From: Niabella drilacis
GTDB lineage: Bacteria; Bacteroidota; Bacteroidia; Chitinophagales; Chitinophagaceae
NCBI RefSeq assembly: GCF_900101395.1
Contig: NZ_FMZO01000011.1
Location: forward strand, 1-64,000
Direction: 5' to 3'
Length of the DNA stretch: 64,000 bases
The notes below the pieces were generated by a model. It had not been told where the DNA came from. It did no database searches and was given only the letters and a program-made list of their open reading frames with translations. Positions 1 through 64,000 of this stretch are shown piece by piece; the first letter of the stretch is position 1; each line of letters starts with the position of its first letter. The position numbers were made by a program, and so were the translations under genes.

Positions 1-253
1 TGTACCGGGCTATTGAAAAGGCGCTCCCGGTTATAGACTTCAGGTTGAGCCGGGGTAAAAACGCAGATAGTTCATACTCCACAGAATCGGTAAAACCATG
101 AACAATCTTCAGGACAATGGATGAAAAGCTAAGTTTGGTGTTACGGGTAAAATCAACCGAACGGTTAAGATATTGCTTATCCAGAACGGGGCGCTCAACA
201 AAAGAAAAGATTTTTTTTAGAGCCTTCGCTACTGCGCGCTCCTTCAGATTTTG
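1..253 (-). CDS. IS4-type transposase, N-terminal part (runs off window)
   Basis: Read leftward, the frame is open from 253 to the window edge and gives 84 residues with the look of the N-terminal region of Bacteroidota IS4-type (DDE) transposases. The segment 'FTRNTKLSFSS' is followed about 30 residues later by 'ELSAFLPRLNL' and 'GSAFSIARY', the usual helical recognition region before the catalytic DDE core. The core would lie beyond position 1. In this frame a TAA stop lies at 254-256 and there is no ATG, so the start is CTG or another rare codon, or the 5' end is damaged. An ATG at 264-266 opens a different frame that stops after about 23 codons. Family assignment is by residue pattern only. 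An intact element cannot be distinguished from a remnant here. Confidence 0.65.
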
Positions 254-286
254 TTACTTTTGACATATATTTTAGTTTTCAAACAC

Positions 287-331
287 AAAATAAGGCGTTT
301 TTCCCCATAAGGTGATTATACGCCTTATTTT
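287..331. repeat. 11-bp perfect inverted repeat upstream of the transposase
   Basis: AAAATAAGGCG at 287-297 and CGCCTTATTTT at 321-331 form a perfect 11-bp stem with a 23-nt loop. It lies just upstream of the transposase reading frame. It could be a hairpin that blocks outside transcription from entering the transposase, or part of the element's end. No outer terminal inverted repeat or target duplication can be assigned without the other end. Confidence 0.55.
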
Positions 332-517
332 AATAGCATTGGTGTCCTCACAAACCACTAGTAATTACGCATTTTAATAAAATAGATTCCGGTTCATTAT
401 TAGCCGTCAGCAATCAGCTTTCAGCGGCCAGGTCAAAATAGAAAATAGTGAATGGTCAATCGGGTGTAAAATGAATTTACCTACGGAACTTTAAACCTCA
501 AATAGACCATGCCCCTG

Positions 518-1645
518 CTACCACAGGCGCTGCACCAGTTCGCAGGTATTGAGGTCGTTGTTAAAGGATTTTTCGACCAGTGCTTTTCGGAACCGGATCT
601 CGTCCTCGTCAAATGGCTTATAATAGAGCTGGGAAATGATGGAGGCAATGGCATTGGAATTGTTTCCGATATGGCAGGCACCTTCCAGGCCCGTACCGGA
701 CACCATTGCGGGGGTTGTTACACAATGCCTGCCGGAAAACAATGAGTGCAAAAGCTTTAGCCTTATTCCTGTAATATTTTTATTGAAGTTTGGCAGTACG
801 TTGATATGGGCCTTTTGCACCAGGTCGTTGATCTCCGAATCGCTGGGATTGCCGATCAGGCAGGTGTGCTGGCAAAGTGATGCAGCCTTCTGTAACGGCC
901 GCCCCGGGTCTTTTCCTGCAATGATGAAGGGCACCCTTACCTTATTAAAGACCTTGTTGAGCAGCCATAGCGCAGCTTCCTCGTTTTCCGCTACGGAAAG
1001 ATTGCCATGAAAAAGGCAGTGTGTGCCCATGCCTTCAAGGCTGCTTACTTCCTGCCAGGAGGGATACGTGGGCAGCAGGAAGGCATCTTTAAATCCCTGG
1101 TCCTTGAAAAAGCGGATATCTGCTTCTGAAACGCAGGCCAGCATCAGGTTCCTGGGCAGCGTGGGCACATATTTCTTTATAAGCCGGCTTTCTGTTGTAT
1201 AATAAAGCTTTTTAAAAAGATCAGAAGTGGCACGGGCCAGCTCCTTGTAATAGATCTCTTCATTATTATGCATGCGCACACAGATCTTCCGCTCCTTGTT
1301 TTCCAAAAAAGGCAGGATGCCGGTGCAATGGAGTCCTTCCAGCAGTATGGGATGATCGTCTTTGTTGAGCTGTTCCGTCAGCTCCCTGTTGATCCTGGAG
1401 GAAACGATATAAGGAAGCGAAAGGCTGAGGCATTCGGTTTTTTTCCTGCGTTTGTATACGTTTACCGATTCGCAAAAAATATTTAATTCCTTGGGAATGC
1501 CCCGCTCATTATAGCTGAAATAATGGAGATGCACTTTCACGCCGTGCCGGTTGAGGGCCCGGATGCGGTTCATCATATCAATAACGCCACCGTAGTCTGC
1601 CGGCCACGGCACATCCAAACAAACAATATGTAAATGATTGCTCAA
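518..1645 (-). CDS. Glycosyltransferase, GT-B fold (GT4-like)
   Basis: A 375-residue cytoplasmic protein with the two-lobed layout of GT-B glycosyltransferases. The N-terminal Rossmann lobe begins 'HLHIVCLDVPWPADYGGVIDMMNRI' in sense, with a GG turn after the first strand. The C-terminal lobe starts near 'CLFHGNLSVAENEEA' and carries a donor-site region around 'TGIRLKLLHSLFSGRHCV' and 'GTGLEGA'. It probably transfers a sugar from an activated nucleotide donor to a surface glycan; donor and acceptor are unknown. The start is TTG at 1643-1645. An in-frame TAG at 1649-1651, which is the stop of the upstream gene, excludes any earlier start, and a later ATG would remove the first beta-strand. Only three bases separate the two genes, so they are co-transcribed. 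Confidence 0.8.
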   Translation of the reverse strand: MSNHLHIVCLDVPWPADYGGVIDMMNRIRALNRHGVKVHLHYFSYNERGIPKELNIFCESVNVYKRRKKTECLSLSLPYIVSSRINRELTEQLNKDDHPILLEGLHCTGILPFLENKERKICVRMHNNEEIYYKELARATSDLFKKLYYTTESRLIKKYVPTLPRNLMLACVSEADIRFFKDQGFKDAFLLPTYPSWQEVSSLEGMGTHCLFHGNLSVAENEEAALWLLNKVFNKVRVPFIIAGKDPGRPLQKAASLCQHTCLIGNPSDSEINDLVQKAHINVLPNFNKNITGIRLKLLHSLFSGRHCVTTPAMVSGTGLEGACHIGNNSNAIASIISQLYYKPFDEDEIRFRKALVEKSFNNDLNTCELVQRLW

Positions 1646-1648
1646 GTT

Positions 1649-2740
1649 CTATACCAACGAGTTATAAAAATCCAGTACTTTATACTGTTCCCGCTCCCAA
1701 TTTAGATCTTTTTTTGCTGACCTGCAATTGAGTTGTAATGTTTGATATAGAACAACATCTTCCATTAAAAGGTTGAGTTGGCCGGAAATGACGGCGGGCG
1801 ATAATGCATCGATAAGCACTGCAATATGATATTGATCATTGATCTTCTTTATTTCCGGGTAATTCATGGTCAGTTGCGGGATCTCTGCCTGGATGTAATC
1901 GAAAAGCTTGTTGGGAAGCGCCCAGTACTGGTTCATGCCGGTGGCTTCAATAAGCCCCACAGCCACTTTTGCCTGGCGGATGGCATCCCGCAAAGCATCC
2001 GGAGGCGTCATCCCTTTCAGGATCACTTTTTCTTCCACGTTGTTTTCCTTTATAAGTTGTACCAGCTGCGGCATAAAATTCCCGTCTCCGTAAATATGCA
2101 GGGGATGGCGTACCTGTTTCATAGCAGGAATAAGCGCTTCAAATCCCCTGCCTTCATTAACGGCTCCGGCATAAATGATATATTCCGGCAGGCCGGGGGT
2201 ACTCTCCTGGAGCTGGCTGGCAGCAATATTGCGTATGGTTTTATAGGATACCTGGTAGCGTTTCTCAAATTCGCGGGCAATACTGTCACATACGGTATAC
2301 CCGTACCGGAACCCGGGTACCGCAAATTTTTCAATGGCCGTCCATATTTTAAATGATAAGGGATTTGTTTTTACTTCCTTTAATTCGGTAAAGAACTCAT
2401 GGGCATCATAAACCCGCTTACTTCCATGAAGCCTGGATACAAACAGGCAGGGGAGGATCGTATCCAGGTCAATAGCACAAATAACAGGGACCTTATGGAA
2501 CAACAGCCAAAAGAACAGGCGGATATTATATTCTGCATAAAACAACTTCCCCTTCGAAAAAAAACAGCGCAGTCTTTTTTGCCTGAATGGTTTGGCCGGC
2601 AGCGCGGAGGAACCCTTTAATTTGCGGCCAACCAGCGTGACCTGCCATCCGTTTGCTGCGAGCGTTGAGCAAATGCGGTTCATCCGCTGGTCAAATGACA
2701 GATCATTTGTGACGGTAAAAAAAACTCGTTTTTGTTTCAA
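1649..2740 (-). CDS. Glycosyltransferase, GT-B fold (GT4-like)
   Basis: A 363-residue second glycosyltransferase, first gene of the leftward pair. The N-terminus 'RVFFTVTNDLSFDQRMNRIC' is typical of Bacteroidota GT4 enzymes. 'YAGAVNEGRGFEALIPAM' marks the start of the donor-binding lobe, and 'VGLIEATGMNQYWALPNKLFDYIQAEIPQL' (read in pieces) is the usual donor-binding helix region. The start codon is TTG at 2738-2740; an in-frame TAA lies a few codons upstream and no ATG lies before the first strand. It probably acts with its neighbour in exopolysaccharide or lipopolysaccharide assembly. No flippase, polymerase or initiating transferase is visible, so the pathway cannot be named. Confidence 0.8.
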   Translation of the reverse strand: MKQKRVFFTVTNDLSFDQRMNRICSTLAANGWQVTLVGRKLKGSSALPAKPFRQKRLRCFFSKGKLFYAEYNIRLFFWLLFHKVPVICAIDLDTILPCLFVSRLHGSKRVYDAHEFFTELKEVKTNPLSFKIWTAIEKFAVPGFRYGYTVCDSIAREFEKRYQVSYKTIRNIAASQLQESTPGLPEYIIYAGAVNEGRGFEALIPAMKQVRHPLHIYGDGNFMPQLVQLIKENNVEEKVILKGMTPPDALRDAIRQAKVAVGLIEATGMNQYWALPNKLFDYIQAEIPQLTMNYPEIKKINDQYHIAVLIDALSPAVISGQLNLLMEDVVLYQTLQLNCRSAKKDLNWEREQYKVLDFYNSLV

Positions 2741-2945
2741 TCTTTTCGCGGATTATTGAACGTAGCCAGTGCAAGAATAATAAACAGGCGCGAATATCCT
2801 CATTTTTTGAGGGAAAATTTTGGGAATTTGAAAATTTGAGAATATGGGTCCTTATCAGGTATAAAACCGGATCTGACAAAAACCTTAAACTTTAAACCTG
2901 GAACCAAAGAAAGCCCCGGGAGGCGTGCACACGGATCAAATATGA
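2741..2945. other. Spacer with a heptad-type array
   Basis: No gene is seen between the receptor stop and the glycosyltransferase start. The spacer holds an A/T-rich 'gaatttgaaaatttgag' stretch near 2822 and a short array at about 2882-2906 in which AAAC recurs every seven bases. This array belongs to the dispersed family described under findings. Confidence 0.5.
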
Positions 2946-5594
2946 TTACTGTCCGCCCATGCCCTGCATGCCCCCCTGTATGCTTTCCTGTTCGCCTTTC
3001 ATATTCTTGCGTTTGAACAGGGAAGCATCAAACTTACCGAAGCGATAGGCAAAATTCAGCCGGAAGAACTGCTGGTCGCGGGTGCGTACCTGGTGTTGAT
3101 TAAAGAAGGTGGAGGAAGTATATACGTCATTCTTCCTTGTCTTGAAAATATCGTTCACACTAAGGGTCACAGAAGCTGCTTTTCCTTTGAGGAACTCATA
3201 TTTCAGTGCAGCATCCACGCCATAATTGGGCATGGTGTAGCCCTGTGCATTGCCGCTTACCGTACCGCCCATAAATCCGCGTCCGCCGCCGGAGTTGTTA
3301 CTGCTGCTGCCTCCCGGGGCCAGTACGGTTTTGGAATTATAATCTCCGGACAGCTGCAGCGTAAAGTTGGCAGGCAGCTTGAAATCATTATTGATCTTGC
3401 CAAACCAGCTATAGATCTGGTCTGCAGTTGGGATGGCCGGATCATCGATGTTGATTTTTGAGGTGTAGATATTGACGTTGCTGGTCAGATCCCACCAGGG
3501 GGTCAGCTTGTTCTTACCTACAGCCTCAAAGCCACCCACAAAACTGGAGTTGGCGTTGATGAACGTATTCACCAATACCGGCCGGTCGTTGATCGGGTTT
3601 ACATCCGGCGACTGGTACCGGGTAATAAGCCCGAAAGTGTGCTTATAGTATACCGAAAGGATCAGGCTGTTGTTCCGGTTGAAATTGTTGGAGTAAGACA
3701 GCTCAAACGAGTTGGTGAACTCCGGCTTCAGGTCGGGATTACCCCGGCTAAGGTTGAGCGAATCAGAGTAATCCGTAAAGGGAAACAGCTGAAAGAATCC
3801 CGGGCGGTTGATGCGGCGGCTGTAGTTAAGCTGCAGATCCTGTTTGTCGTTTAGTTTCTGGCTCAGGAACACGCTTGGGAACAGGCTTACCGGGTACTTG
3901 ATATTAAAGTGATTACTGGAAGACTCGAAATTGCCGGAACTGTTCCTGGTGCTGGTATAAACAGTACCGTCGTAGTTCGAACTTTCCAGCCTTACCCCAA
4001 CCTGGTAGCCGAATTTTTCACCTATTTTACTGGAAAAATTGCCATAGGCGGCTAATACCTGGTCCTTATAATCGAACCGGGAAGACAGGGGTGGCTGCAG
4101 TTGCAGGGCGCCGTTGGAGAGTACGTAATACATATTGTTCTGGCTGGATACGCTGGTCTGGTTCATCCGCACGCCGGCTTCCAGTTTGGAATTATCGGAC
4201 AGGGGGTTGGTATAATCCGCCTGGGCGGTAATGCGCTCCGTGGTCCCGTTGCCCTTCTGCAACTGGTTAAAGCTCCGGGTCTGTGGCCCAGAAACATTAT
4301 CGAAGATGCTGTTGTTTACGGCTGTCTGGTTGTCATTTTTACTTTTATTATAGTTGGCATCTGCGGTGAGCTGGTGCCCGTTCTTTGGAAAATTATGTAC
4401 ATAGCCCAGGCTACCGCCGAGGTTGCGGAAACTAAAGTTTCCGTTGGATTCCCGGATGGTTTTGGAGTGGGCCTGGTATCCGTTGGCCAGCGTATCTACA
4501 AAAAGATCACTTTCCGTATTGTTATTGAATTTACCCTTTACCCCTATACCGGAAAGTGTAAGGGTATTACGGTTATCCAGAAAATAATCAAAACCTGCTC
4601 TTCCAAACATGAAGGTTCCATCGCCCACATTGTGGTCGGTTTGCAGCAGGCGGGTTGTAGTATCACTTAAAGTGGTAGACCGCTCGGTGGTTCCGTCGGA
4701 AACCGATTTACGCTGACCGTAATTGGCGTTGGCAAAAATGTTGAATTTACCCTGGCGGACGTTTACATTGCCGCCGGCATTCAACTTGCCCCGCTGGTCA
4801 ATTCCCGCTCTTACGTTTCCGCTGTATCCCACCCGTTTTGTTTTTTTCAGCACAATGTTGAGAATACCGGCAGTTCCTCCGGATGCATCGTATTTGGCAG
4901 AAGGGTTGGTGATTACCTCAATAGTTTCGATCTGGTCGGAAGGGATCTGGTCCAGGGTAAGCGTTGTAGGCCTTCCGTCCACGAAGATCTGGGGGCTGCT
5001 GTTCCGGATGCTGATGTTCCCGTCGATATCGACGTTTACTGAAGGGATATTTTTTAAAAGGTCTGTTGCCGTGCCTCCTGCGGCCATCAGGTTATTTTCA
5101 ACATTATATACTTTACGGTCAATACCCAGGCTCACAGAAGGCTTGGAGCCGGAAACCGTAACGTTGGAAAGGGTCTGGTTATCGATGCCCAGCCGGATAT
5201 TGCCCAGGTCTTTGTCCAGGTTGCCCAGCAATGATGCCATGTCCCTGTTGCCCTGTTTTAATTTGGCGGGGTCAATAAAGGAAAAAGGTTTTTGATAGGC
5301 TTTATAACCGATCCCGGTGATCTCAAGCTGGTACCGGCCTATGGCGGGAACGCCTTCCAGCCGGAACTCACCGTTCGCCTTTGTGAGCATGCCGGTAACA
5401 ACCGTTGTTTTGTTTTGCCCGGAAGCGCTGTCCTTTTTGATCTGGACCAGTTGTATGGATGCGGCATCGATCCCTTTGCCGGTTGCTGAATCGACTACTC
5501 TTCCATAGAGGGCTCCTGCGGGCATCTGGCCATTCTGTGCATATATACAGGTCGACAATAAAAGCATCAACCCCAGGAATAACTGTTTTTTCAT
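2946..5594 (-). CDS. Outer-membrane beta-barrel receptor (TonB-dependent type)
   Basis: An 882-residue outer-membrane receptor. It has a signal peptide (about 1-19, ending 'CIYAQ'), then a carboxypeptidase-regulatory-like beta-sandwich ('GALYGRVVDSATGKGIDAASIQL', about 25-125 in extent), a TonB plug ('DLLKNIPSVNVDIDGNISIR', 'IFVDGRPTTL', 'IEVITNPSAKYDASG', about 140-250) and a long beta-barrel to the end. The plug resembles the outer-membrane beta-barrel family (OMP_b-brl_3) rather than the SusC family, and no SusD partner gene is adjacent. The Gly/Ser-rich loop near residue 770 and the Gly/Met/Gln-rich tail (MQGMGGQ) are unusual but are probably surface-exposed or periplasmic. The substrate is unknown. 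The ATG start at 5594 is fixed by the signal peptide. Confidence 0.85.
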   Translation of the reverse strand: MKKQLFLGLMLLLSTCIYAQNGQMPAGALYGRVVDSATGKGIDAASIQLVQIKKDSASGQNKTTVVTGMLTKANGEFRLEGVPAIGRYQLEITGIGYKAYQKPFSFIDPAKLKQGNRDMASLLGNLDKDLGNIRLGIDNQTLSNVTVSGSKPSVSLGIDRKVYNVENNLMAAGGTATDLLKNIPSVNVDIDGNISIRNSSPQIFVDGRPTTLTLDQIPSDQIETIEVITNPSAKYDASGGTAGILNIVLKKTKRVGYSGNVRAGIDQRGKLNAGGNVNVRQGKFNIFANANYGQRKSVSDGTTERSTTLSDTTTRLLQTDHNVGDGTFMFGRAGFDYFLDNRNTLTLSGIGVKGKFNNNTESDLFVDTLANGYQAHSKTIRESNGNFSFRNLGGSLGYVHNFPKNGHQLTADANYNKSKNDNQTAVNNSIFDNVSGPQTRSFNQLQKGNGTTERITAQADYTNPLSDNSKLEAGVRMNQTSVSSQNNMYYVLSNGALQLQPPLSSRFDYKDQVLAAYGNFSSKIGEKFGYQVGVRLESSNYDGTVYTSTRNSSGNFESSSNHFNIKYPVSLFPSVFLSQKLNDKQDLQLNYSRRINRPGFFQLFPFTDYSDSLNLSRGNPDLKPEFTNSFELSYSNNFNRNNSLILSVYYKHTFGLITRYQSPDVNPINDRPVLVNTFINANSSFVGGFEAVGKNKLTPWWDLTSNVNIYTSKINIDDPAIPTADQIYSWFGKINNDFKLPANFTLQLSGDYNSKTVLAPGGSSSNNSGGGRGFMGGTVSGNAQGYTMPNYGVDAALKYEFLKGKAASVTLSVNDIFKTRKNDVYTSSTFFNQHQVRTRDQQFFRLNFAYRFGKFDASLFKRKNMKGEQESIQGGMQGMGGQ

Positions 5595-5694
5595 TAAAAA
5601 TTATTTTAGTGCGTTAGACGCGTAATTAATGGAATTCTTGTTATGGGCTTCAAAAAATTTGACAAATGCATAAAACCCGGTATAAAGCGGCCAT

Positions 5695-6252
5695 TTAAAG
5701 GACAAAGCAAAGCAATACCAGGTTTACCAGCCCGATAACCAGTCCGTAAAGGAGCCCGGCGTTGCGGTACCGCCGGAGTTGAGCCGCCATATCCTTCTTC
5801 ATAAGGGACGACAGTGGTTTTTCTGTAAGTTGCCGGGTTACGATCTGCTCAGGATTCAGTTCATTTTTAAGATTGGCTGTCAGCTGCAGCATCACCTGGG
5901 GAAACAGGGTCTTCAGCTGGTCGATAAAAACTTCCCGGATCTTATCGGTCGTTTTGTTGCCGATGAACATTGCCAGCATGGGGATCTCTTCCTTCAGTTT
6001 TACGTTCAGGAAATCATCAATATGTTTTTCGATGGAAGGCATTGCTTTTTCGATCAGTGCCGGGTCGCTGATCTTTTGCTCGATATTAAAAGACTGTTTC
6101 ATCAGCTGGCCCGCCCAGTGCCCTGCTTTTGCAGCAAGCGGCGCATCCTGGCGGGGAAGGTACCGGTTCATAAAATAATTACCGGCGATCCAGTGAATCA
6201 GCCAGCCGGCAAAGGCCGAAACAGGAAGGATAAGGAATAACCAGCAGGACAT
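5695..6252 (-). CDS. DUF445-like small membrane protein
   Basis: A 185-residue protein with a hydrophobic N-terminal helix ('WLFLILPVSAFAGWLIHWIAG'-type), a charged helical middle and a C-terminal membrane helix ('GLLYGLVIGLVNLVLLCFVL'). This arrangement and the motif 'IGNKTTDKIREVF' resemble DUF445 membrane proteins, whose function is unknown. The open frame extends upstream through the tRNA-His gene. The ATG at 6252 is chosen because it starts the membrane helix and lies just after the tRNA terminator. The gene therefore probably has its own promoter between about 6252 and 6280, though none is clear. Confidence 0.65.
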   Translation of the reverse strand: MSCWLFLILPVSAFAGWLIHWIAGNYFMNRYLPRQDAPLAAKAGHWAGQLMKQSFNIEQKISDPALIEKAMPSIEKHIDDFLNVKLKEEIPMLAMFIGNKTTDKIREVFIDQLKTLFPQVMLQLTANLKNELNPEQIVTRQLTEKPLSSLMKKDMAAQLRRYRNAGLLYGLVIGLVNLVLLCFVL

Positions 6253-6280
6253 GAAAACAGTTTTTATTATGGAATACCTA

Positions 6281-6311
6281 CAAAAAAACCCCGAATCGCA
6301 ATTCGGGGTTT
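6281..6311 (-). terminator. Rho-independent terminator of tRNA-His
   Basis: AACCCCGAAT (6287-6296), a four-base loop and ATTCGGGGTT (6301-6310) form a perfect 10-bp stem. On the minus strand a run of T (6282-6288) follows. It lies just 3' of the tRNA gene and before the DUF445-like gene, separating the two. Confidence 0.85.
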
Positions 6312-6317
6312 GATCAG

Positions 6318-6392
6318 GGTGGCTAACCGGGTTCGAACCGGCGACCCTCAGAACCACAATCTGATGCTCTAACCAACTGAGCTATAGCCACC
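6318..6392 (-). tRNA. tRNA-His (anticodon GTG)
   Basis: Read leftward, the sequence folds as a full cloverleaf. The acceptor is GTGGCTA paired with TAGCCAC, with an extra G at position -1 (6392) opposite a C discriminator, the hallmark of tRNA-His. The D arm contains AGCTCAGTTGGTTAGAGC, the anticodon loop contains GTG, and the T arm contains GGTTCGAACC. CCA is not encoded. It delivers histidine at CAC/CAU codons. Confidence 0.95.
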
Positions 6393-6404
6393 ATTACAGG
6401 GCTG

Positions 6405-6412
6405 CAAATGTA
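6405..6412 (-). promoter_or_regulatory. Candidate -7 promoter element of tRNA-His
   Basis: The minus strand reads TACATTTG, an exact match to the Bacteroidota -7 consensus TAnnTTTG, ending 13 bases before the mature 5' end of the tRNA. A TTTG lies upstream, but at 15 bases it is closer than the usual spacing of about 19, so the -33 element is uncertain. Confidence 0.5.
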
Positions 6413-6552
6413 AATAAAAAATCGGAACAAACCATAGGAAAATATTTATTTTGACATCAAATATTTTTATTGATGTAATTTTAGGCAGGAAATTTTATCA
6501 ATTTATTGTCTTAAAAAAAAAAGTGAAATACGTAAGGCATCGTTTTAAGCAG

Positions 6553-6560
6553 TATTTTTG
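6553..6560 (+). promoter_or_regulatory. Candidate -7 element of the protease gene
   Basis: TATTTTTG matches TAnnTTTG. A transcript from here would begin near 6566, on top of the upstream ATG at 6565. This favours translation from the second ATG at 6595. No clear -33 element was found. Confidence 0.4.
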
Positions 6561-6594
6561 GTAAATGCGTGGTTTGTTAAAGTATATATTGAAT

Positions 6595-8736
6595 ATGAAA
6601 AGATTACCATTTATATTATTGGTTGTTTTATTGATCGGATCCTTTTTTGCATTTAAATCGTCTGTTGCCCGCACACCACCGGGCAAATACGAGCAGATCA
6701 TGGGCCTGGTAGGCCAGCTTTTGGTTCAGGGACATTTCAGTCCGCAAAATATCGACGACAACTTTTCCAGGAAAGTCTTTGATAAATTTATGGATGACCT
6801 TGACTTTGAGAAGAACGTTTTTTTGAAGTCGGATTATGATTCGCTGGCGGCCATTTATGCCAACCATATTGATGATGAAATGAAAGGAGCCCCGGTACAG
6901 AGTTTTCTTGCGATCTCCGCTGTTTTTGATAAAAGGATCCAGGAATCCTCCAACTGGAGCAAGGCCATCCTGGCAAAGCCATTCGACTTTACGGTGAATG
7001 AATCCGTTGCCATGAATTTTGATAAGTTGCAGTATCCTGCCAGCGAAGCCGAACGCAGGGATCGCTGGAGAAAGAAACTGAAATACCTGACGCTGGAAAA
7101 ATATGTAGACCTGCTGGATGAAAAGAAGGCGAATAAGGATCAGAAGGGCTATGTGATCAAAAGTGATAAGGAACTTGAGGCGCAGGCCCGCGGCAGGACA
7201 GATACCGTTATGGGCCGGCTATTTGAGCGTTACAAGGCGAAGTATACGGACAATGACAAGTTTGATATGTTCATGAATACTATCGCCAATACTATGGATC
7301 CGCATACCAGTTTTATGGCCCCGGTAGACCGGCGTTATTTTGATGAAGAGATGAGCGGTACTTTTTTTGGTATCGGCGCCTTATTACAACAGGCAGATGG
7401 CAAGATCAAGATTTCGTCGCTGAACGCAGGAAGCCCTGCTGAAAAGTCGGGTCAGCTGCAAAACGGGGACATCATTACCAAAGTGGCCCAGGGCGACGGT
7501 CCGGCGGAAGACCTGATGGGCTACAATGTACAGGACGCGGTAAAGCTGATCCGTGGTAAAGAAGGTACTATCGTAAAACTAACCGTAAGAAAAACGGACG
7601 GCACCGTGAAGGTTGTGGCTATTAAAAGGGAAAAGATCGAGGCCGATTTTGATACTTATGCCCGCAGCGCGGTGATCAATGACCCGGTAAAACATACGAA
7701 GGTGGGGATCATTTACCTGCCGGAATTCTATGCCGCTTTTGATGACCCCAACGGTCGCCGCAGCTACCTGGATGTGGCAAAAGAAGTGCAGAAACTGAAG
7801 GACGCCAAGGTAAACGGCATCATCATTGATCTGCGGTACAATGGCGGGGGCTCTTTGTATGATGTAGTGCAGATGGTAGGGCTTTTTGTAGGAAAGGGAC
7901 CGGTGGTTCAGGTAAAAGACCGGATCAACAGGGCCAATGTACTGGATGTAAAAGATGAGTCCGTCCTTTATGATGGTCCGCTGGCAGTGATGGTCAATGA
8001 ATTCAGCGCCTCTGCTTCCGAAATATTTGCCGCCGCCATACAGGACTATGGCAGGGGAGTGATCATCGGAAGTACCTCTACATTTGGAAAGGGTACGGTG
8101 CAGCGCAACTTTGGTTTGGATGCCAAGAACGGGATCACTTATGGCGAATCGGATCTGGGAACAGTAAAGCTGACACTACAAAAGTTTTACAGGGTAAGTG
8201 GCGGCTCTACCCAGTTAAAAGGTGTGGAGTCTGACATTGTGCTGCCCAGCTATATGGATGTGCTGAAGCTGAAGGAGAAAGATAATAAGGACGCATTACC
8301 TTACGACGAAATCGCCAGGGCTTCTTACAGCCCCTGGAAGAGCAGCTGGAACCTGGGCGAAATAAAAGCTTTGAGCGACCAGCGCCTGAAGACAGACAGT
8401 GCCTTCAAGATCATTAAAGCGAATAGTCAGTGGCTGGTACGGGAGAATGATGAAAGTTCCCTGAACATTGATACTTACCGGGCAGAGCGGAAGGCGATCA
8501 AAGCAAAATCGGATCAGCTGAATGCTGCTCAGAAGCTGAAGTCCACAATGGATATAACCCTGCTTCCGGCGGAGGTCAATAAATTTGCGGGAGATAAGAC
8601 CAAGGCCGAAAGAGCCAAACAATGGCTGAAGAGCCTGAGTGAAGACATTTACCTGAACCAGGCCGCCGATGTAGTGGATGATATGATCAACATTGACCGC
8701 CTGGCAAAGAACGCCACGCCGGTAGTTACCCAATAA
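6595..8736 (+). CDS. Carboxy-terminal processing protease, S41 (Prc/Tsp type)
   Basis: A periplasmic serine protease of 713 residues that degrades or trims envelope proteins from their C-termini. It has a signal peptide ('RLPFILLVVLLIGSFFAF'), a long N-terminal helical domain (about 30-230), a PDZ domain (about 240-335, with 'GIGALLQQ' and 'GSPAEKSGQLQNGD'), the S41 protease core (about 370-560) and a C-terminal helical region like that of E. coli Prc. 'FSASASEIFAAA' holds the catalytic Ser (middle Ser, about 473) and 'FGKGTVQ' the catalytic Lys (about 499). Its length, about 700, fits the Prc/Tsp subgroup rather than short CtpA. An upstream ATG at 6565 would add ten residues before the signal peptide and is disfavoured by the promoter position. 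A terminator follows. Confidence 0.9.
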   Translation: MKRLPFILLVVLLIGSFFAFKSSVARTPPGKYEQIMGLVGQLLVQGHFSPQNIDDNFSRKVFDKFMDDLDFEKNVFLKSDYDSLAAIYANHIDDEMKGAPVQSFLAISAVFDKRIQESSNWSKAILAKPFDFTVNESVAMNFDKLQYPASEAERRDRWRKKLKYLTLEKYVDLLDEKKANKDQKGYVIKSDKELEAQARGRTDTVMGRLFERYKAKYTDNDKFDMFMNTIANTMDPHTSFMAPVDRRYFDEEMSGTFFGIGALLQQADGKIKISSLNAGSPAEKSGQLQNGDIITKVAQGDGPAEDLMGYNVQDAVKLIRGKEGTIVKLTVRKTDGTVKVVAIKREKIEADFDTYARSAVINDPVKHTKVGIIYLPEFYAAFDDPNGRRSYLDVAKEVQKLKDAKVNGIIIDLRYNGGGSLYDVVQMVGLFVGKGPVVQVKDRINRANVLDVKDESVLYDGPLAVMVNEFSASASEIFAAAIQDYGRGVIIGSTSTFGKGTVQRNFGLDAKNGITYGESDLGTVKLTLQKFYRVSGGSTQLKGVESDIVLPSYMDVLKLKEKDNKDALPYDEIARASYSPWKSSWNLGEIKALSDQRLKTDSAFKIIKANSQWLVRENDESSLNIDTYRAERKAIKAKSDQLNAAQKLKSTMDITLLPAEVNKFAGDKTKAERAKQWLKSLSEDIYLNQAADVVDDMINIDRLAKNATPVVTQ

Positions 8737-8791
8737 GTGCATTATAGCAAGGGCATGTGCCCGATGCACATGCAAAGAATAATAAACAGGA

Positions 8792-8822
8792 GGGAAGGAG
8801 CCATTGCTCTTTCCCTTTTTTT
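8792..8822 (+). terminator. Terminator after the S41 protease
   Basis: GGGAAGGAGC (8792-8801), CATT loop, GCTCTTTCCC, then seven T residues. One G-T pair interrupts the stem. It lies about 55 bases after the protease stop. Confidence 0.75.
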
Positions 8823-8839
8823 GCGGGTGCAGCGGGCAT

Positions 8840-8863
8840 AAAAAAACCGGCTACAGGGCCGGT
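8840..8863 (-). terminator. Terminator of the leftward isomerase/permease operon
   Basis: ACCGGC (8846-8851) pairs with GCCGGT (8858-8863). On the minus strand a seven-T run follows (8840-8846). It lies about 30 bases after the stop of the isomerase at 8891, facing the protease terminator. Confidence 0.75.
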
Positions 8864-8890
8864 CTTGACGATATAGGTGATTGGTTTACG

Positions 8891-9775
8891 CTAAAAGACA
8901 AGCTTATTTAAATAAGCGGCTCCTTCTTTCACACATTCGATCGGTGCTTTTTCATAAGCTTCCTGTTCCAGGATATAGTGCTGCATTCCTTCTTTACGGG
9001 CTGCTGCAAGGATCGTTTTGAAATCAATGGAACCGGTGCCTACAATAACACTCAGGTTAGGTTCACCCTGTTTGGGCGTTACACCTTTTTTACGGTCTTT
9101 AACGTGGCAAAGCCGGAAGCGCCCGCTGTATTTCTTTAACCAGGCAATGGGATCCTGTCCGGCCGTTACCACCCAGTAAATATCCATCTCATAGTCCATC
9201 AGGGCTTTATCGGTATGCTGCATGAAAATGTCCTGTGGAAACTGCCCGTTCTGCAAGCGGAAGCTGTAGTCATGATTGTGATAGGCAAACCGGATCCCGT
9301 TCTTCTTACAGGTTTCACCGGCTTTATTAAATGAATCGGCCAGTCTTTTATAGTCGTCCAGCGATTTCTGCGGCCCTACGTAGGGGCAGATCAGGTAGCT
9401 CATGCCGATTTCAGCGGCTTCAGCGGCCTTGCGCTCAAAATCATGGGTATAATCGCAATGGCTGCTTACGATCTTCATGCCCAGCTCATCCATGTATCGC
9501 TTAAAACCCTTGTTCCCCATACCCCAAAACATGCCCTGTGCACCTTCGTAACTTTCAACCTCTTTATAACCAAAAGCTGCCAGCTGCTTCAGAATGCCCT
9601 TCGGATCTTTAGGAAGGTCATCCCGGAGGCTGTACAGTTGTATGCCTACGGCGGAAATACTCCCGGAGGCTTTTATACGGGAAGAAGCACTACACCCGGC
9701 ATAGAGCGATGGCCCCAGCATCAGTCCCAGCGCTGCACCACCGGATCGTTTCAGGAATTCTTTTCTATTATACAT
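8891..9775 (-). CDS. Sugar phosphate isomerase/epimerase family protein (exported)
   Basis: A 294-residue TIM-barrel protein of the AP-endonuclease-2/xylose-isomerase-like family. The leader 'NRKEFLKRSGGAALGLMLG' resembles a Tat signal and ends in a lipobox-like 'LYAGC', so it may be a periplasmic lipoprotein. Metal-site residues expected for the fold are visible: 'VSSHCDY', 'YHNHDYSF', 'MDIYWV', 'CHVKDR' and the final 'LEQEAYE'. In Bacteroidota such exported barrels accompany DUF1080 proteins in 3-keto-glycoside processing, where some act as hydratases or epimerases. That role is inference. It is the last gene of a four-gene leftward operon, 23 bases after its neighbour. Confidence 0.8.
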   Translation of the reverse strand: MYNRKEFLKRSGGAALGLMLGPSLYAGCSASSRIKASGSISAVGIQLYSLRDDLPKDPKGILKQLAAFGYKEVESYEGAQGMFWGMGNKGFKRYMDELGMKIVSSHCDYTHDFERKAAEAAEIGMSYLICPYVGPQKSLDDYKRLADSFNKAGETCKKNGIRFAYHNHDYSFRLQNGQFPQDIFMQHTDKALMDYEMDIYWVVTAGQDPIAWLKKYSGRFRLCHVKDRKKGVTPKQGEPNLSVIVGTGSIDFKTILAAARKEGMQHYILEQEAYEKAPIECVKEGAAYLNKLVF

Positions 9776-9798
9776 AATTTATACTTTTAGCGGGATCA

Positions 9799-10692
9799 TT
9801 AAACATCACATACAGCAATGGCTTCCTTTAAAGCCTGTTTCCGGTCCTCATCTGTTTTGCCCGTGGGTATGAACTCCTGCGCTACGTACCCTTTAAAACC
9901 GGTTGCTGCAATGGCTTTCATAATAGGAGGGTAATTCAGCTCCTGCAGCTCATTCAGCTCATGCCTGCCCGGAACGCCTGCGGTATGGTAGTGCGCAAAG
10001 TACTGGTGGTTGGAGCGGATGGTGGCAATCACGTTGCCCTCATCTACCTGCATGTGATAAATATCGTAAAGCAGTTTGAAGTTTTCAGAGCCAAGGCGTT
10101 TACACAATGCAACGCCCCAGGCGCTGTGGTCGCACATATAGTCATGATGATCAACCTTGCTGTTGAGCAGCTCCATCACCAATGTTACTTTATTTTTTTC
10201 AGCAATCGACAGGATCTTTTTTAACCCCTGTTCACAGTTCTTTAAACCGGTTTCATCATCCATACCCCGGCGGTTGCCGCTGAAGCAGATCAGGTTCTTA
10301 TAGCCGGCTTTTGCTACATATTCTATATGTTCGGTATAGCTCTTTATGAGCGTACTGTGAAAATTCGGCTCATTCCAGCCATCTACCAGGTTAATTTCAG
10401 CACCATTGCACATGCTGGAGTAAATGCCGTGCTTTTTTAATGTATCCCAGTCTTTGGGCCCTACCAGGTCAATGGCAGCAAAGCCCAGCTCCTTAACCAT
10501 AGCACAAAGCTGTTCCAGCGACAGGCTGCCGTAAGTCCACCGGCACACACTATGATTAATAGTTCCTTTTAAACGCATTTTCTTTTTATTATTATTTAAT
10601 ACCGTGCTCCAGCCGGTTGTAGTTCCGGCAAGGGCGGCTGCTACTGCAATTGTCTGGATCGCTTTCCTGCGGGTGGTCTTTTTCATAAACAT
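9799..10692 (-). CDS. Hydroxypyruvate-isomerase-like TIM-barrel protein (exported)
   Basis: A 297-residue sugar isomerase/epimerase-family protein resembling hydroxypyruvate isomerase-type barrels. The leader 'KKTTRRKAIQTIAVAAALAG' carries a twin-arginine pattern, suggesting export in folded form. Barrel motifs include 'LVMELLNSKVDHHDYMCDH', 'KLLYDIYHMQVDEGNV', 'YFAHYHTAGVPGRHE' and 'GYVAQEFIPTG', which supply the usual Glu, Asp, His and Glu metal ligands. The first ATG overlaps the stop of the upstream permease by one base (TAATG), so translation is coupled. A second ATG two codons in is equally possible. The substrate is unknown, probably a keto- or carboxy-sugar. Confidence 0.8.
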   Translation of the reverse strand: MFMKKTTRRKAIQTIAVAAALAGTTTGWSTVLNNNKKKMRLKGTINHSVCRWTYGSLSLEQLCAMVKELGFAAIDLVGPKDWDTLKKHGIYSSMCNGAEINLVDGWNEPNFHSTLIKSYTEHIEYVAKAGYKNLICFSGNRRGMDDETGLKNCEQGLKKILSIAEKNKVTLVMELLNSKVDHHDYMCDHSAWGVALCKRLGSENFKLLYDIYHMQVDEGNVIATIRSNHQYFAHYHTAGVPGRHELNELQELNYPPIMKAIAATGFKGYVAQEFIPTGKTDEDRKQALKEAIAVCDV

Positions 10693-11924
10693 TATTGAGG
10701 AAGTTCCGCAGCTTTTGATTTATCGCGGAAGAGCAATGCGAATAAGATCATTACCACGGCGGCAATGCCTGCAGGGATCAGCCATACCATTTTCCAGTCC
10801 GGCGTGCCCGCTGCTGTTTTGTATTGCTCCGAAATAAAACCGGCTACCCAAAAACCGATCAGCATACCTACCCCGTAAGTGGCAAGGGTAATGAGCCCCT
10901 GGGCCGAGCTTTTATATTTTTCACCGGCCTTGGCATCGGTATAGATCTGACCGGAAACAAAGAAAAAGTCATAGCAAACTCCATGCAGCACAATACCGGT
11001 AAGTAACATAAAAGCCAGTTCCCCGGCATTGCCATAGGCAAATAAGGTGTAGCGGATCACCCAGGCCAGCATCCCTACAAGAATGGTATTTTTAAACCCG
11101 AAGCGCTTAAAGAACACGGGGAGCAGGAGGATGAACAGCGCCTCGGAAACCTGGCCCAATGCCATTTTTCCGGTTGCATTCTCCAGCCCGATGCCGGTAA
11201 GGAAGGGGTTGGCATTCTGATAGTAGAAGGCCAGCGGGATACAGATGGCGATTGAGGCAATAAAGAAAAGCAAAAAGTTCGGATCTTTTAAAAGTTTTAA
11301 AGCATCCAGCCCCAGGATCTGCGAAACACTGGCATTGCCTTCTGCTTTCTTAGGCGGCGTTTTGGGAAGTGTAAAACTGAAGAGCCCGAGTACGCCGGCA
11401 GCAACAGCTGCCATCAGGAAGGTATTCTTTAATGTGCCGTCTGCTGCATTATTTTGTACGTTATCCCATTTAAGCCAGCTGATCAGCAAACCTGCCAGGA
11501 TCCAGCCAATGGTTCCGAATACCCGGATATTGGAAAATTGTTTTTCCGGATTGCTCATTTGGCGGAAAGAAACCGAATTAACCAATGCCAGGGTAGGCAT
11601 ATATACGATCATGTAGCCAAAGGTATAGGGGTAAAATGCGCTTACATCAGGAGCTTTATACATCATATACATCAGGATGGCCCCGGCAATATGCAAAACT
11701 CCCAGGATCCGCTCTGCGTTAAAGAAACGGTCGGCGATCAACCCTATAATGAAAGGTGCGATGATGGCGCCATAGGACTGGGTGGAAAACACTTTTGCAC
11801 TATCCAGGCCATCGGCTCCCAAATTGGTTCCCAGGTAAGTACCCAGGGTCACAAACCAGGCCCCCCATATAAAGAACTCCAGGAACATCATAACGGATAA
11901 CTGCACTTTGACGGACGATTTCAT
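10692..11924 (-). CDS. MFS transporter, nucleoside:H+ symporter-like
   Basis: A 410-residue inner-membrane permease with about 12 transmembrane helices. The opening 'LSVMMFLEFFIWGAWFVTLGTYL' and 'FSTQSYGAIIAPFIIGLIADRFF' are characteristic of the NupG/XapB-like nucleoside:H+ symporter group of the major facilitator superfamily. Bacteroidota members often sit in sugar-isomerase/DUF1080 clusters, so the real substrate here may be a sugar derivative rather than a nucleoside (inference). The stop overlaps the next start as TAATG, and the gap to the upstream permease is 61 bases. Confidence 0.8.
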   Translation of the reverse strand: MKSSVKVQLSVMMFLEFFIWGAWFVTLGTYLGTNLGADGLDSAKVFSTQSYGAIIAPFIIGLIADRFFNAERILGVLHIAGAILMYMMYKAPDVSAFYPYTFGYMIVYMPTLALVNSVSFRQMSNPEKQFSNIRVFGTIGWILAGLLISWLKWDNVQNNAADGTLKNTFLMAAVAAGVLGLFSFTLPKTPPKKAEGNASVSQILGLDALKLLKDPNFLLFFIASIAICIPLAFYYQNANPFLTGIGLENATGKMALGQVSEALFILLLPVFFKRFGFKNTILVGMLAWVIRYTLFAYGNAGELAFMLLTGIVLHGVCYDFFFVSGQIYTDAKAGEKYKSSAQGLITLATYGVGMLIGFWVAGFISEQYKTAAGTPDWKMVWLIPAGIAAVVMILFALLFRDKSKAAELPQ

Positions 11925-11985
11925 ATTACTGCTTTAGAAGATGTATTTTAATTGAGTGAAAAGGTAAGGGACTGTAGGAGACCGG

Positions 11986-13266
11986 TCAGGCTGCCTGGAG
12001 CTGCTTATTTTTATTACGAATATAGATGTTTAAGCCAATAAAAGCTACGATGAGTATGGCCGGGATGATGAGGGTCGTATTAATAATCTCCGGGCCCGCG
12101 GCCTTATTGGCCTCCGCAAGCGCGTTCTTCATTTCGAGGGTGGCTTCGGGAGCACCGTACTCCTTCAGGTTGGCACCTGCCGGCAGTTTTTCTGCAATCA
12201 GCCGGTCGTATACGCCGCCCATCAGCATCATATATACGGATACGGCAAACATGCCTGCGCCGCCCATAAGGTTTAACCCGATGGCACCGGTCTTGGGCAG
12301 GTATTCGGATACAAATCCCAGCATAGTGGGCCAGAAATAGCAAACGCCGGCACCAAAGATCAGCGCACCGGCAAAGATCATATTGCCCGATGTGTTACCC
12401 AGCAGGTAAAGCCCGATGGTAGCTACGATGGCAGACATCAGCAAAACACCCTGGGGGGCCAGCCGCTCCACAATGGGGCCTGCCAGGGCACGGCCGATCA
12501 CCATTACACCGGTAGAAACGGTCAGTACCAGCAATGCATTGTCGGTAATATTCCGCAGCAATACATCGATCCACTGGCCGGTGAACAGTTCCGTGATCGC
12601 TGTTCCAAACATGCAGATAAGCATAAAAATAAACAAAGGGTTGCCCAGCGAGCGATACATTTCTGAAGTAGAAACGCCGCTTGCGACCCGCTCGGTAACC
12701 GGGAATTTCAGCTTAGAGAAAAGGAACCCGTAAATCAGCGTTGGGATCAGCATAATACCCACCTGCACCTGCCAGCTCAGCGCCACCTTGTCGAAGAAAT
12801 AAACAATAAGGGTACCCAATACGATCCCGCCGGGGAACCACAAATGAAAGTGATTCAGTTTGGTGGTTTTATTTTCAGGATACAGCGCCGTAACCAGCGG
12901 GTTGCAGGCTGCCTCCACGGTGCCGTTTGCGATACCAATAAATAAGGTAGAAAAAAACAAGGCCCAGAAAGGGTTGCCGAATTTACCGGAAAATATCGTT
13001 AGCACGATACCTAAAAGATGAAATACAAATGCAAATACCAGCAGGCGCTTCATCCCGATGATGTCCACCACTATACCACCAATGATCACCGCCAGGGGAA
13101 ATCCCCAGAAGGCCGTAGCGGCAATGGTTCCCAGTTCCGCTTTATCCAGTCCAAAATCTACTCCCAGCTTATTTAATATACCCGCCCTGATCCCAAAGGA
13201 GAGTGAAGTTACCAGGAGCGCTAAACAGCTTGCCACAAATAGTTGGGGTCGTTGAATTGATTTCAT
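11986..13266 (-). CDS. MFS transporter, FucP-like sugar permease
   Basis: A 426-residue major-facilitator permease and first gene of the leftward operon. The N-terminal half contains 'TLSFGIRAGILNKLGVDFGLDKAELG'-type sequence, an 'IVVDIIGMKRLL' loop equivalent to the MFS A-motif, and 'GIANGTVEAACNPLVTALYPENKTTKLNHFH', which matches the FucP-type sugar:H+ symporter pattern with a conserved N-H. It likely imports a sugar or sugar derivative made by the periplasmic enzymes of this locus. Two permeases in one operon suggest two products or substrates. Confidence 0.8.
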   Translation of the reverse strand: MKSIQRPQLFVASCLALLVTSLSFGIRAGILNKLGVDFGLDKAELGTIAATAFWGFPLAVIIGGIVVDIIGMKRLLVFAFVFHLLGIVLTIFSGKFGNPFWALFFSTLFIGIANGTVEAACNPLVTALYPENKTTKLNHFHLWFPGGIVLGTLIVYFFDKVALSWQVQVGIMLIPTLIYGFLFSKLKFPVTERVASGVSTSEMYRSLGNPLFIFMLICMFGTAITELFTGQWIDVLLRNITDNALLVLTVSTGVMVIGRALAGPIVERLAPQGVLLMSAIVATIGLYLLGNTSGNMIFAGALIFGAGVCYFWPTMLGFVSEYLPKTGAIGLNLMGGAGMFAVSVYMMLMGGVYDRLIAEKLPAGANLKEYGAPEATLEMKNALAEANKAAGPEIINTTLIIPAILIVAFIGLNIYIRNKNKQLQAA

Positions 13267-13309
13267 ACCAATGCTTTCGTTAATGATTTGATCCGAAAAA
13301 ATGTTTAAA

Positions 13310-13321
13310 GGCTAAATGTAC
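13310..13321 (-). promoter_or_regulatory. Half of a 12-bp inverted repeat in the divergent promoter region
   Basis: Reads GTACATTTAGCC on the minus strand, about 45 bases upstream of the leftward permease start. The same 12 bases occur on the plus strand at 13482-13493, about 45 bases upstream of the rightward start. TACATTTA is one base from the TAnnTTTG -7 consensus, so each copy may be the -7 element plus flanking operator bases. Confidence 0.45.
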
Positions 13322-13481
13322 TATTTTTTCATTCTTGAAAATAATAAAGCAGCTTTTTTTTCAACAGTCAGCATAACACACATTCGTATAAAGGATTTTG
13401 ATACAGGTACTCTTCCTGTAACAGAAAACAGGAAAAGTATTTGGAAGCTCCGAAAATCTAAAATGATTCGTTGAAAGTTTT

Positions 13482-13493
13482 GTACATTTAGCC
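13482..13493 (+). promoter_or_regulatory. Other half of the 12-bp inverted repeat
   Basis: GTACATTTAGCC on the plus strand, 44 bases upstream of the ATG at 13537, mirroring the copy at 13310-13321. The symmetry suggests a shared promoter or operator that co-regulates both operons. A good -33 element at the usual distance was not found for either copy. Confidence 0.45.
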
Positions 13494-13536
13494 GGTGTAT
13501 TGCTTCACTAAAAAATTATAAATAAATAACGATAAT

Positions 13537-14592
13537 ATGACAACGCTGAAAGGCCCTGGTATTTTCCTGGCGCAGTTTGCCGGAGACAAAGCTCCGTTTA
13601 ATACATTAGAGTCCATATGCACCTGGGCCGCATCGCTTGGGTTCAAAGGGGTACAGATCCCTACGAATAACGACCAGTTCATCGATCTTCAGAAAGCAGC
13701 GGAAAGTAAGACCTATGCGGATGAGATCAAAGGCATCGTGAATGCATGTGGTATGGAGATCACGGAGCTCTCCACGCATTTGCAGGGGCAGCTGGTGGCC
13801 GTGCACCCGGCTTACGACCTGCTGTTTGATTCTTTTGCACCGGAGCAGGCACGTAATAACCCAAAGGCCCGTACCGAATGGGCCATACAACAAATGAAAT
13901 ATGCTGCAAAAGCTTCGCAGAATCTTGGGCTGAATGCACATGCTACTTTTAGCGGTTCTTTATTATGGCATGTTTTTCATCCGTGGCCACAGCGGCCTGC
14001 AGGGCTGGTAGAAGAGGGCTTTACAGAACTGGCCCGGCGCTGGACCCCCATCCTGAATGCTTTTGACGAGAGTGGCGTGGATGTATGCTATGAGATCCAC
14101 CCGGGGGAGGACCTGTTCGACGGCGACACCTACGAGATGTTCCTGGAAAAGGTAAACAACCATCCCAGGGCCTGCCTGCTGTATGATCCCTCGCATTTTG
14201 TACTGCAATGCCTCGATTATATTGAATACATCGATATCTTCCACGAACGCATTAAAGCGTTTCATGTAAAGGACTCCGAATTCAACCCCACGGGCAGGAA
14301 AGGCGCGTTTGGCGGATACCAGCCCTGGTTAAAAAGAGCCGGGCGTTACAGGAGCCCGGGCGATGGGCAGGTGGATTTTAAGACCATCTTCTCAAAGCTT
14401 GCGGAATATGATTTTAAGGGCTGGGCGGTTATGGAATGGGAATGCTGCCTGAAGCACCCCGAAGACGGGGCAAGGGAAGGCGCCCAGTTTATTAAGGAGC
14501 ATATTATCCGGGTAACAGAAAAGGCTTTTGATGATTTTGCTGCAACCGTAAAAGATGATGCACTAAATAAGAAAGTTTTAGGGATCAATTAA
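13537..14592 (+). CDS. Sugar phosphate isomerase/epimerase family protein (cytoplasmic)
   Basis: A 351-residue TIM-barrel protein without a signal peptide, longer than the two leftward barrels. Metal-site motifs are 'ELSTHLQGQLVAVHP', 'VCYEIHPGEDLFDG', 'LLYDPSHFVLQ', 'KAFHVKDSEF' and 'AVMEWECCLK', giving Glu, Asp, His and Glu ligands. Close relatives in Bacteroidota are annotated as sugar phosphate isomerase/epimerase and lie beside Gfo/Idh/MocA dehydrogenases and DUF1080 proteins. It is the first gene of the rightward operon and is probably the cytoplasmic counterpart that handles the imported sugar. The exact reaction is unknown. Confidence 0.82.
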   Translation: MTTLKGPGIFLAQFAGDKAPFNTLESICTWAASLGFKGVQIPTNNDQFIDLQKAAESKTYADEIKGIVNACGMEITELSTHLQGQLVAVHPAYDLLFDSFAPEQARNNPKARTEWAIQQMKYAAKASQNLGLNAHATFSGSLLWHVFHPWPQRPAGLVEEGFTELARRWTPILNAFDESGVDVCYEIHPGEDLFDGDTYEMFLEKVNNHPRACLLYDPSHFVLQCLDYIEYIDIFHERIKAFHVKDSEFNPTGRKGAFGGYQPWLKRAGRYRSPGDGQVDFKTIFSKLAEYDFKGWAVMEWECCLKHPEDGAREGAQFIKEHIIRVTEKAFDDFAATVKDDALNKKVLGIN

Positions 14593-14628
14593 TATCTTTA
14601 TAAAAAATTTCAAACAAACAGACAGAAC

Positions 14629-15030
14629 ATGAAGAAAATTATTTTATCTGCGGTCATACTGGCAACGGTTGCTGCGGCATGTGGCGGAGGTGAAGAAAAG
14701 AAAGCGGAAGGAGCAGGCTCCGAAACCACTACCACCGAAAAAAAGAACGATGCTTCCGCTAATCCGGATTACCAGGCGGGATTGGCCCTGGTAGGCCAGT
14801 ACCAGTGTATTACCTGTCATAAGATCGATGAAAAATTAACAGGTCCGGCGTACCGGGATGTGGCTAATAAATATGCAGGAGCCGATGATGCAACGATTAC
14901 CAAGCTGGCTCAGAAAGTGATCTCCGGCGGAAGCGGAGTTTGGGGCGAAGTACCGATGACCCCGCATCCGAATGTATCCGAAGCGGATGCCAAAACTATG
15001 GTAAAGTATATTTTGTTATTAAAAAAATAA
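14629..15030 (+). CDS. c-type cytochrome lipoprotein
   Basis: A 133-residue monoheme cytochrome c. The lipobox is 'VAAAC' near residue 20. A Glu/Lys/Thr-rich linker of about 35 residues (to about 48) is followed by the heme domain. The heme site is 'QYQCITCHK' (CxxCH) and the likely axial Met lies in 'GEVPMTPHP'. It should sit in the periplasm on the inner or outer membrane and carry electrons. In this setting it may take electrons from a sugar-oxidising dehydrogenase that makes 3-keto sugars (inference; no such dehydrogenase is adjacent). It lies 36 bases after the isomerase and 18 before the DUF1080 gene. Confidence 0.88.
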   Translation: MKKIILSAVILATVAAACGGGEEKKAEGAGSETTTTEKKNDASANPDYQAGLALVGQYQCITCHKIDEKLTGPAYRDVANKYAGADDATITKLAQKVISGGSGVWGEVPMTPHPNVSEADAKTMVKYILLLKK

Positions 15031-15048
15031 CCCTGTTAAACGTTCAAT

Positions 15049-15783
15049 ATGACAAGAACCTTTTTGATTGCAGCGGTCCTGGGCATTACCGCGTATTCCT
15101 GTTCGGGCCAGAAACAAACTCCAACCAGCGATGCTCCTGCAAATACCCTGAGCAGGAAAGAAAAAGCCGCGGGGTGGAAATTGCTGTTTGATGGTAAAAC
15201 AACTACCGGATGGCATAACTATGGTAAGGACGCCGCAGGTACTGCCTGGCAGGCGGTGGATGGTACCCTGCAGCTGGACGGGAATGCCAAAGATGGAAGG
15301 GGCGACCTGATCAGCAATGATGAATATGGGAATTTTGAGCTGCAGCTCGACTGGAAGATCTCCCAGAACGGTAACAGCGGTATTTGTCTTTATGTGATCG
15401 ACAACAAAGACAAATATAAATATATGTGGTACACAGGACTTGAAATGCAGATCCTGGATAATGACGGCCATCCCGATGGTAAGATTACCAAACACCGTGC
15501 AGGAGACCTGTATGATCTCATAAAGAGCAGCAGCGAGCCGGTAAAGGCCGTAGGAGAATGGAACCATGTAGCCATCAAGAGCCTGAATGGTAAACTGGAT
15601 TTTTATCTGAATGGCGTTCATATCGTAGACACGCATCTGTGGGACGACAACTGGCGTACGCTGGTGGCCGGAAGCAAGTTTAGGGATCTCCCGGATTTTA
15701 CCGCCTTTAAATCGGGACATATCGGTTTGCAGGACCATGGCAATACAGTATGGTTCCGCAATATCAAAGTAAGAAAGTTATAA
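15049..15783 (+). CDS. DUF1080 (3-keto-disaccharide hydrolase-like) lipoprotein
   Basis: A 244-residue lipoprotein with lipobox 'AYSC' near residue 20. It has a concanavalin-like beta-sandwich of the DUF1080 family: 'GWKLLFDGKTTTGWHNYG', 'GDLISNDEYGNFELQLDWKI', 'GNSGICLYV', 'TGLEMQILDN', 'AGDLYDLI' and 'WNHVAIKSLNGKLDFYLNG'. Characterised relatives act on 3-keto-glycosides made by oxidation of disaccharides or glycosides. The gene follows a cytochrome c and precedes a beta-galactosidase, consistent with periplasmic glycoside breakdown. The sugar substrate cannot be read from sequence. Confidence 0.85.
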   Translation: MTRTFLIAAVLGITAYSCSGQKQTPTSDAPANTLSRKEKAAGWKLLFDGKTTTGWHNYGKDAAGTAWQAVDGTLQLDGNAKDGRGDLISNDEYGNFELQLDWKISQNGNSGICLYVIDNKDKYKYMWYTGLEMQILDNDGHPDGKITKHRAGDLYDLIKSSSEPVKAVGEWNHVAIKSLNGKLDFYLNGVHIVDTHLWDDNWRTLVAGSKFRDLPDFTAFKSGHIGLQDHGNTVWFRNIKVRKL

Positions 15784-15802
15784 TTCAACACATACCGGGT
15801 TC

Positions 15803-18142
15803 ATGTACGCTCACCGAAGATTCAGCCGTGTACTGATTCTTGCGTTGTCCTTATTGTTTTTACAGGAAGGAGCAACAGCGCAGCAGGCACGATCAGCATT
15901 TGCCATTGGCGACTCCAGTTTTTTACTCAACCAGAAACCATTTGTGATACGATGCGGTGAGATGCATTATACACGTATGCCCAGGGCATACTGGCGGCAC
16001 CGGCTGAAGATGGCAAAGGCCATGGGGCTGAATACGGTATGTGCTTATCTCTTCTGGAATTTTACGGAAAGAGAGCCGGGCAACTTTAACTGGAGCGGCC
16101 AGGCCGATGCGGCAGAGTTTTGCCGTATAGCGCAGCAGGAAGGGCTTTATGTGATCCTGCGGCCGGGGCCTTATTCCTGTGCAGAATGGGAGTTTGGCGG
16201 CTTCCCCTGGTGGCTGCTTAAAGACAAGGCAATGCAGGTACGCACACAAAATGCGCACTACCTGGAAGCCTGCAAACGTTACCTGATGGAAGTGGGCAAA
16301 CAACTGGCGCCCCTGCAGGTTGACAAGGGGGGAAACATCCTGATGGTGCAGGTAGAGAACGAATACGGAAGCTTTGGCTCCGACCGGGAATATATCGGTA
16401 AGATACGCGACTTTTTAAAAGAGGCTGGCTTTACGGTTCCTTTTTTTACCTGCGACGGACCGGTACAGTTAAAAAATGATGTACGCCCGGACATTTTTGC
16501 TGCAGTCAATTTTGGCGGTAACCCCGAAGCTGGTTTTAAAGCATTGCGAACCGTACAGGCGCACGGCCCCCTGATGTGTGCAGAGTACTACCCGGGCTGG
16601 TTCGACAGCTGGGGACGTCCGCACCATACCGGCTCCAGCCAGCGGGTTATTGATGAGCTGAAATGGATGCTGGATCACCAGGCATCATTCAGCATTTACA
16701 TGGCGCATGGGGGCACTACTTTTGGTACTTTTTCCGGAGCCAATGCCCCGCCATACCTGCCGCAAACCAGCAGTTATGATTATGATGCCCCCATTAATGA
16801 AGCGGGTAATGCCACTTCCAAGTTCTATGCCATACGGGAGCTCCTGGGCAAATACCTGCAGCCGGGAGAAACGCTGCCTGATGTGCCGGAGGCCACGGAA
16901 GCCCGGTCTTTGAGTCCCATCCGTTTTACGGCAACCGCTCCTTTATGGAACAACCTCCCGCCGGCTGTTGCGGCAGATACGGCAATGCTGATGGAGGACC
17001 TGGACCAGGGATATGGCGCGGTGCTTTATGAAACCCTGCTTCCGGCAGGAGGAACAGCTTCCGTTCAGTTTGCCGATATACACGATTATGCCATAGTGTA
17101 CCTTAATAAAAAACAGGTGGGTACCATGGACCGGCGTAAAGGGAACTTTACCCTCAATATTCCCGCACGTGCAAAAGCAACACCGCTGCAGATCCTGGTA
17201 GAAGCCACGGGAAGAGTCAATTACGGCTATTTGATGCATGACCGGAAGGGCATTCACGGAAAGGTGATCCTGGATGATGGTAAAACAAAAAAAGAGCTTA
17301 AAGGATGGAAGAACTATCCCATCGGGCTGGGGGATAAGACCCTCCCGGTAACGTATACCGCGCTTTCCAAAGCAGGGCAACCGGGAGCCGCTTTTTACAA
17401 AGCCACTTTTGAAGTAAACGAGTTAAAAGATACCTATCTCGATCTCCGGAAATGGAATAAGGGGCTGGTATGGGTAAATGGGATCTGCCTGGGCCGGTAC
17501 TGGAATATTGGCCCTACGCAAACTATGTACCTTCCCGGGTGCTGGCTGAAGAAAGGAACCAATGAGATCGTAGTCTTCGATCTCCTGGGCCTGGCCCGTC
17601 CGGAACTGCACGGACTGGATAAGCCCATCCCGGATTCGGTAACAGAAAAGCGCGCCCAGGCTCATAAAAAGGCCTCACAAAAATGGACCGCTCCCGCTTC
17701 CGGTGCTTACCACAGCGGCGCATTTGAAGATAGCAAAGAATGGCAAACAGTTTCCTTCAAGCCGGTAACGGCAAGATATTTTTGCCTGGAAGCTTTAAAT
17801 GAATTTAAGAACCAGCCCTATACTTCCGCTGCGGAGATCCAGTTGCTGGATGCAGATGGTAAGGAGATCCCGCGCAGCGCCTGGAAAGTAATGTTCGCCG
17901 ATAGTGAAGAGGTAGATGGTGACGACGGCAACGCAGCCAATCTCTTTGACCTTCAGTTTACAAGTATCTGGCATACCGAATGGCAGGACCGGAGTCCTAA
18001 ACATCCGCACCAGGTAGTGATCGATCTTGGCAAGGCCTACAAAGTAGCCGGGCTGAAATTGCTCCCCCGCCAGGATAATCCCAACGGGCGCATCAAAGAT
18101 TACCGGCTCTATTTTTCAGCTACACCGTTCAAAGGCCTGTAG
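15803..18142 (+). CDS. Beta-galactosidase, GH35, with C-terminal F5/8-type domain
   Basis: A 779-residue secreted glycoside hydrolase that removes terminal beta-galactose. A signal peptide (about 1-26, 'TAQQA') precedes the GH35 TIM barrel (about 30-350). 'VENEYGS' carries the acid/base Glu (about 187) and 'CAEYYPGWFDSWG' the nucleophile Glu (about 261). Beta-sandwich domains follow, with 'LDLRKWNKGLVWVNGICLGRYWN' (split) typical of GH35 jelly-roll domains. The last part, about 620-775, resembles an F5/8 type C (discoidin) carbohydrate-binding domain. It is the last gene of the rightward operon and starts 20 bases after DUF1080. Confidence 0.92.
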   Translation: MYAHRRFSRVLILALSLLFLQEGATAQQARSAFAIGDSSFLLNQKPFVIRCGEMHYTRMPRAYWRHRLKMAKAMGLNTVCAYLFWNFTEREPGNFNWSGQADAAEFCRIAQQEGLYVILRPGPYSCAEWEFGGFPWWLLKDKAMQVRTQNAHYLEACKRYLMEVGKQLAPLQVDKGGNILMVQVENEYGSFGSDREYIGKIRDFLKEAGFTVPFFTCDGPVQLKNDVRPDIFAAVNFGGNPEAGFKALRTVQAHGPLMCAEYYPGWFDSWGRPHHTGSSQRVIDELKWMLDHQASFSIYMAHGGTTFGTFSGANAPPYLPQTSSYDYDAPINEAGNATSKFYAIRELLGKYLQPGETLPDVPEATEARSLSPIRFTATAPLWNNLPPAVAADTAMLMEDLDQGYGAVLYETLLPAGGTASVQFADIHDYAIVYLNKKQVGTMDRRKGNFTLNIPARAKATPLQILVEATGRVNYGYLMHDRKGIHGKVILDDGKTKKELKGWKNYPIGLGDKTLPVTYTALSKAGQPGAAFYKATFEVNELKDTYLDLRKWNKGLVWVNGICLGRYWNIGPTQTMYLPGCWLKKGTNEIVVFDLLGLARPELHGLDKPIPDSVTEKRAQAHKKASQKWTAPASGAYHSGAFEDSKEWQTVSFKPVTARYFCLEALNEFKNQPYTSAAEIQLLDADGKEIPRSAWKVMFADSEEVDGDDGNAANLFDLQFTSIWHTEWQDRSPKHPHQVVIDLGKAYKVAGLKLLPRQDNPNGRIKDYRLYFSATPFKGL

Positions 18143-18296
18143 ATCCGGGGAGCAGCCCGCTTTCAGTATCTGAAAATAAGGCATCCGTAAGGCATGCAGA
18201 GCTTTTCCCATCTTCTTTGAAACCCGGAATATCCATCAGGCTAAGGGGAAATGCGTGGCCCCAAAACCAGGCACCAGGTTCACTAAGACATACACA

Positions 18297-18385
18297 GTTT
18301 CTTACTTTTCACTCTTCACACTTTTCACTTTTCACTTCACACTTTTCACTTCTTAGTTTCTCATTTCTTCCTCTTTTCACCTTTC
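18297..18385. repeat. Degenerate heptad array (TTTTCAC type)
   Basis: Blocks such as CACTCTT, CACACTT, TTCACTT, TTCACTT, CACACTT and TTCACTT follow one another at a 7-base period, then fade into the 3' end of the next leftward gene. The rest of the 18143-18360 spacer shows no gene and no clear terminator. Confidence 0.6.
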
Positions 18386-18888
18386 CTCAGAATCTTTAGC
18401 GCCCTGCTGCGTACTCCCGGCGAGGCGTTGGGCAGTATAAATTCCACTGCTGTTTTCAGCTCCGGCAGGATCTCCGGGTAGTTATCTGTCATCTGGTTAA
18501 GAATGCCAATGGCGAAGGCACGGGCGGCGATCGTTTCACCCGGGTCCTCAAGAATGCGGAAGCAGCTATCCATTACCGGGCCATGAAATTTTTCCGGAAT
18601 CCCGGGGGCCTGGTCCATCAACCGAAGAATATTCCTTTTTACGGCTGCCGGCTGCTCCGGGTCGTTCAGCAGTGCAACGATCGTTTTATAATGGGGCATG
18701 ATCAGTTCCGGATGCAGGATCACACAATAACTCAGGGGCCAGGCAGCCCTTTGTGCCACCCGGGGTTCGCTCCTGGCAAAAAGGGCAAACAGCTGGTCAA
18801 ACCGGCCTTGATCCGGCCCGATCCATTCAACAATTTCAGCAACCTGTTCTTTTCTTATCGGTGCAGATAATAATACCGGCAAATTCAT
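18361..18888 (-). CDS. HEAT-repeat-like protein of unknown function
   Basis: A 175-residue all-helical soluble protein with repeated helix pairs, for example 'AAWPLSYCVILHPELIMPH', 'AVKRNILRLMDQAPGIP', 'GETIAARAFAIGILNQMTDNYPEI' and 'GVRSRALKILRKGEKRKK', resembling HEAT or armadillo repeats. The specific role is unknown; such scaffolds usually bind proteins. The open frame reaches 18933, but its first 15 codons overlap the terminator of the upstream gene, so the ATG at 18888 (MNLPVLLSAP) is preferred. The C-terminal tail is lysine-rich and its coding sequence lies in the TTTTCAC-type array. Confidence 0.6.
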   Translation of the reverse strand: MNLPVLLSAPIRKEQVAEIVEWIGPDQGRFDQLFALFARSEPRVAQRAAWPLSYCVILHPELIMPHYKTIVALLNDPEQPAAVKRNILRLMDQAPGIPEKFHGPVMDSCFRILEDPGETIAARAFAIGILNQMTDNYPEILPELKTAVEFILPNASPGVRSRALKILRKGEKRKK

Positions 18889-18905
18889 GACAGCAGGGAT
18901 TAAAA

Positions 18906-18931
18906 GAAAAAAGCCGGTAAAACCGGCTTTC
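18906..18931 (-). terminator. Terminator of the Bax-inhibitor-1 family gene
   Basis: AAGCCGGT and ACCGGCTT flank a short loop near 18910-18930. On the minus strand the stem is followed by TTTTTTCTTTT. It lies about 20 bases after the stop of the gene at 18952. Confidence 0.75.
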
Positions 18932-18951
18932 AAAAATAAGATTTAAATATA

Positions 18952-19689
18952 CTAGTTTCTTCTTCCGAATAAACGCAGCAACATCAGGAACAGGTTGATG
19001 AAATCCAGGTAAAGGCTTAAAGCCCCCATGATAGCCAGCTTCTTTACATCACCGGCGATCACGTTACCATCCTGGTCGATCCCTTCGCCGATCCTTTTTA
19101 ATTTCTGCACATCATATGCCGTTAAACCGGTAAAAACGATCACCCCGATAAAGCTGATGATATAGCTCATCGTATTGCTTCCCAGGAAAATATTCACGAT
19201 GGAGGCTATGATGATCCCGATCAGGCCCATCATCATAATACGCCCCATGGAAGTGAGGTCCTGCTTGGTCGTATAGCCCATCACCGCCATTACACCAAAC
19301 ATCAGCGCAGCGGTAAGGAAACAGCCGAATACAGAAGTTGCAGTATAAGTAAGTAAGATAAAGCTAAAGCTGATCCCGTTTATCGCCGAGTAAACAAGCA
19401 GTAAGGCCATTAAAACCGGGGCGGAAAGCCGGTTAAAGGCAAAGGACATCAGTAATACAAAGCCCAGCGGCGCAAACATGATCGCATAAAATAAGAGTTT
19501 ATTGGATAGAATCGGAGCAATGTATTGCTCCGGATTGCCCGCGAAAAGATAGGCAACCACTGCTGTGATGCCTAATGCAATAAACATATAGGTAAACACA
19601 TTGGCCAGGAAAGAGCGTGATCCTGAACCTACGGCTTCATTCCTTGAAAAAATACTGTCTGGCGTGCTTCTTGAATAATTGTCTTCCAT
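18952..19689 (-). CDS. Bax inhibitor-1/YccA family membrane protein
   Basis: A 245-residue inner-membrane protein with seven hydrophobic helices, the layout of Bax inhibitor-1/YccA (TMBIM) proteins, which are pH-sensitive Ca2+ leak channels where studied. Family signals are 'YSAINGISFSFILLTYTATSVFGCFLTAALMFGVMAVMGY' (read in parts) and 'IVFTGLTAYDVQKLK', with the conserved Asp of the sensor motif, and an Arg-rich end 'LRLFGRRN'. It is a single-gene unit with its own terminator. A possible promoter lies at 19700-19735. Confidence 0.9.
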   Translation of the reverse strand: MEDNYSRSTPDSIFSRNEAVGSGSRSFLANVFTYMFIALGITAVVAYLFAGNPEQYIAPILSNKLLFYAIMFAPLGFVLLMSFAFNRLSAPVLMALLLVYSAINGISFSFILLTYTATSVFGCFLTAALMFGVMAVMGYTTKQDLTSMGRIMMMGLIGIIIASIVNIFLGSNTMSYIISFIGVIVFTGLTAYDVQKLKRIGEGIDQDGNVIAGDVKKLAIMGALSLYLDFINLFLMLLRLFGRRN

Positions 19690-19700
19690 TGTTTTGTCAA

Positions 19701-19731
19701 TTTTGTACGTGAAAATAAACGAAAAAAGCTA
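19701..19731 (-). promoter_or_regulatory. Candidate promoter of the Bax-inhibitor-1 family gene
   Basis: On the minus strand a TTTG is followed after 19 bases by TATTTTCA, six of eight bases of the -7 consensus. The spacing is the usual one, which makes it plausible despite the imperfect -7 box. Coordinates are approximate to a few bases. Confidence 0.35.
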
Positions 19732-19927
19732 GTTTACAAAAGATTAGACCGCTAAAATAAAACAGATCACCGTCCCTCCTGTAATGTTTAAGATAGCAAC
19801 AGGAAAAGGCGTCAAATGTTCCCGGAAACCACAAAAAAATATTAGCGTGACTTTTTCCCCGCAAATTTCCGCAGCGCATGTCAGGAGGACAGGTTTCCGC
19901 GTTAGATCTGCGGGATCGCCATATCTT

Positions 19928-21349
19928 TTAGGGAGTTACGGCTTTTGCCTCTTTGGAAGACCGGAATAATCTCTGGATGCGGTTGAGTGCCGGCCCGGTC
20001 ATCAGGGTGGTAGACAGGGCCATGATCACCAGGATGGTAAAGATCTCCTGCGAGATCACTCCCAGGTCATAACCGATATTGAGCACGACCAGTTCTGTTA
20101 GTCCGCGGGTGTTCATCAGGGCGCCCAGCTGGAGACTTTCGCTCCAGGACTGTCCGGTGAACCGGGCTGCCGCTGCGCTGGCTCCGAATTTGGCAATAAC
20201 TGCAATGATCAGTACAATGATACAGATACTCCAGAGAGCAGGATTGTTGAGCAGGGCGATCTGTGTTTTTAAGCCCGTGGAAACAAAAAATAAGGGCAGG
20301 AGCAGGAGGAGGGCCACACTTTCGATCTTTTCGATCAGCTGGGTACGGAACTCCATATCTGCCGGCATGATCATACCGGCCACGAAGGCGCCAAATAATG
20401 CATGGATGCCAATAGCATCTGTAAGGTATGCAGATGCGACCAGGATGATCATACAAACCGCAACAAACGGTGCGGTTAGCCGGCTGTTTATCCGCTTATA
20501 ATAATTGGCCATCAGGGGACGCAGCACTTTTATCATCACCAGGATATAAGCAACAGAAAGCAAGATCGTGTACAAGGCGCTCCAGGCCGAACCGGCTTTC
20601 ACTACGGCAATCACCAGGGCCAGTATGCACCAGGCCGTAACATCATCTGCCGCAGCGCAGGTAATGGCCAGCACGCCCAGGTTGGTCTTTGAAAGATTCC
20701 GTTCCTGTATGATCCGGGCCAGCACCGGGAAAGCCGTAATGCTTAATGAAATACCGATAAACAATGCATAGGAAATAAACTGCACGCCTGCCGGGGCAAA
20801 TTGCTGATAGGTAAAATAAGCGGTGGCCACTCCCAGGGTAAAAGGCACAATAATGCTGGTATGACTGATCATTACCGCTGCATTGGTCTTGCCTTTCAAC
20901 AGGGAAAGATCCAGTTCCAACCCAACAATAAACATAAACAGTACCAGGCCGATCTGGCTGAGCAGGTTCAGGTTGCCCAGGGACTGCGGGGGAAAAACAA
21001 AGGCCGATACCTCCGGGAAATAATATCCCAGGAAGGAAGCCCCCAGCAGGATGCCGGCGGCCATTTCACCGATCACGCGGGGCTGTTTGATCTTTTTAAA
21101 CAGGAATCCCATAAAAGAACCGGCCAGCAGGATTACAAAGATCTGCAGCAGCAGGATGGCCAGTGGTTCGCGGATATTATGCCGGAGCACAGCCGTAAAA
21201 GGAACGCCCAGTGCCGGCTTGCTTTCAATAATGGATTTGATATTCTTTTGTGTCTGTAACCGGCCACCCATGGTAAGGATCCACCAGATGATCGCAATAG
21301 CAGCAGCGACCGTTAACACATAAAAAAGAAGATTCCTGTATCGTTGCAT
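19928..21349 (-). CDS. Kef-type cation:proton antiporter
   Basis: A 473-residue inner-membrane CPA2-family antiporter with about 12-13 helices. It probably exchanges K+ or Na+ for protons. Family features are 'IGEMAAGILLGASFLGYYFPEV', 'LFMFIVGLELDLSLLKG', 'SITAFPVLARII' and 'TCAAADDVTAWCILALV', which holds the paired Asp residues of the ion site. There is no RCK/TrkA-N domain at the C-terminus, so gating by a fused regulatory domain is absent. The reading frame opens at a TTG (21370), but the ATG at 21349 (MQRYRNLLFYVL) directly starts the first helix and is preferred. Confidence 0.88.
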   Translation of the reverse strand: MQRYRNLLFYVLTVAAAIAIIWWILTMGGRLQTQKNIKSIIESKPALGVPFTAVLRHNIREPLAILLLQIFVILLAGSFMGFLFKKIKQPRVIGEMAAGILLGASFLGYYFPEVSAFVFPPQSLGNLNLLSQIGLVLFMFIVGLELDLSLLKGKTNAAVMISHTSIIVPFTLGVATAYFTYQQFAPAGVQFISYALFIGISLSITAFPVLARIIQERNLSKTNLGVLAITCAAADDVTAWCILALVIAVVKAGSAWSALYTILLSVAYILVMIKVLRPLMANYYKRINSRLTAPFVAVCMIILVASAYLTDAIGIHALFGAFVAGMIMPADMEFRTQLIEKIESVALLLLLPLFFVSTGLKTQIALLNNPALWSICIIVLIIAVIAKFGASAAAARFTGQSWSESLQLGALMNTRGLTELVVLNIGYDLGVISQEIFTILVIMALSTTLMTGPALNRIQRLFRSSKEAKAVTP

Positions 21350-21673
21350 GCTGGGATATTTCTCCCGCAAGATATTCTGTTTCTTTTTAATGAACAGATT
21401 ATTTTTATGTCAATACCCGTACATTGCCACAGATGCACCGAAACACTGAATTACTGGTTTGCATTTCCTGGCATCTATAGCGTGGATGGTCAAAAGCAGA
21501 AGCCAAAATCATCTGCGCTGCTGTGGTAAACATAAGAGACGCTGAAACACTGACTTTGGTAAAAACATTGCTTTAAAGAAAGGTTCCGTTTTGCCTATTA
21601 TTAATTTGGTCTTAAAAAAATAAAGCCATGCGTTTATGCACGGCTCTACCTGTATACTATCATTGGCGCGGAT
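21350..21673. other. Spacer between antiporter and copper cluster
   Basis: No gene is seen. The right part holds the terminator of the His-rich protein gene (21613-21645). The left part should hold the antiporter promoter, but no convincing -33/-7 pair was found. Confidence 0.5.
21613..21645 (-). terminator. Terminator of the His-rich protein gene
   Basis: AGCCATGC (21624-21631) pairs with GCACGGCT (21638-21645) with one G-T pair. On the minus strand TTTATTTTTTT follows. It lies about 28 bases after the stop at 21674. Confidence 0.75.
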
Positions 21674-22435
21674 CTATCCATGATGATGAACATGTTGTAC
21701 CGGGGCTGCAGGCATCGCAGCTTTCACATCCAGCGTGAAAGCTGCTGTATGCAGCTCATCGCCCGTCTTGAATTGGATCCATAACCGGTAGCGGCCGGCT
21801 TTTTCAAATGTTGTATGCGCTACGACCGGCGCATCGGTACCGGACCGGGGATGGATATGCAGGAAGTCTTTATCCTCACCGTGGATGAGGATCAGGTGCG
21901 CTATCGCGCCAAGATAAGGAGACAATGCTGTTGTTTTAAGTGGCTTTCCGTTCCGCTCGATCCGGAAGGGAAGGAGGGTACTTGTTCCGGTATACAAGGG
22001 TGCTGCAAGGTCAATGCGAATATCCAGGTCGCCGGTAACCGCCGTTAATTTCTGGCCGGTTACGGCTACCGGACCGGGACGGTCACCGGCAACGGGAAGC
22101 AGGATCTTATCTACTAATGAAGGGGTACCTTCCGGTTGATAATCGGCATACAACAGGTAATTACCCCCGGCAGGAAAGGTAAGACGCACCTGGTAACTGC
22201 CGTCTGGTTGTAATACCGGGTGCAGGTGCCGGAACCAGGTAAGCGCTTCGTCCAGGACGATCAGGTGAAAAGGGGCTCCATGCTGCTGTGTCAATATTAC
22301 TACTGCCCCGGGATCGGTATGCCGGACCGGTTTCAACGAAAGCTGTATTTCCGTTCCTGCGCTTATGGCCTCCGGTGCCGTTAACAAATGCATCTGCACA
22401 TCAGTTACCGGAGCGGGGTGTGAATGATGGTTCAT
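21674..22435 (-). CDS. His-rich beta-sandwich protein of unknown function in the copper cluster
   Basis: A 253-residue protein with two similar beta-rich halves. Each half has an Ile/Val-His pair near an 'HLHP' or 'LHIHP' motif: 'FHLIVLDEALTWFRHLHPVLQPDGSY' and 'AHLILIHGEDKDFLHIHPRSGTDA' (each read as two pieces), followed by 'FPAGGNYLLYADYQ' or 'FEKAGRYRLWIQF'. It begins with MNHHSH and ends with HVHHHG, so it is likely to bind a metal ion. No signal peptide is evident. Its position after a double-HMA protein and CopA suggests a copper role (inference). It resembles uncharacterised Bacteroidota proteins found by copper ATPases. Its own terminator and the terminator upstream suggest a separate transcript. 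Confidence 0.6.
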   Translation of the reverse strand: MNHHSHPAPVTDVQMHLLTAPEAISAGTEIQLSLKPVRHTDPGAVVILTQQHGAPFHLIVLDEALTWFRHLHPVLQPDGSYQVRLTFPAGGNYLLYADYQPEGTPSLVDKILLPVAGDRPGPVAVTGQKLTAVTGDLDIRIDLAAPLYTGTSTLLPFRIERNGKPLKTTALSPYLGAIAHLILIHGEDKDFLHIHPRSGTDAPVVAHTTFEKAGRYRLWIQFKTGDELHTAAFTLDVKAAMPAAPVQHVHHHG

Positions 22436-22504
22436 GTTACTTTTTTATACTCGTTTAACAAACGGTCTGAATTTTATGTAGACAGATCGTATCCTCAATA
22501 TTCC

Positions 22505-22574
22505 GAAAAAAACACCAGGGAGTTAAGATGCGTTCAGGCTAAAGAGCACATAGGCACTCTAAATGCCCCTGGTG
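22505..22574 (-). terminator. Long-range terminator after the double-HMA gene
   Basis: CACCAGGG (22513-22520) pairs with CCCTGGTG (22567-22574) across 46 bases. On the minus strand seven T residues follow the stem (22506-22512). The loop holds a smaller possible hairpin (AGAG...CTCT). The arrangement looks like a terminator with a nested structure, 28 bases after the stop at 22602. Confidence 0.55.
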
Positions 22575-22601
22575 ATTTTTAAAAAGAACTGTTGTAAACC
22601 G

Positions 22602-23039
22602 CTACTGAACGGGTTCAATTTTAAAACCAGCGTTCTTAACCGTGTTGATCACGTCTTCCGGTGTGGCTCCGCCCGTTTTTATTGTAAGGATCTTATCTTT
22701 ACTGGTGGTATCTACCTGCCATTCTGCAATGCCACTGTTACCATCCAGCGCCGGTTTTACGGAGGCCACGCAGCCGCCGCAATTGATGTTGGTTTTGAAT
22801 TTCAGGAGGGTACCTTCCTGTTGCTCGTCCTCCGGGGTGATGCCTGCCACTGTATAGCCGGCCTTTTCAATGGCCGCGGTAACCGAAGACTGCTGTTGTG
22901 CATCATTTAATGCCACGGTAGCCTGGCCGGCCTGTAGTTCATTTACTTGAATGCCTTCAACGTTATTGAGTGCGTTTTGAACGCGTGCCTGGCAATGCGT
23001 GCTCTGCATATCAGGGATAGAAATGTGAATTGTTTTCAT
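22602..23039 (-). CDS. Double heavy-metal-associated (HMA) domain protein
   Basis: A 145-residue soluble protein of two HMA (ferredoxin-like beta-alpha-beta) domains. The first (about 1-66) has 'DMQSTHCQARV', where the usual Cys-x-x-Cys is changed to Ser-Thr-His-Cys. The second (about 76-145) has 'INCGGCVASVKP' with an intact CGGC. It probably carries Cu(I) to or from the CopA ATPase encoded 84 bases upstream in the same direction. The first CopA domain carries the same kind of change (Ser-Glu-His-Cys), which suggests a matched pair of domains. Confidence 0.82.
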   Translation of the reverse strand: MKTIHISIPDMQSTHCQARVQNALNNVEGIQVNELQAGQATVALNDAQQQSSVTAAIEKAGYTVAGITPEDEQQEGTLLKFKTNINCGGCVASVKPALDGNSGIAEWQVDTTSKDKILTIKTGGATPEDVINTVKNAGFKIEPVQ

Positions 23040-23123
23040 CTGTATTCTTTTTAAATGTTTTTACAAATTTCGCTTTTACTGTTGGGGCGATCGTTACAGG
23101 ATTCCTCTTTAGTCTTATATCTT

Positions 23124-25538
23124 TTACCGTTTCCATTTTAGCCGCAAACTGTTGGTTACAACGCTTACGCTGCTGAGCGCCATGGCGGCCCCGGCGATCA
23201 TGGGGTTGAGCAGGAAGCCGTTTACGGGGTAAAGAATGCCTGCCGCCACGGGAATTCCGATCACATTGTAGATAAAGGCCCAGAACAGGTTCTGGCGGAT
23301 GGTGGCCACAGTCTGACGGGATAATTGAATAGCCTCGGGGATCTTGTTCAGGTCCGATGAGATAATGGTCATCTTGGCTACATCCATGGCAATATCGCTG
23401 CCTTTACCCATGGCAATGCTCACATCGGCCTGCGCCAGTGCGGTGCTGTCGTTGATACCATCACCCACCATGGCCACCGTTTTACCCTGTGCCTGTAATT
23501 GTTTTACAAAAGCGGCCTTCTGTTCGGGCAATACTTCTGCCTGGTAGGCGGTGATGCCGGTTTGGCGGGCAATGGCAGCGGCAGTTGCTTCATTATCACC
23601 AGTGAGCATGTATACCTCGATACCTGTCTGTTTTAAGGCTTGTATGGCCTGCATGGACGTGCTTTTGATCTGGTCGGCAATGGCAAATACGGCCAGGGCC
23701 TCCTGCGCATCTGCAAACCAGATCACGGTCTTGGATGCATCGCTCCATTGCCGGGCTCTTTCTAAAAAAGCTTCACCGATCCGGATTCCTTTTTCATCCA
23801 GCAGCCTGCGGTTACCGGCATAGTACACGGAACCGTTTGCCTGCGCCCTTGCACCGCGACCGGTTAAACTTTCAAAACCGGTTATGGCTGTAGCCGATAA
23901 ACCTTCGAAGTGTTTTACCACTGCTTCGGCCAGGGGGTGTTCCGATTGTTTTTCGATACTGAAAAAAAGCTGTTTTAAATGCAGGTCCTCATTTTCCCAG
24001 TAGCTGTCGGTTACCACGGGTTTCCCTTCGGTGATGGTACCGGTTTTATCCAGCACCACGGCGTTTACCTTCTTGGCCAGTTCGAGGCTTACCGCGTCCT
24101 TGATCAGGATACCCTTTTCTGCGCCTTTTCCAATCCCAACCATAATAGCTGTAGGCGTAGCCAGGCCCAGTGCACAGGGACAGGCAATGACCAGTACGGT
24201 AGCAAAGGCGATCAATCCCTGCGTAAACCCATTATCCCCGCTCAGCACGATCCAGCTCACAAAGGCCAGGATGGCGATGCCGATAACGACCGGTACAAAA
24301 ATGCCGGCAATTTTGTCTACCAGTTTTTGTACGGGGGCCTTGCTGCCCTGTGCCTCCTGTACCATGCGGATGATCTGCGCCAGCATGGTTTCCGATCCAA
24401 CTTTCTCTGCCCGGAAACGGAAGCTGCCTTTCTGGTTAATGGTGCCGGCAAATACGGCGTCGCTCTCCTTTTTAAGAACCGGTACCGGTTCGCCGCTCAG
24501 CATGCTTTCATCTACATAGGAGCTTCCGGCCGTTACCATACCGTCCACAGCGATCTTTTCACCGGGCTTTACAAGAATGGTATCATTCTTATTGACGTTT
24601 TCAATAGACAGTACTTCCTCGCGACCATCGGCTTTAATGACGGTAACGGTCTGTGGTTGCAGTCCCATCAGCTTTTTGATAGCGGATGAAGTATTGCCCT
24701 TGGCCTTTTCTTCCAGCAATTTTCCCAAAAGAATAAAGGTTACGATCACGGCCGCTGCTTCAAAATATACATGCCCGTGGAGCCCGCGGCTATGCCAGAA
24801 GGAGGGGAACAGGGTATTGAATACGCTGAACAGGTATGCCGTTCCGGAGCCCAGCGCTACCAGCGTGTCCATATTGGCGGAACGGTGGCGTGCCTGTTTC
24901 CATGCGTTGATAAAGAAATCTTTTCCAAAATAGAGTACGACCGGTGTAGACAATACCCACATGATCTCATTGGCGTATGGTATATCCATAAAGAACATAC
25001 CGATGAGCACCAGCGGAACCGTGATAAGGGCAGCCCACAGGGTTTTCTTTTTCAGGGCGCTGAATTTTTGCTGATGGATGGCTTCCAGTGTTTCGGCTTC
25101 CTTCTCCGCACTTTCGATCAGCAGGTCGTACCCGATAGACTGCACTGCCTTTTGCATTCCCGCAGTATCGATCATATTGGGCAGGTATTCTACCGCTACG
25201 GATGTGGTGGCAAAATTAACAGCAGCGGCTACAACCCCCGGCTGGCTTTTGAGCATGCTTTCCACGCTGATGGCGCAGGAGGCACAGGTCATATCCAGCA
25301 CGGGGATATTCTTTTTTATGGTAGGTACATCGTAACCCAGATCGCGAATGGCCGATACGGCATTGGATACTACTTCGTTCTCGTCTGCGGTAATCAGCGC
25401 GCGGCGATTGTTCAGCTCAACTTTATGTGAAGCAATGCCATGCACTTTTCCCAGGCCTTTGTCCACGATAAGGGCACAATGTTCGCTTTCTACACCCTCC
25501 AGCGGTATGGCTATTTCATTGAATGCATCGGTTGTCAT
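23124..25538 (-). CDS. copA: Copper-translocating P1B-type ATPase
   Basis: An 804-residue inner-membrane copper exporter. It has two N-terminal HMA domains: the first (about 8-70) is degenerate, with SEHC in place of CxxC, and the second (about 78-142) has MTCASC. Membrane helices follow, with 'TGEP'-equivalent actuator motif 'LSGEP', the metal-transport motif CPC (about 453-455), the phosphorylation site DKTGT (Asp about 497), an HP motif 'SEHPLAEAV', and 'MVGDGINDS' in the hinge. CPC plus this layout indicates a Cu(I) pump. It heads a leftward copper cluster. Its regulator is not adjacent; the HMA-AraC protein at 58.8 kb is a distant candidate. Confidence 0.93.
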   Translation of the reverse strand: MTTDAFNEIAIPLEGVESEHCALIVDKGLGKVHGIASHKVELNNRRALITADENEVVSNAVSAIRDLGYDVPTIKKNIPVLDMTCASCAISVESMLKSQPGVVAAAVNFATTSVAVEYLPNMIDTAGMQKAVQSIGYDLLIESAEKEAETLEAIHQQKFSALKKKTLWAALITVPLVLIGMFFMDIPYANEIMWVLSTPVVLYFGKDFFINAWKQARHRSANMDTLVALGSGTAYLFSVFNTLFPSFWHSRGLHGHVYFEAAAVIVTFILLGKLLEEKAKGNTSSAIKKLMGLQPQTVTVIKADGREEVLSIENVNKNDTILVKPGEKIAVDGMVTAGSSYVDESMLSGEPVPVLKKESDAVFAGTINQKGSFRFRAEKVGSETMLAQIIRMVQEAQGSKAPVQKLVDKIAGIFVPVVIGIAILAFVSWIVLSGDNGFTQGLIAFATVLVIACPCALGLATPTAIMVGIGKGAEKGILIKDAVSLELAKKVNAVVLDKTGTITEGKPVVTDSYWENEDLHLKQLFFSIEKQSEHPLAEAVVKHFEGLSATAITGFESLTGRGARAQANGSVYYAGNRRLLDEKGIRIGEAFLERARQWSDASKTVIWFADAQEALAVFAIADQIKSTSMQAIQALKQTGIEVYMLTGDNEATAAAIARQTGITAYQAEVLPEQKAAFVKQLQAQGKTVAMVGDGINDSTALAQADVSIAMGKGSDIAMDVAKMTIISSDLNKIPEAIQLSRQTVATIRQNLFWAFIYNVIGIPVAAGILYPVNGFLLNPMIAGAAMALSSVSVVTNSLRLKWKR

Positions 25539-25795
25539 AATATATCGTTTAATAATTCATACAAAGTTCGCTCCGTTACCGGGCAGATCTGTTACACAAT
25601 TATGGGTTTGCTTTATATAATTGCAGGTAAATACAGAGGGGAATGCCGATATCCAATATCAGAACCATCTTACTATCGACATCTCCGCCACAGATATTTC
25701 ACTGTAAACATCTCATTATAATCAGCACCCCACTTAACCTGGATTAACTTCAAAACAACAGAAATAGCGTAGCTTGGTGCTCATAAAAAAGGCAT

Positions 25796-26431
25796 ATGAA
25801 ATATAAATTTGAAAAGCCGGTAAACGCCGCAATTGGCACCGGAAAATATCAATGCTCTATAAGTTGGCGCAATGGAGATTTTACCGCAGATGAGCCGGTT
25901 AGCCAGGGAGGGCAGGACAGCGGCCCGGATCCTTATACGCTGCTGCTTTCCTCGCTGGCTTCCTGTACCCTTATTACCCTTCGGATGTATATTGACCGCA
26001 AGGGGTGGGAGATACCCGAGATCCGTGTAAATACCAACTTATACAGCGAGATAAAGGAGGGGAGCATCGTTACGGTCATTGACCGGGATCTTTATTTTCC
26101 CCAGTCTGTACCGGATGATCAGAAGCTGCGCCTGCAGGAGATTGCAAAAGCCTGTCCCATCTCGAAGATCCTGGAGAACCAGGTTACCGTACGTACCTTT
26201 ATGCAGCGGGATCCGGAAACGGCTAAAAAGATCGTGTATGAGAATGCCGACATTGCCGTGATCTGGCGCCCGGAGCTTTGTCAGCATGCTACCCGCTGCT
26301 GGAAGGAGCTGCCCCGGGTGTTCCGGCCAAAGGAAAAAAAGTGGGTGGATGTAGAAGGCGCTCCAGCCGCACAGATAGCAGAGCAGGTACACCGCTGCCC
26401 CAGTGGCGCGCTCGCTATCGAAAAAAAGTAG
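25796..26431 (+). CDS. OsmC-like domain fused to divergent 4Fe-4S domain
   Basis: A 211-residue cytoplasmic fusion. The first part (about 1-138) is an OsmC/Ohr-like domain with the two family cysteines in 'LSSLASCTLITLRMY' and 'AKACPISKIL', typical of thiol-dependent peroxidases that reduce organic hydroperoxides. The second part (about 148-208) is a divergent single-cluster 4Fe-4S domain: 'RPELCQHATRCW', then 'HRCPSGALAI'. The same fusion is known in other Bacteroidota, but its function is unproven. It is divergent from copA, so a link to copper-induced oxidative damage is possible (inference). Confidence 0.85.
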   Translation: MKYKFEKPVNAAIGTGKYQCSISWRNGDFTADEPVSQGGQDSGPDPYTLLLSSLASCTLITLRMYIDRKGWEIPEIRVNTNLYSEIKEGSIVTVIDRDLYFPQSVPDDQKLRLQEIAKACPISKILENQVTVRTFMQRDPETAKKIVYENADIAVIWRPELCQHATRCWKELPRVFRPKEKKWVDVEGAPAAQIAEQVHRCPSGALAIEKK

Positions 26432-26606
26432 CATGCTCCTTTCAACAGGATATTTCCGGCGGCACCCCTAAGATGCCCCGCGGTTTATTCACCGGGCTCA
26501 TTGCCGTGTAGTTTTACCCTGAACCTCAACCGGCAACTGTTATAAAATAATTAAATTAAAAAGTATTTTTTTTGAAAATGACCGGAAGAATTAATTTTAC
26601 GCCTTT

Positions 26607-26981
26607 ATGAAGCGGGGTGGTGTATTGATATGGGTTTATAGTCTGCTTTTTGCGGGAGGATTTTTGTTGCTGAATTCAACGCAGAAAGCGGCGCATGGTT
26701 CTCCTATTCCGGCGTCCGTACAAAAGAATGCCGGCTATACTGCCACACCGGATCTTCCGGTCTTTCCACCTGACCTTTTCTGGGACCATACTGATGATAA
26801 AGAAGAAGATGCTGCACCGGGTCTGCATGAGCACTCCTTTGCAGACTTTCCCCACTGGGTGCTTAGCTGGATCCCCAACCATTCCCTGAACATTCATGAC
26901 AACCCAAAGCCATACCGGCAACCTTATCTTGCGGAACTGATCCCGGAGAAATATATTTTTTTCCGTTCCATCCGTGTATGA
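26607..26981 (+). CDS. Small secreted or anchored protein, unknown
   Basis: 124 residues, not recognised. The N-terminus has a hydrophobic helix ('VLIWVYSLLFAGGFLLL') after a short positive start, consistent with a signal peptide or membrane anchor. The rest is Pro-, Asp- and His-rich ('PPDLFWDHTDDKEEDAAPGLHEH') with four Trp. It lies 260 bases before the RND operon in the same direction. The His/Asp-rich middle could bind metal, but no known motif is present. It may be only weakly conserved. Confidence 0.45.
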   Translation: MKRGGVLIWVYSLLFAGGFLLLNSTQKAAHGSPIPASVQKNAGYTATPDLPVFPPDLFWDHTDDKEEDAAPGLHEHSFADFPHWVLSWIPNHSLNIHDNPKPYRQPYLAELIPEKYIFFRSIRV

Positions 26982-27241
26982 TCCCCACTAAATGATGTTC
27001 AATACCGCATCACAGACTACCTGGGATCATTCCTGTAATTGCAACGGTCCCGGTTTTACAACAAAATAAATCAAAATTACCAACTCCCGGCAGCATGCTG
27101 CAGCAGGAGCAATGATCATTACCGGTACTGAAAAGATATACTTTTCATCCGGTAAAGACCTGCCCGGCAGGCGCCGCTGTTTCCGGCAACCTTCAGCATT
27201 CCTGCTGACAGGCCGGTACTACTTAAAATTTCCATTCAACA

Positions 27242-28327
27242 ATGAACAGAATCGCATTGCTGGTGGGCTTGTGCGTGATCACGTATGGGGCCACAGGCTG
27301 TAAGCAGCACAAAGAAGAAAAAGCGGAGCCCGAATCTTTTTCCGTAACCAGTCCGCTGAAAATGGATACGACCTATGTAAAAGAGTATGTATCCCAGTTG
27401 CAATCGGTACGCAACGTGGAGATACGGGCACAGGAGAAAGGATACCTTGAGAAAAGCTATGTAGATGAAGGGCAATATGTAAAAGCAGGGCAACTGCTGT
27501 TTCGCATTATGCCGAAAATCTACCAGGCAGAATACCAGAAAGCCCGGGCCGAAGCGCATTCTGCCGAGCTGGAAATGCAGAATACCAGCCTGCTGGCCGA
27601 CAAAGAGATCGTATCCAAAAATGAGCTTGCTTTATCTAAAGCAAAATATGATGTGGCAAAGGCCGAAATGGCACTGGCCGGCACCCATTTGTCTTTTACA
27701 GATATCCGGGCCCCGTTCAGCGGGGTTATAGACCGCATCCGGTTCAAGCAGGGAAGCCTGATCGATGAAGGTACCCTGCTGACCACCTTATCCGATAACA
27801 GCGGTATCTATGCTTACTTCAATGTATCTGAAAGTGAATACCTGAATTTTAAGACCGATACCAGCGGCACCACCAGGACCCCGCTGGCCCTTACGCTGGC
27901 CAATGCAGAACGGTACAAATACCCCGGCAGGATCGAAACTATCGAAGGGGAGTTTGACAACACCACGGGGAACATTGCATTCCGCGCAAAATTCCCAAAT
28001 CCCGACGGGCTTTTAAAACATGGCGAAACCGGAAAGATACTGATGCAGATCCCGTTAAAAAATGCACTGGTGATCCCGCAGAAAGCCACGTACGAGCTGC
28101 AGGACAAGATCTACGTTTATGTAGTGGATAAAGACAATAAGGTACGCTCCCGGAATATTACCATTCAATATGAACTGCCCAACCTGTATGTAGTAGGAAG
28201 CGGACTCTCCGAAAGCGATAAGATCCTGCTGGAAGGATTACAAACGATAAAAGAAGAGCAGAAAATAAAACCGGTATACACGGCGCCGGATCAGGTAGCC
28301 CAAAAACTGCAACTCCTGAATCCATAA
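27242..28327 (+). CDS. RND efflux pump, periplasmic adaptor subunit
   Basis: A 361-residue membrane-fusion protein. A lipobox 'ATGC' near residue 18 anchors it. The order is beta-barrel/lipoyl ('NVEIRAQEKGYLEKSYVDEGQYVKAGQLLFRI' in parts), an alpha-helical hairpin (about 85-145), a second lipoyl half ('IRAPFSGVIDRIRFKQGSLI') and a membrane-proximal domain. It links the inner-membrane pump to the outer-membrane channel in a drug or toxic-compound exporter. First gene of a three-gene operon; the pump starts 26 bases later. Confidence 0.92.
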   Translation: MNRIALLVGLCVITYGATGCKQHKEEKAEPESFSVTSPLKMDTTYVKEYVSQLQSVRNVEIRAQEKGYLEKSYVDEGQYVKAGQLLFRIMPKIYQAEYQKARAEAHSAELEMQNTSLLADKEIVSKNELALSKAKYDVAKAEMALAGTHLSFTDIRAPFSGVIDRIRFKQGSLIDEGTLLTTLSDNSGIYAYFNVSESEYLNFKTDTSGTTRTPLALTLANAERYKYPGRIETIEGEFDNTTGNIAFRAKFPNPDGLLKHGETGKILMQIPLKNALVIPQKATYELQDKIYVYVVDKDNKVRSRNITIQYELPNLYVVGSGLSESDKILLEGLQTIKEEQKIKPVYTAPDQVAQKLQLLNP

Positions 28328-28353
28328 AATAAAGGCACTCCAAAATAATTTTT

Positions 28354-31300
28354 ATGTTTAGTAAATTTATTAACAGGCCCGTACTGTCGATTGTTATATC
28401 CCTTATTATCCTTTTCCTCGGCATCCTGGCGCTTACGCAGTTGCCGGTGACCCAGTTCCCCTCCGTATCTCCGCCCAAGGTAAATGTAACCGCCGAATAC
28501 CCCGGAGCCAACAGTGAGCTCATGATCAAAGCAGTGGTGATCCCCCTGGAACAAGCTATCAACGGCATCCCGGGTATGAAGTATATGGCTTCCGATGCGG
28601 GTAATGACGGGGAAGCCAGCATTCAGGTAGTTTTTGAACTGGGTACAGATCCTAACCTGGCATCGGTAAATGTGCAGAACCGGGTTGCGGCCGTGGTAAA
28701 CAAACTGCCGCCCCTGGTAGTGCGCGAGGGCGTAAAGATCACCCGGGAGGAATCCAATATGCTGATGTATGTAAACCTCTACAGTGATGATCCCAAACTG
28801 GATGGCAGTTTTATTTACAACTTTGCCGACCTCAACCTGCTGGCGGAGCTGAAACGGGTGAATGGCGTTGGGTTTGCCGATATCCTGGGCGACAAGGAAT
28901 ATTCCATGCGCGTATGGCTGAAGCCGGACCGGATGCTGGCTTATAAGATCACCGCCAATGAAGTAATGGAAGCGCTCAGCGATCAGAGTCTTGAAGCCTC
29001 TCCGGGCCGGCTGGGAGAAAGCTCCGGAAAAAAATCGCAGGCTTTTGAATATGTGCTAAAATATACCGGCCGGTATAATAAAAAAGAAGATTATGAGAAC
29101 ATTGTGCTGAAAGCTGGTCCCGACGGGCAATTGCTTCACCTGAAAGACATTGCCGATATAGAACTGGGCAGTGCTTTTTATAACATTTATTCAAAACTGA
29201 ATGGAAGAACCTCCGCAGCTATTGTGATCAAACAATCCTATGGCAGTAATGCCAGCGAAGTGATTACGAACGTGAAGGAGAAACTGAAGGAGATCGAGCA
29301 ATCTTCCTTTCCCAGGGGGATGCATTATGAGCTGAGCTATGATGTATCCAGGTTCCTGGACGCTTCTATGGAAAAAGTAGTGCATACGCTGGTAGAGGCT
29401 TTTATCCTGGTGGGGTTTGTGGTATTCCTGTTCCTGGGCGACTGGCGGTCTACGCTGATCCCGATCCTGGCTGTACCCATTTCACTGATCGGAACCTTCT
29501 TCTTTATGCAGTTCCTCGGCATCACGCTAAACCTGATCACATTGTTTGCACTGGTACTGGCGATCGGTATCGTGGTGGATGATGCCATCGTAGTAGTGGA
29601 AGCCGTGCATGCAAAAATGGAAAGCGAGGGGCTCAGTGCCAAAGCCGCTACCATGGCCGCGATGCATGAAATAGGCGGGGCCATTATCGCCATCACCCTG
29701 ATCATGGCTGCAGTATTCATCCCCATTGCGTTTATGTCGGGCCCGGTAGGTGTGTTCTACCGCCAGTTCTCGGTTACCATGGCAACCGCCATCATCCTTT
29801 CCGGTATCGTGGCGCTTACCTTCACCCCTGCAATGTGTGCCATGATCTTAAAAAATACACACGGCAGGAAGAAGAAGCAAACAGTAGTGAACCGCGCAAT
29901 CGATGGCTTTAATAACTGGTTCAATAACCTGCAGGGCTGGTATAAAAAACTGGTATCGCTGATCGTGAACCGCCGTGTGGTCACCTTCCTTGTACTGGTG
30001 GTGTTTATTGCAGGTACCTGGGGGTTGAGCACCTCGGTGCCCTCCGGTTTTATACCGGGTGAGGACCAGGGTATGTTCTACGCCATCATCGTTACACCAC
30101 CCGGGTCCACACTGGAACGTACGGATGATGTAGCGGCGCAGTTGCAGAAGATCGCTTCCGGGATGGAAGACATCCAGTCCGTATCCACCACCGCAGGGTA
30201 TGAAGTATTATCGGAAGGAACCGGATCCAATTCCGGAACCGTTCTCGTCAACCTTAAAGACTGGAGCGAGCGGAAGCATTCCATGCAGGAGATCATGGAG
30301 GAGCTGGAAGAAAAGGCCAAAGGCATTAAGGGTGCCACACTGGAATTTTTTCCACCACCGGCAGTACCGGGTTATGGTGCAGCCGGGGGCTTTGAGCTGC
30401 GGTTGCTGGATAAGGCCGGTACCGGTGATTACAAGCTGATGGAGACCGTGAGCCGCGATTTTGTAAAAGAACTGAACAAGCGGCCGGAACTGCGTTCCGT
30501 CTTCACATTTTACAGCGCCAGCTTTCCGCAATACCAGCTGGCAGTGGATAACGACAAGGCCAAGCAAAAAGGGGTCTCCGTAGAAAACGCCCTGGATAAC
30601 CTTTCTACGCTGGTAGGCAGCAACTATGAAACGGGATTCATCAAGTTTGACCGGCCTTATAAAGTAATGGTGCAGGCGCTGCCGCAGTACCGCCAGCTGC
30701 CGGAGGATGTGTTCAATTATTATGTAAAAAATGATCATGACGAGATGGTGCCGTATTCGGCCTTTATGACAATGAAGAAGACCTATGGACTATCGGAGAT
30801 CACCCGGCATAATATGTACAATGCATCTGAGATCAGTGGAGGATCGGCACCCGGCGTTAGCAGCGGCACCGCTATTGATGTGATCAACGAAGTAGCGAAG
30901 GAAAAACTGCCAAGAGGTTTTGGCATCGACTGGGCAGGTATTTCAAAAGATCAGACGCGGAGGGGTAATCAGGCCATCTATATCTTCCTGATCTCCCTGG
31001 TATTCGTATACCTGGTATTATCGGCCCAGTACGAAAGTTTTGTACTACCGTTGCCTATCCTGCTTTCCTTGCCCATTGGCATCTTTGGCGCATTTTGTTT
31101 TTTGAAGATCTTCGGACTGGAAAACAATATCTATGCGCAGATCGCGATGGTTATGCTGATCGGTATCCTGGGTAAGAATGCCGTGCTCATCGTGGAATAT
31201 GCCGTACAACGGCACCGCGACGGTTATTCACCGGCACAGGCGGCTATTGAGGGGGCTGCGGCACGGCTGCGCCCGATATTGATGACCTCTTTTGCCTTTA

Positions 31301-31527
31301 TCGCCGGCGTTATCCCGCTGATGGTGGCTACCGGGCCGGGAGCCATCGCCAATCATACCATCGGGTCAGCAGCAGCGGGGGGGATGTTATTTGGTACCAT
31401 CTTCGGCGTGCTTATTATACCCGGGCTGTACTACATTTTTGCCCGTATATCAGAGCGGCATATCCTGGTGGAAGACGAAGAAGAAAATCCGTTAACAGAA
31501 GAAATTGATCATCATGAACAACATTAA
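28354..31527 (+). CDS. RND efflux pump, inner-membrane permease (HAE1 family)
   Basis: A 1057-residue proton-driven resistance-nodulation-division transporter. It has 12 membrane helices with two large periplasmic loops. 'FALVLAIGIVVDDAIVVVEAVH' holds the paired Asp of helix 4, and 'GILGKNAVLIVEYA' in helix 10 holds the Lys of the proton relay. The N-terminus 'FINRPVLSIVISLIILFLGILAL' is the standard start. The overall pattern is that of the hydrophobe/amphiphile (AcrB-like) group rather than heavy-metal CusA. The C-terminal tail is acidic and His-rich (VEDEEENPLTEEIDHHEQH). It overlaps the next gene by 14 bases. Confidence 0.93.
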   Translation: MFSKFINRPVLSIVISLIILFLGILALTQLPVTQFPSVSPPKVNVTAEYPGANSELMIKAVVIPLEQAINGIPGMKYMASDAGNDGEASIQVVFELGTDPNLASVNVQNRVAAVVNKLPPLVVREGVKITREESNMLMYVNLYSDDPKLDGSFIYNFADLNLLAELKRVNGVGFADILGDKEYSMRVWLKPDRMLAYKITANEVMEALSDQSLEASPGRLGESSGKKSQAFEYVLKYTGRYNKKEDYENIVLKAGPDGQLLHLKDIADIELGSAFYNIYSKLNGRTSAAIVIKQSYGSNASEVITNVKEKLKEIEQSSFPRGMHYELSYDVSRFLDASMEKVVHTLVEAFILVGFVVFLFLGDWRSTLIPILAVPISLIGTFFFMQFLGITLNLITLFALVLAIGIVVDDAIVVVEAVHAKMESEGLSAKAATMAAMHEIGGAIIAITLIMAAVFIPIAFMSGPVGVFYRQFSVTMATAIILSGIVALTFTPAMCAMILKNTHGRKKKQTVVNRAIDGFNNWFNNLQGWYKKLVSLIVNRRVVTFLVLVVFIAGTWGLSTSVPSGFIPGEDQGMFYAIIVTPPGSTLERTDDVAAQLQKIASGMEDIQSVSTTAGYEVLSEGTGSNSGTVLVNLKDWSERKHSMQEIMEELEEKAKGIKGATLEFFPPPAVPGYGAAGGFELRLLDKAGTGDYKLMETVSRDFVKELNKRPELRSVFTFYSASFPQYQLAVDNDKAKQKGVSVENALDNLSTLVGSNYETGFIKFDRPYKVMVQALPQYRQLPEDVFNYYVKNDHDEMVPYSAFMTMKKTYGLSEITRHNMYNASEISGGSAPGVSSGTAIDVINEVAKEKLPRGFGIDWAGISKDQTRRGNQAIYIFLISLVFVYLVLSAQYESFVLPLPILLSLPIGIFGAFCFLKIFGLENNIYAQIAMVMLIGILGKNAVLIVEYAVQRHRDGYSPAQAAIEGAAARLRPILMTSFAFIAGVIPLMVATGPGAIANHTIGSAAAGGMLFGTIFGVLIIPGLYYIFARISERHILVEDEEENPLTEEIDHHEQH

Positions 31528-32950
31528 GCTCTACCTGACTGGTCTTGCAGTACTTGCCCTTACGGCCCTTGAAAGCTGTAAAGTACCGGCGATAGTGAAT
31601 CACCAGGTAACAACGGCGCCCCCGGCAGCCTTCGAGGCGGAGCCGGCAGACACGCTGAACAGCGCATCCGTAAGATGGCAGGATTTTTTTTCCGATCCCT
31701 ACCTGCTGAAACTGGTGGATACCGCGCTTGTCAATAACCAGGAGCTCCTGGGCACCCTGCAGGAGATCGAGATCGCCCGTAATGATATCCGGGTAAAAAA
31801 AGGAGAACTGTTACCCGGCGTAATGGCAAAGGCCGGAAGCGGAGTAGAAAAAGTAGGACGGTATACCAGCCAGGGAGCAGGGGATGCATCTACCGATATA
31901 GCCCCGGGAAAAGAAGTACCCGATATCCTGGCAGATCATGAGCTGGGACTCTATGCCACCTGGGAGGCCGATATCTGGAAAAAACTGCGCAATGGTAAAG
32001 AGGCAGCGGTAGACCGTTACCTGGCTACCGTTGAGGGAAAGAACTTTGTAGTAACCAACCTGATCGCCGAAATTGCAGATACTTATTATGAGCTGCTGGG
32101 ACTGGATAACCAGCTGGCCATAGTAAAGGAAAGCATACAGCTGCAGAAGAATGGTCTGGAAATTGTAAAAGTGCAGAAGGAGGCTGCAAGGGCTACTGAA
32201 CTGGCCGTTAAAAAGTTTGAAGCGGAAGTACTCAATTCCCAGGCCCGGGAATACGAAATCCTGCAGCAAATAAAAGAAGGGGAGAACAAGATCAATTTCC
32301 TGCTGGGGCGCAATCCCCAGGCGGTGGAGCGGTCTTCTGGTGGCTTTCTTACCGCATTACCGCGGCAGGTGAGCACCGGTATCCCGTCGCAGTTGCTGGC
32401 CAACCGGCCGGATATCCGCCAGGCAGAGCGGGCACTGGCAGCAGCAAAGCTGGATGTAAAAATTGCCCGGGCGGCGTTTTATCCATCGCTGGATATCTCC
32501 GCCTCATTAGGATTGCAGGCGTTTAAGCCTTCCTACCTGGCCAGGTTGCCAGAATCTGTTCTGTTTTCCCTGGCGGGCGAGCTGGCCGGTCCGCTGATCA
32601 ATAAGAATGCGATCAAAGCGGAGTTCGCCAGCGCCGATGCACGGCAGCAGCAGGCCCTGTATGAATACGAAAGGACCATTTTAAATGCGGTCAGGGAGGT
32701 ATCCAATGAGCTTTCCAACATCAGCAACCTGGAACAAAAATACCAGCTCAAGAACGGCGAAGTAAACGCATTGGCAAGATCTATTACCGTATCCAATGAA
32801 TTGTATAAAGCGGCAAGGGCCGACTACCTGGAAGTGCTGATGACCCAGCGGGACGCGCTGGAATCCCGGCTGGAGCTGGTGGAAACCCGGGAACAGCAGT
32901 TCAGCGCGGTTACTCATATCTACCGCGCCCTGGGCGGGGGATGGAAGTAA
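31514..32950 (+). CDS. RND efflux pump, outer-membrane channel lipoprotein (TolC/OprM-like)
   Basis: A 478-residue outer-membrane efflux protein. The lipobox is 'ALESC' near residue 22. It has two outer-membrane efflux repeats, each with long alpha-helical hairpins: about 55-250 and 265-475. Typical sequences are 'LVDTALVNNQELLGTLQEIEIA' and 'LLANRPDIRQAERALAAAKLDVKIARAAFYP' (in parts), the RPDIR(x)AE signature of the NodT family. The ATG at 31514 is preferred over the earlier 31505 start because it directly precedes the signal peptide. The overlap with the pump gene implies coupled translation. Confidence 0.92.
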   Translation: MNNIKLYLTGLAVLALTALESCKVPAIVNHQVTTAPPAAFEAEPADTLNSASVRWQDFFSDPYLLKLVDTALVNNQELLGTLQEIEIARNDIRVKKGELLPGVMAKAGSGVEKVGRYTSQGAGDASTDIAPGKEVPDILADHELGLYATWEADIWKKLRNGKEAAVDRYLATVEGKNFVVTNLIAEIADTYYELLGLDNQLAIVKESIQLQKNGLEIVKVQKEAARATELAVKKFEAEVLNSQAREYEILQQIKEGENKINFLLGRNPQAVERSSGGFLTALPRQVSTGIPSQLLANRPDIRQAERALAAAKLDVKIARAAFYPSLDISASLGLQAFKPSYLARLPESVLFSLAGELAGPLINKNAIKAEFASADARQQQALYEYERTILNAVREVSNELSNISNLEQKYQLKNGEVNALARSITVSNELYKAARADYLEVLMTQRDALESRLELVETREQQFSAVTHIYRALGGGWK

Positions 32951-33012
32951 TAATAAAAGAAACAAACTGTTGCGAAACTGAAGTTTATCACGTTTGTATA
33001 TAAAACTGTCTT

Positions 33013-33711
33013 ATGCAAACAAAAAACATCAAAACTGCAGCGCTGCTTCTTTGTTTCTTTTTATTCCTTAATAGGACGGCGTATTCTCAAACAAGGATGG
33101 GAATCCAGGCGGGATTGAATGCAGCCTATGTGCAGGTAACGAATGGGACATCAGCGGTGAGCGGAAGCATTTTCCGGCCCGGGATCGGACTGCTGGCAGA
33201 TATTCCGCTTGTTTCAAAGATCTATTTACGCCCCGCCCTGGCCTACTCCCGCAAAGGGTTCCGTCAGGATCATAGCTGGTTTGCAGGCCGGGACAACCAG
33301 CTGAGGGTAGCCGCGTCCTATATAGAAATGCCCCTTCCTTTAGTTTATAAACAAGAATTAGGCCCAGGAAAACTATTGGTGGGTGCGGGGCCTTATATTG
33401 CTTATGGAACAGGAGGGAGGTGGAGCACCAAATATGATATAACAGAAGAGGATATTGTGTTGAGCGAAAATCATGGGAGGGTCATCTTTAAAAAAGACAT
33501 AACAGAAGGCGGCTTCAATAATTATCTGTATGGCCAACCCTGGGACTATGGAGCCTCCTTTTTGTTAGGATATGAATTTTTAAAGCGCTTCTGGCTCCAG
33601 GCCGGCTTTCAGCTTGGTACCGCTGATCTTAAACGGATGTACTCTGGCAAAGAACGGGATGGGACACTACAAAACCGGGAGGGGAGCATTAGTGTCGGTG
33701 TATATTTTTAA
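33013..33711 (+). CDS. Outer-membrane beta-barrel protein (PorT-like family)
   Basis: A 232-residue secreted beta-barrel protein. The signal peptide ends near 'TAYSQ' (about residue 26). It is followed by alternating amphipathic strands, opening 'MGIQAGLNAAYV' and 'RPGIGLLADIPL', and closing 'EGSISVGVYF' with a terminal aromatic. This is the pattern of Bacteroidota PorT/outer-membrane beta-barrel domain proteins; the role is unknown. Its TAA stop shares bases with the stop of the converging glycosylase gene (TTAA at 33708-33711). Confidence 0.75.
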   Translation: MQTKNIKTAALLLCFFLFLNRTAYSQTRMGIQAGLNAAYVQVTNGTSAVSGSIFRPGIGLLADIPLVSKIYLRPALAYSRKGFRQDHSWFAGRDNQLRVAASYIEMPLPLVYKQELGPGKLLVGAGPYIAYGTGGRWSTKYDITEEDIVLSENHGRVIFKKDITEGGFNNYLYGQPWDYGASFLLGYEFLKRFWLQAGFQLGTADLKRMYSGKERDGTLQNREGSISVGVYF

Positions 33712-34313
33712 TCCGGTGTGGCATCCAGATATTGCCAGAGGTGCAGGCAGGCATAGGTACGGTAAGGCTTCCAGGCTTCCGTTATTGAAAGCACATCGGC
33801 CTCAAATGTTTTTTTATCCGTATAGCGGATATCGTAAAGCCTGCTGACGGCCTTTTGTAATCCCAGGTCGCCGATGGAAAATACATCTTCGCGTCCCAGT
33901 GAGAACATCAGCAGCATTTCTGCCGTCCATTTACCAACGCCCTTTATTTGTGTAATAAATTCGATAAAGGCTTCGTTGGTCAGCCGGTGAAGCTTTGCAT
34001 CGGTAAGTTTGTGCTCTATAAAAAAGTGACAAACGTTTTTGATATAAATGGCTTTTGCATTGGAGAGGCCAATAGACCGCAGGGTATCGTGCGGAATATC
34101 CAGTATTTTCTGCGCGGTGGGCTTCTTACCATTAAACAGCTCCATGAACCGGTTGCGTATGACCGCAGCAACTTTTGTGCTCAGTTGCTGCCCCAGAATA
34201 GAGCCACATAAACGGAGCAATATATTCTGCCGCAATTGCAGGGAATGCAGGCCCTGTTCTTTGATGAGCTTTTTTAATACCTTGTCTTTTGACAGATGTT
34301 TATGATACGCCAT
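33708..34313 (-). CDS. DNA-3-methyladenine glycosylase, AlkA-type (HhH-GPD)
   Basis: A 201-residue DNA repair glycosylase that removes alkylated bases. The helix-hairpin-helix motif is in 'FITQIKGVGKWTAEMLL' and the catalytic Asp in 'FSIGDLGLQKAV'. It lacks the N-terminal TBP-like domain of E. coli AlkA and matches the shorter HhH-GPD form common in Bacteroidota. It is a single gene, tail-to-tail with the beta-barrel gene. Confidence 0.9.
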   Translation of the reverse strand: MAYHKHLSKDKVLKKLIKEQGLHSLQLRQNILLRLCGSILGQQLSTKVAAVIRNRFMELFNGKKPTAQKILDIPHDTLRSIGLSNAKAIYIKNVCHFFIEHKLTDAKLHRLTNEAFIEFITQIKGVGKWTAEMLLMFSLGREDVFSIGDLGLQKAVSRLYDIRYTDKKTFEADVLSITEAWKPYRTYACLHLWQYLDATPD

Positions 34314-34558
34314 GGAATAAAGTTAAAAATAATCTTTTGACGAAATCTGAAAATTTGAAAATGGATGGTGAAGTTTTAGCAGGGGGGATTGATGATCGAT
34401 GATCATGGAACAGCGGGCATGAGCTTGAGCGTTAAGCCGGGAATAGTTTGAAGATTTGAATCCCGAACGTTCGCATACGGGTCAGGTTAACTTTAACAGG
34501 ATTCCAGGAACCTTTTAAGATCAAAGGGAAAACGGGTATATATAGACCTGGGTGCCAC

Positions 34559-34696
34559 AGGCTCCGCATGTTTATAAAATCGTAATCATAGAACAACCCG
34601 TTCCGCCCCTCGGGGTGCCACGTAACACGGGGCATCCTACGGAGCCTGATCCCAATAATGAAATATTGCTATAAACACGCTGCTCCATCCGGAGCA
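34559..34696. repeat. Hairpin-rich element
   Basis: AGGCTCCG (34559-34566) and CGGAGCCT (34640-34647) form an outer inverted repeat. Inside lies a CCCC/GGGG hairpin near 34607-34615. Just outside is a perfect TGCTCC-ATCC-GGAGCA hairpin (34681-34696). Similar hairpin clusters are scattered between genes in many Bacteroidota genomes; their origin is not known to me. Confidence 0.5.
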
Positions 34697-34827
34697 CCTA
34701 CCCCGGGATTGCCGGTAGCAATTTCTGCAGCTGTTCTTCATCTAACAGTATGGATCTTTAAGATAATGTTCCTTAACCTGACGCGCATGCGAAAGTTCGG
34801 GAGTGAAAATGCATCAGGCATGAAGCC

Positions 34828-34979
34828 GGATCTGACCAGTGTCAATAGTCGATCAATGCCGTTTCAGGTTTAACGTTCAAAGTCCCAGGTTAGATCTAAC
34901 GTGAAACCTTAAACCTCCTCCAAATCCCGAAACTTCAGGGGAAACCTGAAACAAACATAGGAGCTATCATCTGTCAGTT
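34828..34979. repeat. 152-bp direct repeat, copy 1
   Basis: Matches 35073-35224 over 152 bases with four mismatches and no gaps (offset 245). Inside it, short blocks such as GTTTCAG, GTTTAAC, GTTCAAA and GTTCCAG recur at a 7-base period. Confidence 0.9.
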
Positions 34980-34990
34980 TTCAGCGTCCA

Positions 34991-35040
34991 TTAAACAATA
35001 TTCAACCACATTCAACAATGTTCCACCACATTAAACCAGT
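34991..35040. repeat. Five-unit array with 10-base period
   Basis: Units ttaaacaata, ttcaaccaca, ttcaacaatg, ttccaccaca and ttaaaccagt follow without gaps between the two 152-bp copies. The consensus is roughly TTcAACnAnA. Confidence 0.7.
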
Positions 35041-35072
35041 AACCCATCTGTGATCTTTAAGGGGTAAAAACG

Positions 35073-35224
35073 GGATCTGACCAGTGTCAATAGTCAATCA
35101 ATGCCGTTTCAGGTTTAACGTTCAAAGTTCCAGGTTAGATCTAACGTGAAACCTTAAACCTCCTCCAAACCCCGAAACTTCAGGGGAAACCTGAAACAAA
35201 CATAGGAGCTATCAGCTGTCAGTT
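35073..35224. repeat. 152-bp direct repeat, copy 2
   Basis: Second copy; see 34828-34979. It is followed by tcagtta/tcagttt heptads. The high identity implies a recent duplication or gene-conversion event. Confidence 0.9.
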
Positions 35225-35430
35225 ATCAGTTTTGATCATCGGGAAGAACATAGTAATCATCAATAGAACATTGAGGCACGCACAACGATCTAACGTTGAA
35301 CCTGAAACCTGGAACAAAAGATAAGCGCGGATAACTGATGACGATCATCTATTTTAATGACGATTTTTCTTTTTGCTTTAATAAGGAATCAATAGCTTCG
35401 CGGAAAATTCCTCCATTGTTTAAAAAGATC

Positions 35431-35787
35431 ATGGCCTTGTTTTTCCTGATGACGTTTGCGATGCAAACGTTCAGCCAGGCAGTCATGATGATCGACTACC
35501 GGATCAACCGGCAGGCATATGCAAAGAATTGTGTCAACAAATTCCGTCCGAAAATGCACTGTAACGGGCATTGCCAGCTGATGAAGAAAATACAGGAGGA
35601 GGAACAAAAGAACCAGCAGAACCCGGAACGCAAGCTGGAATTCAAAAATGAGATCACCCTCTCGTCCAAATCTTTTTTTCCGGAACTCACCTTCTTTACC
35701 CGTACCCGTTCATCCGTTTATTGCAACAGGATCATTGGTACGGAGATCAAAAGGCCCCGTTCGGTCTTTCATCCCCCCGCTGCTTAG
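35431..35787 (+). CDS. Small exported Cys/His protein upstream of MbnP
   Basis: 118 residues, not formally named. A signal peptide ('ALFFLMTFAMQTFSQA') is followed by 'IDYRINRQAYAKNCVNKFRPKMHCNGHCQLMKKI' (read in parts): an N-x-C...M-H-C-x-G-x-C pattern that recurs in small Bacteroidota proteins next to copper-related genes. The cysteines and histidine could bind Cu. After a charged Glu/Gln/Lys linker the C-terminus is basic. The frame is open from 35338, but only the ATG at 35431, or a TTG five codons earlier, places the signal peptide at the N-terminus. It is the first gene of the MbnP/MbnH group. Confidence 0.6.
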   Translation: MALFFLMTFAMQTFSQAVMMIDYRINRQAYAKNCVNKFRPKMHCNGHCQLMKKIQEEEQKNQQNPERKLEFKNEITLSSKSFFPELTFFTRTRSSVYCNRIIGTEIKRPRSVFHPPAA

Positions 35788-36088
35788 TATCCTATTTCCT
35801 GAAACAGCGCAACAGCCGGTATCTGTCTGATCTTTTACAGATCCCGATGTTCATGAACACCTGGGATCGGCCAATAGCCGGACCGGTGTACCTTTTCTCC
35901 ACTGAGCGTTTCAGGCGATCTTCCATATTATTTCTGTTTACATTTTCGGGAAACGGATATTGCACCGTATGTGTATTACACGCTGAGCGTTGCAACGTTT
36001 CCGGATGATTGTTTCATCTGTGCAGAAGCTGTGTAGCTGAAAATCAATTTCAGGTACCGGCATCAGGCATACTATTATCTTTTCCAAA
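35788..36088. other. Non-coding gap before the MbnP gene
   Basis: About 300 bases with no supported gene. It contains a perfect 10-bp palindrome CGTTGCAACG (35988-35997) and a TATCTTTT box (36076-36083) just before the MbnP ATG, too close to serve as an ordinary promoter with a leader. No clear terminator is seen after the small gene. Confidence 0.5.
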
Positions 36089-36910
36089 ATGAAATTATTA
36101 CATGCTTCTTTCTATACAGCCTTGTTTGCTGCCATTCTGTTATTAGCCTCCTGTTCCAAAGACCCCGTTGAACCGGTATATGACCAGGGCCAGCTGGCGC
36201 AGCTGTCCGTTGAGTTTGACAATATCGTAGGCGGACAAAAACTGGTACTGAATACCGGATCCTATACCAATGCATTGAACCAGCAATACAACATACAGCT
36301 GCTGCAGTATTTTATCAGCAACATCCGGTTAAAAAAGGCCGATGGAACGGTCTATGCGGTCAACCAGGACAGCAGCTATTTCCTCATCCGGCAGGATGCC
36401 CCGGAAACAAAGTACGCCCGGGTAAAGGTTCCTGAAGGGAACTATACTTCGCTCACCTTCACGCTGGGCGTTGACAGCCTGCGAAGCACGATGGATATTG
36501 GCAAACGCACGGGGGTACTGGATCCGGGTGCAGACAACCATGACGGAATGTACTGGGGCTGGAACAGCGGGTATATCTTCTTTAAAATGGAAGGGATCGC
36601 CCCGCAGGCACCCGAGGACCCGACCGGCCAGCACAAATTCCGGTATCATATCGGTGGCTTTGGAGGCTACAGCGCACCTACCATCAATAACATCAAGGTC
36701 ATTACGATCGACCTCACGGCAAGGGGTATTGCCCAGGTGCGTAAGGACCGCTCTGCCAATATCCACCTGATGGTTGATATCTCAAAAGTGCTGAGCGGTA
36801 CTACCAATGTAAGTTTTGCCAGCAACCCACAGGTGATGTTCAGCGAATACAGCGTCAACATCGCCAACAATTATGCAAAGATGTTTGTGCACGATCATAC
36901 CGAAAATTAA
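36089..36910 (+). CDS. mbnP: MbnP-family copper-binding lipoprotein
   Basis: A 273-residue periplasmic lipoprotein with lipobox 'LLASC' near residue 22. It matches the MbnP family (earlier called the 'metallo-mystery pair' protein): 'LSVEFDNIVGGQKLVLN', 'YNIQLLQYFISNIRLKKADG', 'LTFTLGVDS', then the diagnostic 'DGMYWGWNSGYIFFKMEG' (about 152-169) and a 'YHIGGFGGY' strand. In the methanotroph MbnP, Cu(I) is bound with help from a Trp oxidised to kynurenine by the partner MbnH. Trp156 and Trp158 are candidate equivalents. The partner-type gene follows directly, supporting the call. The symbol is tentative. Confidence 0.8.
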   Translation: MKLLHASFYTALFAAILLLASCSKDPVEPVYDQGQLAQLSVEFDNIVGGQKLVLNTGSYTNALNQQYNIQLLQYFISNIRLKKADGTVYAVNQDSSYFLIRQDAPETKYARVKVPEGNYTSLTFTLGVDSLRSTMDIGKRTGVLDPGADNHDGMYWGWNSGYIFFKMEGIAPQAPEDPTGQHKFRYHIGGFGGYSAPTINNIKVITIDLTARGIAQVRKDRSANIHLMVDISKVLSGTTNVSFASNPQVMFSEYSVNIANNYAKMFVHDHTEN

Positions 36911-36914
36911 GAGC

Positions 36915-37964
36915 ATGAACCGGAAACATATTGCAGTGATCGTAACATTGATGGCACTGGTATTCGCCTGTTCACGCGGACTTCCGGATGCCGGAAAAGG
37001 AACGGAACCGTTCGCCGGGTTTCAGCAGCCCGGTAACTTTCCTGCCCCGGCATATCACTTTGAAACCAACCCGGTAACAAAGGACGGATTTGAACTGGGC
37101 AGGAAGCTCTTCTATGAACCCCGCCTTTCCCGCAACAATACCATCAGTTGCGGAAGTTGCCACATCCAGTCGTCGGCCTTTACCCAGCATGGACATGACG
37201 TAAGTCATGGTATTGATGACCGCCTGGGAAAGCGGAACACGCCTCCCATCATGAACCTGGCATGGAGCCCGCTGTTGATGTGGGACGGGGGCATCTTTGA
37301 CCTGGACCTGCAGCCGGTGGCCCCTATAACCACCCATGAGGAAATGGATGAGACCGTGGCTAATGTAGTAGCCAAATTGCAGGCCATGCCTGAATACCGG
37401 GTCCTGTTTAAAAAAGCATTCGGAACGGAGCAGGTCAATACCGCCAATCTGATGAAGGCCCTTTCCCAGTTTATGCTGCTTTGCATCAGCAGCCGGTCAA
37501 AATATGACAGCGTAATGCGCCATGAAGGCGGGGCCGCTTTTACAGCAGACGAAGCCGCCGGCCGTGTACTCGTGATCCGGAATTGCGGTGGCTGTCATAA
37601 GGAGCCCCTGTTCACTGATGGCTCATTCCGCAATAATGGCATTGGCGTTGGGGGCAATGACGACCAGGGGCGCTATGCGGTAACCCTGCTGCCGGAGGAC
37701 AAATATAAATTCAGGGTGCCTGGTCTGCGGAACCTGGCGTATACGGCGCCGTATATGCACGACGGCCGTTTTTATACATTGGATGCGGTGCTGGATCATT
37801 ATACAACGGGGGTAAAAGCAGGTCCCGGATTGGATCCGCTGCTTGCGGGGAACGGGCAACCGGGTATTCCGCTTACTGCGGAGCAACGCAAACAGATGCT
37901 GGCATTCCTGGCAACATTGAACGACAAGGCTTTTATTACAGACAAATTACTGGCGGAGCAATAG
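36915..37964 (+). CDS. mbnH: Diheme cytochrome c peroxidase family protein (MbnH-like)
   Basis: A 349-residue periplasmic lipoprotein (lipobox 'VFAC' near residue 16) of the CcpA/MauG diheme family. Heme sites are CGSCH (about 79-83) and CGGCH (about 224-228). 'LGRKLFYEPRLSRNNTISCGSC' and 'FRVPGLRNLAYTAPYMHDGRFYTLDAVLDHY' (in parts) are family signatures. It follows the MbnP gene by four bases, so it is most likely the MbnH-type enzyme that oxidises a Trp in MbnP, rather than a plain H2O2 peroxidase (inference from pairing). The ATG at 36915 gives the signal peptide; the longer frame from 36873 overlaps MbnP and is rejected. Confidence 0.85.
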   Translation: MNRKHIAVIVTLMALVFACSRGLPDAGKGTEPFAGFQQPGNFPAPAYHFETNPVTKDGFELGRKLFYEPRLSRNNTISCGSCHIQSSAFTQHGHDVSHGIDDRLGKRNTPPIMNLAWSPLLMWDGGIFDLDLQPVAPITTHEEMDETVANVVAKLQAMPEYRVLFKKAFGTEQVNTANLMKALSQFMLLCISSRSKYDSVMRHEGGAAFTADEAAGRVLVIRNCGGCHKEPLFTDGSFRNNGIGVGGNDDQGRYAVTLLPEDKYKFRVPGLRNLAYTAPYMHDGRFYTLDAVLDHYTTGVKAGPGLDPLLAGNGQPGIPLTAEQRKQMLAFLATLNDKAFITDKLLAEQ

Positions 37965-37998
37965 CGCCTGCCATCTGTCAAAAAAACAATAGATAGTA

Positions 37999-38931
37999 AT
38001 GAAAAAACAATGCATCAGAATCGTGCTTACTTTTTTGATATGCTGGATGGCTCCCAAGTCTTCCATCGCCTGTGATATCTGCGGTTGCGGCGTGGGCAAC
38101 GATTATATCGGCATCCTGCCGGATTTTCACAAACATATCTTTGGCGTCCGCTACCGGCACAATTCACTTTGGAGTCATCTGGGTGTGGGCGGGCAAAAAA
38201 CCTACCTTACGAGTTCGGAACACTACAATACGGTGGAAGCCTGGGGCGGCTGGAATATCACCGAAAAATTACGGGTAATGGCAGCGGTTCCCTACAGCAT
38301 CAACCGGCGCAGCAACGAGGAAGCTACCCGCACCAAAAGCGGTGTAGGCGATATAAGTCTTTCCGCGTTCTATCAGCTGATCAATAAACGCCAACCTGTG
38401 GGCAGCAAACTGCTGGTGCAGAGCCTTTGGCTGGGCGGTGGCGTAAAACTGGCCACCGGCTCCTATGACCCTGCAGACCGCAATGCATCCGGAGAAAGTG
38501 CCAATCTTTTTCAGCTGGGATCCGGCAGTACCGATTTTTCGCTGAACGGTATGTATGACCTGAGGGTGCAGGACGCGGGTATCAATCTTGGCGCATACTA
38601 CAAAATAAATACAGCCAACCGTTACGATTACCGTTACGGGAACAAGCTCAACCTGAATGCGCAGGCCTATTATAAATTCCGGATCGCCAACCAGCTGATG
38701 CTGGCGCCCAACGCCGGTGTTCAATATGAGCAGGCAGGAACGGATGTAGACAATGATGTACTGGTAACAGTGTCCGGCGGAAACCTCCTGATGGGTACGG
38801 CGGGGATCGAAACGGCCTATAAAAAGATCGCCATTGGCGCCAATTTTCAAACCCCGTTCTCGCAGAACCTGGCCAATGGTATTGTAAAGGCCAATAACCG
38901 GGTAATGGTGCACCTGTCCGTAGCGCTTTAA
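37999..38931 (+). CDS. Outer-membrane beta-barrel protein of the MbnP/MbnH operon
   Basis: A 310-residue exported protein. The signal peptide ends near residue 25, and the mature N-terminus carries a cysteine cluster 'ACDICGCGVG' that could bind metal. The rest is amphipathic beta-strand sequence ('GVRYRHNSLWSHLG', 'GGVKLATGS', 'VMVHLSVAL') as in the transporter-type outer-membrane barrels (OmpW/phenol-meta-like). It is the last gene of the operon. It may pass copper or a copper complex across the outer membrane or sense it (inference). Confidence 0.7.
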   Translation: MKKQCIRIVLTFLICWMAPKSSIACDICGCGVGNDYIGILPDFHKHIFGVRYRHNSLWSHLGVGGQKTYLTSSEHYNTVEAWGGWNITEKLRVMAAVPYSINRRSNEEATRTKSGVGDISLSAFYQLINKRQPVGSKLLVQSLWLGGGVKLATGSYDPADRNASGESANLFQLGSGSTDFSLNGMYDLRVQDAGINLGAYYKINTANRYDYRYGNKLNLNAQAYYKFRIANQLMLAPNAGVQYEQAGTDVDNDVLVTVSGGNLLMGTAGIETAYKKIAIGANFQTPFSQNLANGIVKANNRVMVHLSVAL

Positions 38932-38937
38932 GCCGGG

Positions 38938-40095
38938 TCATTCTGCCCAGCTCATGATATAATCAGGGTTCTCCAGCTCCAGTGCCTGCTGCGTGATCAT
39001 CAGCGGATGAAACGTGTCTACCATCACTGCCAGCTCCTTTGTTTCGCGGGTGCCAATGCTTTTTTCCACAGCACCGGGATGCGGCCCGTGGGGTATACCT
39101 GCAGGGTGAAGGGTGATCATTCCCCGCGTAACATGTTTACGGCTCATAAAATCACCATCCACATAATAGATCACCTCATCGCTGTCGATATTGCTGTGGT
39201 TATAAGGCGCCGGTATCGCCTGCGGATGATAATCAAATAAACGGGGCACAAAAGAACAAACCACAAAGGCACTCGTTTCAAAGGTCTGGTGCACGGGTGG
39301 TGGCTGATGCACCCTCCCGGTAATGGGCTCAAAATCATGAATGGAAAAGATAAAAGGATAACAGCAGCCATCCCAGCCGATCACATCAAAAGGATGGGTG
39401 CCATAGTGCAGTCCGTAAAGCAAGCCTTTTTTTTTAGCGCGGATCAGGAAATCGCCTTTTTCATCCGTTGTCACCAGGTTTACGGGCGGCCGGATATCGC
39501 GCTCGCAATAGGGGGCATGTTCCATCAGCTGCCCGTATTGGCTGAGGTAGCGTTTGGGAAACCGCAGGGGAGTGAACGATTCAACGATGAACAACCGGTT
39601 ATGCGTATCGTTAAAATGGATCTGGTAGATGGTGCCCCTGGGCAGTACGATATAATCGCCATAACCAAAAGGGAGATCGCCGTACTGGGTTTTGACCACG
39701 CCGGAACCTTCATGTATAAAAAGCAGTTCATCCCCATCGGTGTTCTTATAAAAATAATCCGTCATGCTTTGCCGGGGCGCAGCCAGCACAAGATGGCAGT
39801 CGTTGTTGACCAGTACCGGCACGCGGCTTTCTAAAAAATCCTCCGCCGGCTCTATCTTAAAGCCCTCAAAACAACGGTGCTGCAGCATTTTTTCTTCAGC
39901 GATACGGGGACTTACATCCCGTTGCGGCTCCGTTCTGATGATCTGTGTAGGAGGGTGGCAATGGTATAACAATGCATAATCATTGCTGAACCCCTCTGTA
40001 GAAAAAAGTTGTTCGCTGTAAAGCCCGCCATCGGGTTTCCGGAACTGGGTATGGCGTTTATGCGGGATCGCTCCCAATGTATGATAATGTGGCAT
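38938..40095 (-). CDS. hmgA: Homogentisate 1,2-dioxygenase
   Basis: A 385-residue cupin iron dioxygenase that opens the ring of homogentisate to maleylacetoacetate in tyrosine and phenylalanine catabolism. Typical sequence includes 'YSEQLFSTEGFSNDYALLYHCHPPT', 'LLFIHEGSGVVKTQYGDLPFGYGDYIVLPRGT' (both in parts), 'HDFEPITGRVHQPPPVHQTFE' and 'GMITLHPAGIPHGPHPGAVE' with the His and Glu iron ligands. The family start 'MPHYHTLGAIPHKRHTQF' fixes the ATG at 40095; the longer open frame upstream is non-coding. It is divergent from hppD, the preceding pathway step, and ends six bases from the converging barrel gene. Confidence 0.92.
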   Translation of the reverse strand: MPHYHTLGAIPHKRHTQFRKPDGGLYSEQLFSTEGFSNDYALLYHCHPPTQIIRTEPQRDVSPRIAEEKMLQHRCFEGFKIEPAEDFLESRVPVLVNNDCHLVLAAPRQSMTDYFYKNTDGDELLFIHEGSGVVKTQYGDLPFGYGDYIVLPRGTIYQIHFNDTHNRLFIVESFTPLRFPKRYLSQYGQLMEHAPYCERDIRPPVNLVTTDEKGDFLIRAKKKGLLYGLHYGTHPFDVIGWDGCCYPFIFSIHDFEPITGRVHQPPPVHQTFETSAFVVCSFVPRLFDYHPQAIPAPYNHSNIDSDEVIYYVDGDFMSRKHVTRGMITLHPAGIPHGPHPGAVEKSIGTRETKELAVMVDTFHPLMITQQALELENPDYIMSWAE

Positions 40096-40549
40096 GGGGA
40101 ATGTAAAATTTAAAATGATGATTTTGGAATGATGACCGGTGTAATACCAGCTGCGGCCCAAATGGCATCGGTCTTGCGTCGCAATCACGTTGTCTGTGGT
40201 GCAGGTGGCATCATACACCGGCCTGTGCGGCATCAATCCCTTACGCTCGCATGGCAAGGGTGGCCATCAGGAAATAAAATTTCCATTGACGTTTATCGAT
40301 CGGGTATATGAAATTTCTGAAGTAAGGCATGGGGAAATTTCTGATACAAAATTACCACATTTAGTAAAATAACGTACATTTGTTATTATTTTTAAAGTGC
40401 GGCCCGATTATCCATATAAAGTTTTCCCAGATAAGCGCATCAATTATGTGCTGCTGATAGAAGCACTGTCTACAGACCGAAGCTGCTAACGGTCCGCTAT
40501 CCTTTATGCTTCCCGCCCGCGGGACTTCTTTTACCTTAAAATTATCGTT
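40096..40549. other. Divergent promoter region between hmgA and hppD
   Basis: 454 bases without a supported gene. TACATTTG (40375-40382, plus strand) and TAATTTTG (40347-40354, minus strand) both match the TAnnTTTG -7 consensus and overlap the same A/T-rich stretch. This suggests back-to-back promoters with long leaders (about 160 and 240 bases). Neither has a clear -33 box. Leader structures were not identified. Confidence 0.45.
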
Positions 40550-41680
40550 ATGTCTGATACAAATCTTATGGCATCAGCGGCTGCGCCCGCTGTTGATTTT
40601 CTACCGTTGCAAGGCACAGATTATGTTGAATTTTATGTAGGCAATGCCAAACAGGCTGCACATTTTTATAAAACGGCCTTCGGGTTCCAATCCCTGGCCT
40701 ATTCCGGTCCGGAAACCGGTGTAAAAGAAAAAGCCAGCTACGTGGTGCGCCAGAACAAACTCACTTTTGTATTCACCACCCCTATAAAGAACTGTGCAGA
40801 AATAGAAGCACATCTTACCCGCCACGGCGACGGCGTGCGGATGCTGGCGCTGCGCGTGGATGACGCCACCGATGCCTGGGAACAAACCACCAGGCGTGGC
40901 GGCAAAAGTTATATGAAACCGGTAAAAACAGCGGATGCACAGGGGGAAGTGATCATGAGTGGCATCCACACTTATGGCGATACCATCCACCTTTTTATCG
41001 AACGGAAAAATTACAAAGGCCCCTTTCTCCCTGGTTATAAGAAATGGGAGAGCCGTTATAATCCACCAGGTACAGGGTTACTATATGTAGACCATTGCGT
41101 GGGTAACGTAGGCTGGAACCAGATGAATAAATGGGTACAATTTTATGAGGATGTGATGGGCTTCCGGAATATCTTATCCTTTGACGATACCGATATCTCC
41201 ACTGAATATTCCGCGCTCATGAGCAAGGTGATGAGCAATGGCAACGGGTTTGTAAAGTTCCCGATCAATGAACCGGCGGAGGGAAAGAAAAAATCACAGG
41301 TAGAGGAATACCTGGAGTTCTATAATGGGGAGGGGGTGCAGCATGTAGCGCTGGCCACCCATAATATCATTGAAACAGTAACGGCGCTGCAGGGCCGCGG
41401 CGTGGAGTTTCTGAAGATACCGGACAATTATTATGATACCGTGCTGGATCGGGTGGGTGCCATCGATGAGGACCTGCTGCCGCTAAAAGAGCTGGGGATC
41501 CTCATCGACCGGGATGAAGAAGGATACCTGTTGCAGATATTTTCAAAACCCGTGGAAGACCGTCCCACGCTGTTCTTTGAGATCATCCAGCGCAAAGGCG
41601 CCAAAAGCTTTGGGAAAGGCAATTTTAAAGCCTTGTTTGAAGCACTGGAGCGGGAACAGGAATCCAGGGGGAACCTGTAG
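40550..41680 (+). CDS. hppD: 4-hydroxyphenylpyruvate dioxygenase
   Basis: A 376-residue iron dioxygenase that converts 4-hydroxyphenylpyruvate to homogentisate. It has two VOC-fold halves (about 18-150 and 170-350). Iron ligands are in 'YVDHCVGNVG' (His), 'VQHVALATHNI' (His) and 'PTLFFEIIQRKGAKSFGKGNF' (Glu). The C-terminal helix and 'GFGKGNFKALFE'-type ending are diagnostic. Its product is the HmgA substrate. The aminotransferase gene follows after 176 bases. Confidence 0.95.
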   Translation: MSDTNLMASAAAPAVDFLPLQGTDYVEFYVGNAKQAAHFYKTAFGFQSLAYSGPETGVKEKASYVVRQNKLTFVFTTPIKNCAEIEAHLTRHGDGVRMLALRVDDATDAWEQTTRRGGKSYMKPVKTADAQGEVIMSGIHTYGDTIHLFIERKNYKGPFLPGYKKWESRYNPPGTGLLYVDHCVGNVGWNQMNKWVQFYEDVMGFRNILSFDDTDISTEYSALMSKVMSNGNGFVKFPINEPAEGKKKSQVEEYLEFYNGEGVQHVALATHNIIETVTALQGRGVEFLKIPDNYYDTVLDRVGAIDEDLLPLKELGILIDRDEEGYLLQIFSKPVEDRPTLFFEIIQRKGAKSFGKGNFKALFEALEREQESRGNL

Positions 41681-41856
41681 ACGCTGGTCAACGGGCAATT
41701 AAGCGCGTTCGGTTTTACATACTACTGTTATGTTAAGCATAAAAAGGCGTACTATAGTTGCCACAGAAACGCGGAAGCATAGAAAAGAACTCAGTGATTC
41801 TGTGTATTCAGTGGCGGCAAAACAGACTTAACATCACACTACATTGCACATTTTAT

Positions 41857-43128
41857 ATGCAACATTCTACATCTCAACTAAAGCTCTCGCAATTAGCAGC
41901 ATCGATACCAGGGTCGGCCATACTGGCTTTTAGTAATGCCGTAAAGGAACGCATCCGCAACGGTGAAAAGATCTATAATCTTACCGTTGGCGATTTTGAC
42001 CCTTCGGTGTTCCCGATTCCCCGGGTACTGGAGGAAGCCATTATTGACGCTTACCGGAACCGGCAGACGAATTACCCGCTGGCCGAGGGAAATGCCGACC
42101 TGAGAGAAACCCTTTCCTCATTTATAGCGGATGTTCAGGGGCTGTGCTATCCCGCATCGGATATACTGGTGGCAGCCGGCGGGCGCCCGCTGATCTATGC
42201 GGCTTACCAGGTCATCGTGGATCCGGGCGATAAAGTGATCTATCCCGTACCCTCATGGAATAACAATTATTATGTACAGCTTACAAAAGGCCATCACTGC
42301 CGGATTGAAACCCGGCCGGAACATCATTTTATGCCGGTAGCGGAAGAAATAGCTCCACATATAAGCGATGCCGTCCTGCTGGCCCTTTGTTCCCCGCAAA
42401 ACCCAACGGGCACCTGTTATACCGCTGATCAGCTAAAAGATGTTTGCCGGCTGGTGGTCAAAGAAAATGAGCGGCGCGGGCCCGGGAAAAAAAAACTGTA
42501 CATCCTGTACGACCAGATCTATCACCTGCTTACGCATCAGCAAACGGAGCATGCGGATCCGGTTTCTGTCTTCCCCCGCGTAAAGCCTTATTGTATTTAT
42601 GTAGATGCGATCAGCAAGGGCTTTGCAGCCACAGGGGTACGCGTGGGCTGGGGTTATGGCCCGGAGCCTGTCATTGCAAAAATGAAGGCCGTGCTGAGCC
42701 ATGTGGGCGCCTGGGCGCCGATGGCCGAGCAAAAAGCCGTTGCCTCTTTTTTACAATCCCGGGATGCCGTTAAACAGTTCCTGGATCCCTTCAAAAAAGA
42801 GCTCTTTGACCGGCTGCAGCAGATCTATAACGCCATCCGGCTATTTAAACGGGAAGGGCTGCCGGTAGATGCCATTGCACCCCAGGCGTCCATTTACCTG
42901 ACTGTAAAGATCGATATACCGGGTGATGCTTCAGCGCTGTTGCTGAACGGGGCGGGCATCGCCCTGCTTCCTTTTTCCGTTTTTGGCGCTACCAAAAGTA
43001 AAAAATGGTACCGTTTGAGTGTGGGCACCTGCCGGAAAGAAGCGATCAGTCCCATGCTCCGGGCATTTAAAAAAATTTTACAGGAGAACGGGGAGCCGGC
43101 GCATCACTCCAGATCCCGGGAGGCATAA
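41857..43128 (+). CDS. Class I/II aminotransferase (probable aromatic aminotransferase)
   Basis: A 423-residue PLP enzyme of fold type I. Motifs are 'YNLTVGDFDPSVFPIP', 'NYPLAEGNADLRETL', 'VAAGGRPLIYAAYQVIVDPGD' (in parts), 'CSPQNPTGTCY', 'YDQIYHLLTH' and the PLP lysine in 'AISKGFAATGVRVGWGYG'. With hppD and hmgA alongside, it probably transaminates tyrosine to 4-hydroxyphenylpyruvate, the first step of the pathway; aspartate specificity cannot be excluded. The ATG at 41857 (MQHSTSQLKLSQLAASIPGS) matches relatives; the open frame from 41758 is longer without support. Confidence 0.85.
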   Translation: MQHSTSQLKLSQLAASIPGSAILAFSNAVKERIRNGEKIYNLTVGDFDPSVFPIPRVLEEAIIDAYRNRQTNYPLAEGNADLRETLSSFIADVQGLCYPASDILVAAGGRPLIYAAYQVIVDPGDKVIYPVPSWNNNYYVQLTKGHHCRIETRPEHHFMPVAEEIAPHISDAVLLALCSPQNPTGTCYTADQLKDVCRLVVKENERRGPGKKKLYILYDQIYHLLTHQQTEHADPVSVFPRVKPYCIYVDAISKGFAATGVRVGWGYGPEPVIAKMKAVLSHVGAWAPMAEQKAVASFLQSRDAVKQFLDPFKKELFDRLQQIYNAIRLFKREGLPVDAIAPQASIYLTVKIDIPGDASALLLNGAGIALLPFSVFGATKSKKWYRLSVGTCRKEAISPMLRAFKKILQENGEPAHHSRSREA

Positions 43129-43161
43129 AAAAACCGCCCCGATCAGATCGGGACGGCGGTT
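43126..43161 (-). terminator. Terminator of the small lipoprotein gene
   Basis: AACCGCC (43132-43138) pairs with GGCGGTT, extended by CCGAT/ATCGG after a two-base bulge. On the minus strand seven T residues follow. The run overlaps the stop codon of the converging aminotransferase gene. Confidence 0.75.
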
Positions 43162-43189
43162 AATAACCTTTTGCTAAAGTATAACTAAA

Positions 43190-43393
43190 TTATTTTTTAG
43201 TTGTATCTGCAGCAGGAGCTTTAGCAGCTGTATCTTGACCGGCAGGAGCTACTGTAGTATCAGGAGTAGGAGCCGGAGGAGGAGTTACATTCAGGGAAGT
43301 ATCAGCACCTGGAGTTTCTTCAGTTTTAGTTTCAGAACTGTTACAAGCTGCGAAAGAAACTGCGATCAGAGCAATTGCAAATAATTTTTTCAT
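43190..43393 (-). CDS. Small Ala/Thr/Pro-rich lipoprotein
   Basis: 67 residues. A short signal peptide ends in a lipobox 'SFAAC' near residue 17. The mature part is low-complexity, made of Thr, Pro, Ala, Glu and Asp with 'PPPAPTPDTTVAP', and ends TKK. It is probably an abundant small surface or periplasmic lipoprotein; the function is unknown. It has its own terminator. A candidate TAATTTTA box lies about 20-30 bases upstream. Confidence 0.7.
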   Translation of the reverse strand: MKKLFAIALIAVSFAACNSSETKTEETPGADTSLNVTPPPAPTPDTTVAPAGQDTAAKAPAADTTKK

Positions 43394-43552
43394 TGTTTGT
43401 TTTTTTAATTTAAAATTATAATTTGATATTAATACTGGTTTTGAAAAAAGGTAACCGGTTTCAATGAAAAAATATTTTTATTACAATATTATGATTGTCA
43501 ACTTAATATGAATTATTTAAAAAAAAATATCTTAAAAACCAGCCGGGCAGGG

Positions 43553-44020
43553 TCACAAAACCGGGTTCTGGCGTACCAGGCTATTGAATTTCACAGAGGA
43601 TTCCTCCTCTTTTCCGATCAGGTCGCTCAGGGTGATCTGTACCAGCAGCTTGTCAATAGTCAGCTGTAATATCTGCCACAGCGACCGGGCAGAACAGTCT
43701 ACCGAATTGGTACAGAACCGCATATTCCCCTTGTGTGCACCGCAAAAGCTGGTATCAAATAATACACCTCCCAGGGCATCGAGCACCTCTTTTATAATGA
43801 TTTCGCCGGCTGGCCGGGCAAGAATGTATCCCCCCTTGTTACCGGGAGTACTGCGGATAAAGTTTGCCATGCGCAGGGTACGGGCAATTTTTGCCGCATA
43901 ATGCGTGGTCAGTCCTTCGGCATCGCTGAGCTGGGGAATGCTTAATCCCTCTTCATCTTTACAGGCGGCGAGCCTGATCAGGATCCTCAAGCCATATTCT
44001 TCCTGTGCGGTAATTTTCAT
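43553..44020 (-). CDS. Rrf2-family transcriptional regulator (Fe-S sensing type)
   Basis: A 155-residue winged-helix DNA-binding protein. 'KITAQEEYGLRILIRLAA' and 'GLTTHYAAKIARTLRMANFIRSTPGNKGGYILARPAGEI' (in parts) form the Rrf2 winged helix. Three cysteines, in 'SFCGAHKGNMRFCTNSVDC', spaced 9 and 5 residues apart, fit the Fe-S cluster site of IscR-type members. It is the last gene of the suf group and probably adjusts suf transcription to cluster supply, as IscR does (inference). Confidence 0.87.
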   Translation of the reverse strand: MKITAQEEYGLRILIRLAACKDEEGLSIPQLSDAEGLTTHYAAKIARTLRMANFIRSTPGNKGGYILARPAGEIIIKEVLDALGGVLFDTSFCGAHKGNMRFCTNSVDCSARSLWQILQLTIDKLLVQITLSDLIGKEEESSVKFNSLVRQNPVL

Positions 44021-44063
44021 TTTAATAATTTTTCCCGGATTCCCTGTTCCTTTTTATACTGTT

Positions 44064-44375
44064 TTATAAGAATCCCAATTCCAGTTGGGCTATTTCACTC
44101 ATCATACTTTTGTTCCATGCCGGATCCCAGGTTATGGTTACCTCTACATCGCTTACGCCCTCTATGGCACGGATCTTTTGGTCTACCTCCACCGGTAGCG
44201 ACTGCGCTGCAGGGCAGGAGGGCGCCGTAAGCGTCATCAGGATTTTTACATAGTTATGATCCAGCACCTCTATTTTATAGATCAGTCCCAGCTCATAAAT
44301 GTTTACCGGTAACTCAGGATCAAATACGGTTTGCAGTTCCTTAATAACTTTTTCTTCTATTGTATCCGGTTCCAT
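44064..44375 (-). CDS. MIP18/DUF59 family Fe-S assembly protein (SufT-like)
   Basis: A 103-residue protein of the MIP18 (DUF59) family, which helps deliver Fe-S clusters to target proteins. 'VFDPELPVNIYELGLIYKIEV' and 'MTLTAPSCPAAQSLP' are diagnostic, the latter with the conserved Cys. It lies between sufE and the Rrf2 gene, the usual place in Bacteroidota suf operons. Confidence 0.9.
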   Translation of the reverse strand: MEPDTIEEKVIKELQTVFDPELPVNIYELGLIYKIEVLDHNYVKILMTLTAPSCPAAQSLPVEVDQKIRAIEGVSDVEVTITWDPAWNKSMMSEIAQLELGFL

Positions 44376-44420
44376 ATTTTTTTGTTTAAACCCGCCCGGA
44401 TGACCCGGTTGGATGGGGTG

Positions 44421-44465
44421 AAGTTTAACGTTAAACCTTAAGCGTTGAACTTTGAACCTTTAAAT
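44421..44465. repeat. Heptad array overlapping the 3' end of sufE
   Basis: tttaacg, ttaaacc, ttaagcg, ttgaact and ttgaacc follow at a 7-base period. The array includes the sufE stop codon and encodes the last residues of SufE (KGSKFNA). Confidence 0.7.
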
Positions 44466-44890
44466 GCCAGCGCGTAATGCTTCATTTGTTTAACCATTGC
44501 CCGCAACCCGTTGGACCGGGTCTGCGCCAGGTGGCTCGTCATGCCGATCTTATTGATGAAGTCCATATCCGCATCCAGGATCTCATCGGGGGTATGATGG
44601 GAGAGTACGCGGATGAGCATACTGATCAATCCTTTTACGATGATGGCATCGCTTTCTGCTTTATAAATTACTTTGCCGCCGATATAGTCCGCTACCAGCC
44701 ATACCGTAGACTGACAGCCCTTTACTTTGTTCTCCTCTTTTTTAAAGGCATCATCCAGCGGGGGTAATTTCTTGCCCAGGTCAATGATGTATTCGTATTT
44801 ATCGTCCCAGGAATCGAAGAGTGAAAAGTCTTCAACGATCTCCTGTTCTATTTCGGGTATGCTTTTACTGTTCGTCATCTTTAAACTCAT
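44438..44890 (-). CDS. sufE: SufE-like sulfur acceptor protein
   Basis: A 150-residue protein that accepts persulfide sulfur from SufS and passes it to the SufBCD scaffold. 'EQEIVEDFSLFDSWDDKYEYIIDLGKKLPPL' (in parts) and the catalytic Cys in 'NKVKGCQSTVWL' are diagnostic; 'IRVLSHHTPDEIL' continues the family pattern. Its ATG overlaps the stop of the upstream secreted-protein gene by four bases (ATGA type). Its last seven codons lie in a heptad repeat array, so the tail KGSKFNA is repeat-derived. Confidence 0.93.
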   Translation of the reverse strand: MSLKMTNSKSIPEIEQEIVEDFSLFDSWDDKYEYIIDLGKKLPPLDDAFKKEENKVKGCQSTVWLVADYIGGKVIYKAESDAIIVKGLISMLIRVLSHHTPDEILDADMDFINKIGMTSHLAQTRSNGLRAMVKQMKHYALAFKGSKFNA

Positions 44891-45417
44891 TTACCGTTCC
44901 ATTGGCCGTTTCCGCCCGGAAACTTGTTCACCAGTTCATATCCCACATGCAGTGAGAAATCATTTTTATTTTTGTTCCGCTCTACCGTGTAATAAATATT
45001 CAATACTACCCAGCCGGTCATTTCGCGTCCGCTAAAGCCCCCGGGCCTCCAAAGGCAGGCCGATTCTTTCACTGCACGATTCAGCTCATTTTTAAACCGC
45101 TCACCCTGCGCTTTTGTGACCGTAAGATCGCTCATTCCCTTTCCGGGCGACAAAATAAACCGGACCTGCGCGGTATCGGTGAACGCATTACCGGGTGTTG
45201 CCGGTGCCAGCTGTGCAAAAGGGATCCGGACGGCCAGGTAATTGCCAAAACCGGATTGTCCCCGGAACTGCGGAGATATTTCCATTTTGTCAAATACGTT
45301 TCCCGGAACGTTCTGCGATTTTTCCGAATAGCATGTTGAAGAGCCGGCGGGCTGTCCAAGGGCGGGTCCCGTTAAAACAAGGACTGCACAAAAGAATATA
45401 GGCCATTTGCTCTTCAT
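44887..45417 (-). CDS. Secreted protein with TonB_C-like domain, in the suf operon
   Basis: A 176-residue exported protein with signal peptide 'WPIFFCAVLVLTGPALGQ'. The C-terminal part (about 65-165), with 'AQVRFILSPGKGMSDLTVTK', 'ACLWRPGGFSGREMTGW' and 'VVLNIYYTVE', follows the TonB C-terminal domain pattern (V-F-V..G..SD..V; W-P-G...GR.V). There is no membrane anchor or proline linker as in a true TonB. The function is unknown. It lies 28 bases after sufS and its stop overlaps the sufE start by four bases, so it is made with the Suf proteins although it acts outside the cytoplasm. Domain assignment is by eye. Confidence 0.6.
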   Translation of the reverse strand: MKSKWPIFFCAVLVLTGPALGQPAGSSTCYSEKSQNVPGNVFDKMEISPQFRGQSGFGNYLAVRIPFAQLAPATPGNAFTDTAQVRFILSPGKGMSDLTVTKAQGERFKNELNRAVKESACLWRPGGFSGREMTGWVVLNIYYTVERNKNKNDFSLHVGYELVNKFPGGNGQWNGK

Positions 45418-45445
45418 GATACTTTATACGGTTACCGGCCCCTTT

Positions 45446-46723
45446 TTATTTCAATACCTTAATTGCCTTTTTCAACCCTTCCGCCAGTTTATCCACTTCT
45501 TCCAGGGTGTTATAAACCGCAAAGGATGCGCGAATCGTGCCCGGTATGCAAAAACGGTTCATCAGCGGCTCGGCACAATGATGGCCGGTGCGTACCGCTA
45601 TCCCCTTATTATCCAGCAAAATTCCAATGTCCTGCGGATGCACGCCATCAATAACAAATGAAAGCACACTGGCTTTGTGCGCAGCTTCTCCAATGATCTT
45701 TATCCCTTCGATCTCTCTTACTTTCTCTGTGGCATAGGAGAGGAGCGCATCTTCGTGTTTGCGGATGTTTTCCTTACCCAGCTCATTGATATATTCAATG
45801 GCCGGCCTGAATGCTACAAAGTCTGCTATATTGGGGGTGCCTGCTTCAAATTTATAGGGCAGTTCATTGTAGGTGGTCTTTTCGAACGTTACCTCTTTGA
45901 TCATTTCACCGCCGCCGTTGAATACGGGCATTGCTTCAAGAATCTGTTTTTTACCATATAAAGCGCCCGCACCGGTGGGGCCCAACATCTTGTGGGCAGA
46001 TAATGCAAAAAAATCACAATCCAGCGCCTGCACATCAATATCCAGGTGCATGGAGGATTGGGCACCGTCTACCAGCACCAGGGCGCCTTTCCCGTGCGCG
46101 GCATCGATGATCGTCTTAACCGGGTTAATCGTACCCAGCGCATTGGATACGTGTACAACTGCAACCAGCTTTGTTTTTTCAGAAAGCAAGGTATAAAAGG
46201 CTTCCATATCCAGCTCGCCTTTATCTGTAACGGGGATCACTGTGAGCCGGGCTTTCTTTTCTTCACACACTATTTGCCAGGGCACAATATTGGAATGGTG
46301 CTCCATCCCGGATATGATCACCTCATCGCCCTCCTGCAGCTGCTGCCTTCCCCAGGTATACGCTACCAGGTTGATTCCTTCTGTGGTCCCTTTTGTATAA
46401 ATAATTTCTTCCCGGTATGCGGCATTGATAAAGCCACGGATGGCATCACGTGTAGCTTCAAATGCTGCCGTGGCCTCTTCGGCCAGTGTATGAATGCCGC
46501 GGTGTACATTTGCGTTCAGGTGTGTATAATAATGCACCAGCGCGTCGATAACAGCTGCCGGTTTCTGGGAAGTGGCTGCGTTATCAAAATAAACCAGCGG
46601 ATGTCCTTTTACCAGCCGGTTGAGGATCGGGAAATCATTCCTGATCTTTTCAATATCCAATACTTTGTTTTTTTCGCCTGCTGTCATCGTTTCATTACTC
46701 ATCACCTGTATTTTTAATGTCAT
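45446..46723 (-). CDS. sufS: Cysteine desulfurase SufS
   Basis: A 425-residue PLP enzyme that removes sulfur from cysteine for Fe-S clusters. The order and motifs are of group II desulfurases: 'YFDNAATSQKP', 'HRGIHTLAEEAT', 'GTTEGINLVA', the PLP Lys in 'LSAHKMLGPTG' (about 245) and the active-site Cys in 'VRTGHHCAEP' (about 383). An ATG seven codons downstream (46702) is an equally possible start. It lies between sufD (43 bases upstream) and the TonB_C-like gene. Confidence 0.93.
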   Translation of the reverse strand: MTLKIQVMSNETMTAGEKNKVLDIEKIRNDFPILNRLVKGHPLVYFDNAATSQKPAAVIDALVHYYTHLNANVHRGIHTLAEEATAAFEATRDAIRGFINAAYREEIIYTKGTTEGINLVAYTWGRQQLQEGDEVIISGMEHHSNIVPWQIVCEEKKARLTVIPVTDKGELDMEAFYTLLSEKTKLVAVVHVSNALGTINPVKTIIDAAHGKGALVLVDGAQSSMHLDIDVQALDCDFFALSAHKMLGPTGAGALYGKKQILEAMPVFNGGGEMIKEVTFEKTTYNELPYKFEAGTPNIADFVAFRPAIEYINELGKENIRKHEDALLSYATEKVREIEGIKIIGEAAHKASVLSFVIDGVHPQDIGILLDNKGIAVRTGHHCAEPLMNRFCIPGTIRASFAVYNTLEEVDKLAEGLKKAIKVLK

Positions 46724-46766
46724 TGGATCTTATAACGCCCTGTTCAGGGCTTCCTTTGCGCCTGTC

Positions 46767-48071
46767 TTAATCCAGTTGCAGATTGGAAGTTACCAGTGCG
46801 TTTACATACGCCCTTACATCTTCTGATCCGATTTTTTCCAGCACATCCAGCGCAAACCCGTGCAGGAGCAGTGCACGTGCCGTGGCATCGGTGATGCCGC
46901 GGGCTTTCAGGTAAAACAGTGCCTCCTCATCCAGACGGCCTACGGTACAGCCATGAGAACATTTTACATCATCTGCGAAGATCTCCAGCTGTGGTTTTGT
47001 ATTGACCGTTGCATTCCCGGAAAGCAGGATGTTTTTATTGGTCTGGTAGGCATTGGTTTTCTGTGCGATCTGGCGCACGAATATCTTACCGTTGAATACA
47101 CCTGTGGCCTGGCCGTTCATAATGCCTTTATACAGCTCATTGCTGAGGCAGTTGGGCTGGCGGTTGTCTACCACGGTATGATTATCTACATGGGTGTGCC
47201 CGTTCTGCAGGTACAACCCGGAAAGGTTGGCTTCGCAATAGGGGGCCGACATTACCATATTAAGATTATTACGTACCAGTCCGCCGCTTAAAGAAATGGT
47301 TACCACATTGGCAACGCTTTTGCCTACCTGGTGCACATGCGTGGTGCTCACAATGGTAGAATTGGGGGCATCGTTCTGGATCTTGCATAAGTTCAGCACG
47401 GCGTTCTCTTCCACTGCAATTTCAAAAACCTGGTTGGTGAAACTTTCGTCGGCACCAACGGTTACAAAGGTCTCCAGGATCTCTACCTGCGCGTTCTCTG
47501 CCACGTGTACCAGCGCCCTTGGCTGTGCAAAGATATTCCCGGAGCGGGCATCGGTCACATTATAAATGTAAACCGGATGGTTGACGGTTTTGCCTTTTTG
47601 TATATGAATAAAAACGCCCTCCTGTATAAAAGCCGTGTTCAGCGCGTTGATACCATCTTTATGGTAATCCGCACTGTGTCCCAGGTGTTTTTCCACCACC
47701 GGAGCGTATTGGTTGTGTGCGGCTGCCTCCAGTGATATCACTTCCAGCTCCTCCGAACGTAAAACCGAATGCTCGGCATGATAGTGCCCGTTTATAAAAA
47801 CAATGCTGTTGGCTGCTTCATGCCCCGGTAATAAAAAAGGCTGCAGTTCCGGAGCACGGAACTGTTGCTCTTTCAGGTCTGTTGTAAAATGATAATCTTT
47901 GTTAAAGAAATCATTGATCCTTGTATATTTCCACTCTTCGTGCTTTACCGTAGGAATACCCGTTTGCTCAAAGGCACTAAAAGCGTCATCCCGCAACGAT
48001 TTCAGGCGGGAATCCAGCTGTTGTCCCTGCAGTTGTTCAAAACGATCTTTAAAATATGTTATTGTATCCAT
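46767..48071 (-). CDS. sufD: Fe-S cluster assembly protein SufD
   Basis: A 434-residue scaffold subunit that forms the SufBC2D complex. The C-terminal beta-helix shows 'HTHVDNHTVVDNRQPNCLSNELYKGIMNGQATGVFNGKI' (in parts) and 'DDVKCSHGCTVGRLDEEALFYLKARGI' (in parts), the conserved SufB/SufD signature with Cys-His. The N-terminus 'GIPTVKHEEWKYT' is typical of SufD. It lies 138 bases after sufC. Confidence 0.93.
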   Translation of the reverse strand: MDTITYFKDRFEQLQGQQLDSRLKSLRDDAFSAFEQTGIPTVKHEEWKYTRINDFFNKDYHFTTDLKEQQFRAPELQPFLLPGHEAANSIVFINGHYHAEHSVLRSEELEVISLEAAAHNQYAPVVEKHLGHSADYHKDGINALNTAFIQEGVFIHIQKGKTVNHPVYIYNVTDARSGNIFAQPRALVHVAENAQVEILETFVTVGADESFTNQVFEIAVEENAVLNLCKIQNDAPNSTIVSTTHVHQVGKSVANVVTISLSGGLVRNNLNMVMSAPYCEANLSGLYLQNGHTHVDNHTVVDNRQPNCLSNELYKGIMNGQATGVFNGKIFVRQIAQKTNAYQTNKNILLSGNATVNTKPQLEIFADDVKCSHGCTVGRLDEEALFYLKARGITDATARALLLHGFALDVLEKIGSEDVRAYVNALVTSNLQLD

Positions 48072-48209
48072 TGTTTAATTTGAAAATTTAGGAATTTGAA
48101 CAGTTGAAAATGAATGGTACCACACCGGGTTTAACCATCAATAACCGGGAACGCCTCCCGGTACTGTATCCATTTTCAATGCTTCAAAGTTCCCCATGAG
48201 CACATTATG
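48072..48209. repeat. sufC-sufD spacer with A/T-rich array
   Basis: Contains 'tttgaaaatttaggaatttgaacagttgaaaatg' (in two pieces, about 48078-48110), where ttgaa recurs every 7-8 bases. Similar stretches occur near 2822 and 34345. No gene or terminator is seen. Confidence 0.5.
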
Positions 48210-48959
48210 CTACGCCAGTTCGCTTTTTATAAAATCATACCCTCTTTCTTCCAGCTCGTAAGCCAGTTCCTTGGTACCGGATTTTACGATACGTCCGTTA
48301 TACAGTACATGCACAAAATCGGGGATGATATAATCCAGCAGGCGCTGGTAGTGGGTGATTACCAGGATACCATTTTCCGGGGTACGTAATTTATTAACGC
48401 CATTGGCCACAATGCGGATCGCATCAATGTCCAGACCCGAATCTGTTTCATCAAGGATGGCCAGTTTGGGTTCCAGCATGGCCATCTGGAAGATCTCGTT
48501 CCGCTTTTTTTCACCACCGGAGAAACCTTCATTCAGCGAGCGGCTCAGCATCGACTGGTCAATCTCTACCAGGGCCATTTTCTCTTTCATTTTCTTTAAA
48601 AAGGAAACGGCATCCAGCTCTTCCTGTCCCCGGTATTTACGGATCTCGTTCACCGCTGTTTTCATAAAGTTGGTCGTGCTCAGTCCGGGTATCTCAACCG
48701 GGTACTGGAAGCTCAGGAAAATGCCCTCTCCGGCCCGTTCTTCAGGCGCCAGTTCCAGCAGGTCCTTTCCTTCAAAGGTTACAGAACCACCGGTTACCTC
48801 ATAATCCTGTTTACCCGCCAGTACAGACGCCAGGGTACTTTTTCCCGAACCATTGGGTCCCATAATCGCATGTACTTCGCCGGGCTTAATGTCCAGGTTG
48901 ATACCTTTTAATATTTCTCTGTCTTCAATGCCTGCGCGGAGGTCTTTGATTTCTAACAT
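48210..48959 (-). CDS. sufC: Fe-S cluster assembly ATPase SufC
   Basis: A 249-residue ABC-type ATPase of the SufBC2D scaffold. Walker A is 'GPNGSGKST' (about 35-43), the signature is '[17 protein letters not shown]' and Walker B '[16 protein letters not shown]'. '[12 protein letters not shown]' supplies the switch His. Its upstream region is interrupted by the four-helix-bundle gene instead of lying directly after sufB. Confidence 0.95.
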
Positions 48960-49003
48960 TTTTTATATCTGATTTTCGTTTTTACTTAAAATTCACCCCT
49001 GAA

Positions 49004-49062
49004 AGTTTAAGTTTCAGGTTTCAGGTCCGAAGTTCCAGGTTGGTTCCTGGACCTGAATTTGT
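49004..49062. repeat. Heptad array at the 3' end of the four-helix-bundle gene
   Basis: gtttaa, gtttcag, gtttcag, gtccgaa, gttccag and gttggtt follow at a 7-base period. The array encodes the last residues (about GTSDLKPET) and the stop codon of the four-helix-bundle gene. Confidence 0.7.
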
Positions 49063-49465
49063 TTCCCAGAAAACTGCTCCTATTCAAATAGCTAATAAAG
49101 TTTTTGATCTTACCACTTAATTGTTCCAATTCGCTTTTGAGATGTGAGAATCGCACTTCATCAATATAACCACAATCAAAAATTCGATATAACTGAGACC
49201 TCGTTTCCCCGGCAGAACCTTTAGCTATCGATAAGAACTGCCTGAATTCCCCATTTCCGTTTCGTTCAAAACCTTCAGCTATGTTGTCCATTACAGAACC
49301 AATTGCTGCACGGATCTGATCCTTTAAACGATAGTCATTTTTAAGATCTGTTTCAACCGAAATTTTATGAATTTCATTTGAAAGTCTTCTGGCTTCCTTC
49401 CAGATCTCGGGATCTTCAAAGCGTTTTACAGTAGGTATGTTTTTAGTTTTAGGTTTAATGTTCAA
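49007..49465 (-). CDS. Four-helix-bundle protein (23S rRNA intervening-sequence type)
   Basis: A protein of about 152 residues of the S23/IVS four-helix-bundle family. 'FEDPEIWKEARRLSNEIHKIS', 'LKDQIRAAIGSVMDNIAEGFERNGNGEFRQFLSIAKGSAGETRSQLYRI' (in parts) and 'LSGKIKNFISYL' are diagnostic. The molecular role is unknown; members occur inside rRNA intervening sequences and elsewhere in genomes. No ATG starts the domain: the frame opens at GTG 49531, and TTG 49465 is a shorter choice. Heptad arrays cover both the start region (about 49438-49470) and the C-terminal codons. It interrupts the sufB-sufC pair, suggesting insertion. Confidence 0.75.
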   Translation of the reverse strand: MNIKPKTKNIPTVKRFEDPEIWKEARRLSNEIHKISVETDLKNDYRLKDQIRAAIGSVMDNIAEGFERNGNGEFRQFLSIAKGSAGETRSQLYRIFDCGYIDEVRFSHLKSELEQLSGKIKNFISYLNRSSFLGNKFRSRNQPGTSDLKPET

Positions 49466-49576
49466 TAGCCACCTTATTAATTTGCTTCGGCAAGCTGCCG
49501 GGTAATGTACTGCAAAACAAGTGAGTGACACAACGAAGCTGATAGTAATTCAACTGCTGACCCAATAATGCAGCTC

Positions 49577-49612
49577 GTAACCTTGAACCTTAAACGTTGA
49601 ACTTTAAACTAC
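49577..49612. repeat. Heptad array at the 3' end of sufB
   Basis: aaccttg, aacctta, aacgttg, aacttta and aac follow at a 7-base period and abut the sufB stop codon (49609-49611). Together with 49438-49470 and 49004-49062 it brackets the four-helix-bundle gene. Confidence 0.7.
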
Positions 49613-51090
49613 CCAACCGATCCTTCCAAACTGATCGCCAACAGCTTTTGTGCCTCTACTGCAAATTCCATGGGCAGCTGGTTCATTACTTCTTTTGCAA
49701 AACCATTGATGATAAGGGCTACCGCTTTTTCGGTATCGATACCGCGTTGGTTGCAATAGAAGATCTGGTCTTCGCCGATCTTTGAAGTAGTGGCTTCATG
49801 TTCTACCACGCCTGTATTATTCTTTACCTCGATATAGGGGAAGGTATGTGCCCCGCATTTATCGCCTAATAATAATGAATCACATTGGGAGAAGTTCCGT
49901 GCATTGGCGGCATTTTTACCTACACGCACCAGCCCGCGGTAGCTGTTCTGGCTCTGGCCGGCAGAGATCCCTTTGGATACGATGCGGCTGCGGGTATTTT
50001 TACCGATGTGCAGCATCTTGGTGCCCGTATCGGCCTGCTGAAAATTATTGGTTACTGCCACGGAGTAGAACTCGCCGGTGGAATGGTCGCCCTGCAGGAT
50101 CACACTGGGGTATTTCCAGGTAATGGAAGAACCGGTTTCTACCTGCGTCCAGGAGATCTTGGAATGTACGCCCTTGCAGATCCCTCTTTTGGTAACGAAA
50201 TTATAGATACCGCCTTTTCCTTCCTTATCGCCGGGGTACCAGTTTTGAACGGTAGAGTATTTTACTTCTGCATGATCCATGGCCACGATCTCAACGATAG
50301 CCGCATGCAGCTGGTTCTCATCCCGCATAGGAGCGGTGCAGCCTTCAAGATAGCTTACATATGAACCTTCTTCGGCAACGATGAGCGTGCGTTCGAACTG
50401 GCCGGTATTTTCCGCATTGATCCGGAAATAGGTCGAGAGCTCCATCGGACAGCGCACGCCTTTGGGAATGTAGCAGAAAGAACCATCGCTGAATACGGCG
50501 GAATTCAATGCTGCGTAAAAATTATCGGTAACGGGAACCACGGAAGCCAGGTACTGCCGTACCAGTTCCGGGTGTTCCTGGATGGCTTCGCTGATGGAAC
50601 AGAAAATAATTCCCAGTTCCGCCAGTTGCTCCTTAAATGAAGTACCGATGGAAACACTATCGATAACCGCGTCTACGGCAACGCCGCTGAGCCTTTTCTG
50701 CTCATCCAGCGAAATACCCAGCTTTTCAAAAGTTTTGATCAGTTCCGGATCTACCTCGTCCAGGCTTTTGGGTTTTACCTTCTGTTTGGGCGCTGCATAA
50801 TAAATAATATCCTGGAAATCGATAGTAGGGTAGGTAAGGTTGGCCCAATGCGGTGGCTGCATCTTTTGCCATTGTGCAAAGGCTTTTAAACGCCATTCCA
50901 GCATCCACTCCGGTTCATTTTTCTTGGCCGAGATAAACCGAATGGTATTCTCATCAAGCCCTTTGGGCGCTGACTCCATTTCGATATCTGTAACAAAACC
51001 ATACTTATATTCGCTATTTACATGATTTTCAATAACATCTGATTCTTCGGCTACGTTACTCTGCAATAATTGATCTGTTTCCATACTCAT
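49609..51090 (-). CDS. sufB: Fe-S cluster assembly protein SufB
   Basis: A 493-residue scaffold subunit on which Fe-S clusters are built. Motifs include '[38 protein letters not shown]' (in parts), '[52 protein letters not shown]' (in parts), '[22 protein letters not shown]' (in parts) and '[13 protein letters not shown]'. It is the first gene of the operon. A second ATG two codons in is possible. A -7 box lies only a few bases upstream, so the mRNA may be nearly leaderless. The downstream sufC is displaced by the four-helix-bundle gene. Confidence 0.95.
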
Positions 51091-51094
51091 TTTG

Positions 51095-51120
51095 CAAAAG
51101 TACGTTTTTATTTGTACAAA
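51095..51120 (-). promoter_or_regulatory. Candidate sufB promoter with overlapping palindrome
   Basis: On the minus strand TACTTTTG (51095-51102) matches TAnnTTTG. The 10-bp perfect palindrome TTTGTACAAA (51111-51120) sits just upstream, about where the -33 region lies. Transcription would begin close to the ATG at 51090. The palindrome is a candidate site for the Rrf2 regulator or another factor; no second copy was found upstream of the Rrf2 gene. Confidence 0.4.
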
Positions 51121-51268
51121 AAAGTATAAATGGAATAAAAATGGAAAATGAAATCAGGAATACAGGGAGCCCGCAAAGGTAGCGATAATGGCCATAACCC
51201 GGGTATTGGTTGCGAGGGGTTTTCCGGATCAAATATGAAAAACGGCGGCTTCTGGGGTATCCTTTAAA

Positions 51269-51303
51269 TAAAAAAGGACCGCACTCATTGTGGATGCGGT
51301 CCG
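51269..51303 (-). terminator. Terminator of the small outer-membrane protein gene
   Basis: GGACCGCA (51276-51283) pairs with TGCGGTCC (51295-51302). On the minus strand a seven-base run of T, interrupted only at its end, follows. It lies about 20 bases after the stop at 51324. Confidence 0.8.
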
Positions 51304-51323
51304 TAAGGGAATAAGGGTGTGAT

Positions 51324-51827
51324 TTAAAATGTATACCGTGCAGAGATCCCTGCATTGGGGTAAAAGCTGTTGTAGTAGGTGTACGCTTCAACAACATGGA
51401 AGGTCGGACGCACATCGGCAGAAACAGCAAGCGGTATATTTTTGAATTTATAATCCGCCCCGGCAGTCGGGTACAATCCAAGGTTGAATCCTTTGCGGTC
51501 ATCGTAATTGGAAAACGAATTGGACGCAACCACACCGCCGCCGATGAACCATTTCAGACCTTCAACAGGTTTAATGTCGAAATGGTGCTGGTAAGTAGCC
51601 GCGGCTGATGCATTGAACCACTTGTACCCGGCAACACCATAGGGACGGAATCCCAGGTTTATTTCCATTGCAGAAGCATCATTAAAAAAGGTCTTGTAAG
51701 CAGCGGAGGCTACGTCATAGTAACCGCTGCCCAATCGTAAACCGATCGATTGTTTGTAATCACTTTGCGCAAACAGTGCAGTTGCAGTTAAAAAGAGTGC
51801 AACACATAAGGTCATTTTCAATTTCAT
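51324..51827 (-). CDS. Small outer-membrane beta-barrel protein, unknown
   Basis: 167 residues. The signal peptide 'KMTLCVALFLTATALFAQ' is followed by amphipathic strands: 'SIGLRLGSGYYDVASAAYKTFF', 'MEINLGFRPYGVAGY', 'LKWFIGGGVVASNSFSNY' and 'ISARYTF' ending in Phe, as in small outer-membrane barrels. The function is unknown. It is a single-gene unit with promoter and terminator, and an upstream palindrome that may bind a regulator. Confidence 0.75.
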   Translation of the reverse strand: MKLKMTLCVALFLTATALFAQSDYKQSIGLRLGSGYYDVASAAYKTFFNDASAMEINLGFRPYGVAGYKWFNASAAATYQHHFDIKPVEGLKWFIGGGVVASNSFSNYDDRKGFNLGLYPTAGADYKFKNIPLAVSADVRPTFHVVEAYTYYNSFYPNAGISARYTF

Positions 51828-51844
51828 AATGATAAAAATTTTTG

Positions 51845-51852
51845 CAAAAGTA
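51845..51852 (-). promoter_or_regulatory. Candidate -7 element of the small OMP gene
   Basis: TACTTTTG on the minus strand matches TAnnTTTG, 18 bases upstream of the ATG. The -33 position is a T-run rather than TTTG. Confidence 0.45.
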
Positions 51853-51874
51853 AGGGACCTGCCCCCTTAAAAAA

Positions 51875-51890
51875 TACCTGTTTTCAGGTA
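51875..51890. promoter_or_regulatory. 16-bp palindrome, candidate operator
   Basis: TACCTG-TTTT-CAGGTA, a perfect 6-bp inverted repeat with a 4-base spacer, lies about 23 bases upstream of the leftward -7 box, in or just beyond the -33 region. The position suits an activator or repressor site. As an RNA hairpin it would end no known gene. Confidence 0.4.
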
Positions 51891-52143
51891 GTTTTTAAAA
51901 TAGTTGTTTTTTGTATGCCGGCGGGGCATCGGACCCGGTACGGAATGCCCGCCGCGGATTCTCCCGGCAGACAGGCAGATTACAGGCCGGACCGGGAGCA
52001 ATACCCCCGTAGGCCTTTGGTTGTCCCCTGCTCATGACACAGACCTCCATGCCGGTTTGTAAAAAAAGGTTTTCGCTTTGTAAAGGGTCCTGCCTGTATT
52101 GAAAAAACGGGAAGACTCCGGATGCAGCGAATGTTCCCTGGAA

Positions 52144-52174
52144 TTGGAAAAGAATACGGATTCAGTTATATTTG
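52144..52174 (+). promoter_or_regulatory. Promoter of the nfeD-flotillin operon
   Basis: TTG (52144-52146), 20 bases, then TATATTTG (52167-52174), an exact match to TAnnTTTG with correct spacing. The leader would be about 55 bases. Confidence 0.65.
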
Positions 52175-52236
52175 TGACAGTTAGTTTACTGCTGGAGATC
52201 GACATTTAAAAACGCTGTATCTAATCTATTTAAAAT

Positions 52237-52803
52237 ATGAATGCATTTTTTGAGGGCATGCCCTCATTACTTCAGGGATTTTGGTGGGTAGCCATTATTA
52301 CCAGTATTGTTTTTTTGATACAGACCGTGCTGACCTTTGCCGGCGGGCATGGTGCCGATGGGATCAATGCGGACTTTGACGGGGACCTTACAGGGGCGGA
52401 TGCCCCCTTCCAGATGTTCTCCCTGCGCAACCTGATCAACTTCCTGATGGGGTTTGGATGGACTGGTGTGGCGTTCTTTCACTCTATGGAAAACAAAGCC
52501 CTCCTGATAGCCCTTGCGGTTGTGATCGGTATCTTTTTCGTATTGCTTTTTTTCTTTGTGATCCGGCAGCTCATGAAGCTGACCGAAGACAATACCTTCA
52601 ATGCGGAGAAACTGATCGGAAAATCCGGCGAAGTTTATCTGACCATCCCGGAAAAGAGAAGCGGCCTGGGAAAGATCCAGATCAGCTATAATAACACCAG
52701 CCACGAGCTAACCGCTGTTACAGAAGGGGAACGCCTGTTTTCCGGAACCCTCGTTAAAGTACTGGGTATTGAAGACCGTATATTAATTGTAACTAAAATC
52801 TGA
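52237..52803 (+). CDS. NfeD-like membrane protein (flotillin partner)
   Basis: 188 residues. Three membrane helices (about 15-35, 65-80, 88-110) precede a C-terminal OB-fold-like domain (about 120-188, 'AEKLIGKSGEVYLTIPEKRSGLGKIQI' in parts, 'LFSGTLVKVLGIEDRILIVTKI'). This is the layout of short NfeD/YuaF proteins, which pair with flotillins in membrane microdomains. The flotillin gene follows after 15 bases, supporting the call. Confidence 0.82.
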   Translation: MNAFFEGMPSLLQGFWWVAIITSIVFLIQTVLTFAGGHGADGINADFDGDLTGADAPFQMFSLRNLINFLMGFGWTGVAFFHSMENKALLIALAVVIGIFFVLLFFFVIRQLMKLTEDNTFNAEKLIGKSGEVYLTIPEKRSGLGKIQISYNNTSHELTAVTEGERLFSGTLVKVLGIEDRILIVTKI

Positions 52804-52818
52804 TAAAACAAACCACTC

Positions 52819-54354
52819 ATGAATTTTGACGGACCTTTTATTCTGATCCTGGTAGGAGCACTGATCCTGTTTGTGACCATTGTATCGCTGATCTCCCGCT
52901 ACAAACGCTGTCCTTCTGACAAGATCCTGGTCATTTATGGTAAAACAGGCGGCAGCTCTGCGCGCTGTGTACACGGCGGCGGTGCCTTTATATGGCCGGT
53001 GATCCAGGATTTCGCATACCTGGATCTGAAGCCTATTTCTATTGAAGCCAACCTCACCAATGCCCTTTCCCGCCAGAACATCCGCGTAGATGTGCCCTGC
53101 CGGTTCACTATTGCTATTTCAACAGAGCCTGATAGTATGGGCAATGCGGCGGAACGCCTGCTGGGCCTGAGCCCGGAGCAGATACAGGAACTGTCCAAAG
53201 ATATTCTGTTCGGACAGTTGCGTCTTGTAATTGCCACGATGACCATCGAGGAGATTAATTCCGACCGGGATAAATTCCTGGATAATATCTCCAAGAATGT
53301 TGACACCGAACTGAAGAAGATCGGTCTGAAGCTCATCAACGTAAACGTAACGGATATCCGGGATGAGTCCGGCTATATTGAAGCATTGGGTAAAGAAGCG
53401 GCGGCAAAAGCCATCAACGAAGCCATCGTGAGCGTAGCCGAGCAAACCAAGATCGGGGAAACGGGAAAAGCTGTTGCCGACAGGGAAAAAGATACCCAGA
53501 TTGCGGAAACCACCCGTGACCGGGATGTAAAGATCGCCATTACCCAAAAAGATAAAGAGATCAGCATTGCTGCTGCCGGCAAGGACGAGGCCATTGGTAA
53601 AGCCGAGGCAGAAAGGGATGCACGGATCGCTACCTCTATGGCCAATTCACTGGCTGTTAAAGGGGAGAATGATGCCAAGATCACTATTGCCAACTCAGAC
53701 GCAGTGCGGCGGGAGAAAGAGGCGGAGGCCCTGAAAATTGCGGTAACCGCAGAAAAAGTACAATCTGCAAAAGCGCTGGAGGAGTCTTACCTTGCTGAGC
53801 AGAAAGCGGAGCAGGCACGTGCGGAAAGAGAACGCTCCACGCAAAATGCCAACGTGGTGATACCGGCGCAGATCGCCAAGCAAAAAGCCATCATCGATGC
53901 AGAGGCAGAAGCGGAGCGGATCCGTCTGAGAGCGAAGGGAGAGGCCGACGCGATCTTTGCAAAAATGGAAGCAGAAGCCAAGGGTTTGTTTGAGATCCTG
54001 ACCAAACAGGCAGATGGTTATGATAAGGTGGTAAAAGCTGCAGGGGGCGATTCTACCAATGCCTTCCAGCTGCTGCTGCTTGAAAAATTGCCGGACCTGG
54101 TGCGTACACAGGTTGAGGCTGTTAAGAATATCAAGATCGACAAAGTGACCGTATGGGATGGAGGCGCCGGCGAAAACGGGAACGGCTCAACTGCAAATTT
54201 TGTACAGGGCCTGATGAAATCGGTGCCGCCGCTCAATGACCTGTTCAATATGGCCGGCCTGAATCTTCCCAGCTATTTAAAAGGAGCAGATCTTAAGAAC
54301 AAGGATCTTCCTGCCAAAGAGCATCCGGGGGAAGAAGCCGGTCATAACGGATAA
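52819..54354 (+). CDS. Flotillin-family protein (SPFH domain)
   Basis: A 511-residue membrane-anchored scaffold protein. An N-terminal helix ('FILILVGALILFVTIVSLI') precedes the SPFH/band 7 domain (about 30-205, with 'RCVHGGGAFIWPVIQDFAYLDLKP' in parts). A long coiled-coil region (about 205-400) is rich in Glu-Ala repeats typical of flotillins ('AEAERIRLRAKGEADAIFAKMEAEAKG' in parts). The C-terminus holds an oligomerisation part and a Pro/Leu-rich tail. It organises membrane domains together with the NfeD-like protein. Confidence 0.92.
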   Translation: MNFDGPFILILVGALILFVTIVSLISRYKRCPSDKILVIYGKTGGSSARCVHGGGAFIWPVIQDFAYLDLKPISIEANLTNALSRQNIRVDVPCRFTIAISTEPDSMGNAAERLLGLSPEQIQELSKDILFGQLRLVIATMTIEEINSDRDKFLDNISKNVDTELKKIGLKLINVNVTDIRDESGYIEALGKEAAAKAINEAIVSVAEQTKIGETGKAVADREKDTQIAETTRDRDVKIAITQKDKEISIAAAGKDEAIGKAEAERDARIATSMANSLAVKGENDAKITIANSDAVRREKEAEALKIAVTAEKVQSAKALEESYLAEQKAEQARAERERSTQNANVVIPAQIAKQKAIIDAEAEAERIRLRAKGEADAIFAKMEAEAKGLFEILTKQADGYDKVVKAAGGDSTNAFQLLLLEKLPDLVRTQVEAVKNIKIDKVTVWDGGAGENGNGSTANFVQGLMKSVPPLNDLFNMAGLNLPSYLKGADLKNKDLPAKEHPGEEAGHNG

Positions 54355-54417
54355 CAGCATCCCTCCGGGACCATATCAGAAATGCATAGCGGCGCTGATC
54401 CCGGACGATGTTATTGT

Positions 54418-54467
54418 ACAGCTCCTGGTTCATCCATTGGTGGATCAGGAGCTGTTATCTTTTAAGG
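54418..54467 (+). terminator. Terminator after flotillin
   Basis: ACAGCTCCTG (54418-54427) pairs with CAGGAGCTGT (54446-54455); the inner CATCCA/TGGAT also pairs. It is followed by TATCTTTT. It lies about 65 bases after the flotillin stop. Confidence 0.75.
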
Positions 54468-54471
54468 GTGT

Positions 54472-54502
54472 TTTGATACCGTCAAAAAGAATCCTATCTT
54501 TA
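54472..54502 (+). promoter_or_regulatory. Promoter of the Gfo/Idh/MocA gene
   Basis: TTTG (54472-54475), exactly 19 bases, then TATCTTTA (54495-54502), seven of eight bases of the -7 consensus. The leader would be about 60 bases. It lies just after the flotillin terminator. Confidence 0.6.
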
Positions 54503-54570
54503 ATCCGGTCTCTTTTGAGCGCCACCCAATAACGCGATCAGTAATTGCCATCATATTCAATCCTCCTCCT

Positions 54571-55887
54571 ATGTATACCCGGAAGAAGTTTATCAGGAAT
54601 GTATTTATGGGTGCCGTAGCCGCATCGGCGCTTCCCAAATCATCACCGGGAGCCTCTGTACCAACGGCTGTGGCTCCGAAAGACCGGGTACGCCTGGCCG
54701 TTATCGGCAAAGGCAATATGGGATCCAGTGATCTGCAGACAGCACTGTCTACCGGCATGGCTACACTGGCCGGTGTCTGTGATATATTTGACAAAAACCT
54801 GGATGCATTGCGGCAACAGGAGGGCAAAGGAGTGCTGTTTACAAAAGACTACCGCGAGATCCTGGACCGCAAAGATATTGATGCGGTGATCATCGGCACC
54901 CCGGATCACTGGCATCAGAAGATCGCCATTGAAGCGATGAAGGCGGGGAAGGACGTTTATTGTGAGAAACCGGTGATTCATTCGTTGCAGGAAGGCCGGG
55001 CGCTGGTGGAAGCGCAGGAAAAAACCGGGCGCATTTTCCAGATGGGGAGCCAGGGTATGTCGTCCTGGGGAAACCAGCTGGCCAAAAAGATGGTGGAAGA
55101 AGGGTTTATTGGTGCCGTAAGCCAGGTTGACGGACAGTTCACTGCAGCCCCTTCCTCTTTAAAGCCCTTTGTAGCTCCGCCGGAAGCGAATGAGAAAACG
55201 ATCTGGTGGAACCGTTTCCTGGGGAGCGCGCCCAAACATGCTTTTGATGCGCAGCGTTTTTTACAATGGAGAAGCTGGAGCGATTATGGCACCGGTGTGG
55301 CAGGTGACCTTTTTGTGCACGTGATAGCAAGCACTCATTTTATCATGAACGCAGCCGGGCCGGAAAAGGCCTACAGTACAGGAGGGATCCGGTATTATAC
55401 CAATAATTCGAGAGACACGCCGGACCTGCTGCTGGGTTACCTCGATTACCCGGACCAGGATAAAAAAGGCGCATTTACGCTTTCTCTTTCCGCCAATCTT
55501 GCGGATGGGGTTTCAAAGAAATGGGGCAGCACTGATTTTACGATAAAAGGAGCAGGGGGATCACTGACCGTGGGGTGGGACAAAGTGGTGCTTAAAACCA
55601 ACGGGAAGACGGACACTGGATTGTTTGGCCGCCTGAAGGAATTGCTGACATCGGCCCCGGTCAAGGTTTCGGATAATGAATATGAATTCAATGTTGGTGC
55701 AGGAAACAGAGGCGCCCATCACGATCATTTTGTAAACTTCCTCTCCGCTATCCGGAATGGTGGTAAAACAATTGCAGATACCCGGTTCGGAGTACAGGCT
55801 TCTGCAGCATCGCTGTTGTGTTATGAAAGTTATCTGAAGCAGAAAGCGCTTGCCTGGGATCCCCGGCTATGGAAGCTCAGGTCTTAA
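54571..55887 (+). CDS. Gfo/Idh/MocA-family oxidoreductase (exported)
   Basis: A 438-residue NAD(P)-dependent oxidoreductase of the Gfo/Idh/MocA family. The leader 'TRKKFIRNVFMGAVAASALP' resembles a Tat signal, so it is probably exported with its cofactor. 'RVRLAVIGKGNMGSSDLQTAL' is the Rossmann loop, 'AVIIGTPDHWHQKIAIEAMKAGKDVYCEKPVIHS' (in parts) carries the family EKP motif, and 'HDHFVNFLSAIRNGGKTIAD' is the usual C-terminal motif. Exported members can oxidise or rearrange glycosides; a role with the 9-18 kb carbohydrate block is possible but only inferred. It is a single-gene unit. Confidence 0.87.
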   Translation: MYTRKKFIRNVFMGAVAASALPKSSPGASVPTAVAPKDRVRLAVIGKGNMGSSDLQTALSTGMATLAGVCDIFDKNLDALRQQEGKGVLFTKDYREILDRKDIDAVIIGTPDHWHQKIAIEAMKAGKDVYCEKPVIHSLQEGRALVEAQEKTGRIFQMGSQGMSSWGNQLAKKMVEEGFIGAVSQVDGQFTAAPSSLKPFVAPPEANEKTIWWNRFLGSAPKHAFDAQRFLQWRSWSDYGTGVAGDLFVHVIASTHFIMNAAGPEKAYSTGGIRYYTNNSRDTPDLLLGYLDYPDQDKKGAFTLSLSANLADGVSKKWGSTDFTIKGAGGSLTVGWDKVVLKTNGKTDTGLFGRLKELLTSAPVKVSDNEYEFNVGAGNRGAHHDHFVNFLSAIRNGGKTIADTRFGVQASAASLLCYESYLKQKALAWDPRLWKLRS

Positions 55888-56504
55888 GGCGGCTGTTTGC
55901 TAAGTCGCTATTTTGTCCTGCCATCCCGATCGCTATTTCATGCACGCCGGTTAATTTTAGCCGGCAGGAGATTGCGGGTAACCATGGCAAAGGATGGGTA
56001 CCGTTTCTATATATAATTAACCGCTCATAAACCGGTAGTTACACCGCCGGCTATCGGGGCATAACCCCGTCCGGGTTTTGCCGCTTATCTTGACGCACAA
56101 GCGAACCATCGGGATTCAAATTTGCAAATTCCCGCGTCTCACACCAGTATCCCGGGCTCATCCCATGGTAAACCCCTAAGGGGTTGTATTTAATGAACCG
56201 CGCGTGAAACGCGGGGTGAATGATCAGCATCCTGGTTGAACCCCGGCCGGGGTTCAATGCAAGCCAATCGCCCATAAACCGACGGCTATCCGGGCATAAC
56301 TCCATTCAGGGTTTTGCCGCTTATCTTGACGCACATGCGATCGCTATCGGGATGGTTCCGGCATCTGAAAGATGGTTTCCGTCTGGTTGAGGCTGATCCG
56401 CTGCGGACAGAACAACAATGCGCCCTAAGCGACTTTCGGTACAGCTCGCTGCCAGGCATATTATTACTGTTCCCGCTCTGCAGGAGATCAATACCTGGGA
56501 TCTG
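55888..56504. other. Non-coding cluster of hairpins
   Basis: 617 bases without a supported gene. Perfect or near-perfect hairpins follow one another: GGGG/CCCC near 56057-56070, AACCCC-TAA-GGGGTT near 56170-56186, CCGCG/CGCGG near 56198-56216 and a 20-bp palindrome TGAACCCCGGCCGGGGTTCA near 56234-56256. A partial direct repeat sharing gggttttgccgcttatcttg (near 56074 and 56310) brackets the block. The pattern recalls REP/BIME-like elements. No transposase is nearby. Confidence 0.6.
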
Positions 56505-57548
56505 TTATACCACACGGATCAGCACATTGCTGTCCGCTGCCTCCAGCCATCCAAAAGGTACCAGGTTATAGCCCTGTTCCTGCATCAGTTGTTCAAAGTC
56601 CCGGGCTCCGTCTCCTTCCACGGCTACCAGCAGGCCGCCGCTGGTTTGCGGATCTGCCAGTATCTGTTGCTGGCGTTCTGTAACCGGCCCAATCTTCATT
56701 CCATAGCTGCTCCAGTTGCGCTGGGTTCCGCCAGGAACACAACCCTGGTCAAGATAGGAAGTAATAGCGGGGATCACCGGTACGCTGTCAAATGCTACTA
56801 CTGCAGAAAGCCCGCTGCCGGCACACATTTCGGCCAGGTGCCCCAGAAGCCCGAAGCCGGTTACATCGGTCATTGCCTTAACACTGTCCAGCCGGCCCAG
56901 CAGTGCTCCGGGTTTGTTGAGGGTGGTCATCGTTTTTAGAGCGATAGCAGCATCTTCCGGCTGCAGCAGCCCGCGCTTTTGCGCGGTAGACAGGATTCCC
57001 ACCCCCAGGGGCTTGGTAAGATATAAGCGGCAACCCGCAGTGGCCGTAGCATTTTGTTTCAAATGCGGCAGGTCTACCAGCCCGTTTACGGCAAGCCCGA
57101 AAACCGGTTCGGGGCAATCGATACTGTGTCCGCCTGCCAGTGTAATGCCCGCATCCGCACATACCGCCCTGGCACCTTCCAGCACCCGGCCGGCAACTTC
57201 GGGTGGCAGCTGGTTAATGGGCCAGCCGAGGATGGCGATGGCCAGTACCGGGTTGCCGCCCATGGCATATACATCACTGATCGCATTGGTAGCGGCAATG
57301 CGTCCAAAATCGTATGCATCATCCACTATCGGCATGAAGAAATCTGTAGTGGAAATAAGGGCGGTGCCATTGCCCAGGTCCAGCACCGCGGCATCATCAC
57401 GTTTGTCATTGCCTACCAGCAGCCTTGGATCAGCCTGGGGTACAGGAGCTGCAGTATGTAATATTTTATCCAGCAGGGCGGGGCTGATCTTGCAGCCGCA
57501 ACCGGCACCGTGCGAGTATTGGGTAAGTTTGTATGTTGTTGTTTCCAT
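56505..57548 (-). CDS. selD: Selenide, water dikinase (SelD)
   Basis: A 347-residue enzyme that makes selenophosphate from selenide and ATP. The N-terminus '[19 protein letters not shown]' has Cys17 and Lys20, which match the catalytic pair of E. coli SelD, so this is the Cys form, not a selenoprotein. '[25 protein letters not shown]' (in parts), '[22 protein letters not shown]' (in parts) and '[10 protein letters not shown]' are conserved. It lies before mnmH with 60 bases between and the same direction. Selenophosphate is therefore most likely used for tRNA here. Confidence 0.94.
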
Positions 57549-57607
57549 TATTAAAAAATTCCGGTTAAAGTTTACCGTTTAGCGCTGATCGTTCCGTGGT
57601 ATCCAGA

Positions 57608-58636
57608 TTATTTTAGTGAAGCAGCAAGTGCAGCCAGCAGCCGGCTATCAGCGGCCATATCGTTTCCCGATGCTACCAGTCCAAATACTTTGCCTGCAGG
57701 GCGCATCCCCAATCCCTTGCGGTAGGCTTTATCATAATAGACCAGCGCGATCCGGATAAAATCAGCCATACGTCCTTCACGAATGGCGGCAATGGCTTCT
57801 TTGGTCTGAACCGGCCCCAGGCGCTTATGGATACGCTCCGTGCCCTCTACCAGGAAATCCGGGTCCAGGTGGCCATAGTCCTGCAAAAGCGTGACCACGC
57901 GCTGCTCTTCCGGCACCTGCAGGTCGATGAGTAAGGCCTCCCGCATCCGGAGCCAGAGGGGCAGGGGAATACTGCGCCTGCCAATCTTCTGGCATTCATC
58001 TTCCAGCCACAATACTGCTTCCTGGTGCATATCTTTCAGCTGCCAGGCCAGTTCGTTCTCAAACTGCTCCTGCGTGGGCTGTACCATCCGGTTCATGGTG
58101 CCATAGGAGGAGCCCTGGTGTTGCGCCAGGTCTTCCAGGTCGATGACCTGCTGGCCCTCCTGCCGCATATACTGAAGCAGGCGGGTCTTCCCGGAGCCCG
58201 TCATGCCACCCAATATCTGCAGGTTAAACGGCCTCTCAAATTGCCGGTGCGCCCACCGGCGGTAGGCTTTATAGCCTCCTGTTACCTGGTATACTTCAAA
58301 GCCATACAGGCCTAATGCCCAGGCCATGGCACCGCTACGCATGCCGCCTCTCCAGCAGTGAACGGCGATCCGCTTGCCTGGCGCTATCTGCAGGCATTGC
58401 CGGATAAACCCGGCCCATTTGGTACCGGTAAGTTCAAAGCCCAGCAGGATGGCTTCCTCCCGGCCAACCTGTTTATAGGTAGTACCTACCTGCACCCGCT
58501 CTTCGTTGCTGAACAGGGGAAGATTAACGGCGCCGGGAATATGCCCCTGCGCAAATTCAGCAGGAGTACGCACATCTGCCAGTGGCAGCGTTTGCGCCTG
58601 TTGTATCCAGTCGCTTATTGTGATGTTTTGCGTCAT
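57608..58636 (-). CDS. mnmH: tRNA 2-selenouridine synthase (MnmH/SelU)
   Basis: A 342-residue enzyme that swaps sulfur for selenium in the wobble 2-thiouridine of tRNAs. The N-terminal rhodanese domain (about 10-125) has 'LADVRTPAEFAQGHIPGAVNLPLFSNEER' (in parts) and the active Cys in 'AVHCWRGGMRSGAMAW'. The C-terminal P-loop domain has 'LGGMTGSGKTRLL'. The ATG at 58636 gives the expected start 'MTQNITISDWIQQAQTLPLADVRT' (in parts); the 56 codons before it are unsupported. It forms a unit with selD. Confidence 0.94.
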   Translation of the reverse strand: MTQNITISDWIQQAQTLPLADVRTPAEFAQGHIPGAVNLPLFSNEERVQVGTTYKQVGREEAILLGFELTGTKWAGFIRQCLQIAPGKRIAVHCWRGGMRSGAMAWALGLYGFEVYQVTGGYKAYRRWAHRQFERPFNLQILGGMTGSGKTRLLQYMRQEGQQVIDLEDLAQHQGSSYGTMNRMVQPTQEQFENELAWQLKDMHQEAVLWLEDECQKIGRRSIPLPLWLRMREALLIDLQVPEEQRVVTLLQDYGHLDPDFLVEGTERIHKRLGPVQTKEAIAAIREGRMADFIRIALVYYDKAYRKGLGMRPAGKVFGLVASGNDMAADSRLLAALAASLK

Positions 58637-58769
58637 ATTTTCCGCGCGTAAAGGTATTATATTTTGTGGCTTCCTTTTGCCGCGTTTTGCCTGCCTGATC
58701 TTCGGACAAAAGGTTAATGGCAGCCGTTGTGCATAAGCCCGGAGCCCGGGGCAACAGATGCTGTATGGG

Positions 58770-59330
58770 TTATACCATATCCAGCGGTTTCCGCTTTCCG
58801 GCACGGATATTTTTAAAATGGCTGGGTGTAAAACCGGTCACTTTTTTAAACTGGTTGCTTAAATGAGCCACGCTGGAGTAGTTGAGGCGGAACGCGATCT
58901 CACTGAGTGAAAGCTCATCATACACCAGTAATTCTTTAACCCGTTCTATCTTCTGATGTATAAAATACTTTTCAATGGTAGAGCCCTCCACTTCCGAAAA
59001 AAGGTTCGACATATAGTTATAATCGTGGTGCAGCAGGCCGCTGAGGTAATCGGAGAGGTTTACCTTTAATTCGCCGTCCTGCTGGTGTACCAGCTGGATG
59101 ATTTGTTTCTTAATGTTTTCGATCAGCCGGCTTTTTTTATCGTCGATCAGCTCAAAACCCAACTCATTTAACCCGGCTTCCAGTTCTTCTTTTTCACCAG
59201 GGGTGAGCTCCCGCTCAAGCTCCACTTCTCCCAACTCTATTGAAACGGGCTGCAGATGGAGCTTTTCCAATTCCGTTTTTACGGCCATCTTACAACGGTT
59301 ACAAACCATGTTCTTTATATACAGCTTCAT
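58770..59330 (-). CDS. HMA-like metal domain fused to AraC-type DNA-binding domain
   Basis: 186 residues. The N-terminal part (about 1-62) has the ferredoxin-like pattern of HMA domains, starting 'KLYIKNMVCNRCKMAV' with a CxxC metal motif and ending 'LNELGFELIDD'. It is joined through a helical linker ('IENIKKQIIQLVHQQDGE') to an AraC-type double helix-turn-helix (about 105-180): 'IERVKELLVYDELSLSEIAFRLNYSSVAHLSNQFKKVTGFTPSHFK' (in parts). The obvious hypothesis is a copper- or other metal-sensing activator. Related proteins occur in other Bacteroidota, but I know of no proven function. It is divergent from the large surface protein gene. Confidence 0.8.
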   Translation of the reverse strand: MKLYIKNMVCNRCKMAVKTELEKLHLQPVSIELGEVELERELTPGEKEELEAGLNELGFELIDDKKSRLIENIKKQIIQLVHQQDGELKVNLSDYLSGLLHHDYNYMSNLFSEVEGSTIEKYFIHQKIERVKELLVYDELSLSEIAFRLNYSSVAHLSNQFKKVTGFTPSHFKNIRAGKRKPLDMV

Positions 59331-59491
59331 TGTGTTCTTTATTTAAGGGGCTATCCGGCTTTTCTGAAACCCGTAAAATTAAGCAAATTCACAAACGGCA
59401 GGAAATATAAACCGGTAGTGATCCGCAAAAAAATAGCCGGCTGTTTATGTAATCCTTTTGTCGGCTGCATCCTGTGTACAGCTTTTATATT

Positions 59492-62400
59492 ATGAGAAAA
59501 AGAATCCTGCTACTAGCTACATTGCTTCCGTTTTGTCCGCTATGGGCACAGGACCGGCTTTCCGCGAGCCGTACAGACGGCCCGCTTACCGAAGTCTACC
59601 GCCTTACGGATAAGGAAACGGAACAGCTGCTCCTGGGGCCGCAACAGGCAACGGCTGCATTTCTGCATACATTGGAAGACCGTTACGAAACCCGGAAAGG
59701 ACCATTGAAGTCCCTGTCTTTTGGCAACTACCTCGGTGTAAAAGCCATTGGCAACCAGCTGCATTATACACTGATAGCGAACGGCAACGCCCGGCTCTCC
59801 TTTATTAACAATCAAAAAGAGTTCCAGTTCATTATAACGGATCTCACAGGGGCACCGGTAACGGATGCCCGGGTGTTCACATCCGGTGGCAAACAGGTTC
59901 GGTATCATAAGCAGGCGCATTTATATGAGGGGGCCTATCCAAAGTACGATGGCTACCTGAAAGTAATACACAAGGGCGTAACCAATTATTTTACCTATGA
60001 AACAGATGCCTTCGGCAGAACCAGGAACTTCAGGAAACGCCCCGGCATCCTGTTCCCGGTAAAGAAGCTCCGGGCGCTTTTTAACCGTAAACGCCGGCAA
60101 AAACCGGAGCCTGCAAGGTACAGCAGCTTTTTGGTGTTCAGCAAACCCAAGTATAAGCCTTATGATACTGTCAGATTCAAAGCCTATATATTCCCGGATA
60201 ATAAAACGGAGTTCCGGGACCGGCCGTTAGCAGTACAGCTCAACGGGATTTCAGGGCAAAAGAACCTGGCCGTGCTGAAGCCCTACCGCGACGGGGGGTA
60301 TACCGGCCAGTTTGTACTGTCCGATTCCCTGCAGCTGGTGCTGGACCGGCAATACAGTATCCAGCTTATCGATACGGCTGCCGGCGCAGCGGTCACAAGG
60401 GCATCCGGCACGTTCCGGTATGAAGAATATGAGCTGAAGTTACTTCAGTTTCATGTACGCACCGATAAAAAGATACAGTATCCCGGTGAGCCGGCGATCA
60501 TTTTTATGAAGGCAACGGACGAAAACGAGCTGACCGTTCCGGATGCGCGGGTAGAGATCACTGTTTGTACCCAGGCTGTTACGGCATACTATAAGAACGC
60601 TGTCTTTGTACCGGATACGCTTTGGAAGACTACCCTAAACCTGGACCCCGTAGGGGAGACGCAGCTAAGACTGCCCGACAGCATCTTCCCCGCGGCGCAG
60701 CTTTCCTGCACCGTACATTTCAAAATGCTCAACAGCAATAATGAAGTACGGACTTCCCGGCTACACCTGGATTTTGATGGACAGAAGAGGAAAGAAAAGG
60801 GAACGATCCTGGCCCGTTTTGTTAAGGACAGTCTTTATATAGAATACCGTGAGGACAGTGTATCAAAACCCGGGACCGGCTGGCTTTATACCAGGGCGGA
60901 AACGCAGGTAACAGACTCACAGCGGGTGCAGTTGCCGCTCGCGCTTCCGCTGGATTACCAGGCCGTGGATTACGAGGTAGTGCTGGATAACGGGGTAAGG
61001 GCAGAACGGTCTCCCTACCAGTTTGACGATGCGCTGGAAATAGCTGCGGTACATACGCAGAAACAACTGTACCTGGCAGTTGCCAATGAGCACCGGATCC
61101 CTTTCTGGTACACGGTTTTTTCCGGTGATGAGGTACTCCTGAAAGGCTATGGCACGGCCCTGGATACAGTGATCCGACACAGCAGCAGGCAAACGGCACA
61201 TTTTCGTATCAATTATTTTTGGAACCATGAAGAAAAGCAAAAAGAGGTAGGCAGTCTTTATAATGCCCGCGCCTTAATAGTGAAACTGGCAGCACCGGAT
61301 GTGATCTATCCCGGGCAGCAGGTACGGATACAGGTGGCAGTATCGGACGCCGATAGCCGGCCGGTACCGGGCGCAGATATTACGGCGTATGCACACACGG
61401 CCAGGTTCCATACACCTGCACCCCGGGTACCCTATTTCGGGCCGGATTTTCATCAAAGGGCGCTGCGTACATTTATCTTCGAAAGCGAAACGGCCGATGC
61501 CCGCGGGAACATCGGGATGAACTGGCCGCAATGGAGCCGGCAGCTTGGACTGGACACTATCGAATACTACCGCTTCACAAATCCGCAGACCCTGTACCTG
61601 TTTACAGAGCCCTCCCGGGACAGCATTACACAGTTTGCCCCATTTGTGGTAAAAGATGGAGCCATTGACCCGGTAAGCATTATTTATGTGGATGAAGTTC
61701 CGGTGTATTTTGAACAGGCCGGTCAGCTGCAGCAGTATGCATTCCGCATTACACCGGGGCCGCACAGCATCCGCCTGCGAACACCCGAACATGAAGTGTG
61801 GATCCGGGATTTTTATTTTAAAAAAGGCATGAGGACCGTATTGAGCGTACGGGCCGATACGCTGAATACGCAGGCTCAGGTAACCCGGCTTAAAAATGTG
61901 CTGAACCCGGTGGAACGGGACCGGCTGCAATCCTATTTTTTACGCGTGGAGGATAATTTCGGCGGCGGGCGGGCTTTTATACGGTATGATTCCACCCGTT
62001 TGCTGCTCAACCCGCCTGGCCAGGGTCTCCGCAAACAGGGCGATGTACTGGTGGGCCCCGTGCCTGCAAACCAATTGTTCTTTCAATCCGGACTGACCGA
62101 CCAGGCATTTTTAAAAGAACCGGGCTTTGTATACCGGTTCTCACCCGGTTTGATCCGCCAAAAGTCCTACCCGGGATTGTATCTCTTTGACACCATCCTT
62201 TCCGGGGCTAATGCCCTGAGCCGTAATTACAGCCAGCAGGTACTGCGCGATGAAGACGTTGACCGGTTGTGGAGCGACTTCTATGATCTGCGCAGCCGTA
62301 CTACACAATTGTTTTCTTTACGTACAGCCGCTTACGGCGCTTCGGGAAGGCTCCGGTTCTACATAGATTCGGCTTTCACCAGCCTGCTGCCTTATATTAA

Positions 62401-64000
62401 GAACATCGTGGTTACGGATCCATCGCGCCCGCATTTTTTACAGGTATATCGCGGTACGGCCACTGAATCTTCTTTATTGTTGCCCGGGTATTACAACCTG
62501 CTGTTCCTGCTAAAGGACAACCGGTATTTTAAGGTAGAAAACGTACAGGTGCATGCCGGTGGGATCAGTTATTATTCCTGGCAGTCGTTTGCTGTCCGGG
62601 CCGCAGATCCGTTCACAGCTTTGCTGGATCAGCATATCAAAGAAGTGGAGGCCCCCGGCTATTATCTGCCGCCCGTGCCCGATGCGGTCATAAGGTTGTT
62701 TAACAGATCTTATTGGGATCCCGCGGCATTGGACCAGGAAATAAAGGGAGTGGTTGTATCAAGGGACGGCAGGCCTGTTGCAGGGGCCACGATGGAAATA
62801 ATGGGCCTGGATCAGCAGTTAGGAACGGTCACCGATACCCGGGGCCGGTTTCAATTAAAAACAACCGCCAGGGGCCTGCTCATTGTTTCCATGGCCGGGT
62901 TCCTGACAAAAAAGATAGACGGCCTCAGTGAACGAACCGATACCATCGTACTGGAGCCGGCCGGAAGCCAGCTCAATGAAGTGGTGGTAGTAGCGTATGG
63001 TATCCAAAAGAAAAGTTCTATTGTGGGAGCGGTTACAACGATGGGGAGCAGTGAATTATCCAATACACTGGCCGGACGAGTGGCGGGGCTGAGACCAGGA
63101 AACAATGAACACATGATGATCCGGGGTGTTGGTACATTGCAGGGTGAAAAACCCCTGGTCATCTTGGACGGCCTTCCGTTTAACGGGGATATCCAGGCAT
63201 TGGATCCTGCAGACATCGAAAATATGAGCATCCTGAAAGATGCAGCAGCAACAGCCCTTTACGGATCAAAGGCAGCGTCCGGTGTTATCATCATTAAAAC
63301 CAAAAAAGGGAATACCGGGGCAAATGAGCAGGGCATTGTGCAGGAAGGCGTACAAACCCTGCGTACACGCTTTTCTGATGAAGGGTTCTGGCAGCCGCAG
63401 CTGGTAACGGATGAACAGGGCCAGGCATCCTTTACCGTAACCTTCCCGGATGATATTACCAGCTGGGACACACGCTTCATAGCGGTTACAAACCAGCGGC
63501 AGAGCGGATACCTGGAGCGTTCCATCCGCTCATTTAAAGCACTAAGCGCCAATTTTGTGTCGCCATCGTTTGCTGTAGAAGGCGATAGTATGAATGTGAT
63601 CGGCAAACTGATGAACTACACACCCTTTCCCGAAAAGCTGGTGCGCAGTTTCAGGTACAGGGATACCACATTGCGTAACAGTGAGCTTACCGTAACCCAT
63701 GCCCACCTGGATACGGTAATGATCGCTGCAAAAGGCACAGACAGCCTTCGTTTTGAATATACATTAAAACAGGCCAATGGATATTTTGACGGCGAACGCA
63801 GGAGCATACCATTGTATCCTGCAGGTGTAAAAGAAACCGCAGGCTGGTTTAACGTTTTACAGGGCGATACTATGGTGCAATACTGCTTTGAGCAGGAGAA
63901 AGGCACCGGCACCGTGCGTGCAGAAACCTCCTTGTTCCCGGTATTGCTCGAAGAAATGAAGCGCCTGCGGGATTATGAATACCTCTGCAATGAGCAGCTG
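59492..64000 (+). CDS. Alpha-2-macroglobulin-family protein with inserted TonB-plug domain (3' end outside window)
   Basis: The frame is open without a stop for 1503 codons to the window edge. Signal peptide (about 1-20, 'LLPFCPLWAQ'); macroglobulin MG2-type domain (about 209-320, 'SSFLVFSKPKYKPYDTVRFKAYIF' in parts) and further beta-sandwiches; a carboxypeptidase-regulatory-like domain (about 1083-1158, 'IKGVVVSRDGRPVAGATMEI'); a SusC-type TonB plug without its barrel (about 1160-1274, 'NEVVVVAYGIQKKSS', 'MIRGVGTLQGEKPLVILDGLP', 'ILKDAAATALYGSKAASGV'); then an alpha-2-macroglobulin domain (about 1286-1400, 'FWQPQLVTDEQGQASFTVTFPDDITSWDTRF' in parts). The last residues are CNEQL, a CxEQ thioester motif (Cys about 1499). 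It is probably a surface or periplasmic protein that traps proteases or binds targets covalently. The plug may let it interact with TonB or a beta-barrel partner (inference). Confidence 0.85.
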   Translation, partial: MRKRILLLATLLPFCPLWAQDRLSASRTDGPLTEVYRLTDKETEQLLLGPQQATAAFLHTLEDRYETRKGPLKSLSFGNYLGVKAIGNQLHYTLIANGNARLSFINNQKEFQFIITDLTGAPVTDARVFTSGGKQVRYHKQAHLYEGAYPKYDGYLKVIHKGVTNYFTYETDAFGRTRNFRKRPGILFPVKKLRALFNRKRRQKPEPARYSSFLVFSKPKYKPYDTVRFKAYIFPDNKTEFRDRPLAVQLNGISGQKNLAVLKPYRDGGYTGQFVLSDSLQLVLDRQYSIQLIDTAAGAAVTRASGTFRYEEYELKLLQFHVRTDKKIQYPGEPAIIFMKATDENELTVPDARVEITVCTQAVTAYYKNAVFVPDTLWKTTLNLDPVGETQLRLPDSIFPAAQLSCTVHFKMLNSNNEVRTSRLHLDFDGQKRKEKGTILARFVKDSLYIEYREDSVSKPGTGWLYTRAETQVTDSQRVQLPLALPLDYQAVDYEVVLDNGVRAERSPYQFDDALEIAAVHTQKQLYLAVANEHRIPFWYTVFSGDEVLLKGYGTALDTVIRHSSRQTAHFRINYFWNHEEKQKEVGSLYNARALIVKLAAPDVIYPGQQVRIQVAVSDADSRPVPGADITAYAHTARFHTPAPRVPYFGPDFHQRALRTFIFESETADARGNIGMNWPQWSRQLGLDTIEYYRFTNPQTLYLFTEPSRDSITQFAPFVVKDGAIDPVSIIYVDEVPVYFEQAGQLQQYAFRITPGPHSIRLRTPEHEVWIRDFYFKKGMRTVLSVRADTLNTQAQVTRLKNVLNPVERDRLQSYFLRVEDNFGGGRAFIRYDSTRLLLNPPGQGLRKQGDVLVGPVPANQLFFQSGLTDQAFLKEPGFVYRFSPGLIRQKSYPGLYLFDTILSGANALSRNYSQQVLRDEDVDRLWSDFYDLRSRTTQLFSLRTAAYGASGRLRFYIDSAFTSLLPYIKNIVVTDPSRPHFLQVYRGTATESSLLLPGYYNLLFLLKDNRYFKVENVQVHAGGISYYSWQSFAVRAADPFTALLDQHIKEVEAPGYYLPPVPDAVIRLFNRSYWDPAALDQEIKGVVVSRDGRPVAGATMEIMGLDQQLGTVTDTRGRFQLKTTARGLLIVSMAGFLTKKIDGLSERTDTIVLEPAGSQLNEVVVVAYGIQKKSSIVGAVTTMGSSELSNTLAGRVAGLRPGNNEHMMIRGVGTLQGEKPLVILDGLPFNGDIQALDPADIENMSILKDAAATALYGSKAASGVIIIKTKKGNTGANEQGIVQEGVQTLRTRFSDEGFWQPQLVTDEQGQASFTVTFPDDITSWDTRFIAVTNQRQSGYLERSIRSFKALSANFVSPSFAVEGDSMNVIGKLMNYTPFPEKLVRSFRYRDTTLRNSELTVTHAHLDTVMIAAKGTDSLRFEYTLKQANGYFDGERRSIPLYPAGVKETAGWFNVLQGDTMVQYCFEQEKGTGTVRAETSLFPVLLEEMKRLRDYEYLCNEQL

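Follow-up and report, generated by a model that had tools for sequence, protein, structure and literature searches.

A thioester alpha-2-macroglobulin of Niabella drilacis carries a barrel-less SusC N terminus at its predicted bait position

We found that an open reading frame at the end of the analyzed stretch of DNA (the window, i.e., the first 64,000 bases of a contig in the 6.1 Mb genome of Niabella drilacis) encodes a thioester alpha-2-macroglobulin (A2M) in which the N terminus of a SusC transporter, without its barrel, is embedded. Along the 1924 residues of the protein, a signal peptide is followed by A2M body, the N-terminal extension (NTE) of SusC, the TonB box, the SusC plug and the remaining thioester A2M (Table 1). 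The insert aligns at the bait position and the trap motifs are present. Furthermore, the insert is under purifying selection, its nearest kin are A2Ms of congeneric genomes, and SusC pieces recur in other A2Ms of the class. These bacteria have many SusC nutrient transporters in their outer membrane. We propose, with a probability of roughly 0.4, that the protein is a soluble protease trap of the periplasm and that its bait is a decoy, imitating the side of SusC that faces the periplasm.

Table 1. Features of the A2M gene with the SusC-type insert (window positions unless stated otherwise)
Feature	Residues	Position	Strand	Basis
A2M gene with SusC-type insert		59492..64000 in window; stop 65264-65266 (contig)	+	Frame reading
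Signal peptide (MRKRILLLATLLPFCPLWA, then QD), without lipobox	about 1-19	59492..59548	+	By eye
MG2-like domain	212-279	60125..60328	+	Pfam 20.9 bits, weak, under curated cut-off 32.8
NTE (carboxypeptidase-regulatory-like domain of SusC)	1084-1158	62741..62965	+	Pfam, models built here, fold
TonB box LNEVVVVAYG	1161-1170	62972..63001	+	Sequence; compared with Bt1763 box
SusC-type plug	1185-1265	63044..63286	+	Pfam Plug 46.2 bits, cut-off 23.9
Alpha'NT motif RTRF (R1291, F1294), corresponding to R732/F735 after the human A2M bait	1291-1294	63362..63373	+	Alignment
A2M domain PF00207	1299-1378	63386..63625	+	Pfam, above cut-off
Thioester motif CNEQ, after YEYL	1499-1502	63986..63997	+	Sequence

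The frame was read on the plus strand from the ATG at 59492, the mechanical open reading frame starting upstream of it with a GTG at 59474. The original prediction had joined a SusC plug and an A2M in one frame, and this frame is indeed unbroken past 64000 to contig position 65266, its last codon ending at 65263. Extending it beyond 64000, as had been suggested, showed that the A2M continues to a total of 1924 aa: the remaining thioester domain and the C-terminal MG domain are encoded there, with bMG10 (PF17973) at residues 1813 to 1910 above its Pfam cut-off. A frameshift or an assembly join between plug and A2M is ruled out by the single frame and by the same architecture in dozens of relatives, which also indicates that this is one real protein. 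A few orthologue frames are interrupted (L063/L081, L066/L133 and L069), probably through sequencing errors; for two of these three genomes, the stated completeness is low (83 and 72).

In addition to bMG10, CarbopepD_reg_2 (residues 1084 to 1166), Plug and A2M matched above their cut-offs, whereas the MG2-like domain that had been read from the sequence gave only a weak match. The SusC part stops before the barrel, as originally predicted: the SusC/RagA model TIGR04056 was matched only at positions 2 to 210 of 981 (200.4 bits versus a cut-off of 368.25). In a phmmer search against solved structures, SusC homologues aligned with residues 1083 to 1279, the best being 8aa4 (E 1.1e-31). The plug had also been called complete. 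It is present, and a SusC signature at residues 1241 to 1271 exceeds its NCBIfam cut-off; the plug is placed at residues 1185 to 1271. However, the Pfam match covers profile positions 21 to 107 of 107, leaving the first 20 unmatched, and the plug is shortened between the TonB box and LKDA. The distance between these two marks has a median of 77 residues in A2Ms (range 59 to 96; both marks found in 32 of 43 rows) and of 100 in SusC (range 91 to 123; 25 of 33 rows), making the A2M plug shorter by about 23 residues. As for the NTE, it also weakly matches the BamP model (E 0.012) and resembles in fold chain 9n2d_E of the Flavobacterium johnsoniae BAM complex; a link of NTE-like domains with barrel assembly is possible.

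Structure prediction, proposed earlier as a check on the plug fold, gave a divided answer. The NTE was well predicted in both of our models, one of the insert alone and one of residues 735 to 1924 (mean pLDDT 82.7, pTM 0.52). The second plug half was plug-like, with strands and a helix at a pLDDT of about 90 in the insert-only model and about 57 to 75 in the long one, whereas everything from the TonB box through the first plug half was predicted to be disordered in both (block means of about 26 to 57 and 39 to 52), the folded part beginning at about residue 1222. Using Foldseek, we obtained the SusC NTEs 9hfj and 6ytc as best PDB matches of the insert model, followed by SusC chains, and its second plug half superposed on the SusC plug 5fq6_B over 69 columns (rmsd 1.9, 43% identity, E 6e-3); the alignment behind this model included SusC rows, so that it is not independent of SusC. 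The folds nearest to the long model were the E. coli and Salmonella A2Ms, at the low global TM-scores (0.16 to 0.31) of a multi-domain chain.

The original prediction missed the position of the insert in the bait region, which is key to its function. According to PMC9352918, LNK and the bait region interrupt the MG6 domain of human A2M, and the bait is followed by the alpha'NT region (R732, F735), which threads the central channel and whose retraction upon cleavage is the proposed trigger. In a profile of the segment that follows the insert, positions 5 to 96 align with human A2M 735 to 826, and R2 and F5 do not vary across 11 orthologues. Because this segment aligns with human A2M from residue 735 and conserves the R..F pair, the insert appears from sequence to occupy the bait region. 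Only about a dozen residues separate its end from the RxxF motif, and the gap between plug end and the following segment ranges from -5 to 33 residues (10 to 20 in 53 of 72 members). Judging by its motifs, the trap looks intact. RxxF is present in 78/78 members >1800 aa, EXMY in 70/78, and the thioester motif Y.Y.C.EQ (YEYLCNEQ in the window protein, its C being residue 1499, window 63986) again in 78/78. This last count is partly circular, as most members had been found with two search patterns, one of which contained the thioester motif. RDDR and EXMY are named as motifs of the C-terminal MG domain in PMC4498604.

The window protein has several known counterparts in part. It is similar to the bacterial A2Ms ECAM/YfhM and Salmonella A2M (PDB 5a42, 4ziq, 4rtd, 4u48) in its fold, in Y.Y.C.EQ and in the RxxF after the bait, and its family mostly has EXMY in the last domain in common with them. 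However, its signal peptide lacks their lipobox, and where they have a short disordered stretch as bait, it has an NTE-TonB box-plug module. Within the family, rules detected an A-Q type signal cleavage site in 66/78 members (the window protein being among the 12 missed) and a lipobox-like signal in only 2/78. A link between ECAM and Pbp1C has been described (PMC4498604); among the recurrent neighbors in 76 loci, we recognized by eye no penicillin-binding gene. With SusC/RagA transporters, the window protein shares NTE, TonB box and plug in the same order, but it has no barrel, its plug is shortened and the module is embedded in an A2M. Like complement C3/C4/C5, it has a folded domain at the bait/anaphylatoxin position before alpha'NT, and it gives weak profile matches to C5; however, the inserted domain is unrelated and the protein is bacterial. 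In the open-licence literature, we found no description of an A2M carrying a SusC plug, among the matches listed, and no paper pairing a macroglobulin with a TonB-dependent receptor plug or a TonB box.

We then determined how well the insert is conserved. A scan of genome contigs based on the C-terminal alignment yielded 78 loci, whose record titles name Bacteroidota except for one contig. This contig (L132) is labelled Clostridiales, its A2M insert groups with Bacteroidales, and it is probably a misbinned or mislabelled metagenome contig. As members we counted the 80 frames >1500 aa, duplicate assemblies included (at least L065/L107 and L067/L151), and searched them with NTE and plug models built from 18 SusC sequences. 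The NTE was kept at the same place in 79/80 members and the plug in 72/80, while the strict TonB-box pattern was found in 58/80; outside the 250 residues before alpha'NT, this pattern occurred only twice in 135,973 aa. Pfam, run on 58 members, detected A2M in 58, CarbopepD_reg_2 in 57 and Plug in 49. The plug was thus undetectable in 8/80 members, the strict TonB box was missing in 22/80 (18 of which retain the plug), and both were missing in 4/80. Within the stretch predicted to be disordered, the conserved positions are the TonB box and an L.G..AG motif.

In the closest pair (L060/L061), dN/dS over TonB box and plug was 0.12; this is the one pair with a low dS (0.66), nearly all others having dS >1. 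Six Niabella pairs with dS >1 gave 0.13 to 0.21, compared to 0.05 to 0.12 from MG6/7 to the C terminus of Niabella orthologues. The dN of the insert is about 2 to 3 times that of MG6/7-CUB and 1.3 to 1.8 times that of the N-terminal MG part, indicating that the insert is under purifying selection, which is less strict than on the trap. We considered recent gene conversion from SusC and rejected it for the window gene, since the top-scoring matches of the module are congeneric A2M orthologues. Indeed, among 20 genomes, the A2M orthologues of three congeneric genomes were best (58 to 59% identity, 217 to 222 bits), the A2M of genome G004 came next (44%, 137 bits), and SusC-sized frames scored at most 127 bits, although some of them reach 49% identity, above G004. 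Trees were computed from 43 of the 80 members and from 33 of the 54 SusC loci, namely those that a pattern had picked up. When canonical rows were left out, the 43 A2M modules formed one side of a branch whose support was only 76; with six canonical rows, the A2M modules needed 4 changes, compared to 27.4 after shuffling, and a single SusC row (L215) fell among them. A single capture of the SusC module in the subfamily of the window protein is likely on these trees.

Beyond this subfamily, we drew 118 genomes evenly across the phylum. PF00207 was found in 49 of them, and 62 A2M loci were examined, with the NTE and plug models run on six frames of all 62 and the TonB-box pattern on all frames of L160 and one frame elsewhere. 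A SusC piece preceded the A2M domain in only 17/62 loci, namely plug or TonB box in 13, all in genomes of the class of N. drilacis or nearer, and an NTE-like domain alone in 4. Two loci with the NTE-like domain alone, without plug or TonB box (L216 and L217), are in genomes outside that class. The TonB-box pattern match of L162 (LAAETVLSM) is doubtful, looks like chance and was set aside in this count. Seventeen of the 62 loci did not match the A2M model built here and represent other A2M types. A further type is also represented by L246 (G078:C22), an open frame of 1512 aa that matches the SusC plug model ahead of its A2M domain (E 2.8e-35).

Shorter SusC elements were found in the baits of ETAFF-type A2Ms, taken as the 180 residues before alpha'NT. 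Our 35 sequences include loci from congeneric genomes and are not an even sample. Of three SusC patterns, the TonB box was present in 16/35 (including the doubtful L162), L.G[KRQ].AG in 10/35 and YG..A.G in 4/35. At least one of the three occurred in 22/35 (again counting L162) and none in 13/35, and the three patterns were absent from 39,339 aa of these proteins outside the bait stretch. In L043, L044, L045, L171 and L176, L.G[KRQ].AG comes ahead of the TonB box, so that the order of SusC is reversed; L174 has the motifs in the order of SusC. When 115 bait segments were compared to 33 SusC frames by BLAST, 97 of them produced local matches, 2988 in the NTE/TonB-box/plug part; the 15,662 aa of SusC barrel examined had none. 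On the tree, the captures in other A2Ms look independent. The genome of N. drilacis itself encodes a second, ETAFF-type A2M (G000:C25), which like the window protein has a thioester motif (YPYECAEQ) and a SusC-like stretch in its bait (ALDEVVVVGYGKQKKSAITGSVSRM) but which carries, by Pfam and the SusC models, no plug or NTE at this place.

SusC elements were also seen in the same genome in an M56/BlaR1-like metallopeptidase (L018:972-3230, G000:C29). It matches Pfam Plug at residues 443 to 490, and contains a second plug-like stretch, an LQGRVSGV motif and the TonB boxes LNEVVVVGYG and MQAVTVVGY after the plug stretches, all in a permuted, non-SusC order. No such motif set was found in the frames read of the other six of the seven M56 matches of the genome. 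Thus, two kinds of proteolysis-linked protein, A2M and an M56 peptidase, carry SusC pieces.

We therefore suggest the following model, in which we infer the periplasmic location, the cutting of the insert and SusC mimicry as the reason for its retention. Long ago, the bait region would have been replaced by the periplasm-facing module of SusC (NTE, TonB box and plug). A protease reaching the periplasm would attack the mobile, exposed part of SusC, that is, the TonB box and the first plug stretch; it would meet the same peptides in the A2M bait and cut there. Cleavage would then free the alpha'NT strand, the protein would rearrange and the thioester would capture the protease. Because only the periplasm-facing part is found, because motifs are kept in swapped order and because they are conserved within a stretch predicted to be disordered, what is selected for seems to be peptides and not a functioning plug, and the simplest use of such peptides at a bait would be to be cut by whatever cuts SusC. 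This is in agreement with the position of the insert, with the presence of the trap motifs and with a dN/dS well under 1; the disorder predicted for TonB box and first plug half is as expected of a bait, and other A2Ms have SusC patterns at the same place and none outside the bait. However, a folded structure is predicted for the NTE and for one half of the plug, and folded domains are poor baits. The decoy reading is also weakened by the higher dN of the insert relative to both MG6/7-CUB and the N-terminal MG part, by the members lacking plug, strict TonB box or both, by the 13 ETAFF-type A2Ms without any of the three motifs, and by the low frequency of SusC pieces in the even survey. Moreover, binding to TonB, or to some other partner, could explain the selection seen on the insert just as well.

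The main rival to the decoy bait is that the bait accepts almost any insert and that the SusC piece is kept only as spacer and bait, its SusC origin being meaningless. SusC genes being very numerous, such a piece would have been taken once in the subfamily of the window protein and several times elsewhere. Indeed, the genome has 90 SusC signature matches, the A2M itself probably among them, and the insert evolves faster than the core and has decayed in eight lineages (L118, L121, L127, L130, L139, L142, L148 and L152). Captures in other A2Ms also look independent, since placing the six canonical rows takes 5 changes on the tree, of which the starred branches force 3, although the branches of these rows are long. 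However, a meaningless insert would hardly show such a low dN/dS or retain its plug core at large divergence. Nor would one expect that only the periplasm-facing SusC part was captured, the barrel part examined never being matched, or that one and the same pair of short motifs persists, with its order exchanged, across several genera. We regard this explanation as possible but doubtful.

A different view is that Bacteroidota A2M traps may be wired to TonB transport, either TonB force or a freed TonB-binding fragment coupling protease sensing to nutrient import, by analogy with the anaphylatoxin domain of complement C3. Taken as a whole, we consider this rather unlikely. In its first form, TonB would bind the box in the bait, and its pull would unfold the half plug or retract alpha'NT, activating the trap or holding it in step with transport. 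In the SusC protein Bt1763, a TonB box (VDEVVV, given as DEVVVTG in one figure legend) comes after the NTE (Pfam 13715), and strains with this box deleted or mutated show a growth defect similar to that caused by deletion of SusD (PMC7782687). The A2M box equals this functionally tested one, it likewise follows an NTE, it is conserved within a stretch predicted to be flexible, and the box pattern recurs in the family as well as in the ETAFF-type baits. Docking onto TonB, which the original prediction had also raised, may occur, because a SusC-type box is present, though not universal (58/80 by the strict pattern). However, most members without the strict box have kept the plug, and no TonB gene was recognized by eye among the recurrent neighbors in 76 loci. 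We thus find a TonB-driven trap improbable.

In its second form, the folded insert would be cut out upon attack like C3a and act elsewhere, e.g., by occupying TonB and stopping import. In complement factors, a folded anaphylatoxin domain does lie immediately ahead of alpha'NT (PMC9352918), and the insert is predicted to consist of SusC domains with flexible parts between them. However, many canonical relatives keep short motifs only, which are too small for such a fragment, and this possibility appears very unlikely to us.

Finally, the original prediction had suggested that the plug might dock into or seal a separate barrel and so tie the trap to the outer membrane. The superposition of the second plug half on 5fq6_B and two loci (L090 and L129) with a plug-bearing frame of 981 or 936 aa located 13 bases upstream on the same strand would favor this, but with the plug shortened, its first half predicted to be disordered and no recurrent partner barrel among the plug-bearing frames (353 neighboring frames in 76 loci), we give it hardly any credence. 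Indeed, the search for co-occurring barrels recovered plug matches in only 5/353 neighboring frames, one being a second A2M (L094) and four being frames of 819 to 981 aa, which is about the background expected with some hundred such receptors per genome. Recurrent clusters in this sample were judged by eye from one representative each. The largest comprised 23 loci, many of them from Pedobacter, and no SusD partner gene was recognized among recurrent neighbors in the 76 loci. NTE matches occurred in 11/353 neighboring frames. These include, in L087, L088, L091, L093 and L096, a small protein of 238 to 251 aa with N-terminal cysteine pairs and an NTE-like domain, which adjoins the A2M gene and lies on the same strand and 28 to 88 bases away in 4 of these 5 loci. 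In Pedobacter psychroterrae, a tandem second A2M frame with NTE and plug matches (L094:8953-14745; 1921-1931 aa) lies directly downstream of the first.

In these A2Ms, the source of the bait can be recognized as a named and thoroughly studied protein that the cell itself makes; this is the case in many lineages, and more than one route appears to have led to it. The derivation from SusC makes the purpose of a bacterial A2M bait, and the proteases for which it is intended, directly testable, as either imitation of the food of an intruding protease or TonB binding. It also suggests what to seek in further Bacteroidota proteins that have a "TonB plug" but no barrel, the M56 peptidase described above being an example. 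Immune receptors carry integrated decoys; if the decoy reading is true, the A2M of N. drilacis and its relatives would be a bacterial counterpart of these.
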